A DNA stretch of 64,000 bases from an uncultured Oscillospiraceae bacterium (GTDB lineage Bacteria; Bacillota; Clostridia; Oscillospirales; Oscillospiraceae): the NCBI GenBank assembly GCA_944385095.1, contig CALWVS010000001.1, positions 186,001 through 250,000 of the forward strand, read 5' to 3'. Of the stretch, positions 1 through 64,000 are shown in pieces (position 1 is the stretch's first letter; each line of letters begins with the position of its first letter). Position numbers and translations under genes: made by a program. The notes beneath the pieces were generated by a model. The model made no database searches and was not told the DNA's origin. It worked only from the letters and a program-made list of their open reading frames with translations.

Positions 1-39
1 TAAAGACATATACAACATAACAGAATCATGGTAAAATAG

Positions 40-70
40 GAGGGATAGTTCTAAGAACTATCCCTCTTAT
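40..70 (+). terminator. Terminator-like hairpin of an upstream gene
   Basis: A perfect 12-bp stem (40-51 with 55-66) has a 3-base loop and is followed by a short T-rich tract (TTAT). It probably ends transcription of a gene lying before the window and separates it from the glycosyltransferase. The tail is short, so termination strength is uncertain. Confidence 0.6.
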
Positions 71-123
71 ACTGAATTTCCTCTGTTTGTTAGGGGTTTA
101 TGATAAAAGGACGATGGTGTAAT

Positions 124-2283
124 ATGAAAAAAGTGTTACTCTCTGTTGGAGTATTGATGGAAAATGATAGGGCTTGTATAGAGAAATGCTTGCAATGTAT
201 CGAAAAACTGAGAGATCATGTGACATATGAGCTGGTAGTTGGAAATTTAGGGGCAACCGATGGGAGCAGGGAAATTGCGGAAAGGTACGCAGATCAGATT
301 ATTGATATTTCATGGAATGGGAGCATAAGTGATGCATGGAATACTGTGCTGAACCACTGTACAGGTGAGTGGTATTTTGGAATAGAGGCAGATGAGTATT
401 TAGATGTGAGTGTAGAACAGCTTGTCAATTGCCTAAATGAAGCAGACTCTCTGAATGCGATTTCAGTTGCAATTCAAGAAACAGGTGCAGTACAGTGGGG
501 AGAAGTAGGCAGTCAAATCAAAAGAGAGATTAGAGTGGTTCGGCTGGCTGAACAAGTGAGATATGAGGGGGATGAACTGCCCAAGATCACAGCAAATCAT
601 CAAAATGGGTTAGTTCATATCACTTCACCACTGCTACACCGAGGAGGAACAATCGCCAAAAGACTGGAAGAACAAAAGTACCCCTATGTCTATCAGCAGG
701 GGGAAAATCTCTCTATACCATTTACCCCATTGTATCGGATGGTACAGGAGCAGATGGAGCTGCCTGCCCAGATATTTCAGTCCCATAGCGAGGAAATTGA
801 TGAACTGGTTGTATGCTTTCAAAAACATGAAAAACTGAGACCTCTGTGGATGCAGTGGCTGAAAAAACAAAATCTGATTCAGAATTTGGGAATGCTCCAT
901 TTTTATGCCCAGATGCTCTTTTCTATGCTCTGTGTTCAGGAGTGGGAAGAAGAGCAGCAGGCACAGGAATTGGTCACACAGTTTCTGTCCGTGATGCGAC
1001 AATATTTAGCACAGCTCTATCACCCAAAGTGTCTGGGATGGGAACCAGGATGGGGTATGCTACCCACATTGCATCATTACGGTTGGCGGCTGGTAAGAGC
1101 AGTACAGCAGGCAGAGCAGGGGGATGAGTATGGATATTTATATCACCTCCATCATGCCAAACAAGCAGTTCCAGTATTCAGTGGATTGGTGGACTTTATG
1201 ATGGTCCATCCACCACAAAAAGAGGATACACAACTTCAGCAACTGGCAAGACAAGTGCGAGCAATACTTTCACAGTATGCAGCAGATGATCCTGCATTGG
1301 TGGCAATTAAGTCTAGTGCAGCCTATCAAAAAGTGGCACATCTATTATGGGAAGATGGAACAGAGTGGACAACAGATGGGACAACATCGGAAGAACCTGA
1401 CCCAAGTTTGGATGAGGATTTTCAACTTTTGATGGAGGTATCTACATTTGAAAGTCAGAGAGAGGCATTAGAGGGTATTGTTCACAGCTACGAGATGCTT
1501 TCAGAGGATGGACAGGATATTCTAAAAGAGTACTGGAATCAACATCCAATATGGGGCAAAGAAATTCCTCAGGTGATGCAGAATATTGCTTATACATTTC
1601 AGCAGCATAGGTGTGAATTTGAATGGCTTTATGGACGATTGGGAGACAATCGTTCCAAAAGAGTTTTGTTAGCCATTTTGTGTAACTGGCGTTTCTTTGA
1701 TTTTACACGGTTAAAGAATGTGAAAGAAAAGCAAGAAAACAGTGTTTTACATCTGATGATGCCATTACAACAGGAGATGATTGTGGATGTGGGTGCAAAG
1801 ATAGGGTTGTTTCATGATTCCTATGTAAAATGTTATGGCAATAGTGGCATTCAAAGCTATTATGCCTACGAAGAAGATGGGAAAAATTATCAACAATTAC
1901 GACAGATGATGCAGCATGTAACATATGCAAAAGCTTACCAGACAGCTGTGGGAGCGAAAACCGGAGTTTTACATAGAGAAGAAAGCAATGGCTTGCATGA
2001 GTTGCAGATGGTAGCGCTGGATGACCATATCTCAGAAAAAATGACCCTCCTTAATATAAGTGTAGCTGGACAGGAATTAGATGTAATAAAAGGCTGCATG
2101 AATCATATAAAAAAGGATGGACCCTGTGTGATAATTGCACTACCAGAAAATTTTGAAGACATTTGGAGATTACCCAAAATAATGGATGAACTACTGCCAA
2201 GTTATCAGTTTTATTTGCGGTATGAAGGAGGAAATTTATGGTCATCTAAGACATATTTGGTGGCAATTCCTGTAAAAAAATAA
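124..2283 (+). CDS. Glycosyltransferase family 2 / FkbM-like methyltransferase fusion
   Basis: A protein of 719 residues with two recognisable ends. The first ~110 residues look like a GT-A glycosyltransferase: a nucleotide-binding stretch NLGATDGS and an acidic EADE in the place of the DxD metal site. The last ~200 residues resemble an FkbM-type SAM methyltransferase, with VDVGAKIGLF as motif I. In the second conserved FkbM block the usual DVEG acid signature reads SVAG, so methyl transfer may be lost. The middle ~350 residues are alpha-helical-looking and unassigned. It sits about 310 bases before the flagellar operon on the same strand, which suggests flagellin or surface glycan modification; this is inference. 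ATG 124 was preferred because ATG 100 has its AGGGG only 3 bases away; AAAGG precedes 124 at a longer spacing. Confidence 0.7.
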   Translation: MKKVLLSVGVLMENDRACIEKCLQCIEKLRDHVTYELVVGNLGATDGSREIAERYADQIIDISWNGSISDAWNTVLNHCTGEWYFGIEADEYLDVSVEQLVNCLNEADSLNAISVAIQETGAVQWGEVGSQIKREIRVVRLAEQVRYEGDELPKITANHQNGLVHITSPLLHRGGTIAKRLEEQKYPYVYQQGENLSIPFTPLYRMVQEQMELPAQIFQSHSEEIDELVVCFQKHEKLRPLWMQWLKKQNLIQNLGMLHFYAQMLFSMLCVQEWEEEQQAQELVTQFLSVMRQYLAQLYHPKCLGWEPGWGMLPTLHHYGWRLVRAVQQAEQGDEYGYLYHLHHAKQAVPVFSGLVDFMMVHPPQKEDTQLQQLARQVRAILSQYAADDPALVAIKSSAAYQKVAHLLWEDGTEWTTDGTTSEEPDPSLDEDFQLLMEVSTFESQREALEGIVHSYEMLSEDGQDILKEYWNQHPIWGKEIPQVMQNIAYTFQQHRCEFEWLYGRLGDNRSKRVLLAILCNWRFFDFTRLKNVKEKQENSVLHLMMPLQQEMIVDVGAKIGLFHDSYVKCYGNSGIQSYYAYEEDGKNYQQLRQMMQHVTYAKAYQTAVGAKTGVLHREESNGLHELQMVALDDHISEKMTLLNISVAGQELDVIKGCMNHIKKDGPCVIIALPENFEDIWRLPKIMDELLPSYQFYLRYEGGNLWSSKTYLVAIPVKK

Positions 2284-2596
2284 AAAAGAAAACAAGACTA
2301 TGAATAATTAGTAAATATCAGAAACAATTCTTACTACTTATATTTATGCATATTTTATACAATTATATACAGATATATGTAAGCACATATGTAAATTCTG
2401 ACTTTTCCTTCACAAAATGCACGAAATTTATAAATAATAATGACAAATATTACAGTAAATTTCAAAAAAAGAAAAAATATCTTGCAATATAAATAGAGTT
2501 GGATTACAATAAAGAAAACAATAGGGATGCTATGCCTTTCTGAATGTCATCCCATAATAAATTGCAACAATATTTTTGGGAGAGGTCGTGAACAGA
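2284..2596 (+). other. AT-rich intergenic region holding the flagellar operon promoter
   Basis: About 310 bases without a gene. The first 200 bases are very AT-rich with no convincing terminator for the preceding gene. The last part holds the promoter described at 2482-2510 and a small leader hairpin (GGGATG 2524-2529 with CATCCC 2548-2553). No sigma-28 type promoter (TAAA-15-GCCGATAA) was recognised here. Confidence 0.6.
2482..2510 (+). promoter_or_regulatory. Sigma-A-like promoter of the flagellar operon
   Basis: TTGCAA (2482-2487) and TACAAT (2505-2510) are separated by exactly 17 bases, matching a housekeeping promoter. Transcription would begin near 2517, about 80 bases before flgB. This agrees with fla/che operons in Bacillus being driven by sigma-A, with sigma-28 made from within the operon. 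Confidence 0.7.
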
Positions 2597-2980
2597 ATGG
2601 ATGTACTGACAAGCAATTCTTTGTATATGATGCAACGCTCTTTGGACTACCTATGGAGTAAACAGACTTGCATTTTGGATAATATTGCCAATGTCGAAAC
2701 GCCAAATTATCAGGCGAAATATGTCACTTTTGAAGACACATTAAAACAGGCGATTTTGGATTCAGCGGCGGAGTCACATACAAGTGCAGCCATCCGTCAG
2801 GCAATTCAGGATACGCCTGTCGTTATTCATCAGGCGGAAGAGAGTACTCGTCAGGATGATAATGGTGTTGATATTACAGCACAGGCTGTGGAGTTATCTA
2901 GTAATGCATACCAGATGCAATATGTGATGAACTCCATCAGTACAGATTTCTCTACTTTGCGTACAGTCATTCGTGGCTGA
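2597..2980 (+). CDS. flgB: Flagellar basal-body rod protein FlgB
   Basis: FlgB is a proximal rod subunit exported by the flagellar type III system and built on top of the MS ring. The 127-residue product has the rod/hook family N-terminal helix with the NIANVETPNYQA motif (flagella basal body rod domain) and a C-terminal heptad-like helix ending in ISTDFSTLRTVIRG, matching the family's usual size. It is the first gene of the operon. The frame is open upstream to a TTG at 2576, but the GGAGAGG at 2579-2585 lies inside that extension and is correctly spaced for ATG 2597. Confidence 0.95.
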   Translation: MDVLTSNSLYMMQRSLDYLWSKQTCILDNIANVETPNYQAKYVTFEDTLKQAILDSAAESHTSAAIRQAIQDTPVVIHQAEESTRQDDNGVDITAQAVELSSNAYQMQYVMNSISTDFSTLRTVIRG

Positions 2981-3009
2981 TAACTCCATATAGAAAGTGG
3001 TTGTGGACA

Positions 3010-3459
3010 ATGGCATTTACAAATTCAATTGATTTAGTTGCATCTGGCATGACAGCCCAAAAGCTGAGATTGGATGTTGTGTCTGAAAATATTACAAATC
3101 GCACCACCACACGGACAGAAAATGGGGGACCTTATCGCAGAAAGATGGTGGTGTTTGAGCAGGAAGGGGTTATGACCCCCTTTCAGGCTGCGCTGGCAAG
3201 AGCCAGAGGGGAAGATGTGACATCACAAATCGGTGGTGTGCGTGTGACAGAGATTGTGGAAGATGAGTCAGATTTTAAGTTGGTATATGATCCCACCCAT
3301 CCAGATGCGAATGAGGATGGATATGTAGAGATGCCAAATGTAGATTTGATTAAGGAAATGTCCGATGCGATGGCTGCCAGTCAGGCATATAGTGCCAATG
3401 TGACAGCTTTCAATGTGCTGAAGCAGGTTATGGCAAAGGGACTGGAAATTGGAAAATAA
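3010..3459 (+). CDS. flgC: Flagellar basal-body rod protein FlgC
   Basis: Proximal rod subunit partnered with FlgB. The 149-residue product starts with the rod family helix (SIDLVASGMTAQKLRLDVVS, then an ENITNRTTT stretch where most relatives have an NIAN-type motif) and ends with the hook-rod C-terminal helix (EMSDAMAASQAYSANVTAFN). Length is typical. It follows flgB by about 30 bases. An in-frame TTG at 3001 could also serve, because the ribosome site is weak (GAAAGTGG); ATG 3010 matches the family N-terminus better. Confidence 0.94.
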   Translation: MAFTNSIDLVASGMTAQKLRLDVVSENITNRTTTRTENGGPYRRKMVVFEQEGVMTPFQAALARARGEDVTSQIGGVRVTEIVEDESDFKLVYDPTHPDANEDGYVEMPNVDLIKEMSDAMAASQAYSANVTAFNVLKQVMAKGLEIGK

Positions 3460-3504
3460 AATTTAGGGTACATGAAATGATAAGCTGAGCTGGGAGGAGT
3501 AGAC

Positions 3505-3807
3505 ATGAATATACAGTCAATGGGTGGGATTAGCCCCCTGTGGGTAGATCAGTCTGTGGAGACAGCAGACAAACAAAAAGAACAACCAACTTTGTTTGCA
3601 GATATTTTTCAGTCTGCCATTGATGATGTAAAAGAGACAGAAGCAGCCAAAAATGATGCACAGTATCGACTGGCTACAGGTCAGGTTGACAATCCAGCAG
3701 AGGTGACAATAGCGGCAACCCAATGGACCACATCAGTAGAACTTCTGGTGCAGCTGCGCACAAGAGCACTGGATGCATACAATGAACTGATGCGAATCAG
3801 CCTGTAA
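3505..3807 (+). CDS. fliE: Flagellar hook-basal body complex protein FliE
   Basis: FliE joins the MS ring to the rod and is among the first substrates of the export gate. The 100-residue protein has the expected layout: a variable N-terminus and a conserved C-terminal helical region (the NPAEVTIAATQWTTSVELLVQLRTRALDAYNELMRI area, given here only as a landmark around residues 60-97). GGGAGGAG lies 9 bases before the ATG. It sits between flgC and fliF, its usual place in Firmicutes. Confidence 0.93.
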   Translation: MNIQSMGGISPLWVDQSVETADKQKEQPTLFADIFQSAIDDVKETEAAKNDAQYRLATGQVDNPAEVTIAATQWTTSVELLVQLRTRALDAYNELMRISL

Positions 3808-3831
3808 GCGGGTTGATGGAGCCAGGAGGAA

Positions 3832-5475
3832 ATGGCTGTGCAAGAGAAATTAAAAGGGATTTTGGGGAATGTAAAAGAACGCTGGATGGCACTGGGAAAG
3901 AAAATCAAGATTGCCATTGGTGCAGGTGCTGTTGTAGCGGTTGTATTGATTGCTGTTTTGGTGAGTATGGGGTTGAACCGCCCCTATGTTACACTGTTTA
4001 CGGATTTGAATTCCAATGATATGGGTGCAATGGTATCCTATCTGACAGAGAATGGAATTACGGGCTATAAAATTGAGGGAGAGGATACCATCCTGGCCAC
4101 AGAGGATCAGGCGGATGCATTGAGAGCTGCATTGATTCAGGCGGGCTACTTAAACTCCGGCTTTGCTTATTCTACCTACTTAGATAATGTCAGTTCATTG
4201 ACTACCGAATCAGAACGGAACACATTGTTGCGGTTTGAGATTCAAGACCGCACAGCGGCAACAATACGTCAGTTTGTAGGCGTCAAGGATGCAATTGTCG
4301 AAATTTCACCGGGGCAAAATAATAGCTTTATTTTGGATAGCAGCAATGTGGTTGAGGCAAGTGCACATGTTACTGTTGTGATGTATGATGGGATGGAAGT
4401 GACAGATGATTTAGCCAAGTCCATTCGTACACTGATCAGTCACTCTATAGAGGGCTTAGACATTACTAATGTCAGTATTTCCGACCAATATGGAAATCTA
4501 TATTCTGACCAGGATTCCTATGCAGATATTGCAGATGTGTCTGAGTTAAAGCAGAAGTTGGAGGAGGAAACAAATAATAAAATTCGCACCAGTGTAATGC
4601 AGGTGTTGATTCCACTCTTTGGAATTGACAATGTGAGAGTAGGCGTCAACAGTGTGGTGGATGTGGATAGAACGTATACAGATTCTACAGACTACAGCCT
4701 GGAAGAAGGAGCCACAGAAGGCATTATCGGAAAGCGAATTTATGATCAGGAAATTATCCGAGGGGATGAGGCAGCCAATGGTGGTGTTGTTGGTACTCAG
4801 GAGAACTCGGATTTCAATACATATGTAGAAACACCTATGGAAACAGATGGAAATGAGACACTTGTCAGTTCCAAAGGTGAAGATAATATGCTGGTTGATA
4901 CCACCAAAAAACAGGTGGAGCATTTGGCTGGTACAGTAACAGACGTGATGGTGTCTGTTACCATCAACCAGAATACCATAGGGGAAACCAATTTAGCTGA
5001 TCTTTATGATCATGTAGCGAGAGCAGCAGGGATTGGTGTTGACCAACAGGATGATAAAATTTCCATCTTAGTTTCTCCATTCTATACTGATACTGCTACA
5101 GGTGGTGATGAGACTGTTGCAGGTGTACCTATGTGGGTCATCTATGCCGCAGCGGCTGGACTTGGTGTGTTTGTTCTTTTGTTGGTTCTTATTTTGGTTC
5201 TCCGCAGCAGAAGCAAAAAGAAGAAACAGCAACAGTTGGAAGCCGAACAGGCAGCAGCACAACAGGAGGCAGAGGCAGCAGCGGCTGCCAATTTGGCAGC
5301 AGTTTTGGCAGCTGGAGAGGCGGCATCAGCAGATGGCTCTCAAGGTGCGGATATTATGGAAATGGAAACAGAAAAGAGCATGGAGTTGCGTAAGCTGGTA
5401 CGTCGCTTTGCTGAGGAGAACCCAGAGATCGCAGCTCAGATGGTGAAGACCTGGCTAAGGGAGAGTGAGGAATAA
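3832..5475 (+). CDS. fliF: Flagellar MS-ring protein FliF
   Basis: FliF forms the membrane-embedded MS ring that carries the rod and the C ring. The 547-residue protein has a first membrane segment around residues 24-46 and a second around 430-455 (MWVIYAAAAGLGVFVLLLVL), with the large extracytoplasmic ring-building part between them. The cytoplasmic tail is Ala/Gln/Glu-rich and ends in an acidic helix (RRFAEENPEIAAQMVKTWL) typical of the FliG-binding end. AGGAGG is placed immediately before the start. The next gene follows with a single base between. Confidence 0.96.
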   Translation: MAVQEKLKGILGNVKERWMALGKKIKIAIGAGAVVAVVLIAVLVSMGLNRPYVTLFTDLNSNDMGAMVSYLTENGITGYKIEGEDTILATEDQADALRAALIQAGYLNSGFAYSTYLDNVSSLTTESERNTLLRFEIQDRTAATIRQFVGVKDAIVEISPGQNNSFILDSSNVVEASAHVTVVMYDGMEVTDDLAKSIRTLISHSIEGLDITNVSISDQYGNLYSDQDSYADIADVSELKQKLEEETNNKIRTSVMQVLIPLFGIDNVRVGVNSVVDVDRTYTDSTDYSLEEGATEGIIGKRIYDQEIIRGDEAANGGVVGTQENSDFNTYVETPMETDGNETLVSSKGEDNMLVDTTKKQVEHLAGTVTDVMVSVTINQNTIGETNLADLYDHVARAAGIGVDQQDDKISILVSPFYTDTATGGDETVAGVPMWVIYAAAAGLGVFVLLLVLILVLRSRSKKKKQQQLEAEQAAAQQEAEAAAAANLAAVLAAGEAASADGSQGADIMEMETEKSMELRKLVRRFAEENPEIAAQMVKTWLRESEE

Positions 5476-5476
5476 T

Positions 5477-6493
5477 ATGACAGAAGTGAAGCGTGGAGAA
5501 CTGACCAAATCCCAAAAGGCGGCGGCAGTGATTGTTTCTCTTGGTGCGGATAAGGCCTCCCTTCTTTATCAGTATATGGAGCCGGAGGAAGTGGAACAGA
5601 TTACCATTGAAGTGGCAAAGCTGGGTTATTTGGATGCACAATCTACGGAGAGTATACTAGATGAATTTTACCAGATGTGTATGACCAACAAAGCAGTCAC
5701 TGAGGGTGGTCTGGAATATGCACGAGCTGTGCTGCAAAAAGCATTTGGTGACCAGGCAGCAGATAGTCTACTGGAAAAGCTGACAAAATCCCTGAAGAAC
5801 AGAGAGTTTGCGTTCCTGAACAAGGCAAACGAAAAGACACTCTTTTCTGCTTTGCAGAATGAGAGACCCCAGACCATTGCACTGGTGCTCTCCTATGTGG
5901 ATGCGGATAAAGCTGCTTCTGTGCTGGAGCAATTAGATGATGAACGGCAAGTAAAGGTCATTGAAAATATGGCAAATATGGACAGTGCTTCCCCAACAGC
6001 CGTTAAAATCATTGAAGCTGAAATGGAGAAGAAGTTCTCCAGTCTTGTCACGACCAATAACGTCAAGGTTGGTGGTGTGGACTATGTGGCAAGTGTGATG
6101 AACAATTTGGATCGTTCCAGCGAAAAGCATATTTTCGACAGCTTGGGAGAGCGCAATGCAGAATTGGTGGAAGAAATTCGCAAACGCATGTTTGTCTTTG
6201 AGGATATTACAACTATGGACGAACGCTCTATCCAGAGATTCATTCGTGATTGTGACCCAAGAGACCTGGTGTTGGCTCTCAAAGGAGCCAATGCCGAGGT
6301 GGCAAACAAAATCTTCGCCAATATGTCTACTCGTATGGCACAGACCATCCGAGAGGATTTGGAGATTACCACCAATGTTCGTATGCGTGATGTTGAGGAA
6401 GCCCAGCAGCGGATTGTTAGTATCATCCGTGATCTGGAGGAACGTAATGAGCTGATTATCTTGAAGGGCGGAAAGGACGATATCATTGCCTAA
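5477..6493 (+). CDS. fliG: Flagellar motor switch protein FliG
   Basis: FliG is the C-ring protein that meets the MotA stator and generates torque. The 338-residue product has the usual N, middle and C domains, including SQKAAAVIVSLGADKAS at the N-terminus, the EHPQ-like region replaced by ERPQTIALVLSY, and the charged C-terminal helix near FIRDCDPRDLVLALKGA that contacts the stator. An in-frame GTG at 5465 lies inside fliF; ATG 5477, one base after the fliF stop and preceded by GAGTGAGG, gives the normal length and suggests translational coupling. Confidence 0.96.
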   Translation: MTEVKRGELTKSQKAAAVIVSLGADKASLLYQYMEPEEVEQITIEVAKLGYLDAQSTESILDEFYQMCMTNKAVTEGGLEYARAVLQKAFGDQAADSLLEKLTKSLKNREFAFLNKANEKTLFSALQNERPQTIALVLSYVDADKAASVLEQLDDERQVKVIENMANMDSASPTAVKIIEAEMEKKFSSLVTTNNVKVGGVDYVASVMNNLDRSSEKHIFDSLGERNAELVEEIRKRMFVFEDITTMDERSIQRFIRDCDPRDLVLALKGANAEVANKIFANMSTRMAQTIREDLEITTNVRMRDVEEAQQRIVSIIRDLEERNELIILKGGKDDIIA

Positions 6494-7319
6494 CATATTC
6501 AAGAACTTTTTGCGTCCATCAGTCAATAACTATGTCTTTCCAGATGCAGAAAGCATCCAGGTGGAGCCAGAACAACAAAAACCCCCTGCATCAGAGCCAA
6601 CTGTAGAACAGTTGATGCAAACAGTAGTGGAGCAGGCTGCACAAGTGCCAGAGGAGCAACAGGAGAAACCTGTCAATGAGGCAGTTCAGCACATTGAGTT
6701 TGCAAAGATACAGGCGGAAGAAATTCTGGCAGATGCCAGACGACAGGCGCAGGAACTGTTGGAGCAAATCCGTCAGGATGGGCAGAAAGAGGCAGAACAA
6801 GCCCGAAAAGAAGCCCAGGAGGATGGGTATCGACAGGGTTATGCAGAGGGACTGCTACAGGCACAGGTGGAATCCAAACGTGTGATGGAGGAGCAGGCAC
6901 AAAGTCAGGCTGAACAGGTGAAGGTATTTTTAGAAAAAGCTACTACAGCCAGAGAGGAGCTGCTCAGGCAGGCAGAGAGTGAGCTGTGTGATATGAGTCT
7001 TGCCATTGCTGAAAAGGTGATTCATATCAGCCTGAAAAGCAGTCGAGAAGTCATTGCACGCATGATACAGGTGGCAACTGAAAAACTGAAACGGCGTGAA
7101 TGGGTTCATATCTATGTGGGTGGCTGTGAAGCCAGAGATTTGGCTCAGATTACACCAGATTTGGAGGCTGCATTGGCAGGTCTTTCCGAACATATTAAGA
7201 TTATTCCAATGTCGGAAGATGAGCTGGGGACTTGTATCATTGAAATGCCAGATGAAATTATTGATGTGAGTGCATCCACTCAGCTCAACAATATTCGTGG
7301 TATTCTGATGGATAATTGA
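6486..7319 (+). CDS. fliH: Flagellar export ATPase regulator FliH
   Basis: FliH binds the FliI ATPase and links it to the C ring and export gate. The 277-residue protein has a Gln/Glu/Pro-rich N-terminus, a long coiled-coil (roughly residues 65-165) containing a glycine-patterned stretch (DGYRQGYAEGLLQAQ) like the FliH GxxxG repeats, and a C-terminal domain with MSLAIAEKVIHISLK. Translation apparently begins at TTG 6486, overlapping the fliG stop by 8 bases. Confidence 0.9.
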   Translation: MPNIFKNFLRPSVNNYVFPDAESIQVEPEQQKPPASEPTVEQLMQTVVEQAAQVPEEQQEKPVNEAVQHIEFAKIQAEEILADARRQAQELLEQIRQDGQKEAEQARKEAQEDGYRQGYAEGLLQAQVESKRVMEEQAQSQAEQVKVFLEKATTAREELLRQAESELCDMSLAIAEKVIHISLKSSREVIARMIQVATEKLKRREWVHIYVGGCEARDLAQITPDLEAALAGLSEHIKIIPMSEDELGTCIIEMPDEIIDVSASTQLNNIRGILMDN

Positions 7320-7348
7320 GCATTGTGATAAGAAAGGCTGCAAGAACC

Positions 7349-8650
7349 ATGTTTGAAGATAAAATTCAGCGAATTCAGAAGGCTGAGACAGTGAGCTACA
7401 CAGGAAAAATTGAAAACATTGTAGGAATGTCAATTGAAGCCTCTGGCGGTCGTGCAGCAGTGGGAGACATTTGCCAGATTTACAGTGGTGAATCAGGTGG
7501 GCAAATTATGGCTGAAGTAGTGGGCTTTAAAAATGACCGCATTCTTCTGATGCCATATGCCAATATGAGTGGAATCTCTGCTGGCAATTTTGTAAGAAAT
7601 ACAGGACGGCGTCTGAGCTTGATGATGGGACCTTTTTTAAAGGGACGCGTGATCAATGCGTTGGGACAGCCCATCGATGGAAAAGGTCCCTTTCATGGTG
7701 GTGTTTCCTTTTGTGTGGAGCGAAATCAATACATTAACCCAATGGCTCGTCCACCTATCAGAGAGAGGATGGAATTTGGAATCAAAGCCATTGACAGCAT
7801 GTTAACCATTGGAAAGGGACAGCGTATCGGTATTTTTGCTGGCTCTGGTGTGGGAAAAAGTACATTGATGGGCATGATTGCCAGAAATGTGAAGGCGGAT
7901 ATCAATGTCATTGCACTGGTGGGAGAACGTGGTCGAGAGGTACTGGAATTCATGCAAAAGGATTTAGGTCCCGAGGGCATGAGACGTTCCATATTGGTGG
8001 TGGCAACTTCTGACCAGCCGGCTATGTTGCGGAAACAGTGCCCATCCGTGGCCACAGGAATTGCGGAGTATTTCCGGGATCAGGGCTGTGATGTGTTGTT
8101 GATGATGGATTCTTTGACACGTTTTGCGATGGCACAGAGAGAGATTGGCTTAGCAGTGGGAGAACCACCTGTGGCAAGAGGATATACCCCTTCTATTTAT
8201 GCGGAGTTACCAAAACTTTTGGAGCGCAGCGGAAATTTTCAAAAAGGTTCCATAACAGGAGTCTACACTGTGTTGGTAGAAGGTGACGATACCAATGAGC
8301 CTATTGCAGATACTGTGCGAGGTATTTTAGATGGGCATATTGTGTTATCCCGTCGATTGGCCAACAGCAATCATTTTCCAGCCATTGATGTAGGTGCAAG
8401 TATTTCCCGTTTGATGAATGATATTGTATCAAAAGAACATAAGTCGATGGCATCCCGATTGCGTGATGTGATGGGTGTGTATGAAAAGAACTCAGATCTG
8501 GTCTCTATCGGAGCCTACAAGGCAGGAACCAATCCCAAACTGGACTATGCACTCAGTAAAATTGATGGGATCAATCAATTCCTGATGCAAGACATTGGCG
8601 CATCTTTTACCTACGAACAGGATCTGGACATGATGAGACAGTTGTTATGA
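7349..8650 (+). CDS. fliI: Flagellum-specific ATP synthase FliI
   Basis: FliI is the F1-beta-like ATPase that drives unfolding and delivery of flagellar export substrates. The product has a Walker A motif (GSGVGKST), Walker B (DVLLMMDSLTRFAMAQRE) and the family signature following it (GEPPVARGYTPSIYAELPKLLER). With ATG 7349 the protein is 433 residues and its N-terminus (MFEDKIQRIQKAET) aligns with B. subtilis-type FliI. An upstream TTG at 7316, overlapping the fliH stop, would add 11 residues and cannot be excluded; GAAAGG at 7332-7337 favours 7349. Confidence 0.95.
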   Translation: MFEDKIQRIQKAETVSYTGKIENIVGMSIEASGGRAAVGDICQIYSGESGGQIMAEVVGFKNDRILLMPYANMSGISAGNFVRNTGRRLSLMMGPFLKGRVINALGQPIDGKGPFHGGVSFCVERNQYINPMARPPIRERMEFGIKAIDSMLTIGKGQRIGIFAGSGVGKSTLMGMIARNVKADINVIALVGERGREVLEFMQKDLGPEGMRRSILVVATSDQPAMLRKQCPSVATGIAEYFRDQGCDVLLMMDSLTRFAMAQREIGLAVGEPPVARGYTPSIYAELPKLLERSGNFQKGSITGVYTVLVEGDDTNEPIADTVRGILDGHIVLSRRLANSNHFPAIDVGASISRLMNDIVSKEHKSMASRLRDVMGVYEKNSDLVSIGAYKAGTNPKLDYALSKIDGINQFLMQDIGASFTYEQDLDMMRQLL

Positions 8651-8678
8651 TTTTGAGTGAAAGGGAGAAGGAATCACT

Positions 8679-9134
8679 ATGAAGAAATTCCAATTTGGAC
8701 TGGATGGTGTCATGCGCTATAAACAGCAGGTGCTAGAAGGGGCTCAAAATGAGTATGCAGCATTGGTGCAGCGTGTACAGCAGCAGGAACAGAGGTTGCA
8801 AGCGGTTGTAGAACGCTACAGAGCATACAATCAGGAATTTCGTCAGGCAGAAGCAGAAGGAATTACCATTGCACAGGCAATGGGATATGAAACTGGACTA
8901 CGTGCGTTGGAACGGGAACAACAGCAGGAAGAGAAGCGGCTCAAACAGATGCAGGCTCAGGCGGAACAGGGTCGGCAAAGACTGGTAGCTGCTAGGCAAG
9001 ACACCAACTCCCTGGAGAAATTGAAAGAGAAAAAATCTGAGGTTTACCGGAAAGAAGCCCAAAAACAGGAGGAGGAGTTTATTGATGAACTTGTCTCAAA
9101 TACGAGGGCTGTTGCGGTGGGCAGTTTCGGATGA
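8679..9134 (+). CDS. fliJ: Flagellar export chaperone FliJ
   Basis: FliJ is a small coiled-coil protein that fits in the FliI hexamer and recycles export chaperones. The 151-residue product starts with the recognisable FQFGLDGVMRYKQQVLE and is almost entirely predicted coiled coil, rich in Gln, Glu and Arg. Its place directly after fliI and before fliK is the standard order. AAGGGAGAAGG precedes the ATG. Confidence 0.88.
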   Translation: MKKFQFGLDGVMRYKQQVLEGAQNEYAALVQRVQQQEQRLQAVVERYRAYNQEFRQAEAEGITIAQAMGYETGLRALEREQQQEEKRLKQMQAQAEQGRQRLVAARQDTNSLEKLKEKKSEVYRKEAQKQEEEFIDELVSNTRAVAVGSFG

Positions 9135-9159
9135 TCACACTTGAAAGGAGGTGAGAACA

Positions 9160-10335
9160 ATGAATGGAGTGGATGTTTTTAGTCAAATGTCCTTGATACT
9201 TTCCCAACTTCAGGCGGTTTCTATGCCTAATGTAGGTGGAAGTACCGGGGGGAATCAGCAGAGCTTTGAGTCCATGATGTCTGACAAGCGTGCAGAAAGC
9301 GATGCTTCCTCCACAACTGCACAGAAGCCATCCAATGGACAGAATACCCAAACCAAGCCCACAACGGATCAGGGGAAAACTGAGGATACTTCAGCTACAC
9401 AGCCTGAACAGCCGCTGTCTGATGAGGAATTGGAGTTGCGTATGGCTTTGCTTGGTGGCATGAACCCCTACAGCGTCCCTGTACAGAATGTGATACCAGC
9501 AGAGGTCCAAGTGCAAGAGAATGGTATTGTGGAAGTCTGTGCAACAGGGCAGCAACCTGTAGCAGAAGTTGAGCAGACAGTTGCAGCAGTGTCAGAGGCA
9601 GGGCAAGGCACACAGCCAGTTGCTCCAATGGAACAGCAGCAGGAGGTATCAACTGCTGTGGTTTCTGAGCAACCGCAAAAGCAGACTGCAACACTGGAGA
9701 CAGCAGAGACAACTGAGACACTTGAACAACAGGGAATTCAAACAACGGATAAGGCACAGATGCAGGAGCAGACTGATAATCAACAGGATGACTCTGCACA
9801 AAAGGACCACAATGGAACAACTGATGTACAGGTTACAGTGGGAACTTCCAAAGCACCAGAGCGAGAAACAGAGCAGACCATGATTAAGGTTGGTGATGGT
9901 GACACACTGGATGCAACCGAGCCTGAATTTGATACAAAGCTGGCAAAGCAGATTGAGACTGCTTTGGATCGTGGTCAGCAGAAAGTAACAGTTCAGCTCA
10001 CACCTGAACATCTGGGCAAGATTACCATTGAGATGTCCAAAAACGACAATGGTCTTTTGAATGTTGTGTTAAGAACCGAAAATGAGCAAACTGCCCATCT
10101 GCTTCGGGAACAGACCAGTGCACTGAGCAACCTTCTGCAGCATGGTGGACAGGACGAGGTGCGCGTTCAGGTGGCACAGCCACAGGAGGCAGAAACTCAG
10201 TGGAAACAGCCTGATCAGGAACAGAATGGACACAATCAACAGTCTCAGCAGCAACCAAAAGAAAAACGGGACGAGACAGAACAATTCCTACAACAACTTC
10301 GGTTGGGATTGTTGACCCAGTCGGAGGAGGAGTAG
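9160..10335 (+). CDS. fliK: Flagellar hook-length control protein FliK
   Basis: FliK measures the hook and switches export specificity through FlhB. The 391-residue product has a long, low-complexity Gln/Thr/Glu-rich N-terminal two thirds (ruler region) and a conserved C-terminal domain with VTVQLTPEHLGKITIEMSKND, the FliK_C (Flg_hook) signature, followed by LRTENEQTAHLLREQTSAL. A GTG at 9151 overlaps the AAAGGAGG ribosome site, so ATG 9160 is the start. Confidence 0.92.
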   Translation: MNGVDVFSQMSLILSQLQAVSMPNVGGSTGGNQQSFESMMSDKRAESDASSTTAQKPSNGQNTQTKPTTDQGKTEDTSATQPEQPLSDEELELRMALLGGMNPYSVPVQNVIPAEVQVQENGIVEVCATGQQPVAEVEQTVAAVSEAGQGTQPVAPMEQQQEVSTAVVSEQPQKQTATLETAETTETLEQQGIQTTDKAQMQEQTDNQQDDSAQKDHNGTTDVQVTVGTSKAPERETEQTMIKVGDGDTLDATEPEFDTKLAKQIETALDRGQQKVTVQLTPEHLGKITIEMSKNDNGLLNVVLRTENEQTAHLLREQTSALSNLLQHGGQDEVRVQVAQPQEAETQWKQPDQEQNGHNQQSQQQPKEKRDETEQFLQQLRLGLLTQSEEE

Positions 10336-10353
10336 CAGACAAGGGGGTTTCTT

Positions 10354-10953
10354 ATGAGTACAGAGTTTATGCCACTTGGACTGGATACCATCAGTACACA
10401 GACCAATCTCTATGCCAGCAGTAAAAGCAATGGTACTACCATTGAAGATCTGGAGGATATGGGGATTACGGTTACTCAGCCAGGTGAAGATATTGGACTG
10501 GACTTCACAGACTATCTTGAATTGATGGTACAACAACTGCAAAACCAGACGATGGACAATACAGCAGATACATCTGATATGCTCAACCAGTTGGTTCAGA
10601 TGTCTGTGGTTCAAATGATGACAGCAGTGAAAACCAGTATCAACAATCTGGTGGATGCAAGTACCCTGAGTTATGCTGCTTCCTTGGTTGGTAAAACAGT
10701 AACTGTAGCCAAGTACGATGATGAAGGAAACATTGAGGAAGTAGTTGGTGAAGTAACTGGTACTGGTACTTATCAGGGAGTGTCAGTCATCTTTGTCAAT
10801 GATGAGATGTATGCACTCAGTGATATTATGGCAGTTGGTACCTTGCCTGAACTCCCAGAAGAGCCAGAAGGTGGAGAAGATGGCGAAGGTGGTACTGATT
10901 CAGGGGATGGAACTGGTGATGGTGGGAGCACAGAAACACCACCAGCAGAGTAA
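10354..10953 (+). CDS. flgD: Flagellar hook capping protein FlgD
   Basis: FlgD is the scaffold needed to assemble hook subunits. The 199-residue protein contains the FlgD signature region (DYLELMVQQLQNQTMDN and LNQLVQMSVVQMMTAV) and then LVGKTVTVAKYDDEGN, followed by a beta domain. The last 30 residues are a Glu/Gly/Asp-rich tail that is not part of the family core and looks disordered. Ribosome site AAGGGGG precedes the start; it is flanked by fliK and a TIGR02530-type gene as in other Clostridia. Confidence 0.93.
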   Translation: MSTEFMPLGLDTISTQTNLYASSKSNGTTIEDLEDMGITVTQPGEDIGLDFTDYLELMVQQLQNQTMDNTADTSDMLNQLVQMSVVQMMTAVKTSINNLVDASTLSYAASLVGKTVTVAKYDDEGNIEEVVGEVTGTGTYQGVSVIFVNDEMYALSDIMAVGTLPELPEEPEGGEDGEGGTDSGDGTGDGGSTETPPAE

Positions 10954-10987
10954 ACAGATGGGATCTTGATACAAGGAGGTGGAGTTT

Positions 10988-11362
10988 ATGATAAAAGAAG
11001 TATCGGCGATATCTGGATATGGTATGCAAATTTCTTCAGCCAATACAAAAAAGGCAGATGGCAAGTTTGCAGAAGCTTTGCAGCAGGAGCTGAGCAAAGG
11101 GGAGGGAAGGCAGGTCGCCTTTTCCAAACATGCTATGGCACGTGCAGAGGAGCGAGGTATTCAGGTAACAGATACTCTGCTTGACCGTTTGACCAGCTCA
11201 GTGGAGCGGGCAGAGGCGAAGGGAGCAACCAATATTCTTGCACTTGACCGCAGTCTTGCTTTTATCATCAATGTACCCAATAATCGGGTCATTACCACCA
11301 TGTCCCAAGACGAGATGAAGGAAAATATTTTTACGAACATTGACGGAGCTGTTATTTTATAA
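10988..11362 (+). CDS. Flagellar operon protein (TIGR02530 family)
   Basis: A 124-residue protein of a small family that occurs only in Firmicutes flagellar operons between flgD and flgE. The family landmark is visible: FSKHAMARAEERGI, then LTSSVERAEAKGATNILAL and a C-terminal MSQDEMKENIFTNIDGAVIL. Its molecular role is not established to my knowledge; its position suggests hook assembly. The start at ATG 10988 is set by the AGGAGG at 10974-10979; a GTG at 10979 overlaps that site. Confidence 0.9.
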   Translation: MIKEVSAISGYGMQISSANTKKADGKFAEALQQELSKGEGRQVAFSKHAMARAEERGIQVTDTLLDRLTSSVERAEAKGATNILALDRSLAFIINVPNNRVITTMSQDEMKENIFTNIDGAVIL

Positions 11363-11460
11363 ACAGGGAGCAGGACCTTTTCGGATGCTCAGAAGGCTGC
11401 CCGAATGGTAGACCTTCCTCGTCATGTTTCAAGGTGTCAAAGCAAAGGAGAATCATAAGT

Positions 11461-12615
11461 ATGGCATTAACAGGAGCAATGAGTGCAGGAATTTCCGGTA
11501 TGAAAACCCACATGGAGGCACTCAATATTGTTGGTAACAATGTGGCAAACGTCAACACATATGGCTATAAGGCGGGGCGTGTTACCTTTAAGGAGAGTAT
11601 CTACTCCACCCAGTCTGCTGGTTCCGCAGGAACTGATGTGGTAGGTAGTACAAACCCAAAGCAAACCGGCTATGGTTGTAGTATTGGTACCATCGATCTG
11701 GATATGTCTACAAAAAGCTTGGAGTCTACTGGTATCGATACTGACTGTGCCATTCAGGGTGATGGATTTTTCCTGGTAGGCACAAAGACAGTGGATATCA
11801 ATAGTATGGACAGTGTCAAGGGGTTGTCTTTGAGCCGTGTGGGTAACTTTGAGTTCCGAGATGGCTATCTCACGGATGGTCAGGGCAATGTAGTGTATGG
11901 TTTTGTAACTGCTGTGTTGCCAGGTGCAGATGGTGCAACATCAGTCCCTGGTACTGAACCAAGTGAAACACCCAGTACAGCATTGGTACCCATCCGCTTG
12001 CCATTGAAGGCAACAGGAAGCGATGCCACTGTTGATCCAACTGATCCAAACTATATCGCTCCAGGTACTGCGGTATACCCAGGTGTAAATGCAGACAGTG
12101 GTAAAAACATGTATGCAGATGATGAAGGGATGCCCGATACCACCATCGCTACCACAGGGGAATACATTAAGGTAGAGAGCCTGAGCATTGACAATAATGG
12201 TCGTATTACCTGTGTCAATGGAGACACACAGGAGCCTGTGGTGATCGGGTACATTGCATTGGGCAGTGTGGAAAACCCTGGTGGTTTGCTTCATGAAGAT
12301 GGTCCTTATTACTCTGCTGGAGATGCAGCAGGTGATATTACCTTAAGTGCTCCTGGCAGTTCTGTGCAGGGCAGTCTGAATAATGGCAGAATTCAGGTTG
12401 AAGATGAAAATGGAGATATGGTGGCTGATCCCACCACCCGTCTGGCAGCAGGCAGCAGCACAACTTTGTTGACTAGTTTCCTTGAGGCATCTGGTACTGA
12501 TTTGGCCACAGAGTTTGCCAATATGATTACCTATCAGCGTGGCTATCAGGCAAATACTCGTATCATTACTGTAACAGATACTATGTTAGAAGAACTTGTG
12601 AATATTAAGAGATAA
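11461..12615 (+). CDS. flgE: Flagellar hook protein FlgE
   Basis: FlgE is the structural subunit of the hook. The 384-residue protein has the family N-terminus (MSAGISGMKTHMEALNIVGN followed by NVANVNTYGYKAGRV), a FlgE middle domain and the conserved C-terminal end (LATEFANMITYQRGYQANTR). AAAGGAG lies 11 bases before ATG 11461; in-frame GTG 11434 further upstream has no ribosome site. A promoter overlaps the 3' end of the gene. Confidence 0.95.
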   Translation: MALTGAMSAGISGMKTHMEALNIVGNNVANVNTYGYKAGRVTFKESIYSTQSAGSAGTDVVGSTNPKQTGYGCSIGTIDLDMSTKSLESTGIDTDCAIQGDGFFLVGTKTVDINSMDSVKGLSLSRVGNFEFRDGYLTDGQGNVVYGFVTAVLPGADGATSVPGTEPSETPSTALVPIRLPLKATGSDATVDPTDPNYIAPGTAVYPGVNADSGKNMYADDEGMPDTTIATTGEYIKVESLSIDNNGRITCVNGDTQEPVVIGYIALGSVENPGGLLHEDGPYYSAGDAAGDITLSAPGSSVQGSLNNGRIQVEDENGDMVADPTTRLAAGSSTTLLTSFLEASGTDLATEFANMITYQRGYQANTRIITVTDTMLEELVNIKR

Positions 12616-12624
12616 TGGTATAAT
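12596..12624 (+). promoter_or_regulatory. Internal extended -10 promoter before flbD
   Basis: TTGTGA (12596-12601), a 17-base spacer and TATAAT (12619-12624), with TG in the extended -10 position (12616-12617), overlap the last codons of flgE and its stop. Expected start is near 12631, giving the flbD-motA-motB section its own transcript independent of the main operon promoter. Confidence 0.6.
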
Positions 12625-12629
12625 ATAGC

Positions 12630-12656
12630 CCTGTCGGGGTACATCGCCCCGACAGG
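12630..12656 (+). other. GC-rich hairpin at the predicted 5' end of the flbD transcript
   Basis: CCTGTCGGGG (12630-12639) pairs perfectly with CCCCGACAGG (12647-12656) around a 7-base loop. There is no T-run afterwards (AGAAATAAAG), so it is not an ordinary intrinsic terminator. Because the predicted transcription start is at about 12631, the RNA from the internal promoter would begin with this stem, a layout known to stabilise mRNA 5' ends. Confidence 0.6.
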
Positions 12657-12679
12657 AGAAATAAAGTGAGGGATTTGCG

Positions 12680-12898
12680 ATGATTATGCTCAGAAAAATG
12701 AACAATGAACGGTTTCTGTTGAACCACAACCAGATCGAGTGCATCGAGTTGATCCCCGAGTGCAAGATCGTGATGATGAATCGGGATTACTATCTTGTAA
12801 AAGATACAATCGATGAGATTGTCAAAAAAATTAAAGACTATAACGCCAAAGTAATGGATATTCACCGGGAATTGCTTGTGGTTGACAAGAGAAAATAA
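12680..12898 (+). CDS. flbD: FlbD family flagellar protein
   Basis: A 72-residue protein of the FlbD (swarming motility SwrD-like) family. In B. subtilis SwrD raises flagellar motor power. The core is visible: LNHNQIECIELIPECKIVMM and YYLVKDTIDEIVKKI. It sits directly before motA-motB, the usual neighbours, which fits a role in stator function. GTGAGGG is 7 bases before the ATG. Confidence 0.88.
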   Translation: MIMLRKMNNERFLLNHNQIECIELIPECKIVMMNRDYYLVKDTIDEIVKKIKDYNAKVMDIHRELLVVDKRK

Positions 12899-12950
12899 TC
12901 CATATCCCATATGTGAGCGGATCTGGTAGTGAGATGCGGAGGAAAATCGT

Positions 12951-13784
12951 ATGAATGTGGTATATTTGATAGGCGTTGGTCTGGCAGTACTGTTTACACT
13001 GTTTGGTATTGTGGTCTCCATTACGTTGAACCCCTTTGGTGTAAGTTTTAACATAATGGCACTGGTCAACTTCTTTGATATTTCCAGTATCTTGATTGTA
13101 ATTGGTGGTACATTGGCGGTGGTTATCGCCTGTTATCCCAAAGAAGTAAAGTCTCTGCCCAAACATTTTGCGATTATGCTCAAGGCCAACGCCTTTGATC
13201 CAGCAGAATATATAGAGCAACTCACAGAGCTTGCTCAGATTGCCAGAAAGAATGGACTGCTGGCACTGGAAGAAAAGGGAAATGAGCAAACCAATACATT
13301 TTTTAAACAGGCAATCATGTTGGTTGTAGATAATAATGACCCCGATCGTGTACGCAGTATTCTGCAAAATGAAATTGAGCAGACATCAGAGCGACATCAG
13401 GTTGTGATAGGTATGTATGACCGAGGTGCAGGTGCGGCACCTGCCTTTGGTATGATTGGTACTTTGATTGGTTTGATTAACATGCTGAAGGATCTGGGTG
13501 GTGGTGATATGGATTCCCTGGGTCCTAGTATGTCTGTTGCATTGATTACCACGTTGTATGGTTCTTTTTTGGCTCACGTTATCTTCACGCCCATTGCAAC
13601 GAACTTGACCGCTCGTGATGAGGAAGAAGTGCTCTGCCGACAAATCATTATGGAAGGGATTATGGCCATTCAATCTGGTGAAAATCCAAAGTTCCTGAGA
13701 GAACGTCTGATGACCTTTATGAATGAGAAAAAACGAGATGGTGCCGGTGGTGGAAGCAAAAAAGATGAGGGAGAAAAGAAGTAA
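12951..13784 (+). CDS. motA: Flagellar stator protein MotA
   Basis: MotA forms the ion-channel ring of the stator with MotB. The 277-residue protein has four membrane segments (two in the first ~60 residues, two at about 155-210), a cytoplasmic loop with charged residues that touches FliG, and the family signature GAAPAFGMIGTLIGLINML. The C-terminal tail is Lys/Gly-rich. GCGGAGG precedes the ATG. Operon position between flbD and motB is standard. Confidence 0.95.
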   Translation: MNVVYLIGVGLAVLFTLFGIVVSITLNPFGVSFNIMALVNFFDISSILIVIGGTLAVVIACYPKEVKSLPKHFAIMLKANAFDPAEYIEQLTELAQIARKNGLLALEEKGNEQTNTFFKQAIMLVVDNNDPDRVRSILQNEIEQTSERHQVVIGMYDRGAGAAPAFGMIGTLIGLINMLKDLGGGDMDSLGPSMSVALITTLYGSFLAHVIFTPIATNLTARDEEEVLCRQIIMEGIMAIQSGENPKFLRERLMTFMNEKKRDGAGGGSKKDEGEKK

Positions 13785-13817
13785 GGACATCCACTTTAAG
13801 GAGGCGAAACCTGTGCT

Positions 13818-14618
13818 ATGAAGGCGAAGAAAAAAGGCGGTGGCGGGGCCAACTGGATGGATACCTATGGTGATATGGTGACACTGCTGTTGTGCTTCTT
13901 TGTTATGTTATTTGCCATGTCGAAGGTAGATGAGACAAAATGGATTGCATTGGTACAGTCCCTTAATCCCAGTGCTGTGATTACAGGTACATCTGAAGTG
14001 CCACCACCAGAAGGAAGTACTGTTTCACCGGAACAGGTGGAACAGGCTATGGGAGAGTTGTACGAGTCTATGCAGCAATTTATTGAAGCATCCAATATGG
14101 GAAGTAGTGTGAGTGTTGGAAAAGGAAATGGATATGTGTTCATCTCTTTTGATGATGCAGTCTTTTTTAAAGGAGACAGCTATGAACTGTTGGATGAAGG
14201 AAAGCGACTTTTGGATGAAGTTGCTGTGACCATACAGGGAGTCAGTGAGTCGATTAACGAAATTCGGGTCTTGGGACATACTGCCCAAGCAGATCCAAAT
14301 TCACCCAATAACCCATTAGGTGACCGTTTTCTGGCATCGAATCGTGCTACAACGGTTACAGTTTATTTACAAGAGAAAAATGTCATTGACCCAGCACGTC
14401 TGGTCAGTGTAGGATATGGACAGTGGAGACCTATCTCTAGTAACGCCACCTCGGATGAGAGAGCCAAGAATCGCCGTGTAGAACTTATTGTAACGGGACT
14501 TGATGTGGACAACCAGGCAGGCGACAACATAGAACAGTATTATACAATGCGTGAATCGGTAGGGGATATGGAGGAATTTACCTCTACCTCTGGCGCATCT
14601 GAGCAGGTACAATCTTAG
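13818..14618 (+). CDS. motB: Flagellar stator protein MotB
   Basis: MotB anchors the stator to peptidoglycan and supplies the ion-carrying aspartate. The 266-residue product has a short positively charged N-terminus, a single membrane segment with the essential Asp at residue 19 (TYGDMVTLLLCFFVML), a plug/linker and an OmpA-like peptidoglycan-binding domain (IRVLGHTAQAD ... ASNRATTV ... VSVGYG ... RAKNRRVEL). Immediately downstream one would expect fliL; instead fliM follows after 45 bases. Confidence 0.95.
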   Translation: MKAKKKGGGGANWMDTYGDMVTLLLCFFVMLFAMSKVDETKWIALVQSLNPSAVITGTSEVPPPEGSTVSPEQVEQAMGELYESMQQFIEASNMGSSVSVGKGNGYVFISFDDAVFFKGDSYELLDEGKRLLDEVAVTIQGVSESINEIRVLGHTAQADPNSPNNPLGDRFLASNRATTVTVYLQEKNVIDPARLVSVGYGQWRPISSNATSDERAKNRRVELIVTGLDVDNQAGDNIEQYYTMRESVGDMEEFTSTSGASEQVQS

Positions 14619-14663
14619 GGGACGTTTGTGCCCTGAGTTGACCTCTGCCTGGGAGGGGAAGAA

Positions 14664-15686
14664 ATGGCGGAAGTTTTATCACAAAGCCAAATTGATGCTC
14701 TGTTAAGTGCAGCTCGTAGTGGCGAGATGGATTTATCCGCATCGGCAGAAAAAAGTCAAGAGAAGAAATATAGAAAATACGACTTCTATAGCCCTCGAAA
14801 GTTTACAAAAGATCATATTAAAATTCTAAATGGTATTTTTGAAAACTATACCCGTATGTTGATATCCAGATTAAATGGTGTATTGCATACAAGCTGCGAA
14901 GTGACAGTGGAAACCATTGAAGAACAGCGTTATTATGAGTTTTCCAATGCACTGTCAGAGGGTGATGTATTGACGATTGTAGATGTCGATTCTGAGGGTG
15001 AGGATATTTCAGGAGAACAGCCCACCTTGCTGCACTTTTCCACCACGCTGATGCTCAGTATGATGGATCGGCTGATGGGAGGAGAAGGGGATGTAGATAC
15101 AAAATTGCCAGATGAGTATAGTCTGACAGATCTGGAAATTCGTTTGTATGAGAGTCTGGCGAAGAGCATTGTTTCAATTATGGGAACGAGTTGGGAAAAT
15201 TATACGGAGTTAAAGTTCAAGCTTAGAAGGATAGAGACAAATCCCACTTTGGTGCAGCTAATTGGTGTGGATGAAACAGTGGTGATTATCGGCATTAAGA
15301 TTGAATTTCCGAATTGCTCAGGTCAGATGAGTGTGTGTCTCCCAGGAGTATTGTTGAGCAATGTTTTTAATAAAATTTCGTTGGGTATGCAAACTGGTCG
15401 GAAACAAGGGCAGGATCACTCCCATGAAATTATGGATATTCTGAAGGGATCAGATTTAGAGATTATAGCAGAGCTAGGTCGCACAGAACTTCATTTGAAG
15501 GATGCCTACTTTCTTCAGGTCGGTGATGTGATTGATTTAGGACATTCTGTAGACACACCTGTTCAACTTTATATTGGTGGAAGGCCGTGGTTTGGGGGGA
15601 AAATGGGAACCTCAAATAACAATATGGCGGTACGGATTGGAGAAGTCTATCATGATGAGGAAAGAGGGGACGATGAAGGGCTATGA
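14664..15686 (+). CDS. fliM: Flagellar motor switch protein FliM
   Basis: FliM is the middle C-ring protein that receives CheY. The 340-residue protein starts with the CheY-binding peptide (LSQSQIDALLSAA, residues 5-17), has the FliM middle domain (CheC-like fold, with RYYEFSNALSEGDVL) and a C-terminal SpoA/FliN-like domain (ELGRTELHLKDAYFLQVGDV). The ribosome site is GGGAGGGG. The gene ends overlapping the fliY start by four bases (ATGA), indicating translational coupling. Confidence 0.95.
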   Translation: MAEVLSQSQIDALLSAARSGEMDLSASAEKSQEKKYRKYDFYSPRKFTKDHIKILNGIFENYTRMLISRLNGVLHTSCEVTVETIEEQRYYEFSNALSEGDVLTIVDVDSEGEDISGEQPTLLHFSTTLMLSMMDRLMGGEGDVDTKLPDEYSLTDLEIRLYESLAKSIVSIMGTSWENYTELKFKLRRIETNPTLVQLIGVDETVVIIGIKIEFPNCSGQMSVCLPGVLLSNVFNKISLGMQTGRKQGQDHSHEIMDILKGSDLEIIAELGRTELHLKDAYFLQVGDVIDLGHSVDTPVQLYIGGRPWFGGKMGTSNNNMAVRIGEVYHDEERGDDEGL

Positions 15687-17182
15687 GTCGAAAAGTATTT
15701 AGTTCAATGGAGTTAGATGCCATTGGCGAAATTATGAATATCAGTTTGGGCTCGTCTGCTACAGCAGTTTCTAATATGCTGGATCACCGGGTGGATATTA
15801 CCACCCCTACAGTTTCGGTGGTTCCAGTAAGTGAATTTTCTCTGGGAGAACTTGAGCCAGCGATTGGTGTTGAAATTAAATATGTTTCTGGGTTGGAAGG
15901 TAGCAACCTGATGCTGCTCAAACGCAATGATGTGAAAGTGATTGTAGATATTCTGATGGGAACAGAAATCCCAGAGGATGAATTTGAGCTCAATGATTTG
16001 ACCATCAGTGCGGTTTGTGAAGTAATGAACCAGATGATGGGTGCAGCATCCACTGCATTATCCAATTTTCTTGGACGATGTGTGAATATATCCACACCCC
16101 AGTCCTTTACATTGGACAATCTGGAGGAATTTAAGAAAGAGCATTTTCAATATAACTCAGATCTTCTGGTTGCAGTCCACTTTATGCTTGGCATTGAAGG
16201 TATGCTGCAAAGTGAGTTTGTCAACGTGATGTCCATCGACTTGGCAAGGGAACTGATTGCAGGCTTTGGGTTAGATTTAAGCGATGAGGAAGCAGAGGAA
16301 GAGCCAGAGCCGGAGCCAGAGCCAGAACAGCCCACAGCCAGTTCCGGCGGTAAAATGAGTCAAGAAGAAATTGAAAAGCTGATGGGTAATATGGGAGCAA
16401 GTGCCCCAGAGCCAGCCCCGGCTTCCAGTGGCGAAAAGATGAGCCAGGAAGAAATAGAGAAGCTGATGGGTAATATGGGAGCAAGTGCCCCAGAGCCAGC
16501 TCCAGCTTCCAGTGGCGGAAAGATGAGCCAGGAAGAAATAGAGAAGCTGATGGGTAATATGGGAGCAAGTGCCCCAGAGCCAGCTCCAGCTTCCAGTGGC
16601 GGAAAAATGAGCCAGGAAGAAATAGAGAAACTGATGGGCAATATGTCAGGTGCTTCACCAACACCACCACCAGCAGCCCCAGTGATGCAACCACCAGCAG
16701 TGGATATGAGTGGTATGGCATATGTAATGCCTCAGATGATGCAGATGATGCAGATGATGCAACAACAGATGCAACAAATGCAGCTTCAAATGCAGCAGCA
16801 GACGGCAGTGCAACAGACCCAAGCTCAGTCGGAAACAAAAAAGATTGGCTCAAAACCACTCCAGACACAGAATCTGGGAACCGCAGTACAGTTGGGCAAG
16901 GAGCAGGAACAAAATCTGGAAATGATTATGTCTGTGCCCCTCGAGGTGTCTGTGGAAATTGGAAGAACCAGAAGAAAAGTGGAAGAAATATTGACATTTT
17001 CCAAAGGTTCATTGGTGGTGCTGGATAAACTGGCAGGAGATCAAGTGGATTTGTTTGTCAATGGTCTTTGTGTTGCTAAGGGCGATGTCGTTGTAATTGA
17101 CGATAATTTTGGTGTTCGAATTACAGAAGTGATTCGACAACCACAGTTATCGGAATTAACAAACAATTATAAAAAATCTTAA
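15683..17182 (+). CDS. fliY: Flagellar motor switch phosphatase FliY with four tandem CheY-binding-like motifs
   Basis: FliY replaces FliN in the C ring of Gram-positive bacteria and dephosphorylates CheY-P. The 499-residue product has a CheC-like domain (residues ~7-205) with both active sites intact (E16/N19 and E113/N116), a long linker, and a C-terminal FliN/SpoA domain (~405-490). Unlike B. subtilis FliY there is no CheY-binding peptide at the N-terminus. Instead the linker holds four copies of a 28-residue unit, each with SQEEIEKLMGNM, starting at residues ~225, 253, 281 and 309; this closely resembles the FliM/FliY CheY-binding peptide (SQxEIDxLL). The rest of the linker is Met/Gln-rich. 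The product is long for the family, owing to the linker. Confidence 0.93.
   Translation: MSRKVFSSMELDAIGEIMNISLGSSATAVSNMLDHRVDITTPTVSVVPVSEFSLGELEPAIGVEIKYVSGLEGSNLMLLKRNDVKVIVDILMGTEIPEDEFELNDLTISAVCEVMNQMMGAASTALSNFLGRCVNISTPQSFTLDNLEEFKKEHFQYNSDLLVAVHFMLGIEGMLQSEFVNVMSIDLARELIAGFGLDLSDEEAEEEPEPEPEPEQPTASSGGKMSQEEIEKLMGNMGASAPEPAPASSGEKMSQEEIEKLMGNMGASAPEPAPASSGGKMSQEEIEKLMGNMGASAPEPAPASSGGKMSQEEIEKLMGNMSGASPTPPPAAPVMQPPAVDMSGMAYVMPQMMQMMQMMQQQMQQMQLQMQQQTAVQQTQAQSETKKIGSKPLQTQNLGTAVQLGKEQEQNLEMIMSVPLEVSVEIGRTRRKVEEILTFSKGSLVVLDKLAGDQVDLFVNGLCVAKGDVVVIDDNFGVRITEVIRQPQLSELTNNYKKS
16349..16640 (+). repeat. 84-bp tandem repeat inside fliY (four units)
   Basis: Equivalent ATG codons of the KMSQEEIEKL unit occur at 16355, 16439, 16523 and 16607, exactly 84 bases apart. 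Units 2 to 4 are nearly identical at the nucleotide level, including synonymous positions; unit 1 differs at several third bases, and the fourth diverges after the GNM of the motif. This points to recent unequal duplication. It encodes 28 amino acids per unit and keeps the frame. Confidence 0.95.
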
Positions 17183-17218
17183 ATTGAAAATTTGATGAAC
17201 AGAAAAGGATGATTTGAG

Positions 17219-17584
17219 ATGGCAAAGATTTTAGTGGTTGATGATGCTGCGTTTATGAGAAAGGTCATTAAGGATACTTTGACTAAAAATGGCTTTACTG
17301 ACATTCATGAAGCAGTGGACGGTAAGGATGCAGTGGATAAGTATTTTGAATTAAAGCCAGACCTGGTTCTGATGGATATCACGATGCCCAATATGGATGG
17401 CTTGGAGGCTTTGAAAGCCATTCGTGGAAAGGATAATACTGCAAATGTTGTAATGTGTTCTGCTATGGGTCAGGAAGCAATGGTGGTTGAGGCTGTTCAG
17501 GCTGGTATTAAGGACTTTATCGTAAAGCCCTTTAAGGATGACCGTCTGATGAAGACTGTTACCTCTATTCTGGGAAATCCTTGA
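17219..17584 (+). CDS. cheY: Chemotaxis response regulator CheY
   Basis: Single receiver-domain protein of 121 residues that carries the signal from CheA to the motor. The acidic pocket (VVDDA, D8/D9), phosphoacceptor D53 (LVLMDITMP), the switch Ser/Thr region (VVMCSAMGQ) and the conserved lysine (FIVKPFK) are all present. There is no output domain. It lies between fliY and fliO, a common Clostridia arrangement that puts the regulator beside the switch proteins it acts on. Confidence 0.95.
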   Translation: MAKILVVDDAAFMRKVIKDTLTKNGFTDIHEAVDGKDAVDKYFELKPDLVLMDITMPNMDGLEALKAIRGKDNTANVVMCSAMGQEAMVVEAVQAGIKDFIVKPFKDDRLMKTVTSILGNP

Positions 17585-17595
17585 GTTGATAGAAC

Positions 17596-17976
17596 ATGCA
17601 AGAGGATATCTTAGCTCTTGTTTGGAGTATTGCTGTTGTCTGTGCCGTTCTTGCCCTTGCATATCTGTTCACAAGATATGTAGTGGGCAGAGCGGCAGGG
17701 CAAGTAAGAGGAAGAAAAATTAGTCCCATTGAGCAAATTATGGTGGGACGAGATCAAAAACTGATGCTTGTCCAGGTAGAGGATCGTGTCTATTTTCTAG
17801 GTATGTCACCTGGTGGGATTACAGTCGTTGATGTATTACCAAACGAGACAGTAGAGGCGTGGAAGCAAGAGAAAAAAGTGGAAGGCACGGGCAATACGAT
17901 GGGCTTTCCTGATGCTCTGCGAAAGGTATTAGAGCAGAGAAAACAGAGAAAGGGGCCAGGGGAGTGGATGCACTAA
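17596..17976 (+). CDS. fliO: Flagellar biosynthetic protein FliO
   Basis: FliO helps assemble the FliP ring of the export gate. The 126-residue product has one N-terminal membrane segment (residues ~4-28) and a short cytoplasmic SpoA-like domain with KISPIEQIMVGRDQKLMLVQ and YFLGMSPGGITVVD, typical of FliO/FliZ. It overlaps fliP by 13 bases, so the two are probably coupled in translation. Confidence 0.87.
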   Translation: MQEDILALVWSIAVVCAVLALAYLFTRYVVGRAAGQVRGRKISPIEQIMVGRDQKLMLVQVEDRVYFLGMSPGGITVVDVLPNETVEAWKQEKKVEGTGNTMGFPDALRKVLEQRKQRKGPGEWMH

Positions 17977-18626
17977 TCAATGTAAACGGAGACCAAGTTC
18001 AGACACTTCAAATTCTTTTTATTACCACAATGTTGGCGTTACTACCTTCTATTGTGGTTATGATGACTTCGTTTACTCGATATGTAATGTCGTTCTCGTT
18101 TTTGCGTGCCGCTATGGGCTTACAGCAAAATCCACCCAATATGGTGTTGGTGGGGATGGCACTTTTTTTGACCTTTTTTACCATGTCACCAGTGATTGGG
18201 CAGATTCAGGAGCAGGCATATGAGCCATATCTAGCAGAGGAAATCACCCAAGAGGAGTTTTTTGAAATTGCACAGGAACCACTCAAAAACTTTATGTTGG
18301 ATCAGGTGGAGGAGAGCTCTATCAAGCTGTTTTGTGATTTGTCTGGTCAGGAGATGCCGCAAAATCGGGAAGAAGCACAGCAGCTTCCTATGAGCACCAT
18401 TGTTCCTGCGTTTATAACCAGTGAATTGAAACATGCATTTATCATTGGATTCTATTTATACATTCCCTTTGTCTTGATTGATGCAGTGGTAGCCTGTACC
18501 TTGATGGCAATGGGTATGATGATGCTTCCACCAGCTATGATTTCAATGCCTTTTAAACTGCTTCTGTTTATCTCTCTGGATGGATGGCAGTTGTTGTTCT
18601 CCACTCTGGTCAAAGGATTCCAATAA
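17964..18626 (+). CDS. fliP: Flagellar export gate protein FliP
   Basis: FliP forms the core of the type III export channel. The 220-residue protein has four hydrophobic segments and the signature blocks TSFTRYVMSFSFLRAAMGLQ and IPFVLIDAVVACTLMAMGMMMLPP. Translation appears to start at GTG 17964 inside the fliO end, preceded by AGGGG. No clear cleavable signal peptide is seen, whereas many FliP proteins have one. Confidence 0.94.
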   Translation: MDALINVNGDQVQTLQILFITTMLALLPSIVVMMTSFTRYVMSFSFLRAAMGLQQNPPNMVLVGMALFLTFFTMSPVIGQIQEQAYEPYLAEEITQEEFFEIAQEPLKNFMLDQVEESSIKLFCDLSGQEMPQNREEAQQLPMSTIVPAFITSELKHAFIIGFYLYIPFVLIDAVVACTLMAMGMMMLPPAMISMPFKLLLFISLDGWQLLFSTLVKGFQ

Positions 18627-18644
18627 TGATGAGGGGGAGAGCAT

Positions 18645-18899
18645 ATGAGTTCTGATGTGGTAGATATTATGCGAGAGGGGCTGGGTGTGGCTTTACGACT
18701 TACTGTGCCACTGTTGGTGCCCAGTATGATTGTTGGTATTCTCATTGCAATTTTTCAGGCAGTGACACAGATTCATGAGCAGTCCTTAGCATTTATCTTA
18801 AAAATGTTGGTATCTATTTTAGTCTTGCTACTAGCAGGGCATTGGATGCTGGAAATTCTAATGGATTTTACAAAATATCTGTTTACATTGATGATGTAG
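18645..18899 (+). CDS. fliQ: Flagellar export gate protein FliQ
   Basis: An 84-residue protein with two membrane segments, matching FliQ, which wraps the FliP/FliR channel. The family landmark VPSMIVGILIAIFQAVTQIH is present. It lies between fliP and fliR with short spacers, each gene having its own ribosome site. Confidence 0.93.
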   Translation: MSSDVVDIMREGLGVALRLTVPLLVPSMIVGILIAIFQAVTQIHEQSLAFILKMLVSILVLLLAGHWMLEILMDFTKYLFTLMM

Positions 18900-18911
18900 G
18901 GAAACAGGATT

Positions 18912-19682
18912 ATGTTTGACTGGACAGAACTTTTTTATTTTGAGCTGATCGTCATGCGAACCAGCGGTTTTGTATTGGGTAGCCCATTTATGGGTCGCAA
19001 TAATGTGCCAAGCTATGTAAAAGCTGGTATGATTTTGGTGTTTTCTGTTTTCCTGTTTCTAATTGGAGAACCCAATTCCGTTCAACCACCTACCATGCTT
19101 TTGGAGTTGGTACTCAAACTGATAGTGGAGTTGTTGATTGGGTTGATATTGGGTTTTGTATTGCAACTGTGTATGATGACAGTGCAATTTGCAGGTGAAA
19201 TTATTGACACACAAATGGGATTGACCATGTCCCAAATTTATGATGCGAGCAGTCAAATTAACATGACTGTAACAGGCTCTTTGCTGAACCTATTGTTTGT
19301 TTTGAACTTCTTTCTGGAAAATGGTCATTATACACTTCTTCGGATTTTTCTGGCATCAGAACAAGTGATTGCCTATGGTTCTGCACAGATCAGTGCAGAG
19401 ATAACAGCCTATATTGTGGAAATTTTCCTATCCTGTCTTGTTGTAGCAGTCAAGCTGGCCATGCCAATTCTGGCAGCAGAGCTGATGGGTGAGATTGGTA
19501 TGGGTATTCTCTTAAAGGCAATTCCACAAATCAATGCATTTGTGATTAACATTGAATTGAAGATCATTATAGGTATGATATTGCTATTTGTTTTTTTGGT
19601 ACCAATGAATGAATTGATTTTAGAAATTGAGGCAGATATGCTTCAAACAGTCAGACAGGGGTTACTACAATTTGGTAGTTAA
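18912..19682 (+). CDS. fliR: Flagellar export gate protein FliR
   Basis: FliR completes the FliP-FliQ-FliR export channel. The 256-residue product is strongly hydrophobic with about six membrane segments and conserved blocks such as ELIVMRTSGFVLGSPFMG and FAGEIIDTQMGLTMSQIYD. Standard length and order. Confidence 0.94.
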   Translation: MFDWTELFYFELIVMRTSGFVLGSPFMGRNNVPSYVKAGMILVFSVFLFLIGEPNSVQPPTMLLELVLKLIVELLIGLILGFVLQLCMMTVQFAGEIIDTQMGLTMSQIYDASSQINMTVTGSLLNLLFVLNFFLENGHYTLLRIFLASEQVIAYGSAQISAEITAYIVEIFLSCLVVAVKLAMPILAAELMGEIGMGILLKAIPQINAFVINIELKIIIGMILLFVFLVPMNELILEIEADMLQTVRQGLLQFGS

Positions 19683-19716
19683 GAGGTGGTTCTTCGGCAA
19701 AGAGAGGTGATGGAGT

Positions 19717-20778
19717 TTGGCAGAGGGCGAAAAAACAGAACAAGCGACGCCGAAAAAGCGACGGGATGAACGAAAGAAAGGTAACATTTTCTTTAGTAAT
19801 GATGCTGTTTCAGTGGTCGTTATGTTGGTTGGCTTTTTTGTGTTGAATCTATGTTCCCTATGGATTGTAGAAACAACCTATGGATTTTTAAAATACTGTA
19901 TGGAATTGGCTCAGGCTCCTTTACAAAGTGCCTCCGGAATCAATGAGGGATTGTTTGTAGAGTTTTTGTTTGCATTTGGAAAAGCTGCCCTACCTGTGAT
20001 GGCTGCTGTCACACTTGCAGGGATTGCAGCAACGTTTGCCCAAACACAGATGCTAGTCACTGGAGAATCTTTGAAACCGAAATTTAATCGGTTAAATCCA
20101 TTACAGGGTTTTAAAAATTTGTTTTCTGCCAGAAGTTTGGTGGATGCACTGAAGAACCTCTTTAAGATATCGATCCTCTTGATTCTAATTTTTCAATATG
20201 TCAAGAACTTGGTGGATATTTTTCTGAAATATCTGCATACAGATTTAACAGCGGCTTGTGCACATCTGTTTGAAAACTGTTTCATGCTCTCTATGCAAAT
20301 CGGGGTTGCATTTACTGTGTTAGCTGGATTTGATATATTTTATCAATGGTGGCAGTACGAAAAAAACTTGAGAATGACAAAAGAGGAAATCAAGGAAGAA
20401 TATAAGCAGATGGAAGGTGATCCCAAAGTCAAAGGAAAAATCAAAGAATTACAGAGGAAAATGGCACAATCCCGCATGATGCAACAGGTACCTCAGGCAG
20501 ATGTGGTAGTGAGAAACCCAACTCACTTTGCTGTAGCGTTGAGATACAGACCAGAAATTGACAGTGCCCCAGTGGTGCTGGCAAAGGGACAGGATGAGTT
20601 AGCATTGCGGATTGTCCGTGTGGCAGAAGAAAATAAGATAACAGTGGTGGAAAATGTGCCTTTGGCAAGGGCACTCTATGCAACCACAGAGTTGAATCAA
20701 GAAATTCCACCTGAATTATATAATGCTGTGGCAGAAGTTATGGTATACTTGTATAAAATCAATCAAACTCAAAGATGA
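19717..20778 (+). CDS. flhB: Flagellar export switch protein FlhB
   Basis: FlhB controls the change from rod/hook to filament export. The 353-residue protein has the N-terminal EKTEQATPKKRRDERKKG signature, four membrane segments, and a cytoplasmic domain with the self-cleaving NPTH motif (VVVRNPTHFAVALRY). The start is TTG 19717, placed so that the family N-terminus MAEGEKTEQATPKK is complete; AGGTGATGG precedes it. Confidence 0.95.
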   Translation: MAEGEKTEQATPKKRRDERKKGNIFFSNDAVSVVVMLVGFFVLNLCSLWIVETTYGFLKYCMELAQAPLQSASGINEGLFVEFLFAFGKAALPVMAAVTLAGIAATFAQTQMLVTGESLKPKFNRLNPLQGFKNLFSARSLVDALKNLFKISILLILIFQYVKNLVDIFLKYLHTDLTAACAHLFENCFMLSMQIGVAFTVLAGFDIFYQWWQYEKNLRMTKEEIKEEYKQMEGDPKVKGKIKELQRKMAQSRMMQQVPQADVVVRNPTHFAVALRYRPEIDSAPVVLAKGQDELALRIVRVAEENKITVVENVPLARALYATTELNQEIPPELYNAVAEVMVYLYKINQTQR

Positions 20779-20807
20779 GGGTAAGAAAGTAGGAAACAAG
20801 AGACATT

Positions 20808-22892
20808 ATGAGACGTATATTAGACTTTATCATACCGTTGCTTGTAGTGGTTATCGTGCTGTTTCTGGTACTTCCACTGCCCTCGCAAATGTTGGATGTT
20901 TTGATTATCATCAATATTGCAATTTCCACTATGATTCTGATGATTACCATGAGCATTGGGGAAGCGTTGGAGTTTTCCATTTTCCCATCCCTGCTTCTGG
21001 TTACAACTTTGTTCCGTTTGGGATTGAATGTATCCTCTACACGCCTGATTCTCTCTGAGGGTGGCGATGCAGGTGTGGTGATTAAGGCATTTGGTACCTT
21101 GATTACCCGTGGTAACATTGTGATTGGTATTCTGATCTTTTTGATTATTGTTTTAATCCAATTTATTGTTATTACAAAAGGTGCAGAACGTGTTTCTGAG
21201 GTGGCAGCCAGATTTACATTGGATGCTATGCCAGGAAAACAGATGGCCATTGATGCCGATTTGAGTTCTGGTCTGATTACTGAGGCAGATGCCCGTGTAA
21301 GACGACAGAAGATTCAAAAGGAAGCCGATTTTTATGGTGCTATGGACGGTGCCACAAAGATTGTAAAAGGCGATGCAGTGATGTCATTGATTATTACTGC
21401 GATCAATTTTATTGCAGGTCTTATCATTGGTATTGTTCAGGGTGGCAATGACTTGGGTACTGTGGTCAGTATTTATTCTATTGCGACCATTGGTGATGGT
21501 CTGGTTTCACAGCTTCCCTCTTTGATGATTTCAACAGCCACTGGTATGATTGTAACTCGTTCTGTTTCTGATGGCACTCTGAATACAGACGTTATTGGTC
21601 AGTTTCGGGCACAGCCCAGGGCAATTATTGCAACCGGTGTGATTTTGCTGCTGTTGGCGGTGTTCCCAGGTACACCTACCATTCCACTTTTGTTGGTTGG
21701 TTCTGCTTTGACCATAGGTGGATATTGGTGCGAGAAGAAACTAGGGGAAGAGAAACATCAGGAAAAGATACAAGAACAACAGGAACAGCAGCCCCAACCT
21801 GAAATTCAGGCAGCCAGTGAAACTGATTTTTATAAAGATATCAATAATGTGTATTCACTCCTATCGGTTGAGCCAATCGAAATGGAGTTTGGATATAGCT
21901 TGATTCCACTTGTGGATGAGTCCAGTGGTGGAAAATTGATCAGCAGAATTGTTATTTTCCGAAGACAGTATGCACAGGATATGGGTGTTGTGATTCCATC
22001 CATCCGATTGCATGATGGAGCCTCTCTTGGAACCAATGAGTATGTGATTAAAATTCGTGGTGAGGAAGTGGCCAGAGGAGAGATTTTGGTGGATTATTAC
22101 TTGGCTTTGGAGCCATCTAATCCGACGGGGGAGATTGATGGAATTGAAACCATTGAGCCTGCCTACGGAATTCCCTCCAGATGGATTTTGCCAGAAAATA
22201 AGGAAATGGCAGAAATCTATGGATATACGGTGATTGCACCATTGACAGTTATGCTCACACACCTGACAGAGGTGATAAAGAAACACACACATGAGCTGCT
22301 AACACGTTCTGAAACTGCTCAACTGGTGGAGCATATTAAACAGACAGAGCCCGACCTTGTGGAGGACGCCATTAAGGTGATTAGTTATGCAAAACTGGAA
22401 AAGATTTTGAAGAATTTGTTGAAAGAGGGCATTCCAATTAAGGATTTGGCAATTATTCTGGAGGCGATTGTGGATGCCAGTGCAACAATGCAGGATTTGG
22501 ATCTGATTACAGAACAGGTGAGAGCAGCCCTCAGCCGTACCATCACCCGTCGTTTCTGTGAAAATGGTCAGTTGAGAGTGGTTACATTGGATGCGGAAAT
22601 AGAAAAGAAGGTGTTGGGAGCTTTAACAAAGAACGAACACGGTGTATACTTGGCATTGAATCCAGATATTATGCAACAAATTATTGCACAGCTGGGTGAA
22701 ATGAGAAAGAAGTTCAATGACCTTTCCCAAACGCCGATTGTATTGACAAGTCAGATTATTCGGGTCTATTTAAGCCGTATGATTGCCCAATTTTATCCTG
22801 ATGTGTATGTTCTGTCCTTTAATGAAATTACGAGCAATGTTCAGATACAGGCCATAGGAAATATTGTGATGCAACAGGACAAGCCCAGTTAA
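20808..22892 (+). CDS. flhA: Flagellar export gate protein FlhA
   Basis: FlhA is the large membrane component of the export gate that docks substrates and chaperones. The 694-residue protein has about eight N-terminal membrane segments including the FHIPEP-family block EFSIFPSLLLVTTLFRLGLN, then a linker (Gln/Glu-rich around residues 310-335) and a soluble four-subdomain C-terminal half with VIPSIRLHDGASLGTNEYVI. flhF and flhG, the normal next genes in Firmicutes, are absent: the sigma factor starts 16 bases after the stop. Confidence 0.95.
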   Translation: MRRILDFIIPLLVVVIVLFLVLPLPSQMLDVLIIINIAISTMILMITMSIGEALEFSIFPSLLLVTTLFRLGLNVSSTRLILSEGGDAGVVIKAFGTLITRGNIVIGILIFLIIVLIQFIVITKGAERVSEVAARFTLDAMPGKQMAIDADLSSGLITEADARVRRQKIQKEADFYGAMDGATKIVKGDAVMSLIITAINFIAGLIIGIVQGGNDLGTVVSIYSIATIGDGLVSQLPSLMISTATGMIVTRSVSDGTLNTDVIGQFRAQPRAIIATGVILLLLAVFPGTPTIPLLLVGSALTIGGYWCEKKLGEEKHQEKIQEQQEQQPQPEIQAASETDFYKDINNVYSLLSVEPIEMEFGYSLIPLVDESSGGKLISRIVIFRRQYAQDMGVVIPSIRLHDGASLGTNEYVIKIRGEEVARGEILVDYYLALEPSNPTGEIDGIETIEPAYGIPSRWILPENKEMAEIYGYTVIAPLTVMLTHLTEVIKKHTHELLTRSETAQLVEHIKQTEPDLVEDAIKVISYAKLEKILKNLLKEGIPIKDLAIILEAIVDASATMQDLDLITEQVRAALSRTITRRFCENGQLRVVTLDAEIEKKVLGALTKNEHGVYLALNPDIMQQIIAQLGEMRKKFNDLSQTPIVLTSQIIRVYLSRMIAQFYPDVYVLSFNEITSNVQIQAIGNIVMQQDKPS

Positions 22893-22907
22893 AAAGGTTG
22901 GGAGTGT

Positions 22908-23741
22908 ATGAAACAAACGGGAAAGACAGCCGATTGGAAAACAGGCGGTAGTATGCAAGAGGAGCTGGGACTTCGCCCTGAGTTTTCAGAAATGGATATA
23001 CAGGGCTTGTTGTTAGAATATCAAAAAAACCATAATCTTGATATCAAATGGGAATTGGTACTGCGTATGATAGGTATGGTGCGGACCATTGCCATGCAGG
23101 TATGGGGTACTTATAATAGTTTTGCCCAGTTGGACGATATTATTAGTGAGGGGATACTGGTTTTACTGAATGCAATTGATAAATTTGACCCTAGCAAAGA
23201 GGTCAAGTTTGAAACCTATGTCTCCAAACGGTTGCGTGGTATGGTTGTTGATTTGGCCCGCAGTCAAGATTGGTTGCCTAGACAAGTACGTCAAAAAGCC
23301 ATTCGGCTGAATCGAACCACAGAGGAGCTATCCATTGCACTAGGGCGATCGCCTACCAGTCAAGAAATGGCTGATTATATGGGAATCTCCTTAGAGGAAT
23401 ATGGAACACTGCTCTCTGATACAGCAGTATCGGGATTGATTTCTTTTGAGGCACTTCTGGATTCTTGTAGCCGCGTTTCCAATGGATTGACAACCAGTGA
23501 GAAAACGGACGAGAGACCTGAAGAATTATATGAAGAGCAGGAACTGCATCAGGTTTTAAAAGATGGAATCAGTGCATTGAGGGACAAGGAAAAACTGGTA
23601 TTATCTCTCTATTACGAGAAAGAATTGAGTATGAAAGAAATTGCACAAGTTTTGAATGTGAGTGCGCCACGGGTATCTCAAATTCATAGCCGTGCTATTC
23701 AAAATTTAAGACAGCACATGAAACAGTATATACAGGGTTAA
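22908..23741 (+). CDS. Flagellar RNA polymerase sigma factor (sigma-28, FliA/SigD/WhiG family)
   Basis: Sigma factor of 277 residues that would transcribe late flagellar and chemotaxis genes. Region 2 (YNSFAQLDDIISEGILVLLN ... YVSKRLRGMVVDLARSQDWLPR), region 3 (LGRSPTSQEMADYMGISLEE) and region 4 (LYYEKELSMKEIAQVLNVSAP) are all present, with the sigma-28-typical DLARSQDWLPR replacing the DxLR sequence of others. ATG 22953 is an alternative shorter start. Being inside the early operon, it gives ordered expression; its anti-sigma FlgM is not in the window. Confidence 0.93.
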   Translation: MKQTGKTADWKTGGSMQEELGLRPEFSEMDIQGLLLEYQKNHNLDIKWELVLRMIGMVRTIAMQVWGTYNSFAQLDDIISEGILVLLNAIDKFDPSKEVKFETYVSKRLRGMVVDLARSQDWLPRQVRQKAIRLNRTTEELSIALGRSPTSQEMADYMGISLEEYGTLLSDTAVSGLISFEALLDSCSRVSNGLTTSEKTDERPEELYEEQELHQVLKDGISALRDKEKLVLSLYYEKELSMKEIAQVLNVSAPRVSQIHSRAIQNLRQHMKQYIQG

Positions 23742-23767
23742 TTCTTAGGAAAGGCAGAGAAAGGCAA

Positions 23768-24523
23768 ATGACCAGAGGGTTTTATAATTTGACATCGGGT
23801 ATGCTTTCACAGACGCGCAGACTGGATGTAGTAGCCAACAATATGACCAATGTGTCCACATCTGGCTATAAATCCGAAACGTATACAGACAGTACCTTTG
23901 GTGAGGTCCTGTTGAGTCGAGTTGGCAGTACAGACAAGGATAATCCACAGCCGGTCGGTGAAGTGAGTTCCATGTTGGCACCCAGTGAGTTTTATATCAA
24001 TCATGAAATGGGTGGTATGGAAGAGACAGGTTTAACCTTGGATTTTGCCATTAACGGGGATGGTTACTTTGCCATTCAGAGAGAAGATGGTACCATTGAG
24101 TACACAAAAGCAGGTAATTTTACCCTAGATGCAGAGGGCTATCTCTGGCTTCCAGCCCAAGGACGAGTTTTGGATCGGGAGGGACAACCCATCCAATTGA
24201 CCACAGATCAGATTCGTGCTGACCAATTTGGAAGAATTACCACAGAAGCTGGTGTGGAAATGGGGCAAATTGGTGTCTATAACTTTGCAGATCAAGAGCA
24301 GTTGGTGAAGGCAGAAAGTGGTCTGTTTCTGCCAAATGGTCAACAGGCAAATCTGGTGGATACCCCCATTCTATGGGGATGGGTGGAAGACTCCAATGTT
24401 GATATGATTCAAGAAATGAGTAACATGCTGACAGCTCAAAGAGTATTGCAAAGTGGGGCTCAAGTTTTAAAGCTGTATGATGCTCTACTGACAAAGACAA
24501 CCACAGATGTGGCAAGACTGTGA
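23768..24523 (+). CDS. flgF: Flagellar basal-body rod protein FlgF/FlhO-like
   Basis: A rod protein of 251 residues in the FlgF/FlgG family. N-terminal NLTSGMLSQTRRLDVVANNM followed by TNVSTSGYK and C-terminal VDMIQEMSNMLTAQRVLQSG are the family ends; the middle contains FAINGDGYFAIQREDGTIEYTKAGNF. Of the two adjacent paralogues, this first one corresponds to FlgF (B. subtilis FlhO). The distinction from FlgG is based on order, so the symbol is moderately sure. Confidence 0.85.
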   Translation: MTRGFYNLTSGMLSQTRRLDVVANNMTNVSTSGYKSETYTDSTFGEVLLSRVGSTDKDNPQPVGEVSSMLAPSEFYINHEMGGMEETGLTLDFAINGDGYFAIQREDGTIEYTKAGNFTLDAEGYLWLPAQGRVLDREGQPIQLTTDQIRADQFGRITTEAGVEMGQIGVYNFADQEQLVKAESGLFLPNGQQANLVDTPILWGWVEDSNVDMIQEMSNMLTAQRVLQSGAQVLKLYDALLTKTTTDVARL

Positions 24524-24541
24524 GATTGAGAGGCGATAAGG

Positions 24542-25273
24542 ATGATACAGGCCTTTTATAATGGAGTGGTTGGTGCCCAGCAACAGATGTTGCGTATGAA
24601 TGTGCAGGCCAATAATATGGCAAACATCAATACAGGGGGATTTAAGGCACAACAGACTTCCTTTCAAACATTATTGTACCGAGATGTGACTGGAATTGAT
24701 GGGGCACAGTTGCCAAAAGGAAGTGGTACATTGGTGGTAGCGACCACTGTAGATTATTCACACTCCTCTGTAGAAGCAACTGGACGAAAGCAGGACTATT
24801 CTATTTTAGGAGATGGCTTCTTTGCATTGTACGAGCCAGCCACACAACAAGTTTCACTGACCAGAGATGGTGCCTTTACAGTTTCTCAATTTTTAGAAAT
24901 GGATGAAGATGAGGAGCCAATCACTGTCTATTATCTGACAGATGGAGAAGGACGTCAGGTTTTGGGACAGGATGGATATCCAATTCAGGTGACTGATCCT
25001 GAAGCAGAACAGCCAGTGGGAATTTTTGAAGTCCAGTATCAAAGTGGTCTACAGCATTTAGACAGCAGCCGATTTATTACAACAGAAAAAAGCGGAGCGA
25101 TCTATTTAAGCGACTCAAAAGCATTACAAGGTACTTTGGAGGCATCCAATGCTGATATGGCTACAGAGATGAGCAAGGTGATTGAAGCACAGCGAACCTA
25201 TAGCTACGCCTTGAAAATGGTAACAACTGCGGATGAAGTAGAAACTACCATAAATAATTTGACAAATGGATAG
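24542..25273 (+). CDS. flgG: Flagellar basal-body rod protein FlgG/FlhP-like
   Basis: Distal-rod family protein of 243 residues, paralogue of the preceding gene. N-terminal MIQAFYNGVVGAQQQMLRMN with NANNMANINTGGFKAQQTSF-type motif and C-terminal NADMATEMSKVIEAQRTYSY are visible. The central region has YSILGDGFFALYEPATQQV. Either this or the preceding gene could be the true distal rod; both probably are exported rod subunits. Confidence 0.85.
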   Translation: MIQAFYNGVVGAQQQMLRMNVQANNMANINTGGFKAQQTSFQTLLYRDVTGIDGAQLPKGSGTLVVATTVDYSHSSVEATGRKQDYSILGDGFFALYEPATQQVSLTRDGAFTVSQFLEMDEDEEPITVYYLTDGEGRQVLGQDGYPIQVTDPEAEQPVGIFEVQYQSGLQHLDSSRFITTEKSGAIYLSDSKALQGTLEASNADMATEMSKVIEAQRTYSYALKMVTTADEVETTINNLTNG

Positions 25274-25284
25274 GCGGGATAACA

Positions 25285-25905
25285 ATGAAAACATTCAATG
25301 AACTCAATATTTTGGAATTGGATACCATTCGAGAGATTGGTAGTATTGGAACAGGAAATGCTGCGACTGCATTGTCCAATATGTTGGGTTGTCAAGTTCG
25401 CATTGATGTTCCAGAGGTCCGCATTATGGAATATAATGAGGCGATTGATTGGATCGGAGGACCAGAGGCCATTACAGCCGGAGTTTTGGTCCGTATCAAT
25501 GGAGAGGTCAATGGTATTATGTTGGCAGTGCAGCAAATTGAGTTTGTCAACATGATTTTGTCCCGTATTTTGGGAAAAGAAATTACCAGCTATGATGAAC
25601 TGAAAGAGCTAGAGAGCTCTGCACTGGTAGAGGTGGGAAATATCACTATTTCAACCTTTATCAATGCTTTGTCCAGTTTAGCTGAGATTACCATGCATCT
25701 GACAGTACCAGCTTTTGCAGTAGATATGCAGGGAGCGATTTTGACAGTTCCTATGGCTGAGTTTGGTGGGCAATCGGACTATATTATGACCATTGGTTCC
25801 AACTTTATCTGTGACAATAAGGTAGTTCCCTACCGTTTACTGCTTTCACCTGACGTGCGTTCGCTCAATTTCTTGCTTAAGAAACTAGGTGTTCTGGATG
25901 AATGA
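25285..25905 (+). CDS. cheC: Chemotaxis CheY-P phosphatase CheC
   Basis: CheC removes phosphate from CheY-P and is stimulated by CheD. The 206-residue protein has two CheC active-site helices. The second is intact (E116/N119, VEVGNITISTFINAL). In the first, the catalytic Asn is replaced by Ser (EIGS, E17/S20), so one site may be weak or dead. The start of cheD lies inside the end of this gene, consistent with production of the CheC-CheD complex in step. Confidence 0.92.
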   Translation: MKTFNELNILELDTIREIGSIGTGNAATALSNMLGCQVRIDVPEVRIMEYNEAIDWIGGPEAITAGVLVRINGEVNGIMLAVQQIEFVNMILSRILGKEITSYDELKELESSALVEVGNITISTFINALSSLAEITMHLTVPAFAVDMQGAILTVPMAEFGGQSDYIMTIGSNFICDNKVVPYRLLLSPDVRSLNFLLKKLGVLDE

Positions 25906-26380
25906 TAAGATTGTTGTAGGTATTGCCGATATGAAACTAGCGCAGCGTCAGGGAATGCTCATTACCTATGCTCTTGGGTCATGTATTGGAATTTGTTTGT
26001 ACGACCCAGTGATTAAACTGGCAGGGTTGATTCATGTTATGCTTCCATTGAATATGGAGACAGGACGCAAATCACCCATGAAGTATGCAGATACAGGAAT
26101 ACGGGAGACATTACGGCAGATGGAGCAGAAAGGTGCGAGCAGGAGTCGTATTGTGGCAAAAATTGCTGGTGGAGCAAGAATGTTTGATGTACCGGGGAAT
26201 GGAAGCTTGGGAAACATAGGGCAGAGAAACATAGAAGCGGTGCATATGACATTAAGAAGGGAAAATATCAAGCTTTTGCGTGAAGATGTTGGCGGAACAG
26301 TAGCAAGGACCTTGCTGTTTGATGCATCCAGTGGACAGGCATGTATCAGAAGCTATGGAAAAGCGGAAGTCATTTTTTAA
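25898..26380 (+). CDS. cheD: Chemoreceptor glutamine deamidase CheD
   Basis: CheD deamidates glutamines on chemoreceptors and binds CheC. The 160-residue protein has the catalytic Cys29 (ALGSCIGICLYD) and His46 (GLIHVMLP), with the conserved KYADTGI and KIAGGARMF. An in-frame GTG at 25889 is possible, but ATG 25898, eight bases before the cheC stop, gives the family N-terminus. Confidence 0.93.
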   Translation: MNDKIVVGIADMKLAQRQGMLITYALGSCIGICLYDPVIKLAGLIHVMLPLNMETGRKSPMKYADTGIRETLRQMEQKGASRSRIVAKIAGGARMFDVPGNGSLGNIGQRNIEAVHMTLRRENIKLLREDVGGTVARTLLFDASSGQACIRSYGKAEVIF

Positions 26381-26412
26381 CTGAAGTGTATTTTGAATGG
26401 GGGAAATGCGAT

Positions 26413-27348
26413 ATGGATCACAATAAAAGTGAGATTCTGTTGGAAACTGGTACAAATGAAATTGAAATAATGCAGTTTACGATTGATGGTATCCTGTATG
26501 GGATCAATGTGGCAAAAGTGCGTGAGATTATGATGTCTGCACCGGTCCATACAATGCCCCATTCTCATCCAGCAGTGGAGGGTATTTTCAAGCCCAGAGA
26601 CATTGTGATTACTGTGATTGACTTACCCAAGTATTTGAGTAGACAGGATGGCGAAAAAGGGGAAAAAGACCTGTTTATTGTAACCAACTTTAACAAGATG
26701 TACATTGCATTTCGTGTTCATACTGTGGTTGGCATCAGTCGGCTTTCCTGGAGAGATATCCAAAAGCCAGATAATACAGTCTCTGGCGGTTCTGATGGTG
26801 TAGCTACAGGGATTGCACAATGCAATGGTGAACTGGTGACGATTTTGGACTTTGAGAAAATTGTGGCAGAGATTGCACCAGAAACAAGTATCCAAATGTC
26901 AGAAGTGGATGCACTGGGACCCAGAGAGAGAAACACCTGCCCCATTTGGGTGGCTGAGGATTCTATTTTGCTCAGTCAAATGATTCGCACAGCATTAACC
27001 AAAGCTGGGTATACCAATCTGCGGATGTTCCCCAACGGCGCAGAGCTTTGGGAGGCACTGATTCCTCTAAAAGATGATCCTGAAAAGAGAGAAAAAAATG
27101 TATCTTTGATTATCACAGATTTGGAGATGCCACAGATGGATGGGCATCGTTTGACAAAGCTGGTTAAGACAAATGACAAGTTGAAAGCGATTCCCATTGT
27201 CATTTTCTCGTCTCTGATTACAGAGGAAATGAGAATCAAAGGTAAAAATATTGGTGCAGATGAACAGCTGAGTAAGCCAGAAATCGGGCATCTCATTGGA
27301 ATTGTGGATCATTTACTTGGGCGCAGTGGGCAGGAGGAACATAAATGA
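26413..27348 (+). CDS. cheV: Chemotaxis coupling/response protein CheV
   Basis: CheV combines a CheW-like coupling domain with a receiver domain. In the 311-residue product residues ~15-165 match CheW (FTIDGILYGINVAKVREIM, VEGIFKPRDIVITVIDLPKY) and residues ~180-300 a receiver (AEDS pocket, IITDLEMPQMDG phosphoacceptor, IVIFSS, LSKPE). The frame extends upstream to ATG 26341 inside cheD; ATG 26413 preceded by GGGGGAAA fits the domain start. It is the only CheW-type protein in the window. Confidence 0.92.
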   Translation: MDHNKSEILLETGTNEIEIMQFTIDGILYGINVAKVREIMMSAPVHTMPHSHPAVEGIFKPRDIVITVIDLPKYLSRQDGEKGEKDLFIVTNFNKMYIAFRVHTVVGISRLSWRDIQKPDNTVSGGSDGVATGIAQCNGELVTILDFEKIVAEIAPETSIQMSEVDALGPRERNTCPIWVAEDSILLSQMIRTALTKAGYTNLRMFPNGAELWEALIPLKDDPEKREKNVSLIITDLEMPQMDGHRLTKLVKTNDKLKAIPIVIFSSLITEEMRIKGKNIGADEQLSKPEIGHLIGIVDHLLGRSGQEEHK

Positions 27349-28607
27349 GCAGCAAATACATTGTACGCCAGCCAATTAAAAACTTGGAAGATAAAGTGGT
27401 GGCATATGAAATTCAATATTATGGAGATAATCAATCCTTAGGGGTAGATTCTTCACCAACCAATGATTTTGCAGCGGCAGATACCATTTATAATTTCCTC
27501 ACCATGAATATGGAGAAACTGCTGCGCGGTACCCTTCATTTCATGACCTTTACAACCACTTTGTTGTTGAAAAAAACCCCCAGGTTTTTTGACAAAGAGG
27601 AATTGGTGATTCAAATTGATGATAGTGTCATCATTCAACCATTGGCTATGCGTATGGTGCAGCAATATGCAAAAGAAGGCTATAAGATTGCAGTCAATGA
27701 GTTTCAGTTTGCGCCCCGTTACCTTGGAATCATGGATTCCATTGATTACATTAAACTGAACTTTAAAACAACACCTGAGATGACCTTGAAAAATGTCATT
27801 GAAATTGCCCACAGTATGAATAAACAATGTATTGCCATTGGAGTGGATACTGAGGAGTTATACAATAGAGCTCAAAAACTACAGGTAGATTCCATGCAGG
27901 GCGTGTATGTGGCAGAAAAACTTGCAATTCGTGCCCACAACAGTGGATATTTGCAGAGCAATTTCTTCCGTTTGATGGTGGCTGTTACAAAAGAAGAACC
28001 AGATGTGGAGGAGATTGAACAGATTATATCTGTGGATGCAACCCTGACATATGGTATTTTAAAAATGGCAAATTCCTGCTACTTTGCACTGAGACGTTCT
28101 GTGACCACAGTGCGTCAGGCCATTATGACAATGGGACTTGGTGAGTTGAAGCAGTGGGTCTATTTACTCAGTGCCAGCAATGCAGAAAATCAGATGGAGG
28201 AAGGGGCAGAGGAATTCTTGAAACTGTCCTTCATGAGAGGCAGTTTTTGCAGCAGTTTGATGAATTATGCAAAGGGAGTTCCTATTTCCAGACCAGAGGC
28301 CTATCTGATGGGTATGTTCTCCACTCTGCATTATCTCATTGATGCCCCACTTGCTGAGATTTTGGAGCAGATACCCTTGTGCGATGAGGCAAAGGAAGGG
28401 CTCTTAAACCATACTGGTCCCTGTGGTCAGCTTTATGATTTGGTTCTTGCCTATGAATGGGGAGATTGGGCTAAAATTGATGCAATGGCAACAGCACTCA
28501 GTATCCCTACCAATTTAATCACCAGTCTGTATTTTAATTGTGTTGAAGATGTGAACCGCATCTGGAATGAGATGACAAATCCAGAACCAACACAGATGGG
28601 GACTTGA
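27345..28607 (+). CDS. EAL-HDOD signalling protein (YuxH/CdgJ-type)
   Basis: A 420-residue protein starting with a degenerate EAL domain (YIVRQPIKNLEDKVVAYEIQYYGDN: the catalytic EALxR is not kept) and continuing with an HDOD domain (residues ~200-390, with VDATLTYGILKMANSCYFAL and SVTTVRQAIMTMGLGELKQWV). Vibrio CdgJ and Bacillus YuxH have this architecture; CdgJ affects motility. It overlaps cheV by four bases (ATGA) and closes the operon, so it is expressed with the motor genes. Role is probably regulatory, not c-di-GMP hydrolysis; inference. Confidence 0.85.
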   Translation: MSSKYIVRQPIKNLEDKVVAYEIQYYGDNQSLGVDSSPTNDFAAADTIYNFLTMNMEKLLRGTLHFMTFTTTLLLKKTPRFFDKEELVIQIDDSVIIQPLAMRMVQQYAKEGYKIAVNEFQFAPRYLGIMDSIDYIKLNFKTTPEMTLKNVIEIAHSMNKQCIAIGVDTEELYNRAQKLQVDSMQGVYVAEKLAIRAHNSGYLQSNFFRLMVAVTKEEPDVEEIEQIISVDATLTYGILKMANSCYFALRRSVTTVRQAIMTMGLGELKQWVYLLSASNAENQMEEGAEEFLKLSFMRGSFCSSLMNYAKGVPISRPEAYLMGMFSTLHYLIDAPLAEILEQIPLCDEAKEGLLNHTGPCGQLYDLVLAYEWGDWAKIDAMATALSIPTNLITSLYFNCVEDVNRIWNEMTNPEPTQMGT

Positions 28608-28673
28608 TACATTTTACACTTTAGTCAGACTGAACTGTAACCCCCATAAAATGAAACATAAAATCTGTAATAA

Positions 28674-28720
28674 AATCCTGGTATCATATGGATTACCCAC
28701 ATGATACCAGGATTTTTATT
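28674..28720. terminator. Bidirectional terminator closing the motility operon
   Basis: A 14-bp stem (28674-28687 with 28701-28714) has a 13-base loop and runs into ATTTTTATT on the plus side; the minus side has TTTTATTAC after the stem. It lies between the convergent EAL-HDOD gene and the chemoreceptor gene and can end both. Confidence 0.85.
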
Positions 28721-28760
28721 GTATATAGTTCTTTTCCTACAATTGGATATAAGGTAGATA

Positions 28761-30539
28761 TCAATATTTTGAAAATTGATTACCAAAATCCATGGAAGAA
28801 GAATCCTCAAATACTGGTGTGGAAGAAGGAGAAGTGTAGGGGTCAGAAATAGGGGCACTTTGAGGAGAGAGCTTAAACTGGTTGACCATTCGTTTTAATT
28901 GTGTTGCTTGGTCTCCAAGATCTGCACTGGCAGCAGCACTTTCCTCAGAGGTAGCAGAATTGGTCTGAACAACCGTTGAAATCTGATCCATACCCAGATG
29001 AATTTGAGCAACTGCGCTGGCTTGCGCTTGAGAGTCTGTAGAAATTTGTTCCATAAGTTGGTCACTCTTTTGGATACTGTTGACCACACCCACCAAAAGT
29101 TCCGCGGTTTCTGTAGCAATTGTAACCCCTTTATCCACAGCTTGCGTTGTATTTTGAATCAACTGTGCAGTTTGCTTACTGGCCTCTGCACTTTTCCCGG
29201 CTAGGTTTCGCACCTCATCAGCGACAACGGCAAAGCCCTTACCTGCGGTTCCAGCCCGGGCTGCCTCAACAGCTGCATTCAAAGCAAGGATGTTAGTCTG
29301 GAACGCAATATCTTCAATGGTTTTAATGATAGCCCCAATTTGTTGAGAAGCAACTCGAATTTCATCCATTGCATCAGTCAGAGAGGACATCTTTTCGTTA
29401 CAAGTGGAGACCTCTGCACTGGAGGTATTGATTTCGCTCATAGCATCTCCAATGCGACTGGTTGTATGTTCAATTTGTGTGGTTACATCATTGATGGTAG
29501 CTGCCAATTCCTGAATGGAAGATGCTTGCTCTGTGGAACCCTGTGCCAAAGCCTGAGCACCATTTGCCACCTGAGATGCACTCAAATTCACCTGTTCAGC
29601 AGAGTAGTCGATAGAATAAAGGGTACGACTAAGAGAACTAACAATGGTCTCCAATGCAACTTTAATTTCAGAAAATTCCCCTACATAATCCAATGTAATG
29701 TGTTGGTCCATATTGCCATGAGACATTTCGGTCAGCTTTTCACGGATATCTAAAATGTAAGAGCTAAGGGTTTCACGAGTCACCTGCATAGCATGAGCCA
29801 ACATACCAAGTTCAGAAGTATCTACCTGAAGTTCAGATTCAAAACTCAAATTGCCTTTGGATAGCTCCATCATCTCATGCTGAATTCTACGAACCGGAAG
29901 AATAATTTTTGTTTGTATCACTTTGATTGCAATGAATTGAAATACAGCAGAAACAACAGCAAGTACAAACACAAAAAATTGCAGGGGTTGGGTGATCGCT
30001 TGTGATGCAGAAATTTTGTTTTGTGTACGAGACTGTAGCGTTGTCAAAAATTCATCCTGTAGACTTTGGATTTCTGCCAATATGTTACAATAATCCTCAC
30101 CATATACACACCGTATGGCTGCTCCAGTCTGTCCACGCTGGACCCACTCTATGGCACTGGTTTCAAGGGGAACTAATTCATTGGAAAGATCGGACATCTT
30201 TTGAATTATGGCAGCTTCTTCATCAGTGATGCCGATTTCCATCATAGCAGCGATGCTTTTTTCACGATTTTGGTCTATCTCAACTTCCTGATTGTACTCA
30301 TCAACGTAGATTGCAGTACCTGTTGCTGCATAGGCACGTACTTTTTCCGTAAGTAGGGAGGAAGCATCAATAAACTGTTGAGCGTAGTTGGTGAGCAGCA
30401 GTTGGTTTTTGTATCTGGTGAACCCTTGCGTATAGAATAACATAATCAAGATAAAGAAGATGGATATGGCTGCAACCAGACCAATCGTAATAAAATGCAG
30501 TAACATCATCATGGTAGACTGCTTCATAGCATGCTTCAT
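28761..30539 (-). CDS. Methyl-accepting chemotaxis protein
   Basis: Transmembrane chemoreceptor of 592 residues. First membrane segment near residues 13-37, a mainly helical periplasmic sensor (~38-210, 4-helix-bundle-like), second segment (~205-232), HAMP, and a cytoplasmic signalling domain with the conserved hairpin ([20 protein letters not shown] and [20 protein letters not shown]). The frame continues upstream, but ATG at 30539, preceded by AGAGGT, is the natural start. It is the only receptor in the window and lies convergent to the operon encoding CheC/CheD/CheV. No CheR-binding pentapeptide is seen at the C-terminus. Confidence 0.94.
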
Positions 30540-30630
30540 AGGATTACCTCTTTTCTTTGTTCCTACCAACACAGACTTTTTGACTAAAATATGCGCGGGA
30601 ATGACAATAAAATGAAATATTGACAGATTT

Positions 30631-30659
30631 AGTGTACACCCTAGCCAAAATATTGTCAA
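30631..30659 (-). promoter_or_regulatory. Promoter of the chemoreceptor gene
   Basis: On the minus strand TTGACA (30659 to 30654), a 17-base spacer and TACACT (30636 to 30631) form a good sigma-A promoter about 95 bases before the start codon. No sigma-28 element was seen, although many chemoreceptors depend on it. Confidence 0.65.
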
Positions 30660-30743
30660 GAACAGACCCTAGTTTGGCTAGAGAAAGATAGGGCAATATG
30701 TTGTAGAGTTTGAAGAATTTCAATATAAATTGAGAGGAAACTG

Positions 30744-32000
30744 TCATTCATAGGAGAGGTTGGATAAATACCTGCGCAGAAGCTCCAGAGCGTGAAGTGC
30801 CGTATGCGTACGCAGACGTTCACGGACAGGGCGATTGCCAAGAGAAAGGGGACGGACATGACAGCCATCTGGTGTGGCAATGGCAACAAAAATCGTACCT
30901 ACCTCATTGCCACGGTCGTCTCGATCTGGACCTGCTACTCCTGTAGAGGAGAGGGCAATATCACAACCCAAAACATGCCGTGCACCCTCTGCCATAGCCT
31001 GCGCTACAGGGGCAGACACTGCACCATACTGCTCTAACAGTGGAGCAGGTACACCTAGAACATTGGCTTTGACTTCATTGGTGTAGGAGACAATGCCACC
31101 TTTGAACGCCTGTGATGCACCTGACAGGTCTGTGATGAGCTTGGCAATCAGCCCACCTGTACAGCTCTCCGCAGTTCCCAGGGTGAGATGGGCAGCTTTG
31201 AGTTTTTGTAAAACCACCCAACTGAGAGAGGGCACATCCACACCATATACCAGTGCCCCAAAGTGACTGATGAGCTGTTCCACAACAGGAGAGAGAAGGG
31301 ATTGGGCTTCCTGTTCTGTTTCTGCTTTTGCAGTGACACGCAGCTCACATTCTCCCTCTTTGGCATAGGGGGCAAGGGTTGGATTGGACATCGTGTTCAT
31401 CTGTTCCCTCAGTTGTGCTTCTACAGCGGATTCTCCAATGCCAAACAGTTTTAGGGTATGGGAGACAATGACACCCTCAGAGAGAGATTGCAAATAAGGG
31501 ACAGCACGGTATTGAAACATAGGAGTACATTCGCTGGGTGGACCTGGCAGCATCAACACATATACACCATTTGCCTCAAATGCACATCCTGGTGCAGAAC
31601 CCCAATCGTTGGAAAACACAGTACAGCCCTCTGGAACCAATGCCTGTTGAAGATTGTTTTCTGTCATGGGGCGGTTGGTTTTGGAAAAATAGCTGCGAAT
31701 GCGTTGTTCTGACTCAGCATCTGTCACCAGTTTCTTTCCAAATGTTTGACAGATTACATGCTTTGTCAAATCATCACAGGTAGGACCAAGCCCACCGGTG
31801 GTGATGATAATATTTGCCCGTTTTTTTGCAATTTCCAGTGCTTCTCCCAGCCGTTGGGGGTTATCTCCTACTACAGTGTGCCAGTAGACATTCAATCCAA
31901 GGGCAGTTAAACCCTGAGAGAGCATTTGAGCATCTGTGTTGACAATAGACCCAAGCAGCAATTCTGTACCAACAGCAATCAGTTCTACTTTGTGAGCCAT
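30744..32000 (-). CDS. cinA: CinA family protein (competence/damage-inducible; nicotinamide-nucleotide amidase)
   Basis: 418-residue two-domain protein. The N-terminal half is molybdopterin-binding-like (VELIAVGTELLLGSIVNTDA, ITTGGLGPTCDDLTK) and the C-terminal half is the pyridine-nucleotide amidase (LGTAESCTGGLIAKLITDL, SSTGVAGPD). It recycles NMN/ADP-ribose by-products in bacteria where tested, and in Firmicutes is linked with recA and competence. ATG at 32000 is preceded by GAGGAGG; codons upstream in the same frame lack a site. It follows thiI by 20 bases, so the two form an operon. Confidence 0.94.
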   Translation of the reverse strand: MAHKVELIAVGTELLLGSIVNTDAQMLSQGLTALGLNVYWHTVVGDNPQRLGEALEIAKKRANIIITTGGLGPTCDDLTKHVICQTFGKKLVTDAESEQRIRSYFSKTNRPMTENNLQQALVPEGCTVFSNDWGSAPGCAFEANGVYVLMLPGPPSECTPMFQYRAVPYLQSLSEGVIVSHTLKLFGIGESAVEAQLREQMNTMSNPTLAPYAKEGECELRVTAKAETEQEAQSLLSPVVEQLISHFGALVYGVDVPSLSWVVLQKLKAAHLTLGTAESCTGGLIAKLITDLSGASQAFKGGIVSYTNEVKANVLGVPAPLLEQYGAVSAPVAQAMAEGARHVLGCDIALSSTGVAGPDRDDRGNEVGTIFVAIATPDGCHVRPLSLGNRPVRERLRTHTALHALELLRRYLSNLSYE

Positions 32001-32020
32001 AGGGTTTGCCTCCTCATCCA

Positions 32021-33187
32021 TTAAACATGAATTCGTTCAATTCCTTCTACAGCAGCCTGTACCATACCGTCAATATCCAAGGAACATTCTGCCTTTTCTA
32101 CTTCACTGAGCATAGGGCGCAGTCTGGGGTGTCTGGGAGTAAAGACGGTGCAACAGTCCTCATAGGGGAGAATGGAGGTCTCAAAAGTACCAATTTTGCG
32201 GGCAATCTGAACGATTTCCTCTTTGTCCATACCAACGCAGGGGCGCAGGATAGGAAGGTCAACCACAGCCCCAGTGACCATCATGGCCTCCATAGTCTGG
32301 CTGGCAACCTGTCCCAGACATTCCCCAGTCACAAGAGCTTTTGCACCACAGCGGTTGGCTACAGCCTGTGCAATGCGCATCATAAACCGACGCATAATCA
32401 CGGTAAACAGCTCTTCAGGGCAGGAGCGGCGCAGTTCCTCCTGAATGGCAGTAAAGGGGACCACATGAACCGTCAAATGACCAGTATAGGGGGTAAGGAG
32501 ACGGGCAAGTTCAATCACTTTCTCTTTCGCTTCAGGAGAGGTGTATGGATAGGAGAAGAAATGCACCATTTCCAATGCAATGCCACGCTTTGCAATCATC
32601 CATGAGGAAACAGGGCTGTCAATGCCACCAGAGAGCAGAGAGACAGCACGACCATTGATTCCCACAGGCAATCCGCCAGCACCAGCCACAGCCTGTGCAT
32701 GGACATAGGCGGCAAAGTCGCGAATTTCTACATGCACAACCAGTTCAGGGTGATGTACATCTACTTCTAAATTGTCATATGCCTCATGCAGTTCCCCGCC
32801 TACATATTGGCTTAGTTGAATGGAGGTCATGGGGAAAGATTTGTCCGCACGTTTTGTCTCCACCTTAAAGGTTTTGGCTGTACGCAGTTGGTCATCCAGA
32901 AATTCCTTGGCAGTGGCTAAAATGGCATCTTTGTCCTTTTCACAGGGACGGGCAAGGGAAATACCCACAATACCAAAAACTTTTTGCAGTGCCTCATAGG
33001 CAGCCATCACATCACAACTGTCATCTTTTGGTTCCACATAGGTGGTAGATTGGCGAGTATATACCCGAAATTGCCCAAAGGCATGCAGGCGACGATGGAT
33101 GTTTGCCTGTAGTTTATCTTCAAAGCTGCGGCGGTTGAGACCTTTTAATACCATTTCTCCCAGCTTGAGCAGAATCATTTCTTTCAT
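32021..33187 (-). CDS. thiI: tRNA 4-thiouridine synthase ThiI
   Basis: ThiI adenylates tRNA uridine 8 and transfers sulfur, also supplying sulfur for thiamine. The 388-residue product has a ferredoxin-like/THUMP N-terminal part (to residue ~165), and a PP-loop (SLLSGGIDSPVSSWMIAKRG). It ends after the CCTVFTPRHPRL block and has no C-terminal rhodanese domain, the short form found in most Gram-positives. Start ATG 33187 is preceded by AGGAAAG. No cysteine desulfurase gene is adjacent in the window. Confidence 0.94.
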   Translation of the reverse strand: MKEMILLKLGEMVLKGLNRRSFEDKLQANIHRRLHAFGQFRVYTRQSTTYVEPKDDSCDVMAAYEALQKVFGIVGISLARPCEKDKDAILATAKEFLDDQLRTAKTFKVETKRADKSFPMTSIQLSQYVGGELHEAYDNLEVDVHHPELVVHVEIRDFAAYVHAQAVAGAGGLPVGINGRAVSLLSGGIDSPVSSWMIAKRGIALEMVHFFSYPYTSPEAKEKVIELARLLTPYTGHLTVHVVPFTAIQEELRRSCPEELFTVIMRRFMMRIAQAVANRCGAKALVTGECLGQVASQTMEAMMVTGAVVDLPILRPCVGMDKEEIVQIARKIGTFETSILPYEDCCTVFTPRHPRLRPMLSEVEKAECSLDIDGMVQAAVEGIERIHV

Positions 33188-33224
33188 GGGTTTCTTTCCT
33201 TTCCAAATAATCAAAATCACAGAT

Positions 33225-33253
33225 ATTATACTGAATCTTTTTACAAATGTCCA
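33225..33253 (-). promoter_or_regulatory. Promoter of thiI-cinA
   Basis: Minus-strand TGGACA (33253 to 33248), a 17-base spacer and TATAAT (33230 to 33225), some 40 bases before the thiI start codon. One mismatch from consensus in each of the -35 bases at most, so a plausible sigma-A promoter. Confidence 0.65.
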
Positions 33254-33255
33254 TA

Positions 33256-33286
33256 AAAAGTCAGCCATCTACGGAGAGATGGCTGA
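33256..33286 (-). terminator. Terminator of the SLH-domain gene
   Basis: TCAGCCATCT (33261-33270) pairs with AGATGGCTGA (33277-33286) around a 6-base loop; on the minus strand the stem is followed by CTTTTTATGG. It lies just after the stop of the SLH gene and upstream of the thiI promoter. Confidence 0.8.
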
Positions 33287-33293
33287 TGTTTAT

Positions 33294-34256
33294 TCAGGGT
33301 TTCAAATTTTGATACATACGCAGAGCCATAATGAGACATTCCTGCTGCTTTGCAGTGTCGTCAGGTGCAAATCGACCGTCTGGATATCCAGAAATAATGC
33401 CGTTTGCAGATACGAAGGAGACTGGGGTGACAGCCCAAGATTGGATTTGATTGGCATCAGAAAAAGACAGGGTACTCGGGGTGACTGTACCACCTAATTT
33501 TTGGTAGACTGCACAGAGCATGGTGGCAGCCTGCTGGCGGGTGAGCAGTGTGTTTGCACCAAACTGTGTTTTACTAATGCCCGCTGTAAACCCCATAGAG
33601 TAGGCTTTTAAAACAGCCTCATCTGATGTATCAGTGAATGGGTTGGTGATGGTGGGGGTTGGAATGGTCTGCCCACTCATAGCCTCATAAAGACGTACGG
33701 TGAGGGCTGCAAATTGGGTACGGTTAATGGGGGTGCGCAAATCCTGCCCTTTCATATGGGTAGGAATCAAATTCATCCCAATGGCACCATTGACCAAATC
33801 CACTGCCCATTCATCCACCAGCTCTCCTGTAATGGTAATGGGATGCAGAGAGGATTGAGCACCACGCACCCAGATACCACGGTCCAGTGTGCCATTTGGG
33901 AATGGAGCAGTCTCATCCAGAGTAGAAATATGATAGATGTGGTTTGTATCAGAGACGGTCAATTCTTCCTGATTGGTGGTGACAGAGGTAAGAGACCAAT
34001 ATCCAGATTGTTCTGAGTAAGTGAACAGTTCAATATACATCAAAGGACCACTATCACTGTGAATCACAGTATCCAAAGGCACCAGGGTCACAGAGTGGGA
34101 CTCGGTTTCAGAGTAGGCAAAAGGCTCTGTACCAATGGGATCATGTGTGAGCTGATAGGTAGCCTGATTGCTTTGTAATGTGGAGGCAAATGCACCTGTC
34201 ACCAGTGTACTGCACAAAATACAGAGGAAGAGCACAAAGGAACACAGTTTTTTCAT
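33294..34256 (-). CDS. Secreted S-layer homology (SLH) domain protein
   Basis: 320-residue exported protein. Signal peptide of about 24 residues ending AFA|S. An N-terminal beta-rich region (~25-150) of unknown function is followed by three SLH domains (roughly residues 150-205, 205-260 and 260-318), with landmarks INRTQFAALTVRLYEAM, LTRQQAATMLCAVYQKLGG and ANGIISGYPDGRFAPDD. SLH domains bind pyruvylated cell-wall polymers, so it is likely a wall-anchored surface protein. Its natural ligand cannot be told from sequence. AGAAAGGA precedes the start. Confidence 0.88.
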   Translation of the reverse strand: MKKLCSFVLFLCILCSTLVTGAFASTLQSNQATYQLTHDPIGTEPFAYSETESHSVTLVPLDTVIHSDSGPLMYIELFTYSEQSGYWSLTSVTTNQEELTVSDTNHIYHISTLDETAPFPNGTLDRGIWVRGAQSSLHPITITGELVDEWAVDLVNGAIGMNLIPTHMKGQDLRTPINRTQFAALTVRLYEAMSGQTIPTPTITNPFTDTSDEAVLKAYSMGFTAGISKTQFGANTLLTRQQAATMLCAVYQKLGGTVTPSTLSFSDANQIQSWAVTPVSFVSANGIISGYPDGRFAPDDTAKQQECLIMALRMYQNLKP

Positions 34257-34473
34257 GGGGAAAAAAGTCCTTTCTATGAGAATTTGAGAAAAAGAAACTT
34301 GTAAAATAGCAGGGAGACAGATATAATTTACTCTGCCAAATAGAGAGACCAGAGAGCAGAGCCATCTCTCTTCATTCTAGCCGATTTGTTAGGCAATTAC
34401 AAGCGGCAATTTCTTAATAATTTGTGAAGAACAGAAGGAAAATCGTGGAAGCCAAAAGGAGGATAGAAAAAGG

Positions 34474-34938
34474 ATGGAGTACCAGATTGTATCCATGGAC
34501 CGCAGCCATATTCCACAAATTGCACAGATGGAACAGGAATATTTTTCTGCTCCATGGAGTGAAGCCATGTTGACAGAGGCATTATTTGACCCACAATCCA
34601 GTTTCATTGTAGCAGAGTCAGAGGATGGTGGCGTGTTGGGCTATGCAGGGCTACAAGTTGTATTGGATGAGGGCTATATTGACAATATTGCAGTAGAGCG
34701 GTCAGCACGCAGACATGGCGTTGGAGGGGAATTGTTAGATGTATTCTGTCGCTTTGCAGCGGAGCACCTGAGCTTTCTCACTTTAGAGGTGAGAGCCTCC
34801 AACCAGCCAGCCATTGCACTTTATATGAAATATGGATTTGAACAGGTGGGCAGACGCAAGAATTATTATGTAAACCCCAAAGAAGATGCCATTTTGATGA
34901 CACGCCATTTTAAGGAGAAAAAGGAGGAAACGGAGTGA
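34474..34938 (+). CDS. rimI: Ribosomal protein alanine N-acetyltransferase RimI
   Basis: GNAT acetyltransferase of 154 residues, the RimI type found next to tsaD. Acetyl-CoA-binding loop RSARRHGVGGELLDVFC and the final FEQVGRRKNYYVNP are visible. It overlaps tsaD by four bases. In most Firmicutes the run is tsaE-tsaB-rimI-tsaD; here tsaB and tsaE are not adjacent. AAGGAGG lies 11 bases before the ATG. Confidence 0.91.
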   Translation: MEYQIVSMDRSHIPQIAQMEQEYFSAPWSEAMLTEALFDPQSSFIVAESEDGGVLGYAGLQVVLDEGYIDNIAVERSARRHGVGGELLDVFCRFAAEHLSFLTLEVRASNQPAIALYMKYGFEQVGRRKNYYVNPKEDAILMTRHFKEKKEETE

Positions 34939-35945
34939 AGATTTTAGCCATAGAATCCTCTTGTGATGAAACAGCCACAGCAGTGGTGGAAGATGGACGC
35001 ACTGTGCTGTCCAACTGTATTGCCTCCCAGATTGATATGCACACCATATATGGTGGTGTGGTGCCAGAAATAGCTTCCAGAAAGCATGTGGAAGTAGTCA
35101 GTGGATTGGCAGAAAGAGCGTTACAGGAGGCAAAAGTAGAAAAACAGGAGTTGGATGCCATTGCTGTGACTTATGCGCCGGGGCTGATTGGTGCGGTGTT
35201 GGTTGGTGTGAATTTTGCAAAATCAGCGGCAATGGCACTGAATCTCCCAATCATTCCAGTGCACCATGTCCGTGGGCATATTGCCGCAAATTATATTACT
35301 CATCCAGAACTGAAGCCCCCCTTTGTCTGTCTCTGTGTTTCCGGTGGAACAACCTTGATAGTAGATGTAAAATCCTATACAGAGATGGAAATTATGGGCG
35401 GTACAAGGGACGATGCAGCAGGGGAATGTTTTGATAAGGTGGCACGTGTATTGGAAATTGGATATCCTGGAGGAAAGCCAATGGATGACCTGGCACAAAC
35501 AGGAGATGACGGTCGTTATGAGTTACCCTGTGCCCATGTACAGGGTGCAGAATTGGATATGTCATTTTCTGGCTTGAAAACTGCCAGCCTGAATCTGATT
35601 CACAATGCTCAGCAGAAGGGGGAACCTCTCTGTTTGCCAGATTTGGCTGCCAGTTTCAACAGGGCAGTGAGTGAAAGTCTGGTCCCCCGCGTGATGACAG
35701 CAGCGAGACAAAAGGGGTATGGGAAAATTGCAGTGGCAGGGGGTGTGGCAGCCAACAGCCGAATTCGCAATGATTTATGGAAAGCATGCCAGAGAGAGAA
35801 ACAGCAACTCTATTTACCAGAGTTAAAATACTGTGGTGACAATGGGGCTATGATTGGTTGTCAGGGATACTATGAATATCTGGCTGGCAAACGGGGTGAT
35901 GCCAGTTTGAATGCCTACGCAAATCGGGACATTGCATTGGGTTGA
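34935..35945 (+). CDS. tsaD: tRNA N6-threonylcarbamoyladenosine synthase subunit TsaD
   Basis: TsaD transfers threonylcarbamoyl to adenosine 37 of ANN-decoding tRNAs, with TsaB and TsaE. The 336-residue protein has the ASKHA fold landmarks LAIESSCDETATAVV and the metal-binding HHVRGH, with CVSGGTTLI and GVAANSRIRNDL. Start is GTG 34935, overlapping the rimI stop (GTGA). Standard length. Confidence 0.95.
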   Translation: MKILAIESSCDETATAVVEDGRTVLSNCIASQIDMHTIYGGVVPEIASRKHVEVVSGLAERALQEAKVEKQELDAIAVTYAPGLIGAVLVGVNFAKSAAMALNLPIIPVHHVRGHIAANYITHPELKPPFVCLCVSGGTTLIVDVKSYTEMEIMGGTRDDAAGECFDKVARVLEIGYPGGKPMDDLAQTGDDGRYELPCAHVQGAELDMSFSGLKTASLNLIHNAQQKGEPLCLPDLAASFNRAVSESLVPRVMTAARQKGYGKIAVAGGVAANSRIRNDLWKACQREKQQLYLPELKYCGDNGAMIGCQGYYEYLAGKRGDASLNAYANRDIALG

Positions 35946-35952
35946 CCCCAAC

Positions 35953-35987
35953 TCTGTCCTGTTTCAAAAATTTTGAGGGCAGGACAG
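35953..35987 (+). other. Hairpin between tsaD and the infC promoter
   Basis: CTGTCCTG (35953-35960) and CAGGACAG (35980-35987) form an 8-bp stem with a further inner TCAAA/TTTGA pairing. The stem is followed by AAAAG, not T, so it is not a clear intrinsic terminator of the plus strand. It may still mark the end of the rimI-tsaD transcript. Confidence 0.4.
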
Positions 35988-35995
35988 AAAAGCTA

Positions 35996-36024
35996 TTGAC
36001 AACATAGTTATAGTGTGTTAGAAT
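35996..36024 (+). promoter_or_regulatory. Promoter of infC-rpmI-rplT
   Basis: TTGACA (35996-36001) and TAGAAT (36019-36024) are 17 bases apart: a strong sigma-A match. Transcription should begin near 36031 and give a leader of about 155 bases before infC. Confidence 0.8.
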
Positions 36025-36030
36025 ACCACG

Positions 36031-36186
36031 GAAAACAAAGTAGGAACGGTACCACGTCCCTCACCCCAAGCCAGAGCTTACGGGTTAACATGGAACAGAA
36101 GTGTCGAGTGAATCGACACAGTTTTGATGTGACGTGGGTGCCTTCGGCAACTGCGTTTTATTTTTTATGTTTGGAGGTGCTTTCCC
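36031..36186 (+). ncRNA. L20-type ribosomal protein leader with attenuator
   Basis: The leader before infC has an intrinsic terminator: ACGTGGGTGCC (36132-36142) pairs with GGCAACTGCGT (36146-36156), 11 bp with one mismatch and a 3-base loop, followed by TTTATTTTTT. A competing antiterminator is possible because ACCACGTCCC (36051-36060) is complementary to the GACGTGGGT arm. A small stem TGTCG/CGACA (around 36102-36119) lies between. This fits the L20 leader of Firmicutes, in which free L20 (made from rplT) stabilises the terminator. The exact boundaries and L20 sites are inferred. Confidence 0.7.
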
Positions 36187-36723
36187 ATCGCTAACACAGG
36201 TCATCAAATCAATGAGGAAATCCGGGACAAAGAGATTCGACTGATCTCTGACACTGGCGAGCAGCTTGGCATTATGTCCTCTCAGGAGGCACTGCGTATG
36301 GCAGAGGAGCAGAATCTGGATTTGGTAAAGATTTCACCCAATGCAGTTCCCCCCGTCTGTAAGCTGATGGATTATGGTAAGTTCCGGTTCGAGCAGACCA
36401 AGCGCGAAAAGGAAGCCCGTAAAAATCAGCGTGTTGTGGAGATCAAAGAAGTGCGTATGTCTCCCAGCATTGATGTCAATGATTTCAATGTAAAGCTGCG
36501 CAGTGCACAGAAGTTTCTGGCAGATGGAAACCGCTGCAAAGTGACTGTACGTTTCCGTGGTCGTGAGATGGCTCACACCAACATCGGTCAGGATTTGCTG
36601 ATGAAGTTTGCAGAATCCTGCGGCGATATTGCCGTCATGGATAAAAGTCCTAAGCTGGAAGGGCGTCATATGTCCCTGTTCTTATCCCCAAAGCCAGCAA
36701 AAGATGTGAAAAATAAGGAGTAA
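36187..36723 (+). CDS. infC: Translation initiation factor IF-3, AUC start
   Basis: IF3 controls start codon choice on the 30S subunit. The frame before the first ATG (36274) encodes the conserved IF3 N-terminus ([20 protein letters not shown] and LG), which is lost if translation starts at ATG. Reading back, the only position with a ribosome site is ATC 36187, nine bases after GGAGG (36173-36177); there is no in-frame ATG, GTG or TTG in between. infC of E. coli uses AUU and other bacteria use similar rare codons so that IF3 represses its own synthesis. With ATC the product is 178 residues, the usual length; the C-terminal domain ends in [11 protein letters not shown]. Confidence 0.92.
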
Positions 36724-36737
36724 AGGAGTTTTCTGTT

Positions 36738-36941
36738 ATGCCAAAGATTAAGACTCACAGTGGCGCAAAGAAGCGTTTTTCTCTCACCAAAACCGGCAAG
36801 GTAAAGCGTGCACACGCCAACAAGCGTCACCTGCTCAATGGTCATGGTAAGACTACCAAGCTGAAGAGAGGTCTGCGTAAGGGTGCTTATGCTGATAAGA
36901 CCAATGAGGCCGCTGTTAAGCGTATGATTCTGTACAAATAA
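36738..36941 (+). CDS. rpmI: 50S ribosomal protein L35
   Basis: 67-residue basic protein with [20 protein letters not shown] and the [14 protein letters not shown] region, the L35 family pattern. It sits between infC and rplT in the universal order infC-rpmI-rplT. Confidence 0.97.
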
Positions 36942-36963
36942 GATTCGAAGGAGGTAGAGTACA

Positions 36964-37320
36964 ATGGCAAGAGTGAAGGGCGCAATGATGTCCCGTAAGA
37001 GAAGAAATAAAATCCTGAAGCTGGCAAAGGGCTATTGGGGTTCTAAGTCCAAGCACTTCAAGATGGCAAATCAGGCTGTCATGAAGTCTGGCGTATATGC
37101 TTATACTGGTCGTAAGCTGAAGAAGCGTGACTTCCGTCAGCTCTGGATTACCCGTATCAATGCTGCATGCAAGATGAACGGCATGAACTATTCCACCTTT
37201 ATGAATGGTCTGAAGAAGGCTGGCGTAGTGATCAACCGTAAGATGCTCTCTGAGCTGGCTGTGAACAATCAGGCTGCATTTACTCAGCTGACTGAGACCG
37301 CAAAGAAGGCTCTGGCTTAA
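36964..37320 (+). CDS. rplT: 50S ribosomal protein L20
   Basis: 118-residue L20: the basic [24 protein letters not shown] stretch (given to residue ~24 as landmark region) and [21 protein letters not shown]20 is an early assembly protein of the large subunit and, in Firmicutes, the autogenous repressor acting on the infC leader seen at 36031-36186. AAGGAGG precedes the ATG. Confidence 0.97.
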
Positions 37321-37330
37321 TGAAATGGAA

Positions 37331-37364
37331 AAGCACTTGTACAGAAATGTACAGGTGCTTTTTT
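37331..37364 (+). terminator. Terminator of the infC operon
   Basis: AAGCACTTGTAC (37331-37342) pairs with GTACAGGTGCTT (37349-37360, one G-T pair) around a 6-base loop and runs into TTTTTT. It follows the rplT stop by 10 bases. Confidence 0.9.
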
Positions 37365-37410
37365 CATCTCAAAAAAATCAGTTTGTCTGGTAGGCATTTT
37401 CTTGATTTAG

Positions 37411-37419
37411 TGCTATAAT
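37411..37419 (+). promoter_or_regulatory. Extended -10 promoter of the sensor kinase gene
   Basis: TGCTATAAT (37411-37419) matches the extended -10 consensus TGnTATAAT. No good -35 is present at 17 bases, as usual for this class. The first possible ATG of the kinase frame (37418) overlaps this element, which shows that the true start must lie downstream. Confidence 0.6.
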
Positions 37420-37468
37420 GTGGAGGATAGTAAAAGAAACTGACATACCAATGGTTGGAGCGGGATAT

Positions 37469-38788
37469 ATGGAACAGAAGAAAAAATCTTTGGTACAGTG
37501 GAGAGCCACAAGAATGGAGAGAAGGTTTGTAACAGCCATTATAACCGCTGTCAGTGCTGAATTCTTTATCAATCTCTGGACAGATAATTTTCGGGTTTCT
37601 GCTTCTGTTGTGTTGTTTCCTGTTTTATTATTGACATTGATGAGAGACTGTACAGAGCCAGGTACAGGCGTTGTGACAGGGCTGATGGTGCTGTTGGTAC
37701 GAAGTATAGTTGGAATGATGTCTGGAGTAGAATTTTCCTACACAGTTGAAATGGAGTATTCTGGGGCTCTTTTTTACATTTGTTATGATATTTTGTTGTG
37801 TATACAGATACCAGACCGCAACCGAGCCAGACTATCTAAACTGTGGTATCAGCTGTTTTTCTGTGATGTCTGCTCTAACTTGTTGGACCTCACCCTGTCC
37901 CGATGGAGTATACCAGATTTGGATGAAATGGTGACTCTGGTTTTGGTTGGAGTGCTGCGTTCTGCCATTGCTGTGTTGATTTTATGGGGTGTAGGATACT
38001 ATAAACGGCTTCTGCTGGCAGAGGAACATGAGAGACGGTATCAACGGCTGTTTTTAATGACAGCAAATTTAAAAAATGAACTGTATTTCCTGAAAAAAGA
38101 TGCAGAAAATATCGAAGGCATTATGTCGAGGGCTTATCGACTTTATGAACAGCTCAGAGAACGGAGTGCCCCAGAGGAGATGTGCCAGTTGGCACTGTCC
38201 ATTGCAAGGGATGTTCATGAGGTGAAAAAAGACAATCTAAGTATCATTCGTGGCATTGAAGGGGAGGTTATGAATTCCTACAATGATGAAAAAATGAGAA
38301 TGTCTGACCTGTTTCATATTTTGGCAGATACCATTTATCATATTTTTCATGAGCAAAGTGGGAGAATTGTGTTAGAGTACGATTGTCAGGCAGATTTTAC
38401 CACCAGTGAACATTATAGGCTAATGTCAATTTTAAAAAATCTGGTTATGAATGCCGCAGAGGCAATTTTAGGAGAGACAGGAACAGGGACAATATGGGTC
38501 TCAGAGGAGATTATAGGGGACCAATTAAAGTTGACAGTACAGGATAATGGTCCAGGGATTTCCCCAAGAGCCATGAGAAAGCTGTTTTCTGTGGGATATT
38601 CTACAAAGTTTGATCCGGAGACAGGGAATATCAATCGAGGAATAGGGCTGCCAGCCGTGGAATTTATGGTGCAGGAAATGGGAGGCTCTATTCGGGTTGT
38701 TCCAAACAACGAGACAGCCAGAAATTGTAAAGGGGCATGTTTTGAAGTCATGATTCCTGTGCAGTCACTGGGGAAGGGGGATATATGA
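37469..38788 (+). CDS. Sensor histidine kinase, GlnK (YcbA)-like
   Basis: 439-residue membrane kinase. About six N-terminal hydrophobic segments (residues ~20-190), a short coiled region, then a dimerisation helix with phospho-acceptor His250 (DVHEVKKDN, the GlnK/DcuS-like type) and an ATPase domain (NLVMNAAEAI N box, QDNGPGI G1, NRGIGLPAVEF G2). The partner gene overlaps its end by four bases and has a YcbB domain, the pairing of B. subtilis GlnK-GlnL that responds to glutamine. The start ATG 37469 has TTGGAG eight bases upstream and lies after the -10 element. Confidence 0.85.
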   Translation: MEQKKKSLVQWRATRMERRFVTAIITAVSAEFFINLWTDNFRVSASVVLFPVLLLTLMRDCTEPGTGVVTGLMVLLVRSIVGMMSGVEFSYTVEMEYSGALFYICYDILLCIQIPDRNRARLSKLWYQLFFCDVCSNLLDLTLSRWSIPDLDEMVTLVLVGVLRSAIAVLILWGVGYYKRLLLAEEHERRYQRLFLMTANLKNELYFLKKDAENIEGIMSRAYRLYEQLRERSAPEEMCQLALSIARDVHEVKKDNLSIIRGIEGEVMNSYNDEKMRMSDLFHILADTIYHIFHEQSGRIVLEYDCQADFTTSEHYRLMSILKNLVMNAAEAILGETGTGTIWVSEEIIGDQLKLTVQDNGPGISPRAMRKLFSVGYSTKFDPETGNINRGIGLPAVEFMVQEMGGSIRVVPNNETARNCKGACFEVMIPVQSLGKGDI

Positions 38789-39621
38789 GGATTTACATTG
38801 TCGAGGATGATGACTCCGTAATTGGTGTTCTGGAGGATATTGTAGAGAGAAATGAATTGGGTATGGTCTGTGGGGACTGTGGCGGTGGTGTAGCAGATAT
38901 TCAGCAAATCCTCTCTCTGGAACCAGATTTGGTTTTAGTGGATCTGTTAATGCCAGAAAAAGACGGAATTCAGGTGGTGCGAGAGCTGAAAGCACAGGGC
39001 TGTCAGGCGAAATTTATTATGATCTCACAGGTTAGCAGCAAAGAGATGGTAGCAAAGGCCTATCTTGCAGGTGTGGACTTTTTTATCAATAAACCCATCA
39101 ATCTCATAGAGGTACGTCAGGTGATTCGCAATGTACAAATCCAGTTGAAAAATGAAAAGGCACTGCATACTATCCAAAGTCTGTTCACAGAAAGACCCAG
39201 TGCACCTGTGAATGAAAAACAACAGGAGAGAACCAGACGGCGCTTGCAGAATACACTCAGTCAACTGGGAATGGCAGGAGAAAAAGGTGCAAAAGATATT
39301 TTGGATATGTGTAATTACCTTTTGGAGCATGACCAGCAGGTGAGTCAGATTGGAATTGGAACTTTGTGTGCAAAACTGAGTGACAGCCCAAAGTCTATGG
39401 AACAGCGGGCCAGACGTGCAGTGGAGCGTGGTCTCACACATTTGGCAAGTCTGGGGCTGGAGGACTATGGCAATGAAACATTTACTTTATACGCATCCAG
39501 GCTGTTCCCATTTCAGGAAGTACGCACAGAAATGCTGTCTTTGCAGGGAAAGGGAGCCAAAGGAAAAGCGAATTTGAAGCGTTTTCTGGATGGTATGTTA
39601 ATTTTAGCACAAGAAGATTGA
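38785..39621 (+). CDS. Response regulator with YcbB-type DNA-binding domain, GlnL-like
   Basis: 278-residue regulator. Receiver domain with VEDDD pocket, phosphoacceptor D53 (LVLVDLLMPEKDG), MISQVSS and NKPI. The C-terminal ~130 residues (RRLQNTLSQLGMAGEKGAKD ... TLCAKLSDSPKSMEQRARRA) resemble the YcbB/GlnL output domain (PF08664). In B. subtilis GlnL activates glutamine uptake and glutaminase genes; no such target lies in this window, so the regulated genes here are unknown. A terminator follows. Confidence 0.85.
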   Translation: MRIYIVEDDDSVIGVLEDIVERNELGMVCGDCGGGVADIQQILSLEPDLVLVDLLMPEKDGIQVVRELKAQGCQAKFIMISQVSSKEMVAKAYLAGVDFFINKPINLIEVRQVIRNVQIQLKNEKALHTIQSLFTERPSAPVNEKQQERTRRRLQNTLSQLGMAGEKGAKDILDMCNYLLEHDQQVSQIGIGTLCAKLSDSPKSMEQRARRAVERGLTHLASLGLEDYGNETFTLYASRLFPFQEVRTEMLSLQGKGAKGKANLKRFLDGMLILAQED

Positions 39622-39625
39622 GAAA

Positions 39626-39656
39626 AAAGAGATGAGAGATTGGCTCATCTCTTTTT
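39626..39656 (+). terminator. Terminator of the two-component operon
   Basis: AAAGAGATGAG (39626-39636) and CTCATCTCTTT (39644-39654) form an 11-bp stem with a 7-base loop, followed by TTCTTC. It lies right after the regulator stop. Confidence 0.88.
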
Positions 39657-39678
39657 CTTCTGAAAAGGAGTTTTACAC

Positions 39679-40182
39679 ATGATACACTTATATTGTGGAA
39701 ATGGAAAGGGAAAGACAACAGCAGCAATGGGGCTTGCACTGCGTGCTGCCGGACGGGGAAAACCAGTGGTGATTGCTCAGTTCTTAAAAGGGGAGAATAG
39801 TGGAGAACGCCGTATTTTGGAACGATTGCCACAGGTGAACTTACTCCCACTGCCTGAGACCATTCAATTCACCTTTGCTATGTCAAAGGAGGAAAAGGAA
39901 AAAGAAAAGGTACGCTATCAATGTATGTTGAAGGAAATTGCAGATGCAGCACAAGTTTGTGAACTGCTGATTTTGGATGAAGTCTGTGCCGCAGTCAATA
40001 CAGGAATGATTTCATTGCAGGCAATCTTGCAGCTTTTGGATGAGCTGACATGTGAAATTGTTATGACGGGGAGAGAACCTGCACAGGAGTTGAAACAGCG
40101 TGCAGACTATATCACCTGTATGGAGAAGGTGAAACATCCCTACGATGAAGGAATTTGTGCAAGAGAAGGAATTGAATACTAA
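39679..40182 (+). CDS. Cob(I)yrinic acid a,c-diamide adenosyltransferase (CobO/BtuR type)
   Basis: 167-residue ATP:corrinoid adenosyltransferase that makes the cobalt-carbon bond of coenzyme B12. P-loop HLYCGNGKGKTTAAMGLALRA at the N-terminus, and the strand-DEVC block (ELLILDEVCAAVNTGM) with VMTGREP afterwards, are the CobA/CobO/BtuR landmarks. No other cobalamin genes and no B12 riboswitch are seen near it, so it may serve salvage. Whether to call it cobO or btuR cannot be decided from sequence alone. Confidence 0.92.
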   Translation: MIHLYCGNGKGKTTAAMGLALRAAGRGKPVVIAQFLKGENSGERRILERLPQVNLLPLPETIQFTFAMSKEEKEKEKVRYQCMLKEIADAAQVCELLILDEVCAAVNTGMISLQAILQLLDELTCEIVMTGREPAQELKQRADYITCMEKVKHPYDEGICAREGIEY

Positions 40183-40470
40183 GTGATAATATACCAAAAA
40201 TATGTTGTATAATTTCATAAAATATCATAAAATTGATAACGTATCGAAAAAAGAAAGAAATTAAGAGAAAAAATTGTAAAAAATCACAAAAGAGAGGTTG
40301 CATTCTGTTGCTATAGATTGTATAATGGTCCAGTAGAACAGAGTCTATCTTTTATGGATTCTGTACAGAAGGACTGGTTTTGGTTCCAGACATCGCTGCG
40401 AATGGACTCTGTGAGAAGGAAGCATTCAAACGGCGTAATTGTTGTAGGCAACAGAAAGGAATGAAGGAAA
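40183..40470 (+). other. AT-rich gap before ppdK with its promoter
   Basis: Some 288 bases without a gene. The first half is AT-rich with no clear terminator for the adenosyltransferase. The second half contains the ppdK promoter and a 140-base 5' leader (40330-40470); I recognise no riboswitch in it. Confidence 0.5.
40298..40326 (+). promoter_or_regulatory. Promoter of ppdK
   Basis: TTGCAT (40298-40303), a 17-base spacer and TATAAT (40321-40326). Start is expected near 40333, leaving a leader of about 138 bases. Confidence 0.7.
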
Positions 40471-43101
40471 ATGGCTAAGAAATATGTGTATCTGTTCTCT
40501 GAGGGAAATGCAAATATGAGAGAGCTCTTGGGTGGTAAGGGTGCCAATCTTGCAGAGATGACCCATATTGGACTGCCCGTTCCTCAGGGATTTACCATTA
40601 CCACGGAGGCATGTACCCAATATTATGAGGATGGACAGAAAATCAACGAGGAAATTCAGGCTCAAATTATGGAGTATGTGGAAAAGATGGAGGAAATCAC
40701 CGGAAAGAAGTTCGGCGATTTAGAGAACCCTCTCCTTGTTTCTGTCCGCTCTGGTGCCCGTGCCTCTATGCCTGGTATGATGGATACCATTTTGAATCTT
40801 GGTCTGAATGAGGATGTTGTACAGGTCATGGCAAAAAAGTCTGGAAACCCACGCTGGGCTTATGACTGTTACCGTCGCTTCATTCAAATGTATTCCGATG
40901 TTGTCATGGAAGTGGGCAAAAAATATTTTGAAGAGCTCATTGATGAGATGAAAGAAAAGAGAGGCATCAAGGAAGATGTAGAGCTGACTGCTGAGGATTT
41001 GAAGGAGTTGGCTGAACAGTTCAAAGCAGAATATAAATCTAAAATTGGAGTAGACTTCCCCATTGACCCAAAAGAACAGCTTATGGGTGCCATTAAGGCG
41101 GTGTTCCGTTCCTGGGATAATCCCCGTGCCAATGTTTACCGTAGAGATAATGATATTCCATATTCTTGGGGCACCGCAGTCAATGTGCAGTCTATGGCTT
41201 TTGGTAATATGGGTGATGACTGTGGAACTGGTGTAGCCTTTACCCGCAATCCAGCCACAGGAGAAAAGAAGCTGTTTGGTGAATTTTTGACCAATGCGCA
41301 GGGCGAGGATGTAGTAGCTGGTGTGCGTACCCCCATGCCCATCAGCCAGATGGCAGAAAAATTCCCTGAAGCCTTTGCACAATTCCAAAATGTGTGCAGT
41401 ATTCTGGAAAACCACTACCGTGATATGCAGGATATGGAGTTTACTGTAGAAAATGGGAAGCTCTATATGTTACAGACCAGAAATGGCAAGAGAACGCCAG
41501 CCGCCGCCCTAAAAATTGCCTGTGATTTGGTTGATGAGGGTATGATTGACGAGAAAAAAGCGGTTTCTATGATTGAACCCCGTTCCCTGGACACCATGCT
41601 CCATCCACAGTTTGATGCAAATGTGTTGAAAACAGCTCCTATGGTGGGCAGTGCTCTGGCTGCCTCTCCTGGTGCTGCCTCTGGCAAGGTGGTATTTACA
41701 GCAGAAGAGGCCAAAGAGTGGGCATTGCAGGGGGAGAAGGTTGTCCTGGTACGTCTGGAGACCTCTCCTGAAGATATTGAAGGCATGAAGGCAGCCCAAG
41801 GTATTTTGACTGTGCGTGGTGGTATGACCTCCCATGCTGCTGTGGTAGCCCGTGGTATGGGTAAGTGCTGTGTATCTGGCTGTTCTGCCATTAAAATGGA
41901 TGAGCAGAATAAGCAGTTTGAACTGGGCGGAAAGGTGTTCCACGAAGGCGATTGGATTAGCTTGGATGGCTCCACCGGTCGCATTTATGATGGTGCAATT
42001 CCCACTGTGGAGGCTTCCATCAGTGGAGAATTTGCCCGTGTGATGGCTTGGTGTGACCAGTACCGCAATTTGCAGGTGCGCACCAATGCAGATACCCCAG
42101 AGGATGCCAAACAGGCTAGAAAGTTTGGGGCACAGGGCATTGGTCTGTGCCGGACTGAGCATATGTTCTTTAATGAAGATCGTATTCCTGCCATCCGTGA
42201 AATGATTTGTGCTGACACCAAAGAGGAGAGAGAGAAGGCACTTTCCATCCTGGAACCAATGCAGCAGGGCGATTTTGAAGGTATTTATGAGGCGATGGAG
42301 GGATGCCCTGTTACCATCCGCTTCTTAGATCCTCCCCTCCATGAGTTTGTTCCCACAGAGGAGGACGATATTGCAAAGCTGGCACATGACATGGGCAAGA
42401 CAGTGGCAGAAATTAAGGATATTATCACTGCCCTCCATGAGTTTAATCCAATGATGGGACACCGTGGCTGCCGTCTGGCGGTGACCTATCCTGAAATTGC
42501 AGCCATGCAGACCCGGGCTGTAATGAAGGCAGCTTTGAAGGTGCGCTCTCAGCATCCAGAATGGAATATTGTACCAGAGATTATGATTCCACTGGTAGGC
42601 GAAGTGAAGGAATTTGTTTATGTAAAGAATGTTGTCACACAAACTGCGGATGAGTTGATTCAGGCAGCAGGTTCTGACATGAAGTACAAGATTGGTACCA
42701 TGATCGAGATTCCTCGTGCTGCTCTCACTGCCGATGAAATTGCAAAGCAGGCTGACTTCTTCTCCTTTGGCACCAATGACCTGACCCAGCTCACCTTTGG
42801 ATTCAGCCGAGATGATGCAGGAAAATTCCTGGATGCCTACTATGATACTAAAATTTATGAGAATGACCCATTTGCCAAACTGGATCAGAAGGGTGTAGGA
42901 AAGTTGGTGGAGATGGCAGCAAAGTTAGGACGTTCTGCCAATGAATCTCTGCATCTGGGTATCTGTGGCGAGCATGGTGGAGATCCTTCCTCTGTGGAAT
43001 TTTTCCACAAGGCAGGTCTGGACTATGTTTCCTGTTCTCCCTTCCGTGTACCCATTGCCCGCCTGGCAGCAGCCCAAGCGGCTATTAAAAATCCTCGATA
43101 A
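40471..43101 (+). CDS. ppdK: Pyruvate, phosphate dikinase
   Basis: 876-residue PPDK, converting pyruvate, ATP and phosphate to PEP, AMP and pyrophosphate reversibly; in anaerobes it often works in the ATP-forming glycolytic direction. The nucleotide-binding domain (LLGGKGANLAEMT), the swivelling domain with the phosphorylated His455 (GGMTSHAAVVARGMGK) and the PEP/pyruvate domain with Cys832 (GICGEHGGDPSSV) are all complete. The His number agrees with the Clostridium symbiosum enzyme. The gene is transcribed alone, from the promoter at 40298 to the terminator at 43131. Confidence 0.97.
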   Translation: MAKKYVYLFSEGNANMRELLGGKGANLAEMTHIGLPVPQGFTITTEACTQYYEDGQKINEEIQAQIMEYVEKMEEITGKKFGDLENPLLVSVRSGARASMPGMMDTILNLGLNEDVVQVMAKKSGNPRWAYDCYRRFIQMYSDVVMEVGKKYFEELIDEMKEKRGIKEDVELTAEDLKELAEQFKAEYKSKIGVDFPIDPKEQLMGAIKAVFRSWDNPRANVYRRDNDIPYSWGTAVNVQSMAFGNMGDDCGTGVAFTRNPATGEKKLFGEFLTNAQGEDVVAGVRTPMPISQMAEKFPEAFAQFQNVCSILENHYRDMQDMEFTVENGKLYMLQTRNGKRTPAAALKIACDLVDEGMIDEKKAVSMIEPRSLDTMLHPQFDANVLKTAPMVGSALAASPGAASGKVVFTAEEAKEWALQGEKVVLVRLETSPEDIEGMKAAQGILTVRGGMTSHAAVVARGMGKCCVSGCSAIKMDEQNKQFELGGKVFHEGDWISLDGSTGRIYDGAIPTVEASISGEFARVMAWCDQYRNLQVRTNADTPEDAKQARKFGAQGIGLCRTEHMFFNEDRIPAIREMICADTKEEREKALSILEPMQQGDFEGIYEAMEGCPVTIRFLDPPLHEFVPTEEDDIAKLAHDMGKTVAEIKDIITALHEFNPMMGHRGCRLAVTYPEIAAMQTRAVMKAALKVRSQHPEWNIVPEIMIPLVGEVKEFVYVKNVVTQTADELIQAAGSDMKYKIGTMIEIPRAALTADEIAKQADFFSFGTNDLTQLTFGFSRDDAGKFLDAYYDTKIYENDPFAKLDQKGVGKLVEMAAKLGRSANESLHLGICGEHGGDPSSVEFFHKAGLDYVSCSPFRVPIARLAAAQAAIKNPR

Positions 43102-43130
43102 ACTGTTTTAATATAATGGAATGAATTGAT

Positions 43131-43177
43131 ACTGCCCCAAATTGTACAACTAGTACAATTTGGGGCAGTATTTTTTG
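43131..43177 (+). terminator. Terminator of ppdK
   Basis: A perfect 17-bp stem (43131-43147 with 43153-43169) has a 5-base loop and is followed by ATTTTTTGG. Stable and typical. Confidence 0.93.
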
Positions 43178-43235
43178 GACAAGAGAGACATAGGTATCAT
43201 TGGTTAGGATATTCTCTTTTCATGTTTCAATAGAA

Positions 43236-43265
43236 TTGTAATGTAGTACACAGTTTTTATATAAA
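43236..43265 (+). promoter_or_regulatory. Candidate promoter of the GGDEF/EAL gene
   Basis: TTGTAA (43236-43241) and TATAAA (43260-43265) with an 18-base spacer, about 115 bases before the gene. Acceptable but not strong; no sigma-28 element was seen. Confidence 0.45.
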
Positions 43266-43378
43266 AAGTTTCTATCCCATCTACAAATTATGAATGGAGT
43301 TGAAGGAATTGACTTACTGATTGAATTGGGTTAAAATCAATCGCAAGGGCAAGGAAATCTTTGACAGAGAGGTGTGAT

Positions 43379-46279
43379 GTGACGAGTATGAAAAACTTAA
43401 AAAATACACTAGCAATGTTAGTTGCTAGTGTAGTAATGCTTTGTAATATAACAATAGTCCATGCGCAGGGTTCCTCTGATCATGTTGTGCGTGTTGGATT
43501 CCCAATTCAAGATGGCATATCTTATGTGGATGAATATGGAAACTATGCTGGATATTTGGTAGATTATCTGGAACAGTTAACTCTCTTTACAGACTGGGAG
43601 ATTGAGTATGTTCAGGCAGAAGGAGATATGAATGCACAACTATCTACCTTACTGGATCAACTGGAATGTGGTGAAATTGACATGATGGGTACCATGAATC
43701 GGAACGCGACCTTAGAGGAGATGTTCCTGTATCCAGATTATAGTTATGGTTCTACTTATACTGTTTTGGCAGTTCGGGATGATTCCAGCTACATTTCAGA
43801 GGATTATTCCAATTGGGATGGAATTACCATTGCAACCTATCCCAAAATGGCAGGAAGAATGGAGCTTCTGAAGCAGTATGCAAAGGTCAATGGGTTCACC
43901 TATGAAGTGATAGAGTGTAAGGATGCAGATGAGATGGTGGACACTGTTTTTTCAGGTAGGGCTGATGCCATGCTTCAAGTGGATATTTCTATCATAGATG
44001 GATTAAGATGTATTGGACGGTTTTCCCCCACTCCCTACTATTTTGCGTTATCCAACGAACGGGAAGATTTGCTTCCTGAATTAAATGCTGCCATGGAAAT
44101 TGTGGCTGTTTCCTATGAAAATCTACAGCATGAGTTGTATGAACGCTATTTTGTGGATTCTTCTGATTTTTTTCGTGCATCTGAGGAGGAACTGGAATAT
44201 ATTCAGTCATTGGGACCACTTCGTGTATTATTCTTTACCGGAAATGCACCATTTCAATACATTCGAAATGGTCAACTGGAGGGATTTGCTGTAGAATACT
44301 TCGACGATTTTGCAGAAAGTGTAGGTCTACAGTATGAGAAAGTGGTGGTAGATAGTCTGGATGAAGCAATCGAACTTGTGAGGAATGATCAGGTTGATTT
44401 GATTGCCTGTATGGCAACAGATTCTGCACTTTCTTATGAAGCAGGAATTCGATTATCTCTCCCTTACTTCCAGAGTTATGCAATTCGAACCTATTCTGTA
44501 GAACATCAGGGGACAGAAGAACAGGTACTGGACTTCAACATGAAGACAGAGGAAGCATTGGATCAGGTACTGTCTAATGGAAATTATTGTGCCTGGGTGG
44601 ATGGATATTCTTTGAACTATTATCTACGAAAAGGGACAGTGTATGACCATATTGTGACAGACTGGGCAGATACAAAAGAGTTTTCCTATGCAGTTGCTGT
44701 TGTCAACGATCTTTCAGGCACCAGTAGAATGGTTTCGCTTTTAAACCAGTTTGCCAGTTCTATTAGTGATAAGGAGATACAGCTTCATTTGTCTGCACAT
44801 CTTCTCAGTCCGATTGAATACACACCCAAAGAGTGGATCATGGCAAATAGAGCAGTAATAGTGGGAATTGCCACAAGTATCATCTTTATGATTAGTGTGT
44901 TTATTTTTTATGTTTATCATAAAAAAATGGCGTATAAAACACTGGAGAGTGAAAATAAACTGCTTCATCTTTCCATCCATGACGAATTGACAGGTGCATA
45001 CAATCGTACTTATTTTTGTAGACTCATGGAGAAGAAAATTGCAAACAGCGAGCCAGGTGCACTGGTGGCTCTAAATATCCACAATTTTAAATACATCAAT
45101 GACACATATGGAACCCATCGGGCAGACCAGCTTCTCTGTAAAATGAAGGATATCTTAGCTGCCAATCTGACAGAACATGAGCTGCTGTGTCGACCCTCAG
45201 CGGACTGCTTTTATCTTGTGATTTCAGAGTATCTACCTGAAGAAGTGAGTCACAGAATGGAAGGGATTCAGACACAGTTAAAAGAGATGGCACAGGAATT
45301 GCTGGATGGATATCGAATGTCCCTCTATTGTGGTGCAGTTTCTTCCGCTACATCTCCAGATATATCCAGTACACAGGCAAATTTGAACTGCCTCATGGTG
45401 GCATTGGCACACGCAAAACAAGAGCTTGATTCCATTGTCTGTATGTATAATGAAACCATGCATCAAGAGGAGCAACTGAGACAGTATATTGAGGCAAATA
45501 TGCATCGTGCTCTTGCGGAGAGCGAATATCAAGTCTATCTACAGCCAAAGATGAATTTACATACTGGTCAGATAGATAGTGCAGAGGCATTGGTTCGCTG
45601 GCAGACAAAGGAGAGGGGATTGCTTTTTCCAGATCAGTTTATTCCCTTGTTTGAACAGAATGGATTCTGCAAATGGCTGGACCTATATATGCTGGAAAAA
45701 TCGTGCCAGATGCTTAGAAATTGGATGGATGCAGGGATTCCTCCCATTGTGATTTCCATTAACCAGACAAAAGCACTATTTGTGAGTGATGATTATGTGG
45801 AAAAGCTACAGGAAATTACAGCCAAATATCAGGTTTCACCTCAGTATATTATGCTGGAAATTTTGGAGGGACTTGCTTTTGAAAACAGTGCTGAACTAAA
45901 TGACACCATAGCACAGCTAAATCAGGCTGGTTTCCGTGTGTCTATGGATGATTTTGGCTCTGGCTACTCATCTTTGAATACCTTGGGAAAATTGTGTATT
46001 GATCAGATTAAATTAGACCGTATGTTTCTAATGGACTTGAGAAAAGAACAGAGAAAAGCCCAATATGAAGTGATGTCTTCTATTTTCGCCATGGCCAAGC
46101 GATTAGGCATTGAGATTGTGACTGAGGGTGTGGAAACCAAGGATGAGGAAGCGATGATTTTGTCTACAGGGTGCGACTATGCACAAGGTTATTACTATAG
46201 CAAACCGATACCAGCACAAGAATTCTGCAATATTTTTCTAAAAGGAAAACAGTACAATTCAAATACAGAGAAAATGTAG
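43379..46279 (+). CDS. Membrane sensor with two solute-binding-like domains, degenerate GGDEF and EAL phosphodiesterase
   Basis: 966-residue protein. A signal/anchor segment is followed by two periplasmic SBP_bac_3-type domains (residues ~35-245 and ~255-480), a membrane segment (~490-513), a GGDEF domain (~535-700) and an EAL domain (~710-955). The GGDEF motif reads SADCF, so it should not make c-di-GMP. The EAL domain keeps catalytic residues: EALVRW, DDFGSGYSSL, IKLDRMF and EGVETKDEE. It probably hydrolyses c-di-GMP in response to an amino-acid-like ligand; that is inference. GTG 43379 was chosen, with GAGAGG six bases upstream; ATG 43388 is the alternative. Confidence 0.88.
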   Translation: MTSMKNLKNTLAMLVASVVMLCNITIVHAQGSSDHVVRVGFPIQDGISYVDEYGNYAGYLVDYLEQLTLFTDWEIEYVQAEGDMNAQLSTLLDQLECGEIDMMGTMNRNATLEEMFLYPDYSYGSTYTVLAVRDDSSYISEDYSNWDGITIATYPKMAGRMELLKQYAKVNGFTYEVIECKDADEMVDTVFSGRADAMLQVDISIIDGLRCIGRFSPTPYYFALSNEREDLLPELNAAMEIVAVSYENLQHELYERYFVDSSDFFRASEEELEYIQSLGPLRVLFFTGNAPFQYIRNGQLEGFAVEYFDDFAESVGLQYEKVVVDSLDEAIELVRNDQVDLIACMATDSALSYEAGIRLSLPYFQSYAIRTYSVEHQGTEEQVLDFNMKTEEALDQVLSNGNYCAWVDGYSLNYYLRKGTVYDHIVTDWADTKEFSYAVAVVNDLSGTSRMVSLLNQFASSISDKEIQLHLSAHLLSPIEYTPKEWIMANRAVIVGIATSIIFMISVFIFYVYHKKMAYKTLESENKLLHLSIHDELTGAYNRTYFCRLMEKKIANSEPGALVALNIHNFKYINDTYGTHRADQLLCKMKDILAANLTEHELLCRPSADCFYLVISEYLPEEVSHRMEGIQTQLKEMAQELLDGYRMSLYCGAVSSATSPDISSTQANLNCLMVALAHAKQELDSIVCMYNETMHQEEQLRQYIEANMHRALAESEYQVYLQPKMNLHTGQIDSAEALVRWQTKERGLLFPDQFIPLFEQNGFCKWLDLYMLEKSCQMLRNWMDAGIPPIVISINQTKALFVSDDYVEKLQEITAKYQVSPQYIMLEILEGLAFENSAELNDTIAQLNQAGFRVSMDDFGSGYSSLNTLGKLCIDQIKLDRMFLMDLRKEQRKAQYEVMSSIFAMAKRLGIEIVTEGVETKDEEAMILSTGCDYAQGYYYSKPIPAQEFCNIFLKGKQYNSNTEKM

Positions 46280-46309
46280 AAAATAGTGGTAGCAAAAAGA
46301 ATGTATTTA

Positions 46310-46318
46310 TGATATAAT
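46310..46318 (+). promoter_or_regulatory. Extended -10 promoter of the 5-oxoproline cluster
   Basis: TGATATAAT (46310-46318) is an extended -10 with a poor -35. Transcription would begin near 46325 and run through pxpA and the genes after it. The leader to ATG 46390 is about 65 bases and has a good GGGAGG ribosome site. Confidence 0.5.
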
Positions 46319-46389
46319 ACAGACGTTATGATTGATTATGAAAATCGGTCATATCTGGTTTTTGTTATTCTAAATAGGGAGGTTTTTTC

Positions 46390-47157
46390 ATGTACAAAGT
46401 GGATTTGAACAGTGATTTGGGTGAAAGTTTTGGTGCCTATACCATTGGGCTGGATGGGGAAGTGATTCAATATGTTTCCTCTGCCAATGTGGCCTGTGGA
46501 TATCACGCTGGTGACCCTCTGGTGATGGACCAGACAGTGTCTGCTGCCAAGAAAGCAGGTGTTGCAGTGGGTGCACACCCTGGTTATCCTGATTTGATGG
46601 GATTTGGTAGACGAAATATGGTCTGTTCTCCTAAAGAAGTCAAAGCTTATATTCAATATCAACTGGGTGCGCTGATGGCGTTTACCGCTGCTCATGGTGT
46701 GAAGTTGCAGCACTGCAAGCCTCACGGCTCCCTGTATAACATGGCTGCCAAGGATATGGAACTGGCTATGGCGATTGCTGAGGGAATCTATAGTGTAGAC
46801 AAAGATGTCATTCTGTTGGGTCTTGCAGGCAGCAAGATGCTGGAGGCAGGAAAGCAGGTTGGTCTGCGTGTAGCCAGCGAAGTCTTTGCTGACCGTGCTT
46901 ACCAGGCAGATGGTTCTCTGGTGCCACGGAAACAGCCTGGAGCAGTGATTCACGACAAAGAGGAAGCCATTGCCCGTACCATCCGCATGGTGACAGAGGG
47001 AAAAGTGACTGCCATTACAGGGGAGGATGTGAGCATTGATGCCCATTCTATCTGTGTCCATGGTGATAATCCCTCTGCGGTAGAATTTGTGAAGAATATC
47101 AGAGCGGAGCTGGAAGCAAAAGGTGTTACCATTGCTCCCATTGCAGATATTGTGTGA
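46390..47157 (+). CDS. pxpA: 5-oxoprolinase subunit PxpA (LamB/YcsF family)
   Basis: PxpA, PxpB and PxpC together split 5-oxoproline (pyroglutamate) to glutamate using ATP. The 255-residue product shows [32 protein letters not shown]-like [19 protein letters not shown] and KPHGSLYNM, the LamB/YcsF family landmarks. First gene of a five-gene cluster containing the other two subunits. Confidence 0.94.
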
Positions 47158-47203
47158 GAGATTGTAAAAGGAGACTCTCAAAAGAAATTAGGAGGTCAAT
47201 GTT

Positions 47204-48478
47204 ATGAGTAATCAACCCAATACCCCAACTCAGCCCAAATCCACGGCAGCAAAACCAAGCCGGTCTGTTCTGTTTGGTGCCGCTTTTCTGATGGCCACTT
47301 CTGCCATTGGACCGGGGTTCTTAACCCAAACATCTACCTTTACAGCCAAACATGGTGCAGCATTGGCTTTGGTCATTGTGCTGGCAATCATAATGGATAT
47401 CACTGCCCAAATGAACATTTGGTCTGTGGTGACTGTGTCCAAAATGCGTGCACAGGATGTAGCCAATAAGCTTCTGCCCGGTTTGGGTGTCATCATTGCC
47501 ATTCTGGTGGCAATTGGAGGACTTGCCTTTAATGTAGGCAATGTAGGAGGCGTGGCTCTGGGCTTCAATGCCATGATTGGTCTGGACCAAAAAATTGGTG
47601 CAGTGGTAGCTGGATGTCTGGGTATCATTATTTTTATCAATAAGAATGCAAAGACCATTATGGATAAGGTGGCAACCATTTTGGCTGCTGTGATTTTGAT
47701 TACCGTGTTGGTTGTGGCAGTGATTTCTGAACCCCCTCTGGGTGAAGTTGGAAAAGGAATGGTCAATTTTGGATATCTGCTCGACCCTGAAACACAGATG
47801 TTTACTGCTTTGACTACCATTCTGGGTGGTTCCTGTGGCGGTTATATTGCTTTTTCTGGTGCACACCGTCTGTTAGATGCTGGTGTTTCCGGTGTGGAGA
47901 ATATTACACATGTGCGTAAGAGTGTGATCCAGGGCTGTGGCACTTCTGGTGTAGTGCGTATCCTGCTGTTTTTGGCAGTGCTTGGCACCTGTATGAGTGG
48001 AACCCAGTGGATTGCAGCCAATGCAGAAAGCATTTTGGGCGCAACCAACCCAGCCGCTGAGGCATTCCGTCTGGCTGCTGGTGACATTGGCTATCGTCTG
48101 TTTGGTCTGTGTCTGTTTTCTGCTGGTGTCTCCTCTGTGGTAGGCGCAGCTTATACTTCTGTATCTTTCCTAAAGACTTTGCATCCATTCATTGCTCAGT
48201 ATGAGCGTCAGTTTGTGGTAGGCTTCATTGCCTTCTCCACAATTATGATGGTGGTATTGGGCAATGCTGCCGCCCTGCTCATTATTGCAGGTGCTTTTAA
48301 TGGTTTGATTCTCCCAGTTACCTTGGGTGTCATGATTATTGCTGGGTATCAGAGACGTATTGTGGGTAGTGAGTACAAGCATCCCATGTGGTTGACACTG
48401 ATAGGTGCCATTGTAGTATTGGTTGCACTGTTTTCTGGAATCCAGACTGTGCCTACCATTACAGATCTATTTGCCTGA
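47204..48478 (+). CDS. NRAMP-fold transporter of the YcsG type, without metal-site residues
   Basis: 424-residue membrane protein with about eleven segments, related to the NRAMP family and equivalent to B. subtilis YcsG by position. In NRAMP metal transporters TM1 has DPGN and TM6 has MPH; here TM1 reads GPGF (residues 36-39) and the TM6 region reads SGAH (about 219-222), so the Asp and Met metal ligands are missing. With the 5-oxoprolinase genes around it, transport of 5-oxoproline or another small organic acid is more likely than metal; inference. Confidence 0.82.
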   Translation: MSNQPNTPTQPKSTAAKPSRSVLFGAAFLMATSAIGPGFLTQTSTFTAKHGAALALVIVLAIIMDITAQMNIWSVVTVSKMRAQDVANKLLPGLGVIIAILVAIGGLAFNVGNVGGVALGFNAMIGLDQKIGAVVAGCLGIIIFINKNAKTIMDKVATILAAVILITVLVVAVISEPPLGEVGKGMVNFGYLLDPETQMFTALTTILGGSCGGYIAFSGAHRLLDAGVSGVENITHVRKSVIQGCGTSGVVRILLFLAVLGTCMSGTQWIAANAESILGATNPAAEAFRLAAGDIGYRLFGLCLFSAGVSSVVGAAYTSVSFLKTLHPFIAQYERQFVVGFIAFSTIMMVVLGNAAALLIIAGAFNGLILPVTLGVMIIAGYQRRIVGSEYKHPMWLTLIGAIVVLVALFSGIQTVPTITDLFA

Positions 48479-48487
48479 TTTACTTGT

Positions 48488-48513
48488 GGTACACCTGCCA
48501 AAGCAGGTGTACC
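48488..48513 (+). other. Hairpin between ycsG-like gene and pxpB
   Basis: GGTACACCTGC (48488-48498) pairs perfectly with GCAGGTGTACC (48503-48513) around a 4-base loop. No T-run follows, so it does not look like a terminator. It sits 24 bases before the pxpB ATG and could be a processing or stability element within the transcript. Confidence 0.6.
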
Positions 48514-48536
48514 AATCATATGGAAAGGAGACAGCT

Positions 48537-49274
48537 ATGTCAGATGTAAGATTTCTCCTGACTGGAGATACCTCTCTGTCAGTGGAGTTTGGCAATGAAA
48601 TCAATATAGAAATCAATGCCAAAATTCGTGCTTTCAACATTGCATTGGAGCAAAGTGGAATTGCTGGGATTGTGGAGACAGTGCCAACCTATCGGTCCCT
48701 GATGGTTCACTATGACCCAGGTGTTATTCTGTATGACGATTTGGTGAAGAAAATGAAAGGTTTGCTGGGAAGTTTGGACAAAATTCAAATCCCACCCAGT
48801 TCTGTTTTGGAAGTTCCTGTGCTATATGGTGGGGAAGCTGGTCCTGATTTGGATTTTGTTGCAGAACATGCTGGTAAGACAGCAGAAGAAGTTATCAAAA
48901 TTCATACTTCCACAGAGTACCTCATTTATATGCTGGGCTTTACCCCTGGTTTCACCTATTTGGGTGGTATGGATGAATCCATTGCTACTCCTCGTCTAAA
49001 GCAGCCTAGAGTGAAGATTCCAGCCGGTTCTGTGGGTATTGCAGGTTCTCAAACTGGTGTGTATCCCATTGATTCCCCGGGTGGATGGCAGCTCATTGGT
49101 CAGACTCCGGTTCGGATGTATGACCCAAATCGTGCAGAGCCAATTCTTCCAAAAGCTGGAGAGTATATCAAATTCTATTCCATTACCAAGGCTGAGTTTG
49201 ATGAGATTGCGGCTCAGGAGGCTGCGGGTACTTACACATATAAGCGTCATCCGAGAGGGGAGGCAACAACATGA
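48537..49274 (+). CDS. pxpB: 5-oxoprolinase subunit PxpB (KipI family)
   Basis: 245-residue allophanate-hydrolase subunit 1-like protein. GDTSLSVEFGNEI, MVHYDPGVI and LGFTPGFTYLGGM with PRVKIPAGSVGIAGSQTGVYP are the landmarks. In B. subtilis KipI inhibits the sporulation kinase KinA, but as an enzyme the family member is part of 5-oxoprolinase. ATG 48537 is preceded by GGAAAGGAG; the upstream frame lies in ycsG. Overlaps pxpC by four bases (ATGA). Confidence 0.94.
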   Translation: MSDVRFLLTGDTSLSVEFGNEINIEINAKIRAFNIALEQSGIAGIVETVPTYRSLMVHYDPGVILYDDLVKKMKGLLGSLDKIQIPPSSVLEVPVLYGGEAGPDLDFVAEHAGKTAEEVIKIHTSTEYLIYMLGFTPGFTYLGGMDESIATPRLKQPRVKIPAGSVGIAGSQTGVYPIDSPGGWQLIGQTPVRMYDPNRAEPILPKAGEYIKFYSITKAEFDEIAAQEAAGTYTYKRHPRGEATT

Positions 49275-50215
49275 GTGTGACTGTTTTGAATCCTGGTTTG
49301 CTTACCACAGTACAGGATATGGGACGGGTAGGCTATCAACAGTTTGGTGTATCTGTGTCTGGTGTGATGGACCCAAGAGCAGCTTCTATTGCCAATATTC
49401 TAGTGGGCAATGAGGAGGGAGAGGCAGTGCTGGAGTGTACCATGATGGGACCTCAGCTCCGCTTTGATGTGTCCAACTGCATTGCCATTACAGGTGGAGA
49501 TTTGGGTCCTACATTGGATGGGGCTCCTATTCCTAATTATGCCGCTGTGAGTGTACAGGCAGGGCAGGTGCTGCGGTTTACTGCACCAAAGACTGGATGT
49601 CGGTGTTTTATTGCCTTTGCTGGCGGTCTGGATATTCCTGTGGTTATGGGCAGTCGCTCCACTTATCTGAAAGCAAAGATTGGTGGATTGGAGGGGCGTA
49701 AACTCCAGAAAGACGATGTGATTGGATTCCGCGACCCTAAGACACAGTTGAAAAATATGAATGACCGAAATCTCTATCCAGAGTTTGTACCTAGAGCAGT
49801 GTATACCGTTCGTGTGGTGATGGGACCACAGGACGACGCCTTTACCCAGAAGGGAATTCAAACATTCCTGAATGAAACTTACACAGTGACCCCAGAATTT
49901 GACCGTATGGGTTGCCGTCTGGAAGGTGCTGTGATTGAACATGTACAGAGTGGAGATATTATCTCAGATGGCATTGCATTTGGAGCCATTCAGGTTCCAT
50001 CCTCTGGTCAGCCTATTATTATGCTGGCAGATCGTCAGACAACGGGTGGCTATACCAAAATTGCCAATGTAATTACCGCAGATTTTCGCATTTTAGGGCA
50101 ACTGAAAGGCGGAGATAAGGTGCGATTTGAAAAAGTTTCCATTGCCCACGCACAGGATGCCCTGCTGACACAGCGGGCAGCCCTGCGCCTGTTGCGCAAG
50201 TCAGTGGACCGGTAA
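49271..50215 (+). CDS. pxpC: 5-oxoprolinase subunit PxpC (KipA family)
   Basis: 314-residue allophanate-hydrolase subunit 2-like protein, with LLTTVQDMGRVGYQQFGVSVSG and IAFAGGLDIPVVMGSRSTYLKA and SDGIAFGAIQVPSSGQPI. It forms the PxpBC complex. The start overlaps the pxpB stop, so translation is coupled. Confidence 0.94.
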   Translation: MSVTVLNPGLLTTVQDMGRVGYQQFGVSVSGVMDPRAASIANILVGNEEGEAVLECTMMGPQLRFDVSNCIAITGGDLGPTLDGAPIPNYAAVSVQAGQVLRFTAPKTGCRCFIAFAGGLDIPVVMGSRSTYLKAKIGGLEGRKLQKDDVIGFRDPKTQLKNMNDRNLYPEFVPRAVYTVRVVMGPQDDAFTQKGIQTFLNETYTVTPEFDRMGCRLEGAVIEHVQSGDIISDGIAFGAIQVPSSGQPIIMLADRQTTGGYTKIANVITADFRILGQLKGGDKVRFEKVSIAHAQDALLTQRAALRLLRKSVDR

Positions 50216-50230
50216 GGAGGGAATCAACCA

Positions 50231-51046
50231 ATGGCATTTGATATTACTCCCTATGTAGATAAAAAACCCAGTGAAGTGCGGCAAATCATTCGAGAGGGCA
50301 TCATTGATTTTCCCACCGCTGGTATGTGTCGGGGCTATGCCCAAGCCAATTTGGTGATCCTTCCACCGGAATATGCGTCTGATTTTGAGGCATATACCAA
50401 GAAAAATCCATTCCCCTGTCCTGTATTGGAAATCATTAAGGGGACACCCGAAACCCATGCCATGGGTGAGGGTGGCAACATTTGTACAGATATTCCCCGT
50501 TACCGCATTTATCGGGATGGTGTATTTTCAGAAGAAATCACAGATGCCTCCCAATATTGGCAAGAAGGGTATGTGGGCTTTCTCATTGGCTGTTCCTTCT
50601 CCTTTGAGGAGGCGTTGATGGCAGCAGGAATTCCTGTGCGTCACATTGAGCAGGGCTGTAATGTACCTATGTTCAAAACCAATATTCAGACCGAGAAGGC
50701 AGGACCGTTTGAAGGTCCTATGGTATGTTCCATGCGTCCTATGACTCCAGAACAGGCTCAGATGGCATATGACATCACTGTGAAGATGCCAAATGTGCAC
50801 GGTGCTCCTGTACAGATTGGAGAACCAGAAAAAATCGGGGTTATGGATGTGATGAAGCCTGACTATGGGGACCCAGTGGAAATTCGGCAGGGAGAAATTC
50901 CTGTGTTCTGGCCATGTGGTGTGACCCCTCAGGCGGCAGTGGAGAATGCCAAACCTCCCATTGTGATTACCCACGCACCAGGACACATGTTTATTACAGA
51001 TATTCTAAATACAGAATTGAATGATTATTTAGAGAAAAGAAAATAA
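50231..51046 (+). CDS. DUF1445 (YcsI) family protein, possible D-glutamate cyclase-like hydro-lyase
   Basis: 271-residue protein. FPTAGMCRGYAQANLVILP and VGFLIGCSFSFEEAL with the GCNVPMFKTNIQT block match YcsI/DUF1445. The mammalian relative (DGLUCY) turns D-glutamate into 5-oxo-D-proline reversibly, which fits its position with 5-oxoprolinase genes; a direct assignment here is inference. It is the last gene of the cluster and is followed by a terminator. Confidence 0.88.
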   Translation: MAFDITPYVDKKPSEVRQIIREGIIDFPTAGMCRGYAQANLVILPPEYASDFEAYTKKNPFPCPVLEIIKGTPETHAMGEGGNICTDIPRYRIYRDGVFSEEITDASQYWQEGYVGFLIGCSFSFEEALMAAGIPVRHIEQGCNVPMFKTNIQTEKAGPFEGPMVCSMRPMTPEQAQMAYDITVKMPNVHGAPVQIGEPEKIGVMDVMKPDYGDPVEIRQGEIPVFWPCGVTPQAAVENAKPPIVITHAPGHMFITDILNTELNDYLEKRK

Positions 51047-51100
51047 AGTTACATAGAAGCTGACTATTCAGGTAGTATTTCATTTTAGAAAGAGTAAGCA

Positions 51101-51150
51101 AAACAGCCCCATTAGTTCCAATTTGAGTAACAGAGTGGGGCTGTTTCATT
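51101..51150 (+). terminator. Terminator of the 5-oxoproline cluster
   Basis: AAACAGCCCCA (51101-51111) pairs with TGGGGCTGTTT (51136-51146) around a 24-base loop; TTTCATTT follows. Stable stem with an imperfect tail. Confidence 0.75.
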
Positions 51151-51170
51151 TGTAGAGAGGATAAAATAAT

Positions 51171-51884
51171 ATGAGGTTATTAAAAAAATTCTTCACAGCA
51201 TTTTGCTGTATGTGTATGGCAGTGGGTTTGGTCTCCTGTAGTAGTAGCATTACAGATGATGCAACTGTATATGTACAGGGATTGTTAGACTCTGCCTATC
51301 TGGGAAAGACCAGTCAGGAGTACATTGATGTTGTGGAAGGTATGACAGAGGCAGATGCACAGGAGGAGCGAGACACCAATCTTGAGGTAGAGGCAGACTA
51401 TATGCTTTCCTTTTTGGCAGTAGAAATGCCCACAGATGCAGTCAATGAGCGGGCAAGAGAAGTAGTGGCAGAGATTTATTCCTATGCCAAGTACAGTGTA
51501 AAGCCAGCGGAGAAACTAAGCAGTGGCGATTTGGCAGTAGAAGTGACTGTTTCCCCCATTGAAATCATTCCTCTTGTTACAGATGACCAGCTCATGCAAA
51601 TGTGGGAGGATGTGAAACAGCAGGCAGGAGTCACAGATGAAGACCTGATGATGATGAGCGATGAGGAGTATCAAGCAATAGATGAACAGTATGCTATGGC
51701 TCTGTTGGATCATTTGGAAAGTTTGATTCCTGAAATTACCTATGGTGAAGATCAAATTATTATGCTTCAGATGAAAGAGGAAGATGGTTATTATTCTCTG
51801 GTGGATTCTGGAATGCAAAAACTGGATGAAGTCATGATTGACTATAACGGTTCCTATATGCAACAAGTGAATGAAACAGTCTAA
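51171..51884 (+). CDS. Putative lipoprotein
   Basis: 237-residue exported protein. Positively charged N-terminus, hydrophobic stretch and lipobox LVSC with Cys23 as the lipidated residue. The mature part is acidic, mainly helical with a beta segment (VEVTVSPIEIIPL) and a C-terminal ILMLQMKEEDGYYSLVDSG-like block, resembling small DUF5105-type lipoproteins common in Clostridia. I cannot name a function. The preceding terminator and following terminator make it a single-gene unit. Confidence 0.75.
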   Translation: MRLLKKFFTAFCCMCMAVGLVSCSSSITDDATVYVQGLLDSAYLGKTSQEYIDVVEGMTEADAQEERDTNLEVEADYMLSFLAVEMPTDAVNERAREVVAEIYSYAKYSVKPAEKLSSGDLAVEVTVSPIEIIPLVTDDQLMQMWEDVKQQAGVTDEDLMMMSDEEYQAIDEQYAMALLDHLESLIPEITYGEDQIIMLQMKEEDGYYSLVDSGMQKLDEVMIDYNGSYMQQVNETV

Positions 51885-51924
51885 TCAAAACGGAAGACAG
51901 GGATTCATCCTATAGCAGCATAGA

Positions 51925-51980
51925 AAAGAGCACTTTCATATAGATGCCAATGTGGTATCCGTGTGGAAGGGCTCTTTTTT
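51925..51980 (+). terminator. Terminator after the lipoprotein gene
   Basis: AAAGAGC (51925-51931) pairs with GCTCTTT (51971-51977), with a partly paired interior, followed by TTTTTT overlapping (51975-51980). Moderate stem, good T-run. Confidence 0.65.
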
Positions 51981-52017
51981 GGTAACAGAGAGAAGATATT
52001 TTGACCATCCTCGCTGG

Positions 52018-52046
52018 TTGCTTTTCCATCCTATTTGGAGTATGAT
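52018..52046 (+). promoter_or_regulatory. Candidate promoter of nadE
   Basis: TTGCTT (52018-52023), 17-base spacer, TATGAT (52041-52046). The start of transcription would fall about 30 bases before the nadE ATG, which has an AAGGAGG site. Confidence 0.55.
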
Positions 52047-52081
52047 AAACACAATGAAAATTCCCAAGGAGGCGTTCTATT

Positions 52082-54007
52082 ATGAGAGATGGACTGATTA
52101 AAATTGCCGCTGGTACCCCATCCATCCGGGTTGCAGATTGCCGCTATAATGCAGAACAGATTTTTACTTTAATGAGAGAGGCACAGCAACAGGGAGTCAA
52201 ATTGCTGTGTTTGCCAGAGTTATGTTTAACAGGGTACACCTGTGGAGATTTATTTTTACAGAATACACTGCTGAACGGTGCAGAGGAAGGGCTGGAGACT
52301 ATTTTAGAGGCAACCGTTAATTTGGAATTGGTTGCTGCAGTGGGTTTGCCAGTGCGGTGTAATTGGAACCAGAAACTTTATAACTGTGCAGCAGTGATTC
52401 AAAAGGGAAAGATTTTAGGGTTGATTCCTAAAATTTATCTGCCTAATTACAATGAGTTTTATGAGGCAAGGTGGTTTACCTCTGGAGAGGGTGTAGACTG
52501 TACCATTACGCTCTGTGGTCAACAGGTTCCATTGAGTGACCAACTGACATTCTGGTGTGAAAGTATGCCCGATTTGGTGTTGGGGGTGGAAATTTGTGAA
52601 GATTTGTGGACAGCCAATCCACCTTCCGTTCGTCTGGCACAAAGTGGCGCAACCGTCATACTGAATCTTTCTGCTTCCAATGAGTTGGTAGGAAAATCAG
52701 ATTATCGCCGTCAGTTGGTGGCTGGGCAGTCTGCTCGGTTGTTGTGTGGCTATTTGTATGCCAACGCAGGGGAGGGTGAATCTACCACCGATGTGGTTTT
52801 TTCTGGGCACAACCTCATAGCAGAAAATGGTTCTCTGTTGGCAGAACGTCGGTTTGTCACTGGATTGACTATGAGTGAATTTGATGTCAGCCGACTGGCG
52901 TATGAGCGGCAGAGGATGACTACTTTTGTCAGCCATACACAATCAGAAGTACATCGCATTCCATTCTCTCTGTCTCTGGAGCGGACACAGCTTACCCGTT
53001 ACATTTCTCCCAACCCCTTTGTGCCAGAGGATGAGGGAGACCGAAAGGAACGCTGCAATGAAATTTTGTGTCTGGCTGCCTTGGGACTGAAAAAGCGGTT
53101 GGAACATACCAGAGCGAAAACAGCGGTTGTGGGTCTGTCTGGTGGACTGGATTCTACATTAGCCATTCTGATCACTGCCCTTGCCATGAAGATGTTAGAC
53201 CGTTCTCCATCGGACATCATTGCAGTGACTATGCCATGTTTTGGTACAACTGACCGTACCCGTGATAATGCGGTGGAATTGGCAGAGCGGTTGGGAGCCA
53301 CCCTGCGACGCATTGACATTGGTGAGGCGGTAAAGGTACACTTTAAGGATATCGGGCAATCTATGGAGGACCACTCTGTTACCTTTGAGAATGGACAGGC
53401 CAGAGAGCGGACACAGGTGCTGATGGATATTGCCAACCAGACAGGCGGTATGGTGATTGGTACAGGAGATTTGAGTGAGTTGGCTCTGGGTTGGGCAACC
53501 TACAATGGGGACCACATGTCTATGTATGCGGTGAATGCAGGGATTCCCAAAACACTGGTGCGCCATCTTGTCTCTTTTATCTCCAGTGATAAAGGGGAGG
53601 ATGACCCCCGTCTCTCCCATGTGTTGGAAGATATTCTGGACACCCCTGTCTCCCCTGAATTACTGCCTGCCATTGAGGGAAAAATCAGTCAAAAGACAGA
53701 GGATTTGGTGGGACCCTATGAACTGCACGACTTTTTTCTGTATTATGCCATCCGCTGGGGATTTTCTCCCCGAAAAGTGTACCGACTGGCACAGTATGCA
53801 CTGGGGAAACGCTATGACAGAGGTACTATTTTGAAGTGGCTGCACAATTTTTATCGCCGTTTCTTTACACAGCAGTTCAAACGCTCCTGTCTGCCAGATG
53901 GTCCAAAAGTGGGTTCTGTTACCCTGTCTCCCCGTGGAGATTGGCGTATGCCCAGTGATGCCGTGGCTGCTCTCTGGATGGCAGAACTGGATACCATTTC
54001 AGAATAA
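52082..54007 (+). CDS. nadE: Glutamine-dependent NAD(+) synthase
   Basis: NadE makes NAD from deamido-NAD, ATP and glutamine. The 641-residue product has an N-terminal nitrilase-like amidase (LLCLPELCLTGY Glu, GLIPKIYLPNYNEFYE Lys, GVEICEDLW Cys) and a C-terminal synthetase with the PP-loop VGLSGGLDSTLAI. This long form uses glutamine rather than ammonia. The next gene lies 15 bases away. Confidence 0.95.
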   Translation: MRDGLIKIAAGTPSIRVADCRYNAEQIFTLMREAQQQGVKLLCLPELCLTGYTCGDLFLQNTLLNGAEEGLETILEATVNLELVAAVGLPVRCNWNQKLYNCAAVIQKGKILGLIPKIYLPNYNEFYEARWFTSGEGVDCTITLCGQQVPLSDQLTFWCESMPDLVLGVEICEDLWTANPPSVRLAQSGATVILNLSASNELVGKSDYRRQLVAGQSARLLCGYLYANAGEGESTTDVVFSGHNLIAENGSLLAERRFVTGLTMSEFDVSRLAYERQRMTTFVSHTQSEVHRIPFSLSLERTQLTRYISPNPFVPEDEGDRKERCNEILCLAALGLKKRLEHTRAKTAVVGLSGGLDSTLAILITALAMKMLDRSPSDIIAVTMPCFGTTDRTRDNAVELAERLGATLRRIDIGEAVKVHFKDIGQSMEDHSVTFENGQARERTQVLMDIANQTGGMVIGTGDLSELALGWATYNGDHMSMYAVNAGIPKTLVRHLVSFISSDKGEDDPRLSHVLEDILDTPVSPELLPAIEGKISQKTEDLVGPYELHDFFLYYAIRWGFSPRKVYRLAQYALGKRYDRGTILKWLHNFYRRFFTQQFKRSCLPDGPKVGSVTLSPRGDWRMPSDAVAALWMAELDTISE

Positions 54008-54022
54008 AAGGGAGTAGAACAT

Positions 54023-54586
54023 TTGAATTTGTATTTTGATTTATTTTTTACCTTTGCCCGTATTGGTGTGTGTACCTTTGGGGGTGGCTATGCCATGCTG
54101 CCTATTTTGCAGCGTGAAATAGTAGAAAAGAAACAATGGGCAACAGATGCAGAATTGACAGACTATTTTGCCATAGGACAGTGTACACCGGGGGTCATTG
54201 CGGTGAACACAGCCACTTTTGTGGGGTATAAACATGGTGGTATTTTTGGTGGTATTTGTGCCACCTTGGGTGTGGTGTTTCCCAGTTTGGTAATTATCAC
54301 TGTCATTGCAGCATGTCTTAGTAATTTTTCAGACTATCCTGTGGTGCAACATGCCCTTTCTGGCGTCAATGCCTGTGTGGTGGCACTGATTGCCAGCAGT
54401 GTATTGAAATTGGGAAAAGGAACTTTGGTCAATCTGTTTAGTTGGGCAATTTTTGTGGGTGTTTTGCTGATTTCTGTGTTGGTGGGAATTTCTCCTGCGG
54501 TTCTGGTGATTGCGGCTGGATTATTGGGGTATTTGACTCTGCCAGTTCAAAAATGGAAACAGAGGAAGGAGGATAAGAACCCATGA
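54023..54586 (+). CDS. Chromate transporter family protein, subunit 1 (short CHR)
   Basis: 187-residue, half-size member of the CHR family with about six hydrophobic segments. FARIGVCTFGGGYAMLPILQRE and IGQCTPGVIAVNTATFVGYK are the CHR signatures. In many Firmicutes two such short genes lie in tandem, with opposite membrane orientation, and act as a pair. The start is TTG 54023 with GGGAG nine bases before. The real substrate need not be chromate. Confidence 0.9.
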   Translation: MNLYFDLFFTFARIGVCTFGGGYAMLPILQREIVEKKQWATDAELTDYFAIGQCTPGVIAVNTATFVGYKHGGIFGGICATLGVVFPSLVIITVIAACLSNFSDYPVVQHALSGVNACVVALIASSVLKLGKGTLVNLFSWAIFVGVLLISVLVGISPAVLVIAAGLLGYLTLPVQKWKQRKEDKNP

Positions 54587-55149
54587 TATTGCTGAGTTTG
54601 TACTATGAATTTTTTAAAACAGGGTTGTTTTCGGTAGGTGGAGGACTTGCCACCATTCCCTTTTTACAACATATGGGGGAGAGTACAGGCTGGTTTCAAA
54701 ACAGTGATTTAACCACAATGATTGCCGTTTCAGAGTCCACACCGGGTCCTATGGGAGTGAACATGGCAACCTATGTGGGGTACCAAACCGCAGGAATTGC
54801 AGGGGCAATCGTTGCCACATTGGGACTTGTGACTCCTTCTATTATTGTAATTTTAATTGTGGCTGGATTTTTGCAGAAATTTCGACAGAATCCAGTGGTT
54901 GAGGCGGTGTTTTGTGGGCTGCGTCCAGCATCCACTGCGCTGATTGTTGCAGCTGGACTGTCTGTCGCATACTCTGTATTTACGGTAGCTGATATGGAAA
55001 GTACACAAAGCCTGTCTGCACTCAATCTACCCTGTATTGTCTTGGCAGTTGCCATTTTTGTTGGATTGAAGTGGACTCCACTGAAAAAACTCCATCCCAT
55101 TTTGTTTATTGCATTTGCCGCAGTGGTGGGAATTGTGGCACAGCTATAA
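54583..55149 (+). CDS. Chromate transporter family protein, subunit 2 (short CHR)
   Basis: 188-residue partner of the preceding gene, overlapping it by four bases. FFKTGLFSVGGGLATIPFLQH and VSESTPGPMGVNMATYVGYQ are the repeated family motifs. About six membrane segments. Confidence 0.9.
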   Translation: MILLSLYYEFFKTGLFSVGGGLATIPFLQHMGESTGWFQNSDLTTMIAVSESTPGPMGVNMATYVGYQTAGIAGAIVATLGLVTPSIIVILIVAGFLQKFRQNPVVEAVFCGLRPASTALIVAAGLSVAYSVFTVADMESTQSLSALNLPCIVLAVAIFVGLKWTPLKKLHPILFIAFAAVVGIVAQL

Positions 55150-55209
55150 CTGGTGTCCCAGAATATGGCGGTATTCTGGGGCATTTTTTTAGAGAAAAGA
55201 AAGAAGTGA

Positions 55210-56589
55210 ATGATATTGTCAAAAACGAATGCACATTCTGGTCAGCGAGAGCGTATGTTGGAAGCCTCTGTTCCCAAATTGGTGGTGACTTTAGCCATTC
55301 CAACCATTATCAGCATGATGGTATCTGCCATCTACAATATGGCAGATACCTATTTTGTATCTCAAATCAATACCAGTGCTTCTGGTGCAGTTGGGATTGT
55401 TTTTTCTATTATGGCACTGATTCAGGCGGTTGGATTTACCATAGGGATGGGTTCCGGCAGCATTTCTTCCCGGCTTTTGGGGCAGGGGATTCCAGAGCGT
55501 GCAGCAATTTTTGCCTCCAGTGCAGTGACGGCTGCACTGATTGCGGGCAGTTTACTGACTTTTTTTGGATTGCTGTTTTTACAGGATTTTGTGTGGGTGT
55601 TAGGTGCAACACAGACCATCTACCCCTATGCGCTGGATTATGCAACCTATATTTTATGGGGTGCCCCTGTGATGTGTATTTCCTTTACACTCAATAACCT
55701 GTTGCGATGGCAGGGAAAGGCAAAGCTCTCAGTGGTTGGGCTGGGAATCGGGGGTATCTTAAACATTATACTTGATCCCATTTTTATTTTTGTGCTGGGG
55801 TTGGGTATTTCTGGTGCAGCCACTGCAACTTTGGTGAGCCAACTGACCAGTATGTGTATTTTATCCTCCTTTTTTCTGCTGGGACACAGTGACATTCGGG
55901 TTTCTCCCAAATGTGTGTCCCGCTCCCCTCGTATCTACTTCTTAATTCTGAAAAGCGGGCTTCCCTCTTTCTTTAGGCAGGGAATGTCCAGTGTATCAAC
56001 CATGGCACTGAATTTCAACGCAGGTATGTATGGAGATGCAGCAGTGGCTGCCATGGCAATCGTGACCAAAGTGTTCAATTTTATTCTGTCTGCGGTGATT
56101 GGCTTTGGTCAGGGTATGCAGCCTGTGGTTGGTTATAACTACGGAGCGGGGAAATTACATCGAGTCCGGCAGGCAGTGTTCTTTTCCATCAAATTTTGTA
56201 CTGTCATCTTGACGATTGCCGCCATTGTGGGCGCACTGTTTGCCCATGAGATTGTGGCATTTTTCCGAGATGACCCACAAGTAATTGAAATTGGCACAAG
56301 GGCGTTCCGCTATCAGTGTATTACCCTTCCCATTGGGTCGGTTTTGGTGTTTTCCAATATGGTGTTTCAGTCTATGGGAAAGTCTGTGCGTGCTTCCATT
56401 TTGGCTTTGTGTCGTCAAGGGCTTGTGTTTATTCCTATGGTGTTTTTATTGCCAAATTTGTTTGGATTAACAGGACTGGAATTGACCCAGACAGTTTCGG
56501 ATGCAGTTGCCTTTATTATTTCAAGCATTATCTTTGTCCATTATTTCTTTCAAGAACTTCCAAAAGAACAGCAAAAAGAGCCGGATTAG
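55210..56589 (+). CDS. MATE family efflux transporter
   Basis: 459-residue protein with twelve predicted membrane segments and MATE landmarks: PKLVVTLAIPTIISMMVSA, YNMADTYFVSQI, and GFGQGMQPVVGYNYGA near the second repeat. MATE pumps export drugs or metabolites by Na+ or H+ exchange; the substrate cannot be told. Its stop codon overlaps that of gluQ on the other strand. Confidence 0.93.
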   Translation: MILSKTNAHSGQRERMLEASVPKLVVTLAIPTIISMMVSAIYNMADTYFVSQINTSASGAVGIVFSIMALIQAVGFTIGMGSGSISSRLLGQGIPERAAIFASSAVTAALIAGSLLTFFGLLFLQDFVWVLGATQTIYPYALDYATYILWGAPVMCISFTLNNLLRWQGKAKLSVVGLGIGGILNIILDPIFIFVLGLGISGAATATLVSQLTSMCILSSFFLLGHSDIRVSPKCVSRSPRIYFLILKSGLPSFFRQGMSSVSTMALNFNAGMYGDAAVAAMAIVTKVFNFILSAVIGFGQGMQPVVGYNYGAGKLHRVRQAVFFSIKFCTVILTIAAIVGALFAHEIVAFFRDDPQVIEIGTRAFRYQCITLPIGSVLVFSNMVFQSMGKSVRASILALCRQGLVFIPMVFLLPNLFGLTGLELTQTVSDAVAFIISSIIFVHYFFQELPKEQQKEPD

Positions 56590-56608
56590 CAAAAATCCGG
56601 CTTTTTTT
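56579..56608. terminator. Bidirectional terminator overlapping two stop codons
   Basis: AGCCGGATT (56579-56587) and AATCCGGCT (56594-56602) form a perfect 9-bp stem with a 6-base loop. The plus side runs into TTTTTTT; on the minus side the stem is followed by CTTTTTGC. The last codons and stops of both the MATE gene and gluQ lie within it. Confidence 0.92.
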
Positions 56609-57512
56609 GTAAGTTTATCACAAAATCCTTTTTGGGAAGTTTCTCCCATGAAAAAAGTGGAATCAGTTCTTCGGGAGAGATGGGGGAGTATTCATCCAGT
56701 AATCCAGCAGCATAGGCGAGCTGCCCCACCAGTTCTCTGGCAGAATATTTCTCCTGTAATTCATCCATTGCCTTATCCCGGTCACGCTTTGCCAGCCTGC
56801 GACCATCTGGAGCAAGGAGCAGTGGGACATGCCCATAGGTGGGATGTGGAAGGGAGAGAAGGCGTTGTAAGTACATCTGTCGAGGGGTAGAATCCAATAA
56901 ATCGCTTCCCCGAACCACCTCTGTGACCCCCATATCACCGTCGTCAATGACCACGGCAAGCTGATAGGCATAAACCCCATCCGAGCGGCGGATGATAAAG
57001 TCTCCACAGGATTGTGCCAGATTTTCAGTGTAAGTGCCTTGCAGCAGGTCCTCAAAGGAAATGGTTTCAGAGGGAACTGCAATGCGCCACGCCGCTTTTC
57101 TGGTTTGGGAAAACAGCAGTTTTTGTTCCGGGGTTAGGGTGCGACAGTGTCCATTATAGAGTACAACACCATCGGAACGGTGGGGCGCAGAGGCTGCCAG
57201 CCGTTCTGCTCTGGTGCAATAACAGGGATAGAGTACTCCCTGTGCCTGTAACTGTTCAAAAACTGCTGCATAGAGTTTGGTACGTTTGCTCTGATAGACT
57301 GGTCCATTGTCCCAATCTAGCCCCAACCACTCCAAATCACACATAATTTGGTCACAGTAATGTTGATTGCACCGTTCGGGGTCTAAGTCCTCTAAACGCA
57401 GCACCATGGTTCCTCCCTGACTGCGGACACTGAGCCATGCAAGGAGAGAAGCCCACAGATTCCCTAAATGAATGCGACCACTTGGGCTGGGTGCAAATCT
57501 TCCACAGACCAT
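56586..57512 (-). CDS. gluQ: Glutamyl-Q tRNA(Asp) synthetase
   Basis: GluQ attaches glutamate to queuosine at position 34 of tRNA-Asp. The 308-residue product is a truncated glutamyl-tRNA synthetase with only the catalytic part: GRFAPSPSGRIHLGNLWASL (HIGH-like HLGN), LEDLDPER, a zinc site (CYCTRAERL ... YNGHCR) and RLAKRDRDK (KMSKS-like). The anticodon-binding domain is missing, as expected for the family. ATG 57512 has AGAGGGGGAAG upstream; the earlier ATG 57539 overlaps the -10 element, so is not used. Confidence 0.93.
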   Translation of the reverse strand: MVCGRFAPSPSGRIHLGNLWASLLAWLSVRSQGGTMVLRLEDLDPERCNQHYCDQIMCDLEWLGLDWDNGPVYQSKRTKLYAAVFEQLQAQGVLYPCYCTRAERLAASAPHRSDGVVLYNGHCRTLTPEQKLLFSQTRKAAWRIAVPSETISFEDLLQGTYTENLAQSCGDFIIRRSDGVYAYQLAVVIDDGDMGVTEVVRGSDLLDSTPRQMYLQRLLSLPHPTYGHVPLLLAPDGRRLAKRDRDKAMDELQEKYSARELVGQLAYAAGLLDEYSPISPEELIPLFSWEKLPKKDFVINLQKKPDFC

Positions 57513-57537
57513 CGCTCTTCCCCCTCTCTTTTTCTTC

Positions 57538-57546
57538 ATTATAACA
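57538..57546 (-). promoter_or_regulatory. Extended -10 promoter of gluQ
   Basis: On the minus strand TGTTATAAT (57546 to 57538) matches TGnTATAAT. Transcription would begin near 57531, about 19 bases before the start codon at 57512. Confidence 0.55.
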
Positions 57547-57568
57547 TAATAACATAGATACTGTACTC

Positions 57569-57597
57569 TTGCAATGGAGAGACACTCAGACTATAAT
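57569..57597 (+). promoter_or_regulatory. Promoter of the sigma/anti-sigma operon
   Basis: TTGCAA (57569-57574), 17-base spacer, TATAAT (57592-57597). The predicted leader of about 105 bases contains GGGTGG (57604-57609) and CCACCC (57643-57648), which can pair and are followed by CATTTTTCTT; this might be an attenuator, but is weak. Confidence 0.65.
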
Positions 57598-57710
57598 AAA
57601 GTCGGGTGGATTTGCCACTTTTCTCTAAAAAGCGGGGTTGAACCACCCACCATTTTTCTTGCAATAAAAATACCATCTGGTGCATTATCAATATGACAGG
57701 AGAATGGACT

Positions 57711-58289
57711 ATGTTGATGATACTTGCTGCCATAGAGGAAGAATATGGCAAACTAAATAATTCTGAGTTAGAAGATTTGATGCAGGGACTGGTCAGAGGG
57801 GAACAGGAAGCACTTTCCCAACTCTACCACTATGCGCGTACTGCGGTTTATGGGCTTGCACTGTCTATTGTCCGAAATGGACATGATGCAGACGATATTA
57901 CACAGGACACTTTTGTACGGGCATGGGAGAAAGCGGAACAATACCGTCCCCAGGGAACCCCTATGGCATGGCTCTTATCCATTACACGCAATTTGGCATT
58001 GATGAAACTGAGAGAGCAGAAGCGAACACAGGACCTTCCACCAGAGGATTGGGCACAGTTTTCAGTTGCCTCTCACGATGTGACCACAGAAGACCGTACA
58101 GTCCTTGGTGCAGCTATGACCATTCTCTCGGATGAGGAGAGGCAAATCATTTTACTCCATGTAACCTCTGGTTTAAAACATCGGGAGATTGCATCCCTTT
58201 TGGAGTTGCCTCTCTCTACTGTGCTGTCCAAATATCACCGCGCCTTGAAGAAACTCAAAGAAAAACTGAAAGGAGATGACACCCCATGA
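57711..58289 (+). CDS. ECF-type RNA polymerase sigma factor
   Basis: 192-residue sigma factor. Region 2 (LSIVRNGHDADDITQDTFVRAWEKA, landmark around residues 45-70) and region 4 (LSDEERQIILLHVTSGLKHR, then EIASLLELPLSTVLSKYHRA) are present with no region 3, as in extracytoplasmic-function sigma factors. Its neighbour, overlapping by four bases, is a membrane anti-sigma-like protein. The start ATG 57711 has AGGAGA seven bases upstream; ATG 57693 is the alternative. Confidence 0.87.
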   Translation: MLMILAAIEEEYGKLNNSELEDLMQGLVRGEQEALSQLYHYARTAVYGLALSIVRNGHDADDITQDTFVRAWEKAEQYRPQGTPMAWLLSITRNLALMKLREQKRTQDLPPEDWAQFSVASHDVTTEDRTVLGAAMTILSDEERQIILLHVTSGLKHREIASLLELPLSTVLSKYHRALKKLKEKLKGDDTP

Positions 58290-59773
58290 CAGACAAGGAA
58301 CTGAGACAGAGGTTGTACACTGCCCTTGACCATGCTGCACCCAATGACATTGAGGGTGTGCTCTCTCGTTGCCAGCCCAGGACAGGGAAAGTGGTACCCA
58401 TTTCCAGTGGTGGGAAAAAGGCAAGGAAGAAATGGGTTCCTGCATTGGCTGCCGCCTGTGTGGCATTGGTTGTTGCTGGTGGAGGGTTTCAATACTATAT
58501 GCAGAATAACACTGTGGCATCCATCGTACTGCTGGATGTGAACCCCAGTGTGGAACTGACAGTAAACCAAAAAGAGAAAGTCCTATCTGCCACACCTGCC
58601 AATGAGGATGCATCTGTGATTCTGGATGGAATGGATTTGAGGGGAGCCCATGTGGATGTGGCGATGAATGCCATTGTAGGTTCCCTGTTACAACATGGTT
58701 TTGTGGATGAACTGGCAAATTCCATTTTGATTACCGTAGAGGATACCAATGCAGAACGAGGAGCCCAGCTGCAACAGGATTTGACTGCACAGGCAGATGC
58801 CATTTTGTCCAGTGCGCAGGTCCATGGAGCCATCCTGTCCCAAACGATACAAGATTCTCAGCTCCTTCAGCAACAGGCAGAAACCTATGGAATTTCTGCC
58901 GGCAAAGTGGTACTCATTCAAACGATTGTAGATGCAAGTGGCGGCTTGCACACCTTTGAGGAATTGGTGGGGCTGTCCATCAATGAATTGAATTTGCTTT
59001 ATACATCTCTTACAACCCAGAATTCCAATCAGCAGACACAGCCAACTACCCCCAGTCATACCATTCAATCCTCAGGGGAGGCAAGTGTACAGGCATATAT
59101 TGGCACAGAGGCAGCCCAGGCAGCCGCTTTTGCCCATGCAGGAGTATCCAGCTCAGATGCTGTGGTTTTAGAAGTGGATTATGACTATGAAGACGGATGT
59201 ATGGTGTATGAAATTGAGTTTGTAGTTGGCTCAGTGGAGTATGAATATGATATTGATGCTGCCACAGGGGCTGTCATCAAATACCAGAAAGAGGGGGGGC
59301 ATACCCCTGTCATCTCACAAAATCAGCCACAGACGGGAACTGCTACCACAGAAATAGGGGAGAAACAGGCAAAATCCATTGCATTTTCTCATGCAGGGGT
59401 ATCTGAATCTCAGGTTTCCTCTCTACGTGTGGAGCGGGATTTGGATGATGGTAGATTGGAGTACGAAGTGTCATTCTGGGTAGGTGATACAGAGTATGAG
59501 TACACCATTGATGCAGCAAGTGGTGGAGTGTATAAAAGTGAGTCCAAGACCCATACCGTTTCTTCCACCGGTGATATAGGGGAAGCACAGGCGAAATCCA
59601 TTGCCCTCACCCATGCAGGGCTGGCAGAATCAGAGGTTTTTGAACTGAAAGTGAAACGGGAAGTAGATGACATCCAGTTGGAATATGAGGTAGAATTTAA
59701 AACTGCCTATGCAGAATATGAGTATAAAATTGATGGAGCCACTGGTTCGATTTTAGAGTTTGAGCAGGACTGA
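58286..59773 (+). CDS. RsgI-like membrane anti-sigma factor with three PepSY domains
   Basis: 495-residue protein. A short cytoplasmic N-terminus (~1-50), a membrane segment (~50-71), then an extracytoplasmic region beginning with the RsgI-type block (SIVLLDVNPSVELTVN; residues 79-94) in which Asn86-Pro87 is the expected self-cleavage site. The C-terminal half has three PepSY-like repeats (about 272-335, 357-418 and 430-493), each with the IGEKQAKSIAFSHAG-type helix and the YEYxIDAATG end. It probably inhibits the preceding sigma factor by its cytoplasmic part; the PepSY domains could sense a cell-wall or secretion state. Confidence 0.85.
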   Translation: MTDKELRQRLYTALDHAAPNDIEGVLSRCQPRTGKVVPISSGGKKARKKWVPALAAACVALVVAGGGFQYYMQNNTVASIVLLDVNPSVELTVNQKEKVLSATPANEDASVILDGMDLRGAHVDVAMNAIVGSLLQHGFVDELANSILITVEDTNAERGAQLQQDLTAQADAILSSAQVHGAILSQTIQDSQLLQQQAETYGISAGKVVLIQTIVDASGGLHTFEELVGLSINELNLLYTSLTTQNSNQQTQPTTPSHTIQSSGEASVQAYIGTEAAQAAAFAHAGVSSSDAVVLEVDYDYEDGCMVYEIEFVVGSVEYEYDIDAATGAVIKYQKEGGHTPVISQNQPQTGTATTEIGEKQAKSIAFSHAGVSESQVSSLRVERDLDDGRLEYEVSFWVGDTEYEYTIDAASGGVYKSESKTHTVSSTGDIGEAQAKSIALTHAGLAESEVFELKVKREVDDIQLEYEVEFKTAYAEYEYKIDGATGSILEFEQD

Positions 59774-59788
59774 GTGTAACATACGCAG

Positions 59789-59826
59789 AACGCCTGGACA
59801 GAATGTTTTCTGACCAGGCGTTTTTG
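59789..59826 (+). terminator. Terminator of the sigma/anti-sigma operon
   Basis: AACGCCTGG (59789-59797) pairs with CCAGGCGTT (59814-59822), inner CAGA/TCTG also pairs, and TTTTTG follows. Confidence 0.9.
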
Positions 59827-59848
59827 TTTTCGTTTTACACAATAAAAA

Positions 59849-59881
59849 ACACCAGAATCCCACAATCTGGGATTCTGGTGT
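59849..59881 (-). terminator. Terminator of the zinc-ribbon/SH3 gene
   Basis: ACACCAGAATCCCA (59849-59862) and TGGGATTCTGGTGT (59868-59881) form a 14-bp stem with a 5-base loop; on the minus strand it runs into TTTTTTATT. It lies just beyond the stop of the minus-strand gene. Confidence 0.92.
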
Positions 59882-59916
59882 AAGAATGTGTTGCTATAAA
59901 GGGCTATAAAATGAAA

Positions 59917-60849
59917 TTAGGAATTTTTTGGGGTCAAGTAAGTACCAAGTACATATCCTTCTTCATAATTTCCACCACCAGTGGAATACTTGATTTTATA
60001 CCAGCCATCCTGTGCTTTTTCCAGAATTTCCACCGTTGCGCCGTTGGAGGTACTTGCTTTGACTTCATAGGTGGTGCCAGGACCAGAGCGGATATTCAAC
60101 CCACCGCTTGCACCAGTAATTTCCACCTCTGTATTGGGAGCAAAATCACCACTGCTACCTTGATTGTTAGAGGAACCAGATTGACCACTGCTGGTAGAGC
60201 CAGACTGGCTACCAGAACCAGAGGAGGTATCTGGGGTTTCTGGCACAATATTCTCTCCTGTTCCATCGCCCAGACAGTGAACCGTACACTGTGCTGTTAC
60301 ATCTCCCACTGTGGCAGTAATCACAACGGGTACCTCATCACTGCCCTTGTAGACATTGGTAATATTACCAAATTCATCTACGGTGGCAATATTTGGGTTT
60401 GCACTGGTCCATGTAATGGTTACATTGGCACCCTTTGGATCTGTTGTGGCAATGACCTGATAGGGTTCATTGGGTTGCAGTGAGAAATCGGTGCGGCTGA
60501 GAGTCAAACCCTGAATTTCTACCACTTGAGTTTGAGAGGAACCTGTGGAGGATTGATCAGAAGAGGAGCCATGAGCGGGATTATTTCCCATAAACATGGG
60601 GGAAACATAGCGAATGACAATAATCAGAGCGGTTAAAATTAAAACCAGAGAAACCGCAAGACCAAAAATCTGAATGGGATTTGCTTTACCGCCAGAGATA
60701 CGGCGTCCCACAATGCCACGATATCCACTTTGTGCTGGTCTTTCATCGCAGAATGGACAGCGTTTATAGGTGACAGAATATTCTTCTCCACAGTTTTCAC
60801 ACTGAATCACATCAGTGTTACGACGGGGAGGGGCTTTTTTCGTAGACAT
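59917..60849 (-). CDS. Membrane-anchored zinc-ribbon, Big2 and SH3b domain protein
   Basis: 310-residue protein. N-terminal zinc ribbon (CENCGEEYSVTYKRCPFCD; CxxC pairs), a single membrane segment (~60-85, IQIFGLAVSLVLILTALIIVI), an extracellular Ig-like Big2 domain (~115-200), a Ser/Gly/Gln-rich linker and a C-terminal SH3b domain (~238-306, SGGLNIRSGPGTTYEVK and VEILEKAQDGWYKIKY). Cell-wall binding outside and a metal-bound cytoplasmic head are inferred; no function is known to me. It has a promoter with an unusual palindrome. Confidence 0.8.
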   Translation of the reverse strand: MSTKKAPPRRNTDVIQCENCGEEYSVTYKRCPFCDERPAQSGYRGIVGRRISGGKANPIQIFGLAVSLVLILTALIIVIRYVSPMFMGNNPAHGSSSDQSSTGSSQTQVVEIQGLTLSRTDFSLQPNEPYQVIATTDPKGANVTITWTSANPNIATVDEFGNITNVYKGSDEVPVVITATVGDVTAQCTVHCLGDGTGENIVPETPDTSSGSGSQSGSTSSGQSGSSNNQGSSGDFAPNTEVEITGASGGLNIRSGPGTTYEVKASTSNGATVEILEKAQDGWYKIKYSTGGGNYEEGYVLGTYLTPKNS

Positions 60850-60881
60850 AAATGGAAACCTCCATCCTATAATTCAAAACA

Positions 60882-60910
60882 TAAAATAGATTCACATCGA
60901 ATCTATTTTA
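60882..60910. promoter_or_regulatory. Perfect 12-bp palindrome over the -10 region of the SH3b gene (operator candidate)
   Basis: TAAAATAGATTC (60882-60893) and GAATCTATTTTA (60899-60910) are perfect inverted repeats separated by ACATC. The outer arm contains the -10 element (TAAAAT on the minus strand, 60910 to 60905) and the start point would fall in the palindrome, typical of a repressor operator. No protein that would bind it is adjacent. Confidence 0.65.
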
Positions 60911-60933
60911 CAGGGATTTTATCTATCCGTCAA
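60905..60933 (-). promoter_or_regulatory. Promoter of the zinc-ribbon/SH3b gene
   Basis: Minus-strand TTGACG (60933 to 60928), 17-base spacer and TAAAAT (60910 to 60905). The transcript leader is about 50 bases with GGAGG before the ATG at 60849. Confidence 0.65.
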
Positions 60934-61002
60934 CGGGAAAAGGTGGAATTACAGATTTTTTACAAAATGGTCACGAAATGCAAGAAAAACGAAAATGTTT
61001 TC

Positions 61003-61031
61003 TTGACCTTATATGGGCTTTCTTTTATAAT
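61003..61031 (+). promoter_or_regulatory. Promoter of mtaB
   Basis: TTGACC (61003-61008), 17-base spacer, TATAAT (61026-61031). About 35 bases before the mtaB ATG. Near-consensus. Confidence 0.8.
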
Positions 61032-61071
61032 GTGTTAGTTAGGTTATTTGAGAGAATAAAAGGAAAACACA

Positions 61072-62361
61072 ATGAAAATTGCATTTTATACCTTAGGATG
61101 TAAGGTCAATCAGTATGAAACTCAGGCATTGGAACAGCTTGCTGTGCAGCATGGGCATACGCTGGTTCCTTTTGATGGAGAAGCAGATGCCTATGTCATC
61201 AATACCTGTACTGTAACAGCGGTTAGTGATAAAAAATCTCGTCAAGTCATTCGTCGCTCACGAAACAGAACACCAGATGCAGTGATTGCAGTGTGTGGCT
61301 GTTACCCACAGACCCATCCAGACGATGTGGAAGCTCTTGGGGTAGATTTGGTTGCAGGGACAGGGGACAGACTGCACTTTCTCACCCTGCTGGAACAGGA
61401 GTGGAACAGCAGACAGCCCATCACTGCATTGGATAACGCATTTGAACGGCATGTATTTGAGCAGCTTCCAGCCGGAGGGCTGGAGGGGCGTACCCGTGCT
61501 ATGCTGAAAATAGAAGATGGTTGTGTGAATTTCTGTTCCTACTGTATTATCCCCTATGCAAGAGGGCGTGTGCGCTCTCTGCCTCTGGAGGACTGTGTGA
61601 GACAGGTCAGGGAGTTGGTGGAAACTGGATACCAGGAGATTGTACTCACTGGAATTGAGATTTCTTCTTGGGGACAGGATTTAGATGGGCAAAAGAGCCT
61701 CATTGATGTGGTAGAAGCCATCTGTTGTGCTGTGCCTGATTCTGTGAGGATTCGACTGGGGTCTTTGGAACCACGCACCATTACAGAAGAATTTTGCCAG
61801 CGCGCGGTAAAATGCACCAATCTATGCCCTCACTTCCACCTCTCCATGCAATCGGGCAGTGATGATGTGTTGCGCCGTATGAACCGGAAATATGATACTG
61901 CCAGATACAAAAAAAGTGTGGATTTACTCAACCAGTTTTATGTTGCTCCAGCCATTACCACAGACATGATTGTGGGCTTTCCACAGGAGACGGAGGAGGA
62001 GTTTGAACAGTCACTGCACTTTATCAAAGAATGTGGCTTTGCTTCTATGCATATTTTCCCCTATTCCAAACGCCCGGGGACACCGGCAGCCAAGATGGAA
62101 GGGCAAATTTTAAATGCACTCAAAGAGCAAAGGGCGCATAGAGCTTCAGAAGTTGCAAATGATATGGAAAAAGCATTCCTGAAACAATTTGTGGGGCAGA
62201 GAGAACAGGTGCTGTTCGAGGAACTGCGGGATGGAATGTGGCGTGGATATACCACACGTTACTGTGAAGTTCGGTTAGAAAGTCAGGAAAACCTCCACAA
62301 TGTACTGTGTGAGGTGGAATTGATTGCGCAAGTAGACTCCCACTTGATTGGGAGACTATGA
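61072..62361 (+). CDS. mtaB: tRNA t6A37 methylthiotransferase MtaB
   Basis: MtaB adds a methylthio group to t6A37 of tRNA, a radical SAM reaction. The 429-residue protein has the N-terminal MTTase domain (FYTLGCKVNQYETQALEQL with Cys10, NTCTVTAVSDKKSRQVIRR with Cys45, and VCGCYPQT), and the radical-SAM CxxxCxxC (GCVNFCSYCIIPYARGR), with a C-terminal TRAM-like part (LFEELRDGMWRGYTTRYCEV). Its substrate modification is made by TsaD, also in this window but not adjacent. Confidence 0.95.
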   Translation: MKIAFYTLGCKVNQYETQALEQLAVQHGHTLVPFDGEADAYVINTCTVTAVSDKKSRQVIRRSRNRTPDAVIAVCGCYPQTHPDDVEALGVDLVAGTGDRLHFLTLLEQEWNSRQPITALDNAFERHVFEQLPAGGLEGRTRAMLKIEDGCVNFCSYCIIPYARGRVRSLPLEDCVRQVRELVETGYQEIVLTGIEISSWGQDLDGQKSLIDVVEAICCAVPDSVRIRLGSLEPRTITEEFCQRAVKCTNLCPHFHLSMQSGSDDVLRRMNRKYDTARYKKSVDLLNQFYVAPAITTDMIVGFPQETEEEFEQSLHFIKECGFASMHIFPYSKRPGTPAAKMEGQILNALKEQRAHRASEVANDMEKAFLKQFVGQREQVLFEELRDGMWRGYTTRYCEVRLESQENLHNVLCEVELIAQVDSHLIGRL

Positions 62362-62403
62362 TATAACTTTAGTTTGTGTTCTATTTTGAAAGGAGAATCT
62401 GTT

Positions 62404-62631
62404 ATGACACGTAAGGAATTTAATGAGATTTTTGAGAGCTGCCGGAAGCAGTGCCTGCCCAGTGACCAGGCTCAGGTAGAAGCAAAGCTGAACGCATTCT
62501 GTGATAAGAACGGAAAAATCAGTCCACAGGCAATGGCAATGTTTACCTATGTGGAGACCATCCAGTACACCAATGCCATGCTGTATTCTGTTCTCTCCAA
62601 AGTGTTGAATGTAGAGGACGAGGAGCAGTAA
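62404..62631 (+). CDS. Small protein of unknown function
   Basis: 75-residue acidic, helical-looking protein, with AAAGGAG 9 bases before the ATG. It has cysteines at residues 13, 17 and 33 and ends VLNVEDEEQ. I do not recognise the family. It follows mtaB by about 40 bases and is probably cotranscribed. Confidence 0.65.
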   Translation: MTRKEFNEIFESCRKQCLPSDQAQVEAKLNAFCDKNGKISPQAMAMFTYVETIQYTNAMLYSVLSKVLNVEDEEQ

Positions 62632-62639
62632 GGAAAAAG

Positions 62640-62677
62640 ACACCCTTTCCAGCCAGACAGATGGTTGGAAAGGGTGT
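62640..62677 (-). terminator. Terminator of the membrane protein/recR operon
   Basis: CACCCTTTCCA (62641-62651) and TGGAAAGGGTG (62666-62676) form an 11-bp stem; on the minus strand CTTTTTCC follows. On the plus side the tail (TTACTG) is poor, so it mainly serves the minus-strand genes. Confidence 0.75.
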
Positions 62678-62685
62678 TACTGCTT

Positions 62686-63438
62686 TCAGAGAGGATGTTT
62701 GGGGCGGATGCGTTTATACCGACAGAGCTGTTCAGAACAGTTGCTGCATTGCAAAGCCTGATTGGAGCCATACCAAAAACGCTCTGGGTGTTGGTGGTAC
62801 CGCACCTCCCAGCAGACCAGAACCAGAATGCCAGTCCAAAACAGAGATTGGGCATACCAATGAGGGACGAGAAGCAGAGGGGCAGCCATCATCCAAGAAC
62901 CCCATGCAAAAATACGACAATTGACACAACAGCGGTTTTTCATCAAAAAATATTGAAATGGGCAGAAAAACAGCACACAAATCAAATCACATAAGAAGTA
63001 GAAGGCACACAGGAGAATCAATTCTGCGGAGCGGATGACAGTGCCTGTATGATAGAGTATCCCAAAACAGAAATTGATGCAAAACCAGAGTAGAGCCACT
63101 TTTTTGGCACCACGGTTCTGGGCTTGTACCGCCTGTTTCAAAGCAACCGTGTCATACTGTCTGACGGGGCGGTATCCAGTGGGATATTGCTTTAGACAGC
63201 CTTTGGTGAGACGGCTTTTTGGATTGAGTTGTACTAACATGGAGCAAATCATCATCACCCACAATAAGGCAAGGGGAATACTCAGCCCAGAAGGTGCAGT
63301 AAACTCAAGAATTTCAGGATTGGATACATAAAAAAAGAGGATGAGGAGAAAAATAGACAGGCGGACGGAGAAGTCCAACAGATAACGCTTGGTTACTTTG
63401 GTGAGGGAAGCAGAATAAATGGGAGCAGAAGCACTCAT
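62686..63438 (-). CDS. Cysteine-containing membrane protein of unknown function
   Basis: 250-residue protein with about five or six hydrophobic segments (N-terminal ~22-40 and ~52-72, middle ~112-160, ~178-215). Cysteine pairs occur in RCCVNCRIFAWG and the C-terminal CSNCSEQLCR, which could bind zinc or an iron-sulfur cluster. I do not recognise the family. It overlaps recR by four bases, indicating coupled translation. Confidence 0.7.
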   Translation of the reverse strand: MSASAPIYSASLTKVTKRYLLDFSVRLSIFLLILFFYVSNPEILEFTAPSGLSIPLALLWVMMICSMLVQLNPKSRLTKGCLKQYPTGYRPVRQYDTVALKQAVQAQNRGAKKVALLWFCINFCFGILYHTGTVIRSAELILLCAFYFLCDLICVLFFCPFQYFLMKNRCCVNCRIFAWGSWMMAAPLLLVPHWYAQSLFWTGILVLVCWEVRYHQHPERFWYGSNQALQCSNCSEQLCRYKRIRPKHPL

Positions 63439-64000
63439 AATTCCCGCCGCCCTTCCAGAGCACGCATCAGGGTAGCATCATCTGCATATTCCAAATGGCT
63501 GCCCACAGGGATACCGTAGGCCAGACGGGTGACACGGATTTGAAACGGCTTGAGCAGACGGGAGAGATACATGGCAGTTGCTTCCCCCTCTGTGTCTGGA
63601 TTGGTTGCCATAATCACTTCATCCACACCCCCAGATGCCACCCGTTCCACCAGAGATTTGATGTGTAAATCATCAGGTCCCACATGGTTCATGGGGGAGA
63701 TGACACCATGAAGCACATGATAGACCCCTGTATATTCTCGTGCCCGCTCCATTGCCATCACATCTTTGGGATCTGCCACAACACAGACAATATTTTGGTC
63801 CCGGTGTTTATCAGAACAGACAGGGCATACCCCATCTCCCTGTGTCAGATTCTGACAGACAGGGCAGCAGTGAATGGCGGTTTTGGCGTTGATAATCGCC
63901 TGTGCAAAGATGTTGGCTTCCTCCTCTGGCATGGACAGGACGTGAAATGCCAGCCGCTGGGCTGATTTCACACCAACACCGGGGAGCTTTGCAAATTGCT
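63435..64000 (-). CDS. recR: Recombination protein RecR (N-terminus cut by the window end)
   Basis: RecR works with RecO and RecF to load RecA in gap repair. The visible part starts with FAKLPGVGVKSAQRLAFHVL (helix-hairpin-helix), then a Cys4 zinc finger (CCPVCQNLTQGDGVCPVCSD), a Toprim domain (VVADPKDVMAMER ... VIMATNPDTEGEATAMYLS) and the C-terminal TRLAYGIPVGSHLEYAD. The start codon lies outside the window beyond position 64000; the reading frame is open to the edge. Confidence 0.95.
   Translation of the reverse strand, partial: QFAKLPGVGVKSAQRLAFHVLSMPEEEANIFAQAIINAKTAIHCCPVCQNLTQGDGVCPVCSDKHRDQNIVCVVADPKDVMAMERAREYTGVYHVLHGVISPMNHVGPDDLHIKSLVERVASGGVDEVIMATNPDTEGEATAMYLSRLLKPFQIRVTRLAYGIPVGSHLEYADDATLMRALEGRREL

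Follow-up and report, generated by a model that had tools for sequence, protein, structure and literature searches.

In the window, which is the whole 64,000-nucleotide stretch of DNA analysed here, fliM, fliY and cheY lie one after another on the plus strand. The fliY gene (15683..17182, +) encodes a protein of 499 aa in which the open reading frame, Pfam and NCBIfam placed a CheC-like domain, a linker bearing a repeat array, a Met/Gln-rich tract and a FliN (SPOA) domain. Pfam scored CheC at 86 bits, in two stretches of which the best covers residues 9-45, and FliMN_C at 76 bits over residues 414-484. The order by which we assigned proteins to FliY, a CheC-like domain and then a FliN/SPOA domain, was found with both Pfam and NCBIfam, and the NCBIfam FliY model NF005995 was passed with 314.9 bits against a cut-off of 218. 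The translation also contains two intact motifs of the form [DS]xxxExxN, the pattern of the CheC-type phosphatase motif. The first is D-x3-E-x2-N (D12, E16, N19) at 15716..15739 (+) and the second is S-x3-E-x2-N (S109, E113, N116) at 16007..16030 (+). With both motifs intact, FliY is predicted to have phosphatase activity.

The N-terminus of this FliY reads MSRKVFSSMELDAIGEIMN in translation and lacks the SQxEIDxLL peptide, as the first-pass annotation had stated. The same annotation had rightly assigned a single canonical N-terminal peptide, LSQSQIDALL, to FliM (fliM, 14664..15686, +; Pfam FliM). FliM of the window aligns with the FliM chain of PDB 8umd, starting at LSQAEIDALL of the latter. 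The cheY gene (17219..17584, +), directly downstream of fliY, was named from its position and family (Pfam Response_reg, 112 bits), and its product is a candidate ligand of the array. CheC-, CheD- and CheV-like genes are encoded in the window as well, the CheV-like domains being identified by Pfam and CheC and CheD by eye.

Four KMSQEEIEKLMGNM cores, spaced by exactly 84 bp, were located in the FliY linker at 16349-16645. Tandem Repeats Finder reported the repeat at 16346-16645, with a period of 84, 3.6 copies, 93% matches and 0% indels. Unit 1 (GKMSQEEIEKLMGNMGASAPEPAPASSG, 16349..16432, +), unit 2 (EKMSQEEIEKLMGNMGASAPEPAPASSG, 16433..16516, +) and unit 3 (GKMSQEEIEKLMGNMGASAPEPAPASSG, 16517..16600, +) are full units, with the Ser codons of their SQEEIEKLM motifs at 16358, 16442 and 16526, respectively. 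Unit 4 (16601..16645, +; Ser codon at 16610) consists of the core GKMSQEEIEKLMGNM only, the spacer after the core having diverged, and the array proper therefore ends near 16645. An earlier description of the array as four 28-residue units holds for the four cores and their perfect 84-bp period and for the length of units 1-3, but not for unit 4, which is a core alone. The placement of the array between the CheC-like and FliN domains was borne out by the positions of the two Pfam domains. Downstream of the array, the Met/Gln-rich tract (a CAGATGATG repeat) is found at 16733-16761 and onward; Pro/Tyr-rich stretches occupy its position in several relatives.

When the linker of the window was shuffled 200,000 times, one motif arose 98 times and two or more motifs 0 times. 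Among 106 distinct linkers, 228 strict motifs were counted against a shuffle mean of 0.009 per round and a maximum of 2 (1000 rounds). The degenerate DNA pattern WSNCARNNNGANATHGANNNNHTNHTN, which does not match SQSQIDALL of FliM, hit only the four array sites in the whole 2.43-Mb genome from which the window comes, and its control had 0 hits. The four-unit FliY array is confirmed as real.

Such an array might be a neutral spacer or a repeat-prone filler that lengthens the linker. As filler would predict, the Pro/Ala-rich spacers vary freely and between 0 and 5 copies occur; a single codon distinguishes unit 2 from unit 3, by a non-synonymous change at the start of the 14-codon core, which indicates that they are recent copies. 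However, the core has otherwise stayed unchanged through synonymous substitutions. Over its 14 codons, all differences between units 1 and 3 (6 codons) and between units 3 and 4 (3 codons) are synonymous, whereas the spacer of unit 4 differs from the other units by 9 non-synonymous codons. These counts show that the core is under purifying selection at the protein level while the spacers drift. Conservation of the core extends over 236 units from the 106 distinct FliY linkers, in which the information content is 3.2-4.3 bits in columns −1 to +8, apart from 2.3 at +6, and 3.65-4.32 bits in the S, Q, E, I and E columns. The flanking Gly columns at −4 and +10 reach about 3 bits, and the Pro/Ala spacers elsewhere are mostly at 1-2 bits.

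The units are also confined to few proteins. In 61 genomes of the genus, the strict unit DNA pattern matched in 30, all at FliY, at a long form of ComFB or at contig-end pieces (loci assigned by eye), and four matches on further contigs were contig-end pieces of long ComFB. A reversed control pattern had 0 matches in 61/61 genomes. FliY or CheC-type matches were present in 34 of the 61, and the strict pattern had no match in the 27 without them. The peptide has been multiplied at other positions too, in ComFB and at FliY N-termini. We consider filler very unlikely and rejected it on core conservation and on the exclusivity of the units to FliY and long ComFB in the 61 genus genomes. Together with the shuffles, these results speak against a low-complexity filler of many unrelated linkers, which the first-pass annotation had named as a refutation of its reading.

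The units resemble the N-terminal peptide of FliM (LSQxEIDALL), sharing S-Q at 0/+1, I at +4 and large hydrophobic residues at +7/+8. SQEEI, and with it the S-Q-x-E-I core of the FliM class, is present in 4/4 units of the window; at +5, where the class has Asp (or Asn), Glu stands in 4/4. The general form of the linker unit is SQEEIE(R/K/A)(L/M)(L/M), with E at +3 in 90% and at +5 in 87% of the 236 units. The units thus differ from the FliM peptide in being internal and tandem, in having E for D at +5 and mostly R/K/A at +6, and in ending on a mix of M and L. FliM in linker-type genomes is SQSQIDALL, with Q at +3 in 101/103 and D at +5 in 103/103. FliM at classical-FliY loci has Glu at +3 in 25/25, a residue shared with the linker units. 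The systematic difference between the units and FliM of the same lineage could reflect a tuned affinity or a different partner, for example a ParA-like ATPase. Compared with B. subtilis-type FliY, the protein of the window has the same domain order, passes the same NCBIfam model and keeps the phosphatase-type motifs and the peptide class, but its peptide lies in the linker, in four tandem copies, and none is N-terminal.

The strict pattern divided 228 FliY rows, which are non-independent and include six further copies of the window gene, into 79 with the N-terminal peptide, 116 with linker units and 33 with neither. No row (0/228) had both. The single N-terminal SQxEIDxLL peptide of the B. subtilis FliY type was absent in the window and in all 116 strict-linker rows, and a laxer pattern found no linker unit in the 79 N-terminal rows. 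The laxer pattern moved six of the 33 rows with neither to the linker class (SQEEMDALM, SPEEIAALV and TPDEIAAMV kinds) and one, G135, to the N-terminal class (LTQEEIDALV). A class-level sample of 293 genomes, not chosen by motif, had a FliY/CheC match in 120. The 86 FliYs that could be read from 89 loci beside that of the window comprised 75 with the N-terminal peptide, 10 with neither and 1 with linker units; fliY of G345, of the linker lineage, was cut by a contig end and left out of this count. The genus and family sets were likewise chosen without the motif. KMSQEEIE was among the seed patterns of the scan that yielded the set L031-L110, so that the unit frequency in this set is inflated. 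Linker-type FliY was found in Oscillospiraceae, Lachnospiraceae and Butyricicoccus relatives, named as in the sequence records.

A FliY tree was constructed with FastTree from 148 distinct cores picked for spread from the 228 rows (midpoint root, long branches). One clade of 85 contained 78 N-terminal FliYs and 7 with neither, and one of 63 contained 48 linker FliYs (laxer pattern), 15 with neither and 0 N-terminal. The linker unit changed five times on this tree, most simply by one gain and several losses. The two clades and the five changes indicate that the exclusion between N-terminal peptide and linker unit goes back essentially to a single ancient event, after which copy number changed. 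A single FliY lineage has the array, in 0-5 copies, and this lineage lacks the N-terminal peptide. The first-pass annotation had suggested that unit number may vary between strains and had proposed comparing close relatives; the comparison found variation between species. The nearest genome (G041, another species, FliY 92% identical) has four units, one with an E-to-G change. In four genomes of the lineage (L081, L082, L084 and L089), neither FliY nor ComFB has a unit, laxer pattern included, which indicates that the array is dispensable.

The same peptide class appears to have been multiplied elsewhere. G067 and G194 (L427 and L426), of one other genus, have a classical FliY with an expanded N-terminal peptide. 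FliY of G067 carries a canonical N-terminal SQEEIEAMM and three degenerate tandem MSPEAIAAML-like copies before the CheC domain; that of G194 carries a canonical SQDEINALV and four such tandem copies, also before the CheC domain. These arrays seem to have arisen by an independent multiplication of this kind of peptide. The canonical copy of G067 has Glu at +5, so the linker form can fill the canonical place. This ties the two kinds together and agrees with the earlier assignment of the units to the N-terminal kind of FliM and FliY.

Many genomes of the genus carry tandem repeats of the unit in a second carrier, a protein that has a KTAHVLNLL peptide at its N-terminal end and a ComFB domain at its C-terminal end. 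Arrays of the one peptide class therefore occur in ComFB linkers and at FliY N-termini in addition to FliY linkers. These long ComFBs have about 200-590 aa with a low-complexity linker, and 2-7 units were seen per frame in some genomes. Two long proteins checked scored 55.2 and 51.6 bits for the ComFB domain (PF10719) against a Pfam cut-off of 25 and retain the Cys pattern by eye; the hits of a separate search for the domain passed this cut-off as well. Against the NCBIfam model for late competence ComFB the same two scored 29.5 and 26.2 bits, far below its cut-off of 120. They differ from known ComFB in their long form, with its N-terminal peptide, its low-complexity linker and, in some genomes, its docking units. 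A cyanobacterial member of the ComFB family (PF10719) binds c-di-AMP, with c-di-GMP competing (PMC12313861). An HDOD+EAL protein (Pfam) is encoded at 27345-28607, adjoining the CheV-like gene of the window, and HDOD+EAL-like genes adjoin CheV-like or ComFB genes in L401 and L402 as well (by eye). This neighbour is possibly another link to cyclic dinucleotides.

In the class sample, PF10719 was found in 91/120 genomes with a FliY/CheC hit and in 0/173 without, which points to ComFB as a flagellum-linked rather than a competence gene in this sample. Long ComFB frames in the class sample were found only in G000 (the window genome), G308, G345 and G414, apart from an artefact in G276; the long ComFB of L396/G276 is false, a read-on across a run of N, and that of L212 is a false read-on too (both by eye). 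ComFB was in a frame of at least 217 aa in 50/50 linker-lineage genomes searched (50 of 80 found). The long ComFB of the window genome (G000 contig 32, L155) has no docking unit and carries an unrelated repeat, APQPADAEEVKTAE, in that place. In 11 genomes of the family with both genes on one contig, fliY and long comFB lie about 12-28 kb apart; in other genomes, including the window genome, they are on different contigs.

Of 46 genomes in which both FliY and ComFB were read, 20 had the array in ComFB, 21 in FliY, 5 in neither and 0 in both. For ComFB, an array was counted from two units upward, or from one where a contig end truncates the frame, and FliY of these genomes had 0-1 unit; an array in FliY required at least two units, with at most one in ComFB. 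Assemblies from short reads frequently break off within ComFB arrays. The count excludes genomes in which FliY was incomplete, no ComFB frame was read or FliY has the N-terminal peptide (for example G004, G014, G030, G043, G047, G049, G095, G187 and G190). Three of the five with neither, G062, G092 and G135, are outside the lineage, and the strict pattern had missed the N-terminal peptide of G135. G064 has three units in FliY beside one in ComFB. Two further cases lie outside the set of 46: L348 has two units in ComFB, and FliY from its genome (L038) has one; in G308, which is from another family, ComFB contains four units of MSDDAIA type plus a fifth that is more degraded, and FliY contains none. 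Among 48 long ComFBs of the named-genome set, units were found only in L348, laxer pattern included. Compensation in ComFB for every loss of FliY units was considered and ruled out by the four genomes with units in neither protein.

The segregation of multi-unit arrays, in FliY or in ComFB and never in both among these 46 genomes, is what a two-sided bridge might predict. The units would then dock another partner, such as the ComFB domain, CheC, the CheV receiver or surfaces of FliM or FliN, and form a multivalent bridge in the motor complex. B. subtilis ComFB is an obligate dimer (PMC4381287), which would double the valency of an array. However, no test singled out a specific partner. The exclusion has a Fisher probability of 1e-8, which ignores descent, but ComFB arrays on the FliY tree amount to about three changes with two supported independent pairs (three when all branches are counted), and the independent pairs are not significant. 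The exclusion could thus be explained by descent, and we do not claim it as a statistical law. The bridge seems to us rather improbable.

The gene next to long comFB suggests a more concrete alternative partner. A ParA-like frame lies directly upstream, on the same strand, of 90/94 long ComFB frames that are preceded by over 150 bp of sequence, a count in which at least nine genes are counted twice; L215 is a further case by eye. Of the other three, L212 and L396 are not true long ComFBs and L168 has only 187 bp upstream. A ParA-like gene before long ComFB was observed throughout the sampled linker-FliY lineage, for example at L402:3790-5739 and L155:1-1502. Long ComFBs have a conserved N-terminal KT.(H/R)(V/L)(L/M).L(L/I)-like peptide, and this KT.HVLNLL-like sequence looks similar to the ParA-activating tips of partner proteins. 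The units may therefore dock the ParA-like ATPase in the manner in which FlhG uses peptides, and the array would tie the ATPase to the C-ring through FliY, or to ComFB, to control the placement of flagella or chemotaxis proteins where FlhF is missing. FlhF is absent from G000, G308, G345 and G414, the class-sample genomes of the linker lineage, and linker arrays were seen only in the lineage with the ParA-ComFB pair. FlhG interacts with FliY in B. subtilis (review PMC12826062). On the other hand, G067 and G194 combine N-terminal FliY arrays with ComFB frames that are all short (95 and 92 aa), L352, L355, L358 and L377 of the lineage retain ParA-ComFB without an array, and the co-occurrence is confounded by shared ancestry. 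Both docking on the ParA-like ATPase and its proposed role in placement are unlikely in our estimate, although ParA beside ComFB is the most concrete alternative to CheY as a partner.

Binding of FlhG itself, as proposed for N-terminal peptides of FliY and FliM elsewhere, is extremely unlikely. The recognition of FliM/FliY by FlhG, which is MinD-like, shares with the present system the peptide class and a ParA-like ATPase in the lineage; it differs in that this genome is without FlhF and that the ATPase is of ParA type and paired with ComFB. The peptide class fits, and among 87 class-sample FliYs FlhF accompanied 74/75 with the N-terminal peptide and 4/12 without it, as raw counts that ignore descent. 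These counts hint that the conserved partner of the FliY N-terminal peptide is the FlhF/FlhG system as much as, or rather than, CheY. But in the window genome FlhF (TIGR03499) stayed below the curated cut-off (best E 2.7e-22), and no flhF or flhG lies between flhA and the sigma-factor-like gene downstream in the window (names by eye). The two genes are consistently encoded together, according to the review PMC12826062. For the window genome, we largely rejected FlhG on the low FlhF score and the absence of the genes after flhA.

We tentatively favour a reading in which the FliY linker is a flexible arm whose four docking peptides capture CheY-P at the switch, and we hold it at a little less than even confidence. 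Judged from sequence, CheY-P capture, which the first-pass annotation had proposed, is the best single guess for the role of the units. The N-terminal peptide of FliM binds CheY (PMC6946799 and PMC7355467), and PMC7355467 describes the FliM arm as a flexible tether by which CheY may reach additional sites on the C-ring. A multi-site tether on FliY would be a natural extension of this arrangement. Each unit would fold as a helix onto CheY, preferably in its phosphorylated form, and each FliY of the C-ring would offer several capture sites beside its CheC-type CheY-P phosphatase domain and the FliN rim. Such a tether may increase the local CheY-P concentration around the switch, and both signalling and the removal of the signal would become faster. 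The G067 and G194 proteins, which link the unit to the N-terminal class, and the cheY gene directly after fliY would favour CheY as the ligand. Against it, the E at +3 and +5 of the units contrasts with Q and D, respectively, in FliM of the same lineage, as if the specificities had separated, and an array in ComFB would not obviously concentrate CheY-P at the motor. In addition, the FliY N-terminal peptide tracks FlhF, and the array is dispensable in four genomes of the lineage.

In the literature surveyed, mainly open-access and mostly at title level, the linker array and the switch of carrier are not described. Nothing joining FliY, CheY binding and Clostridia, or ComFB with CheY, was found in the mainly open-access literature, and the matches listed for ParA with ComFB contained none relevant by title except the ComFB structure paper (PMC4381287). 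PMC6946799 reports that FliN and FliY sporadically contain EIDAL motifs, complete or degenerate; its available part shares FliY as a carrier with our case but describes no tandem arrays, linker site or ComFB counterpart. A search of solved structures with one unit gave at best a splicing factor at E of about 1, which is meaningless, and neither the search of solved structures with the N-terminal 32 residues of FliM nor the plasmid search gave a match.

Taken together, the array can be regarded as a docking peptide of the flagellar switch that is conserved, has multiplied and has changed carriers, with CheY-P as a candidate ligand. It is possible, though doubtful, that ParA and long ComFB, the latter with its ParA-partner-like N-terminal peptide, its flexible arm and a domain of cyclic-dinucleotide-binding type, form a new flagellar positioning or signalling module of FlhF-less flagellated Clostridia, in which a portable array on FliY or ComFB joins second-messenger and chemotactic signals. 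Switching of the motor shows a high cooperativity that CheY binding lacks (PMC7355467), and models of the switch hinge on the number and place of the CheY-P molecules held. A natural series of FliYs with 0 to 5 sites, or with the sites on another protein, would offer a direct test of such models. The docking peptide is seen here multiplying and changing its carrier during evolution, and the distribution of ComFB, named for competence, points to a flagellum-linked protein in Clostridia.
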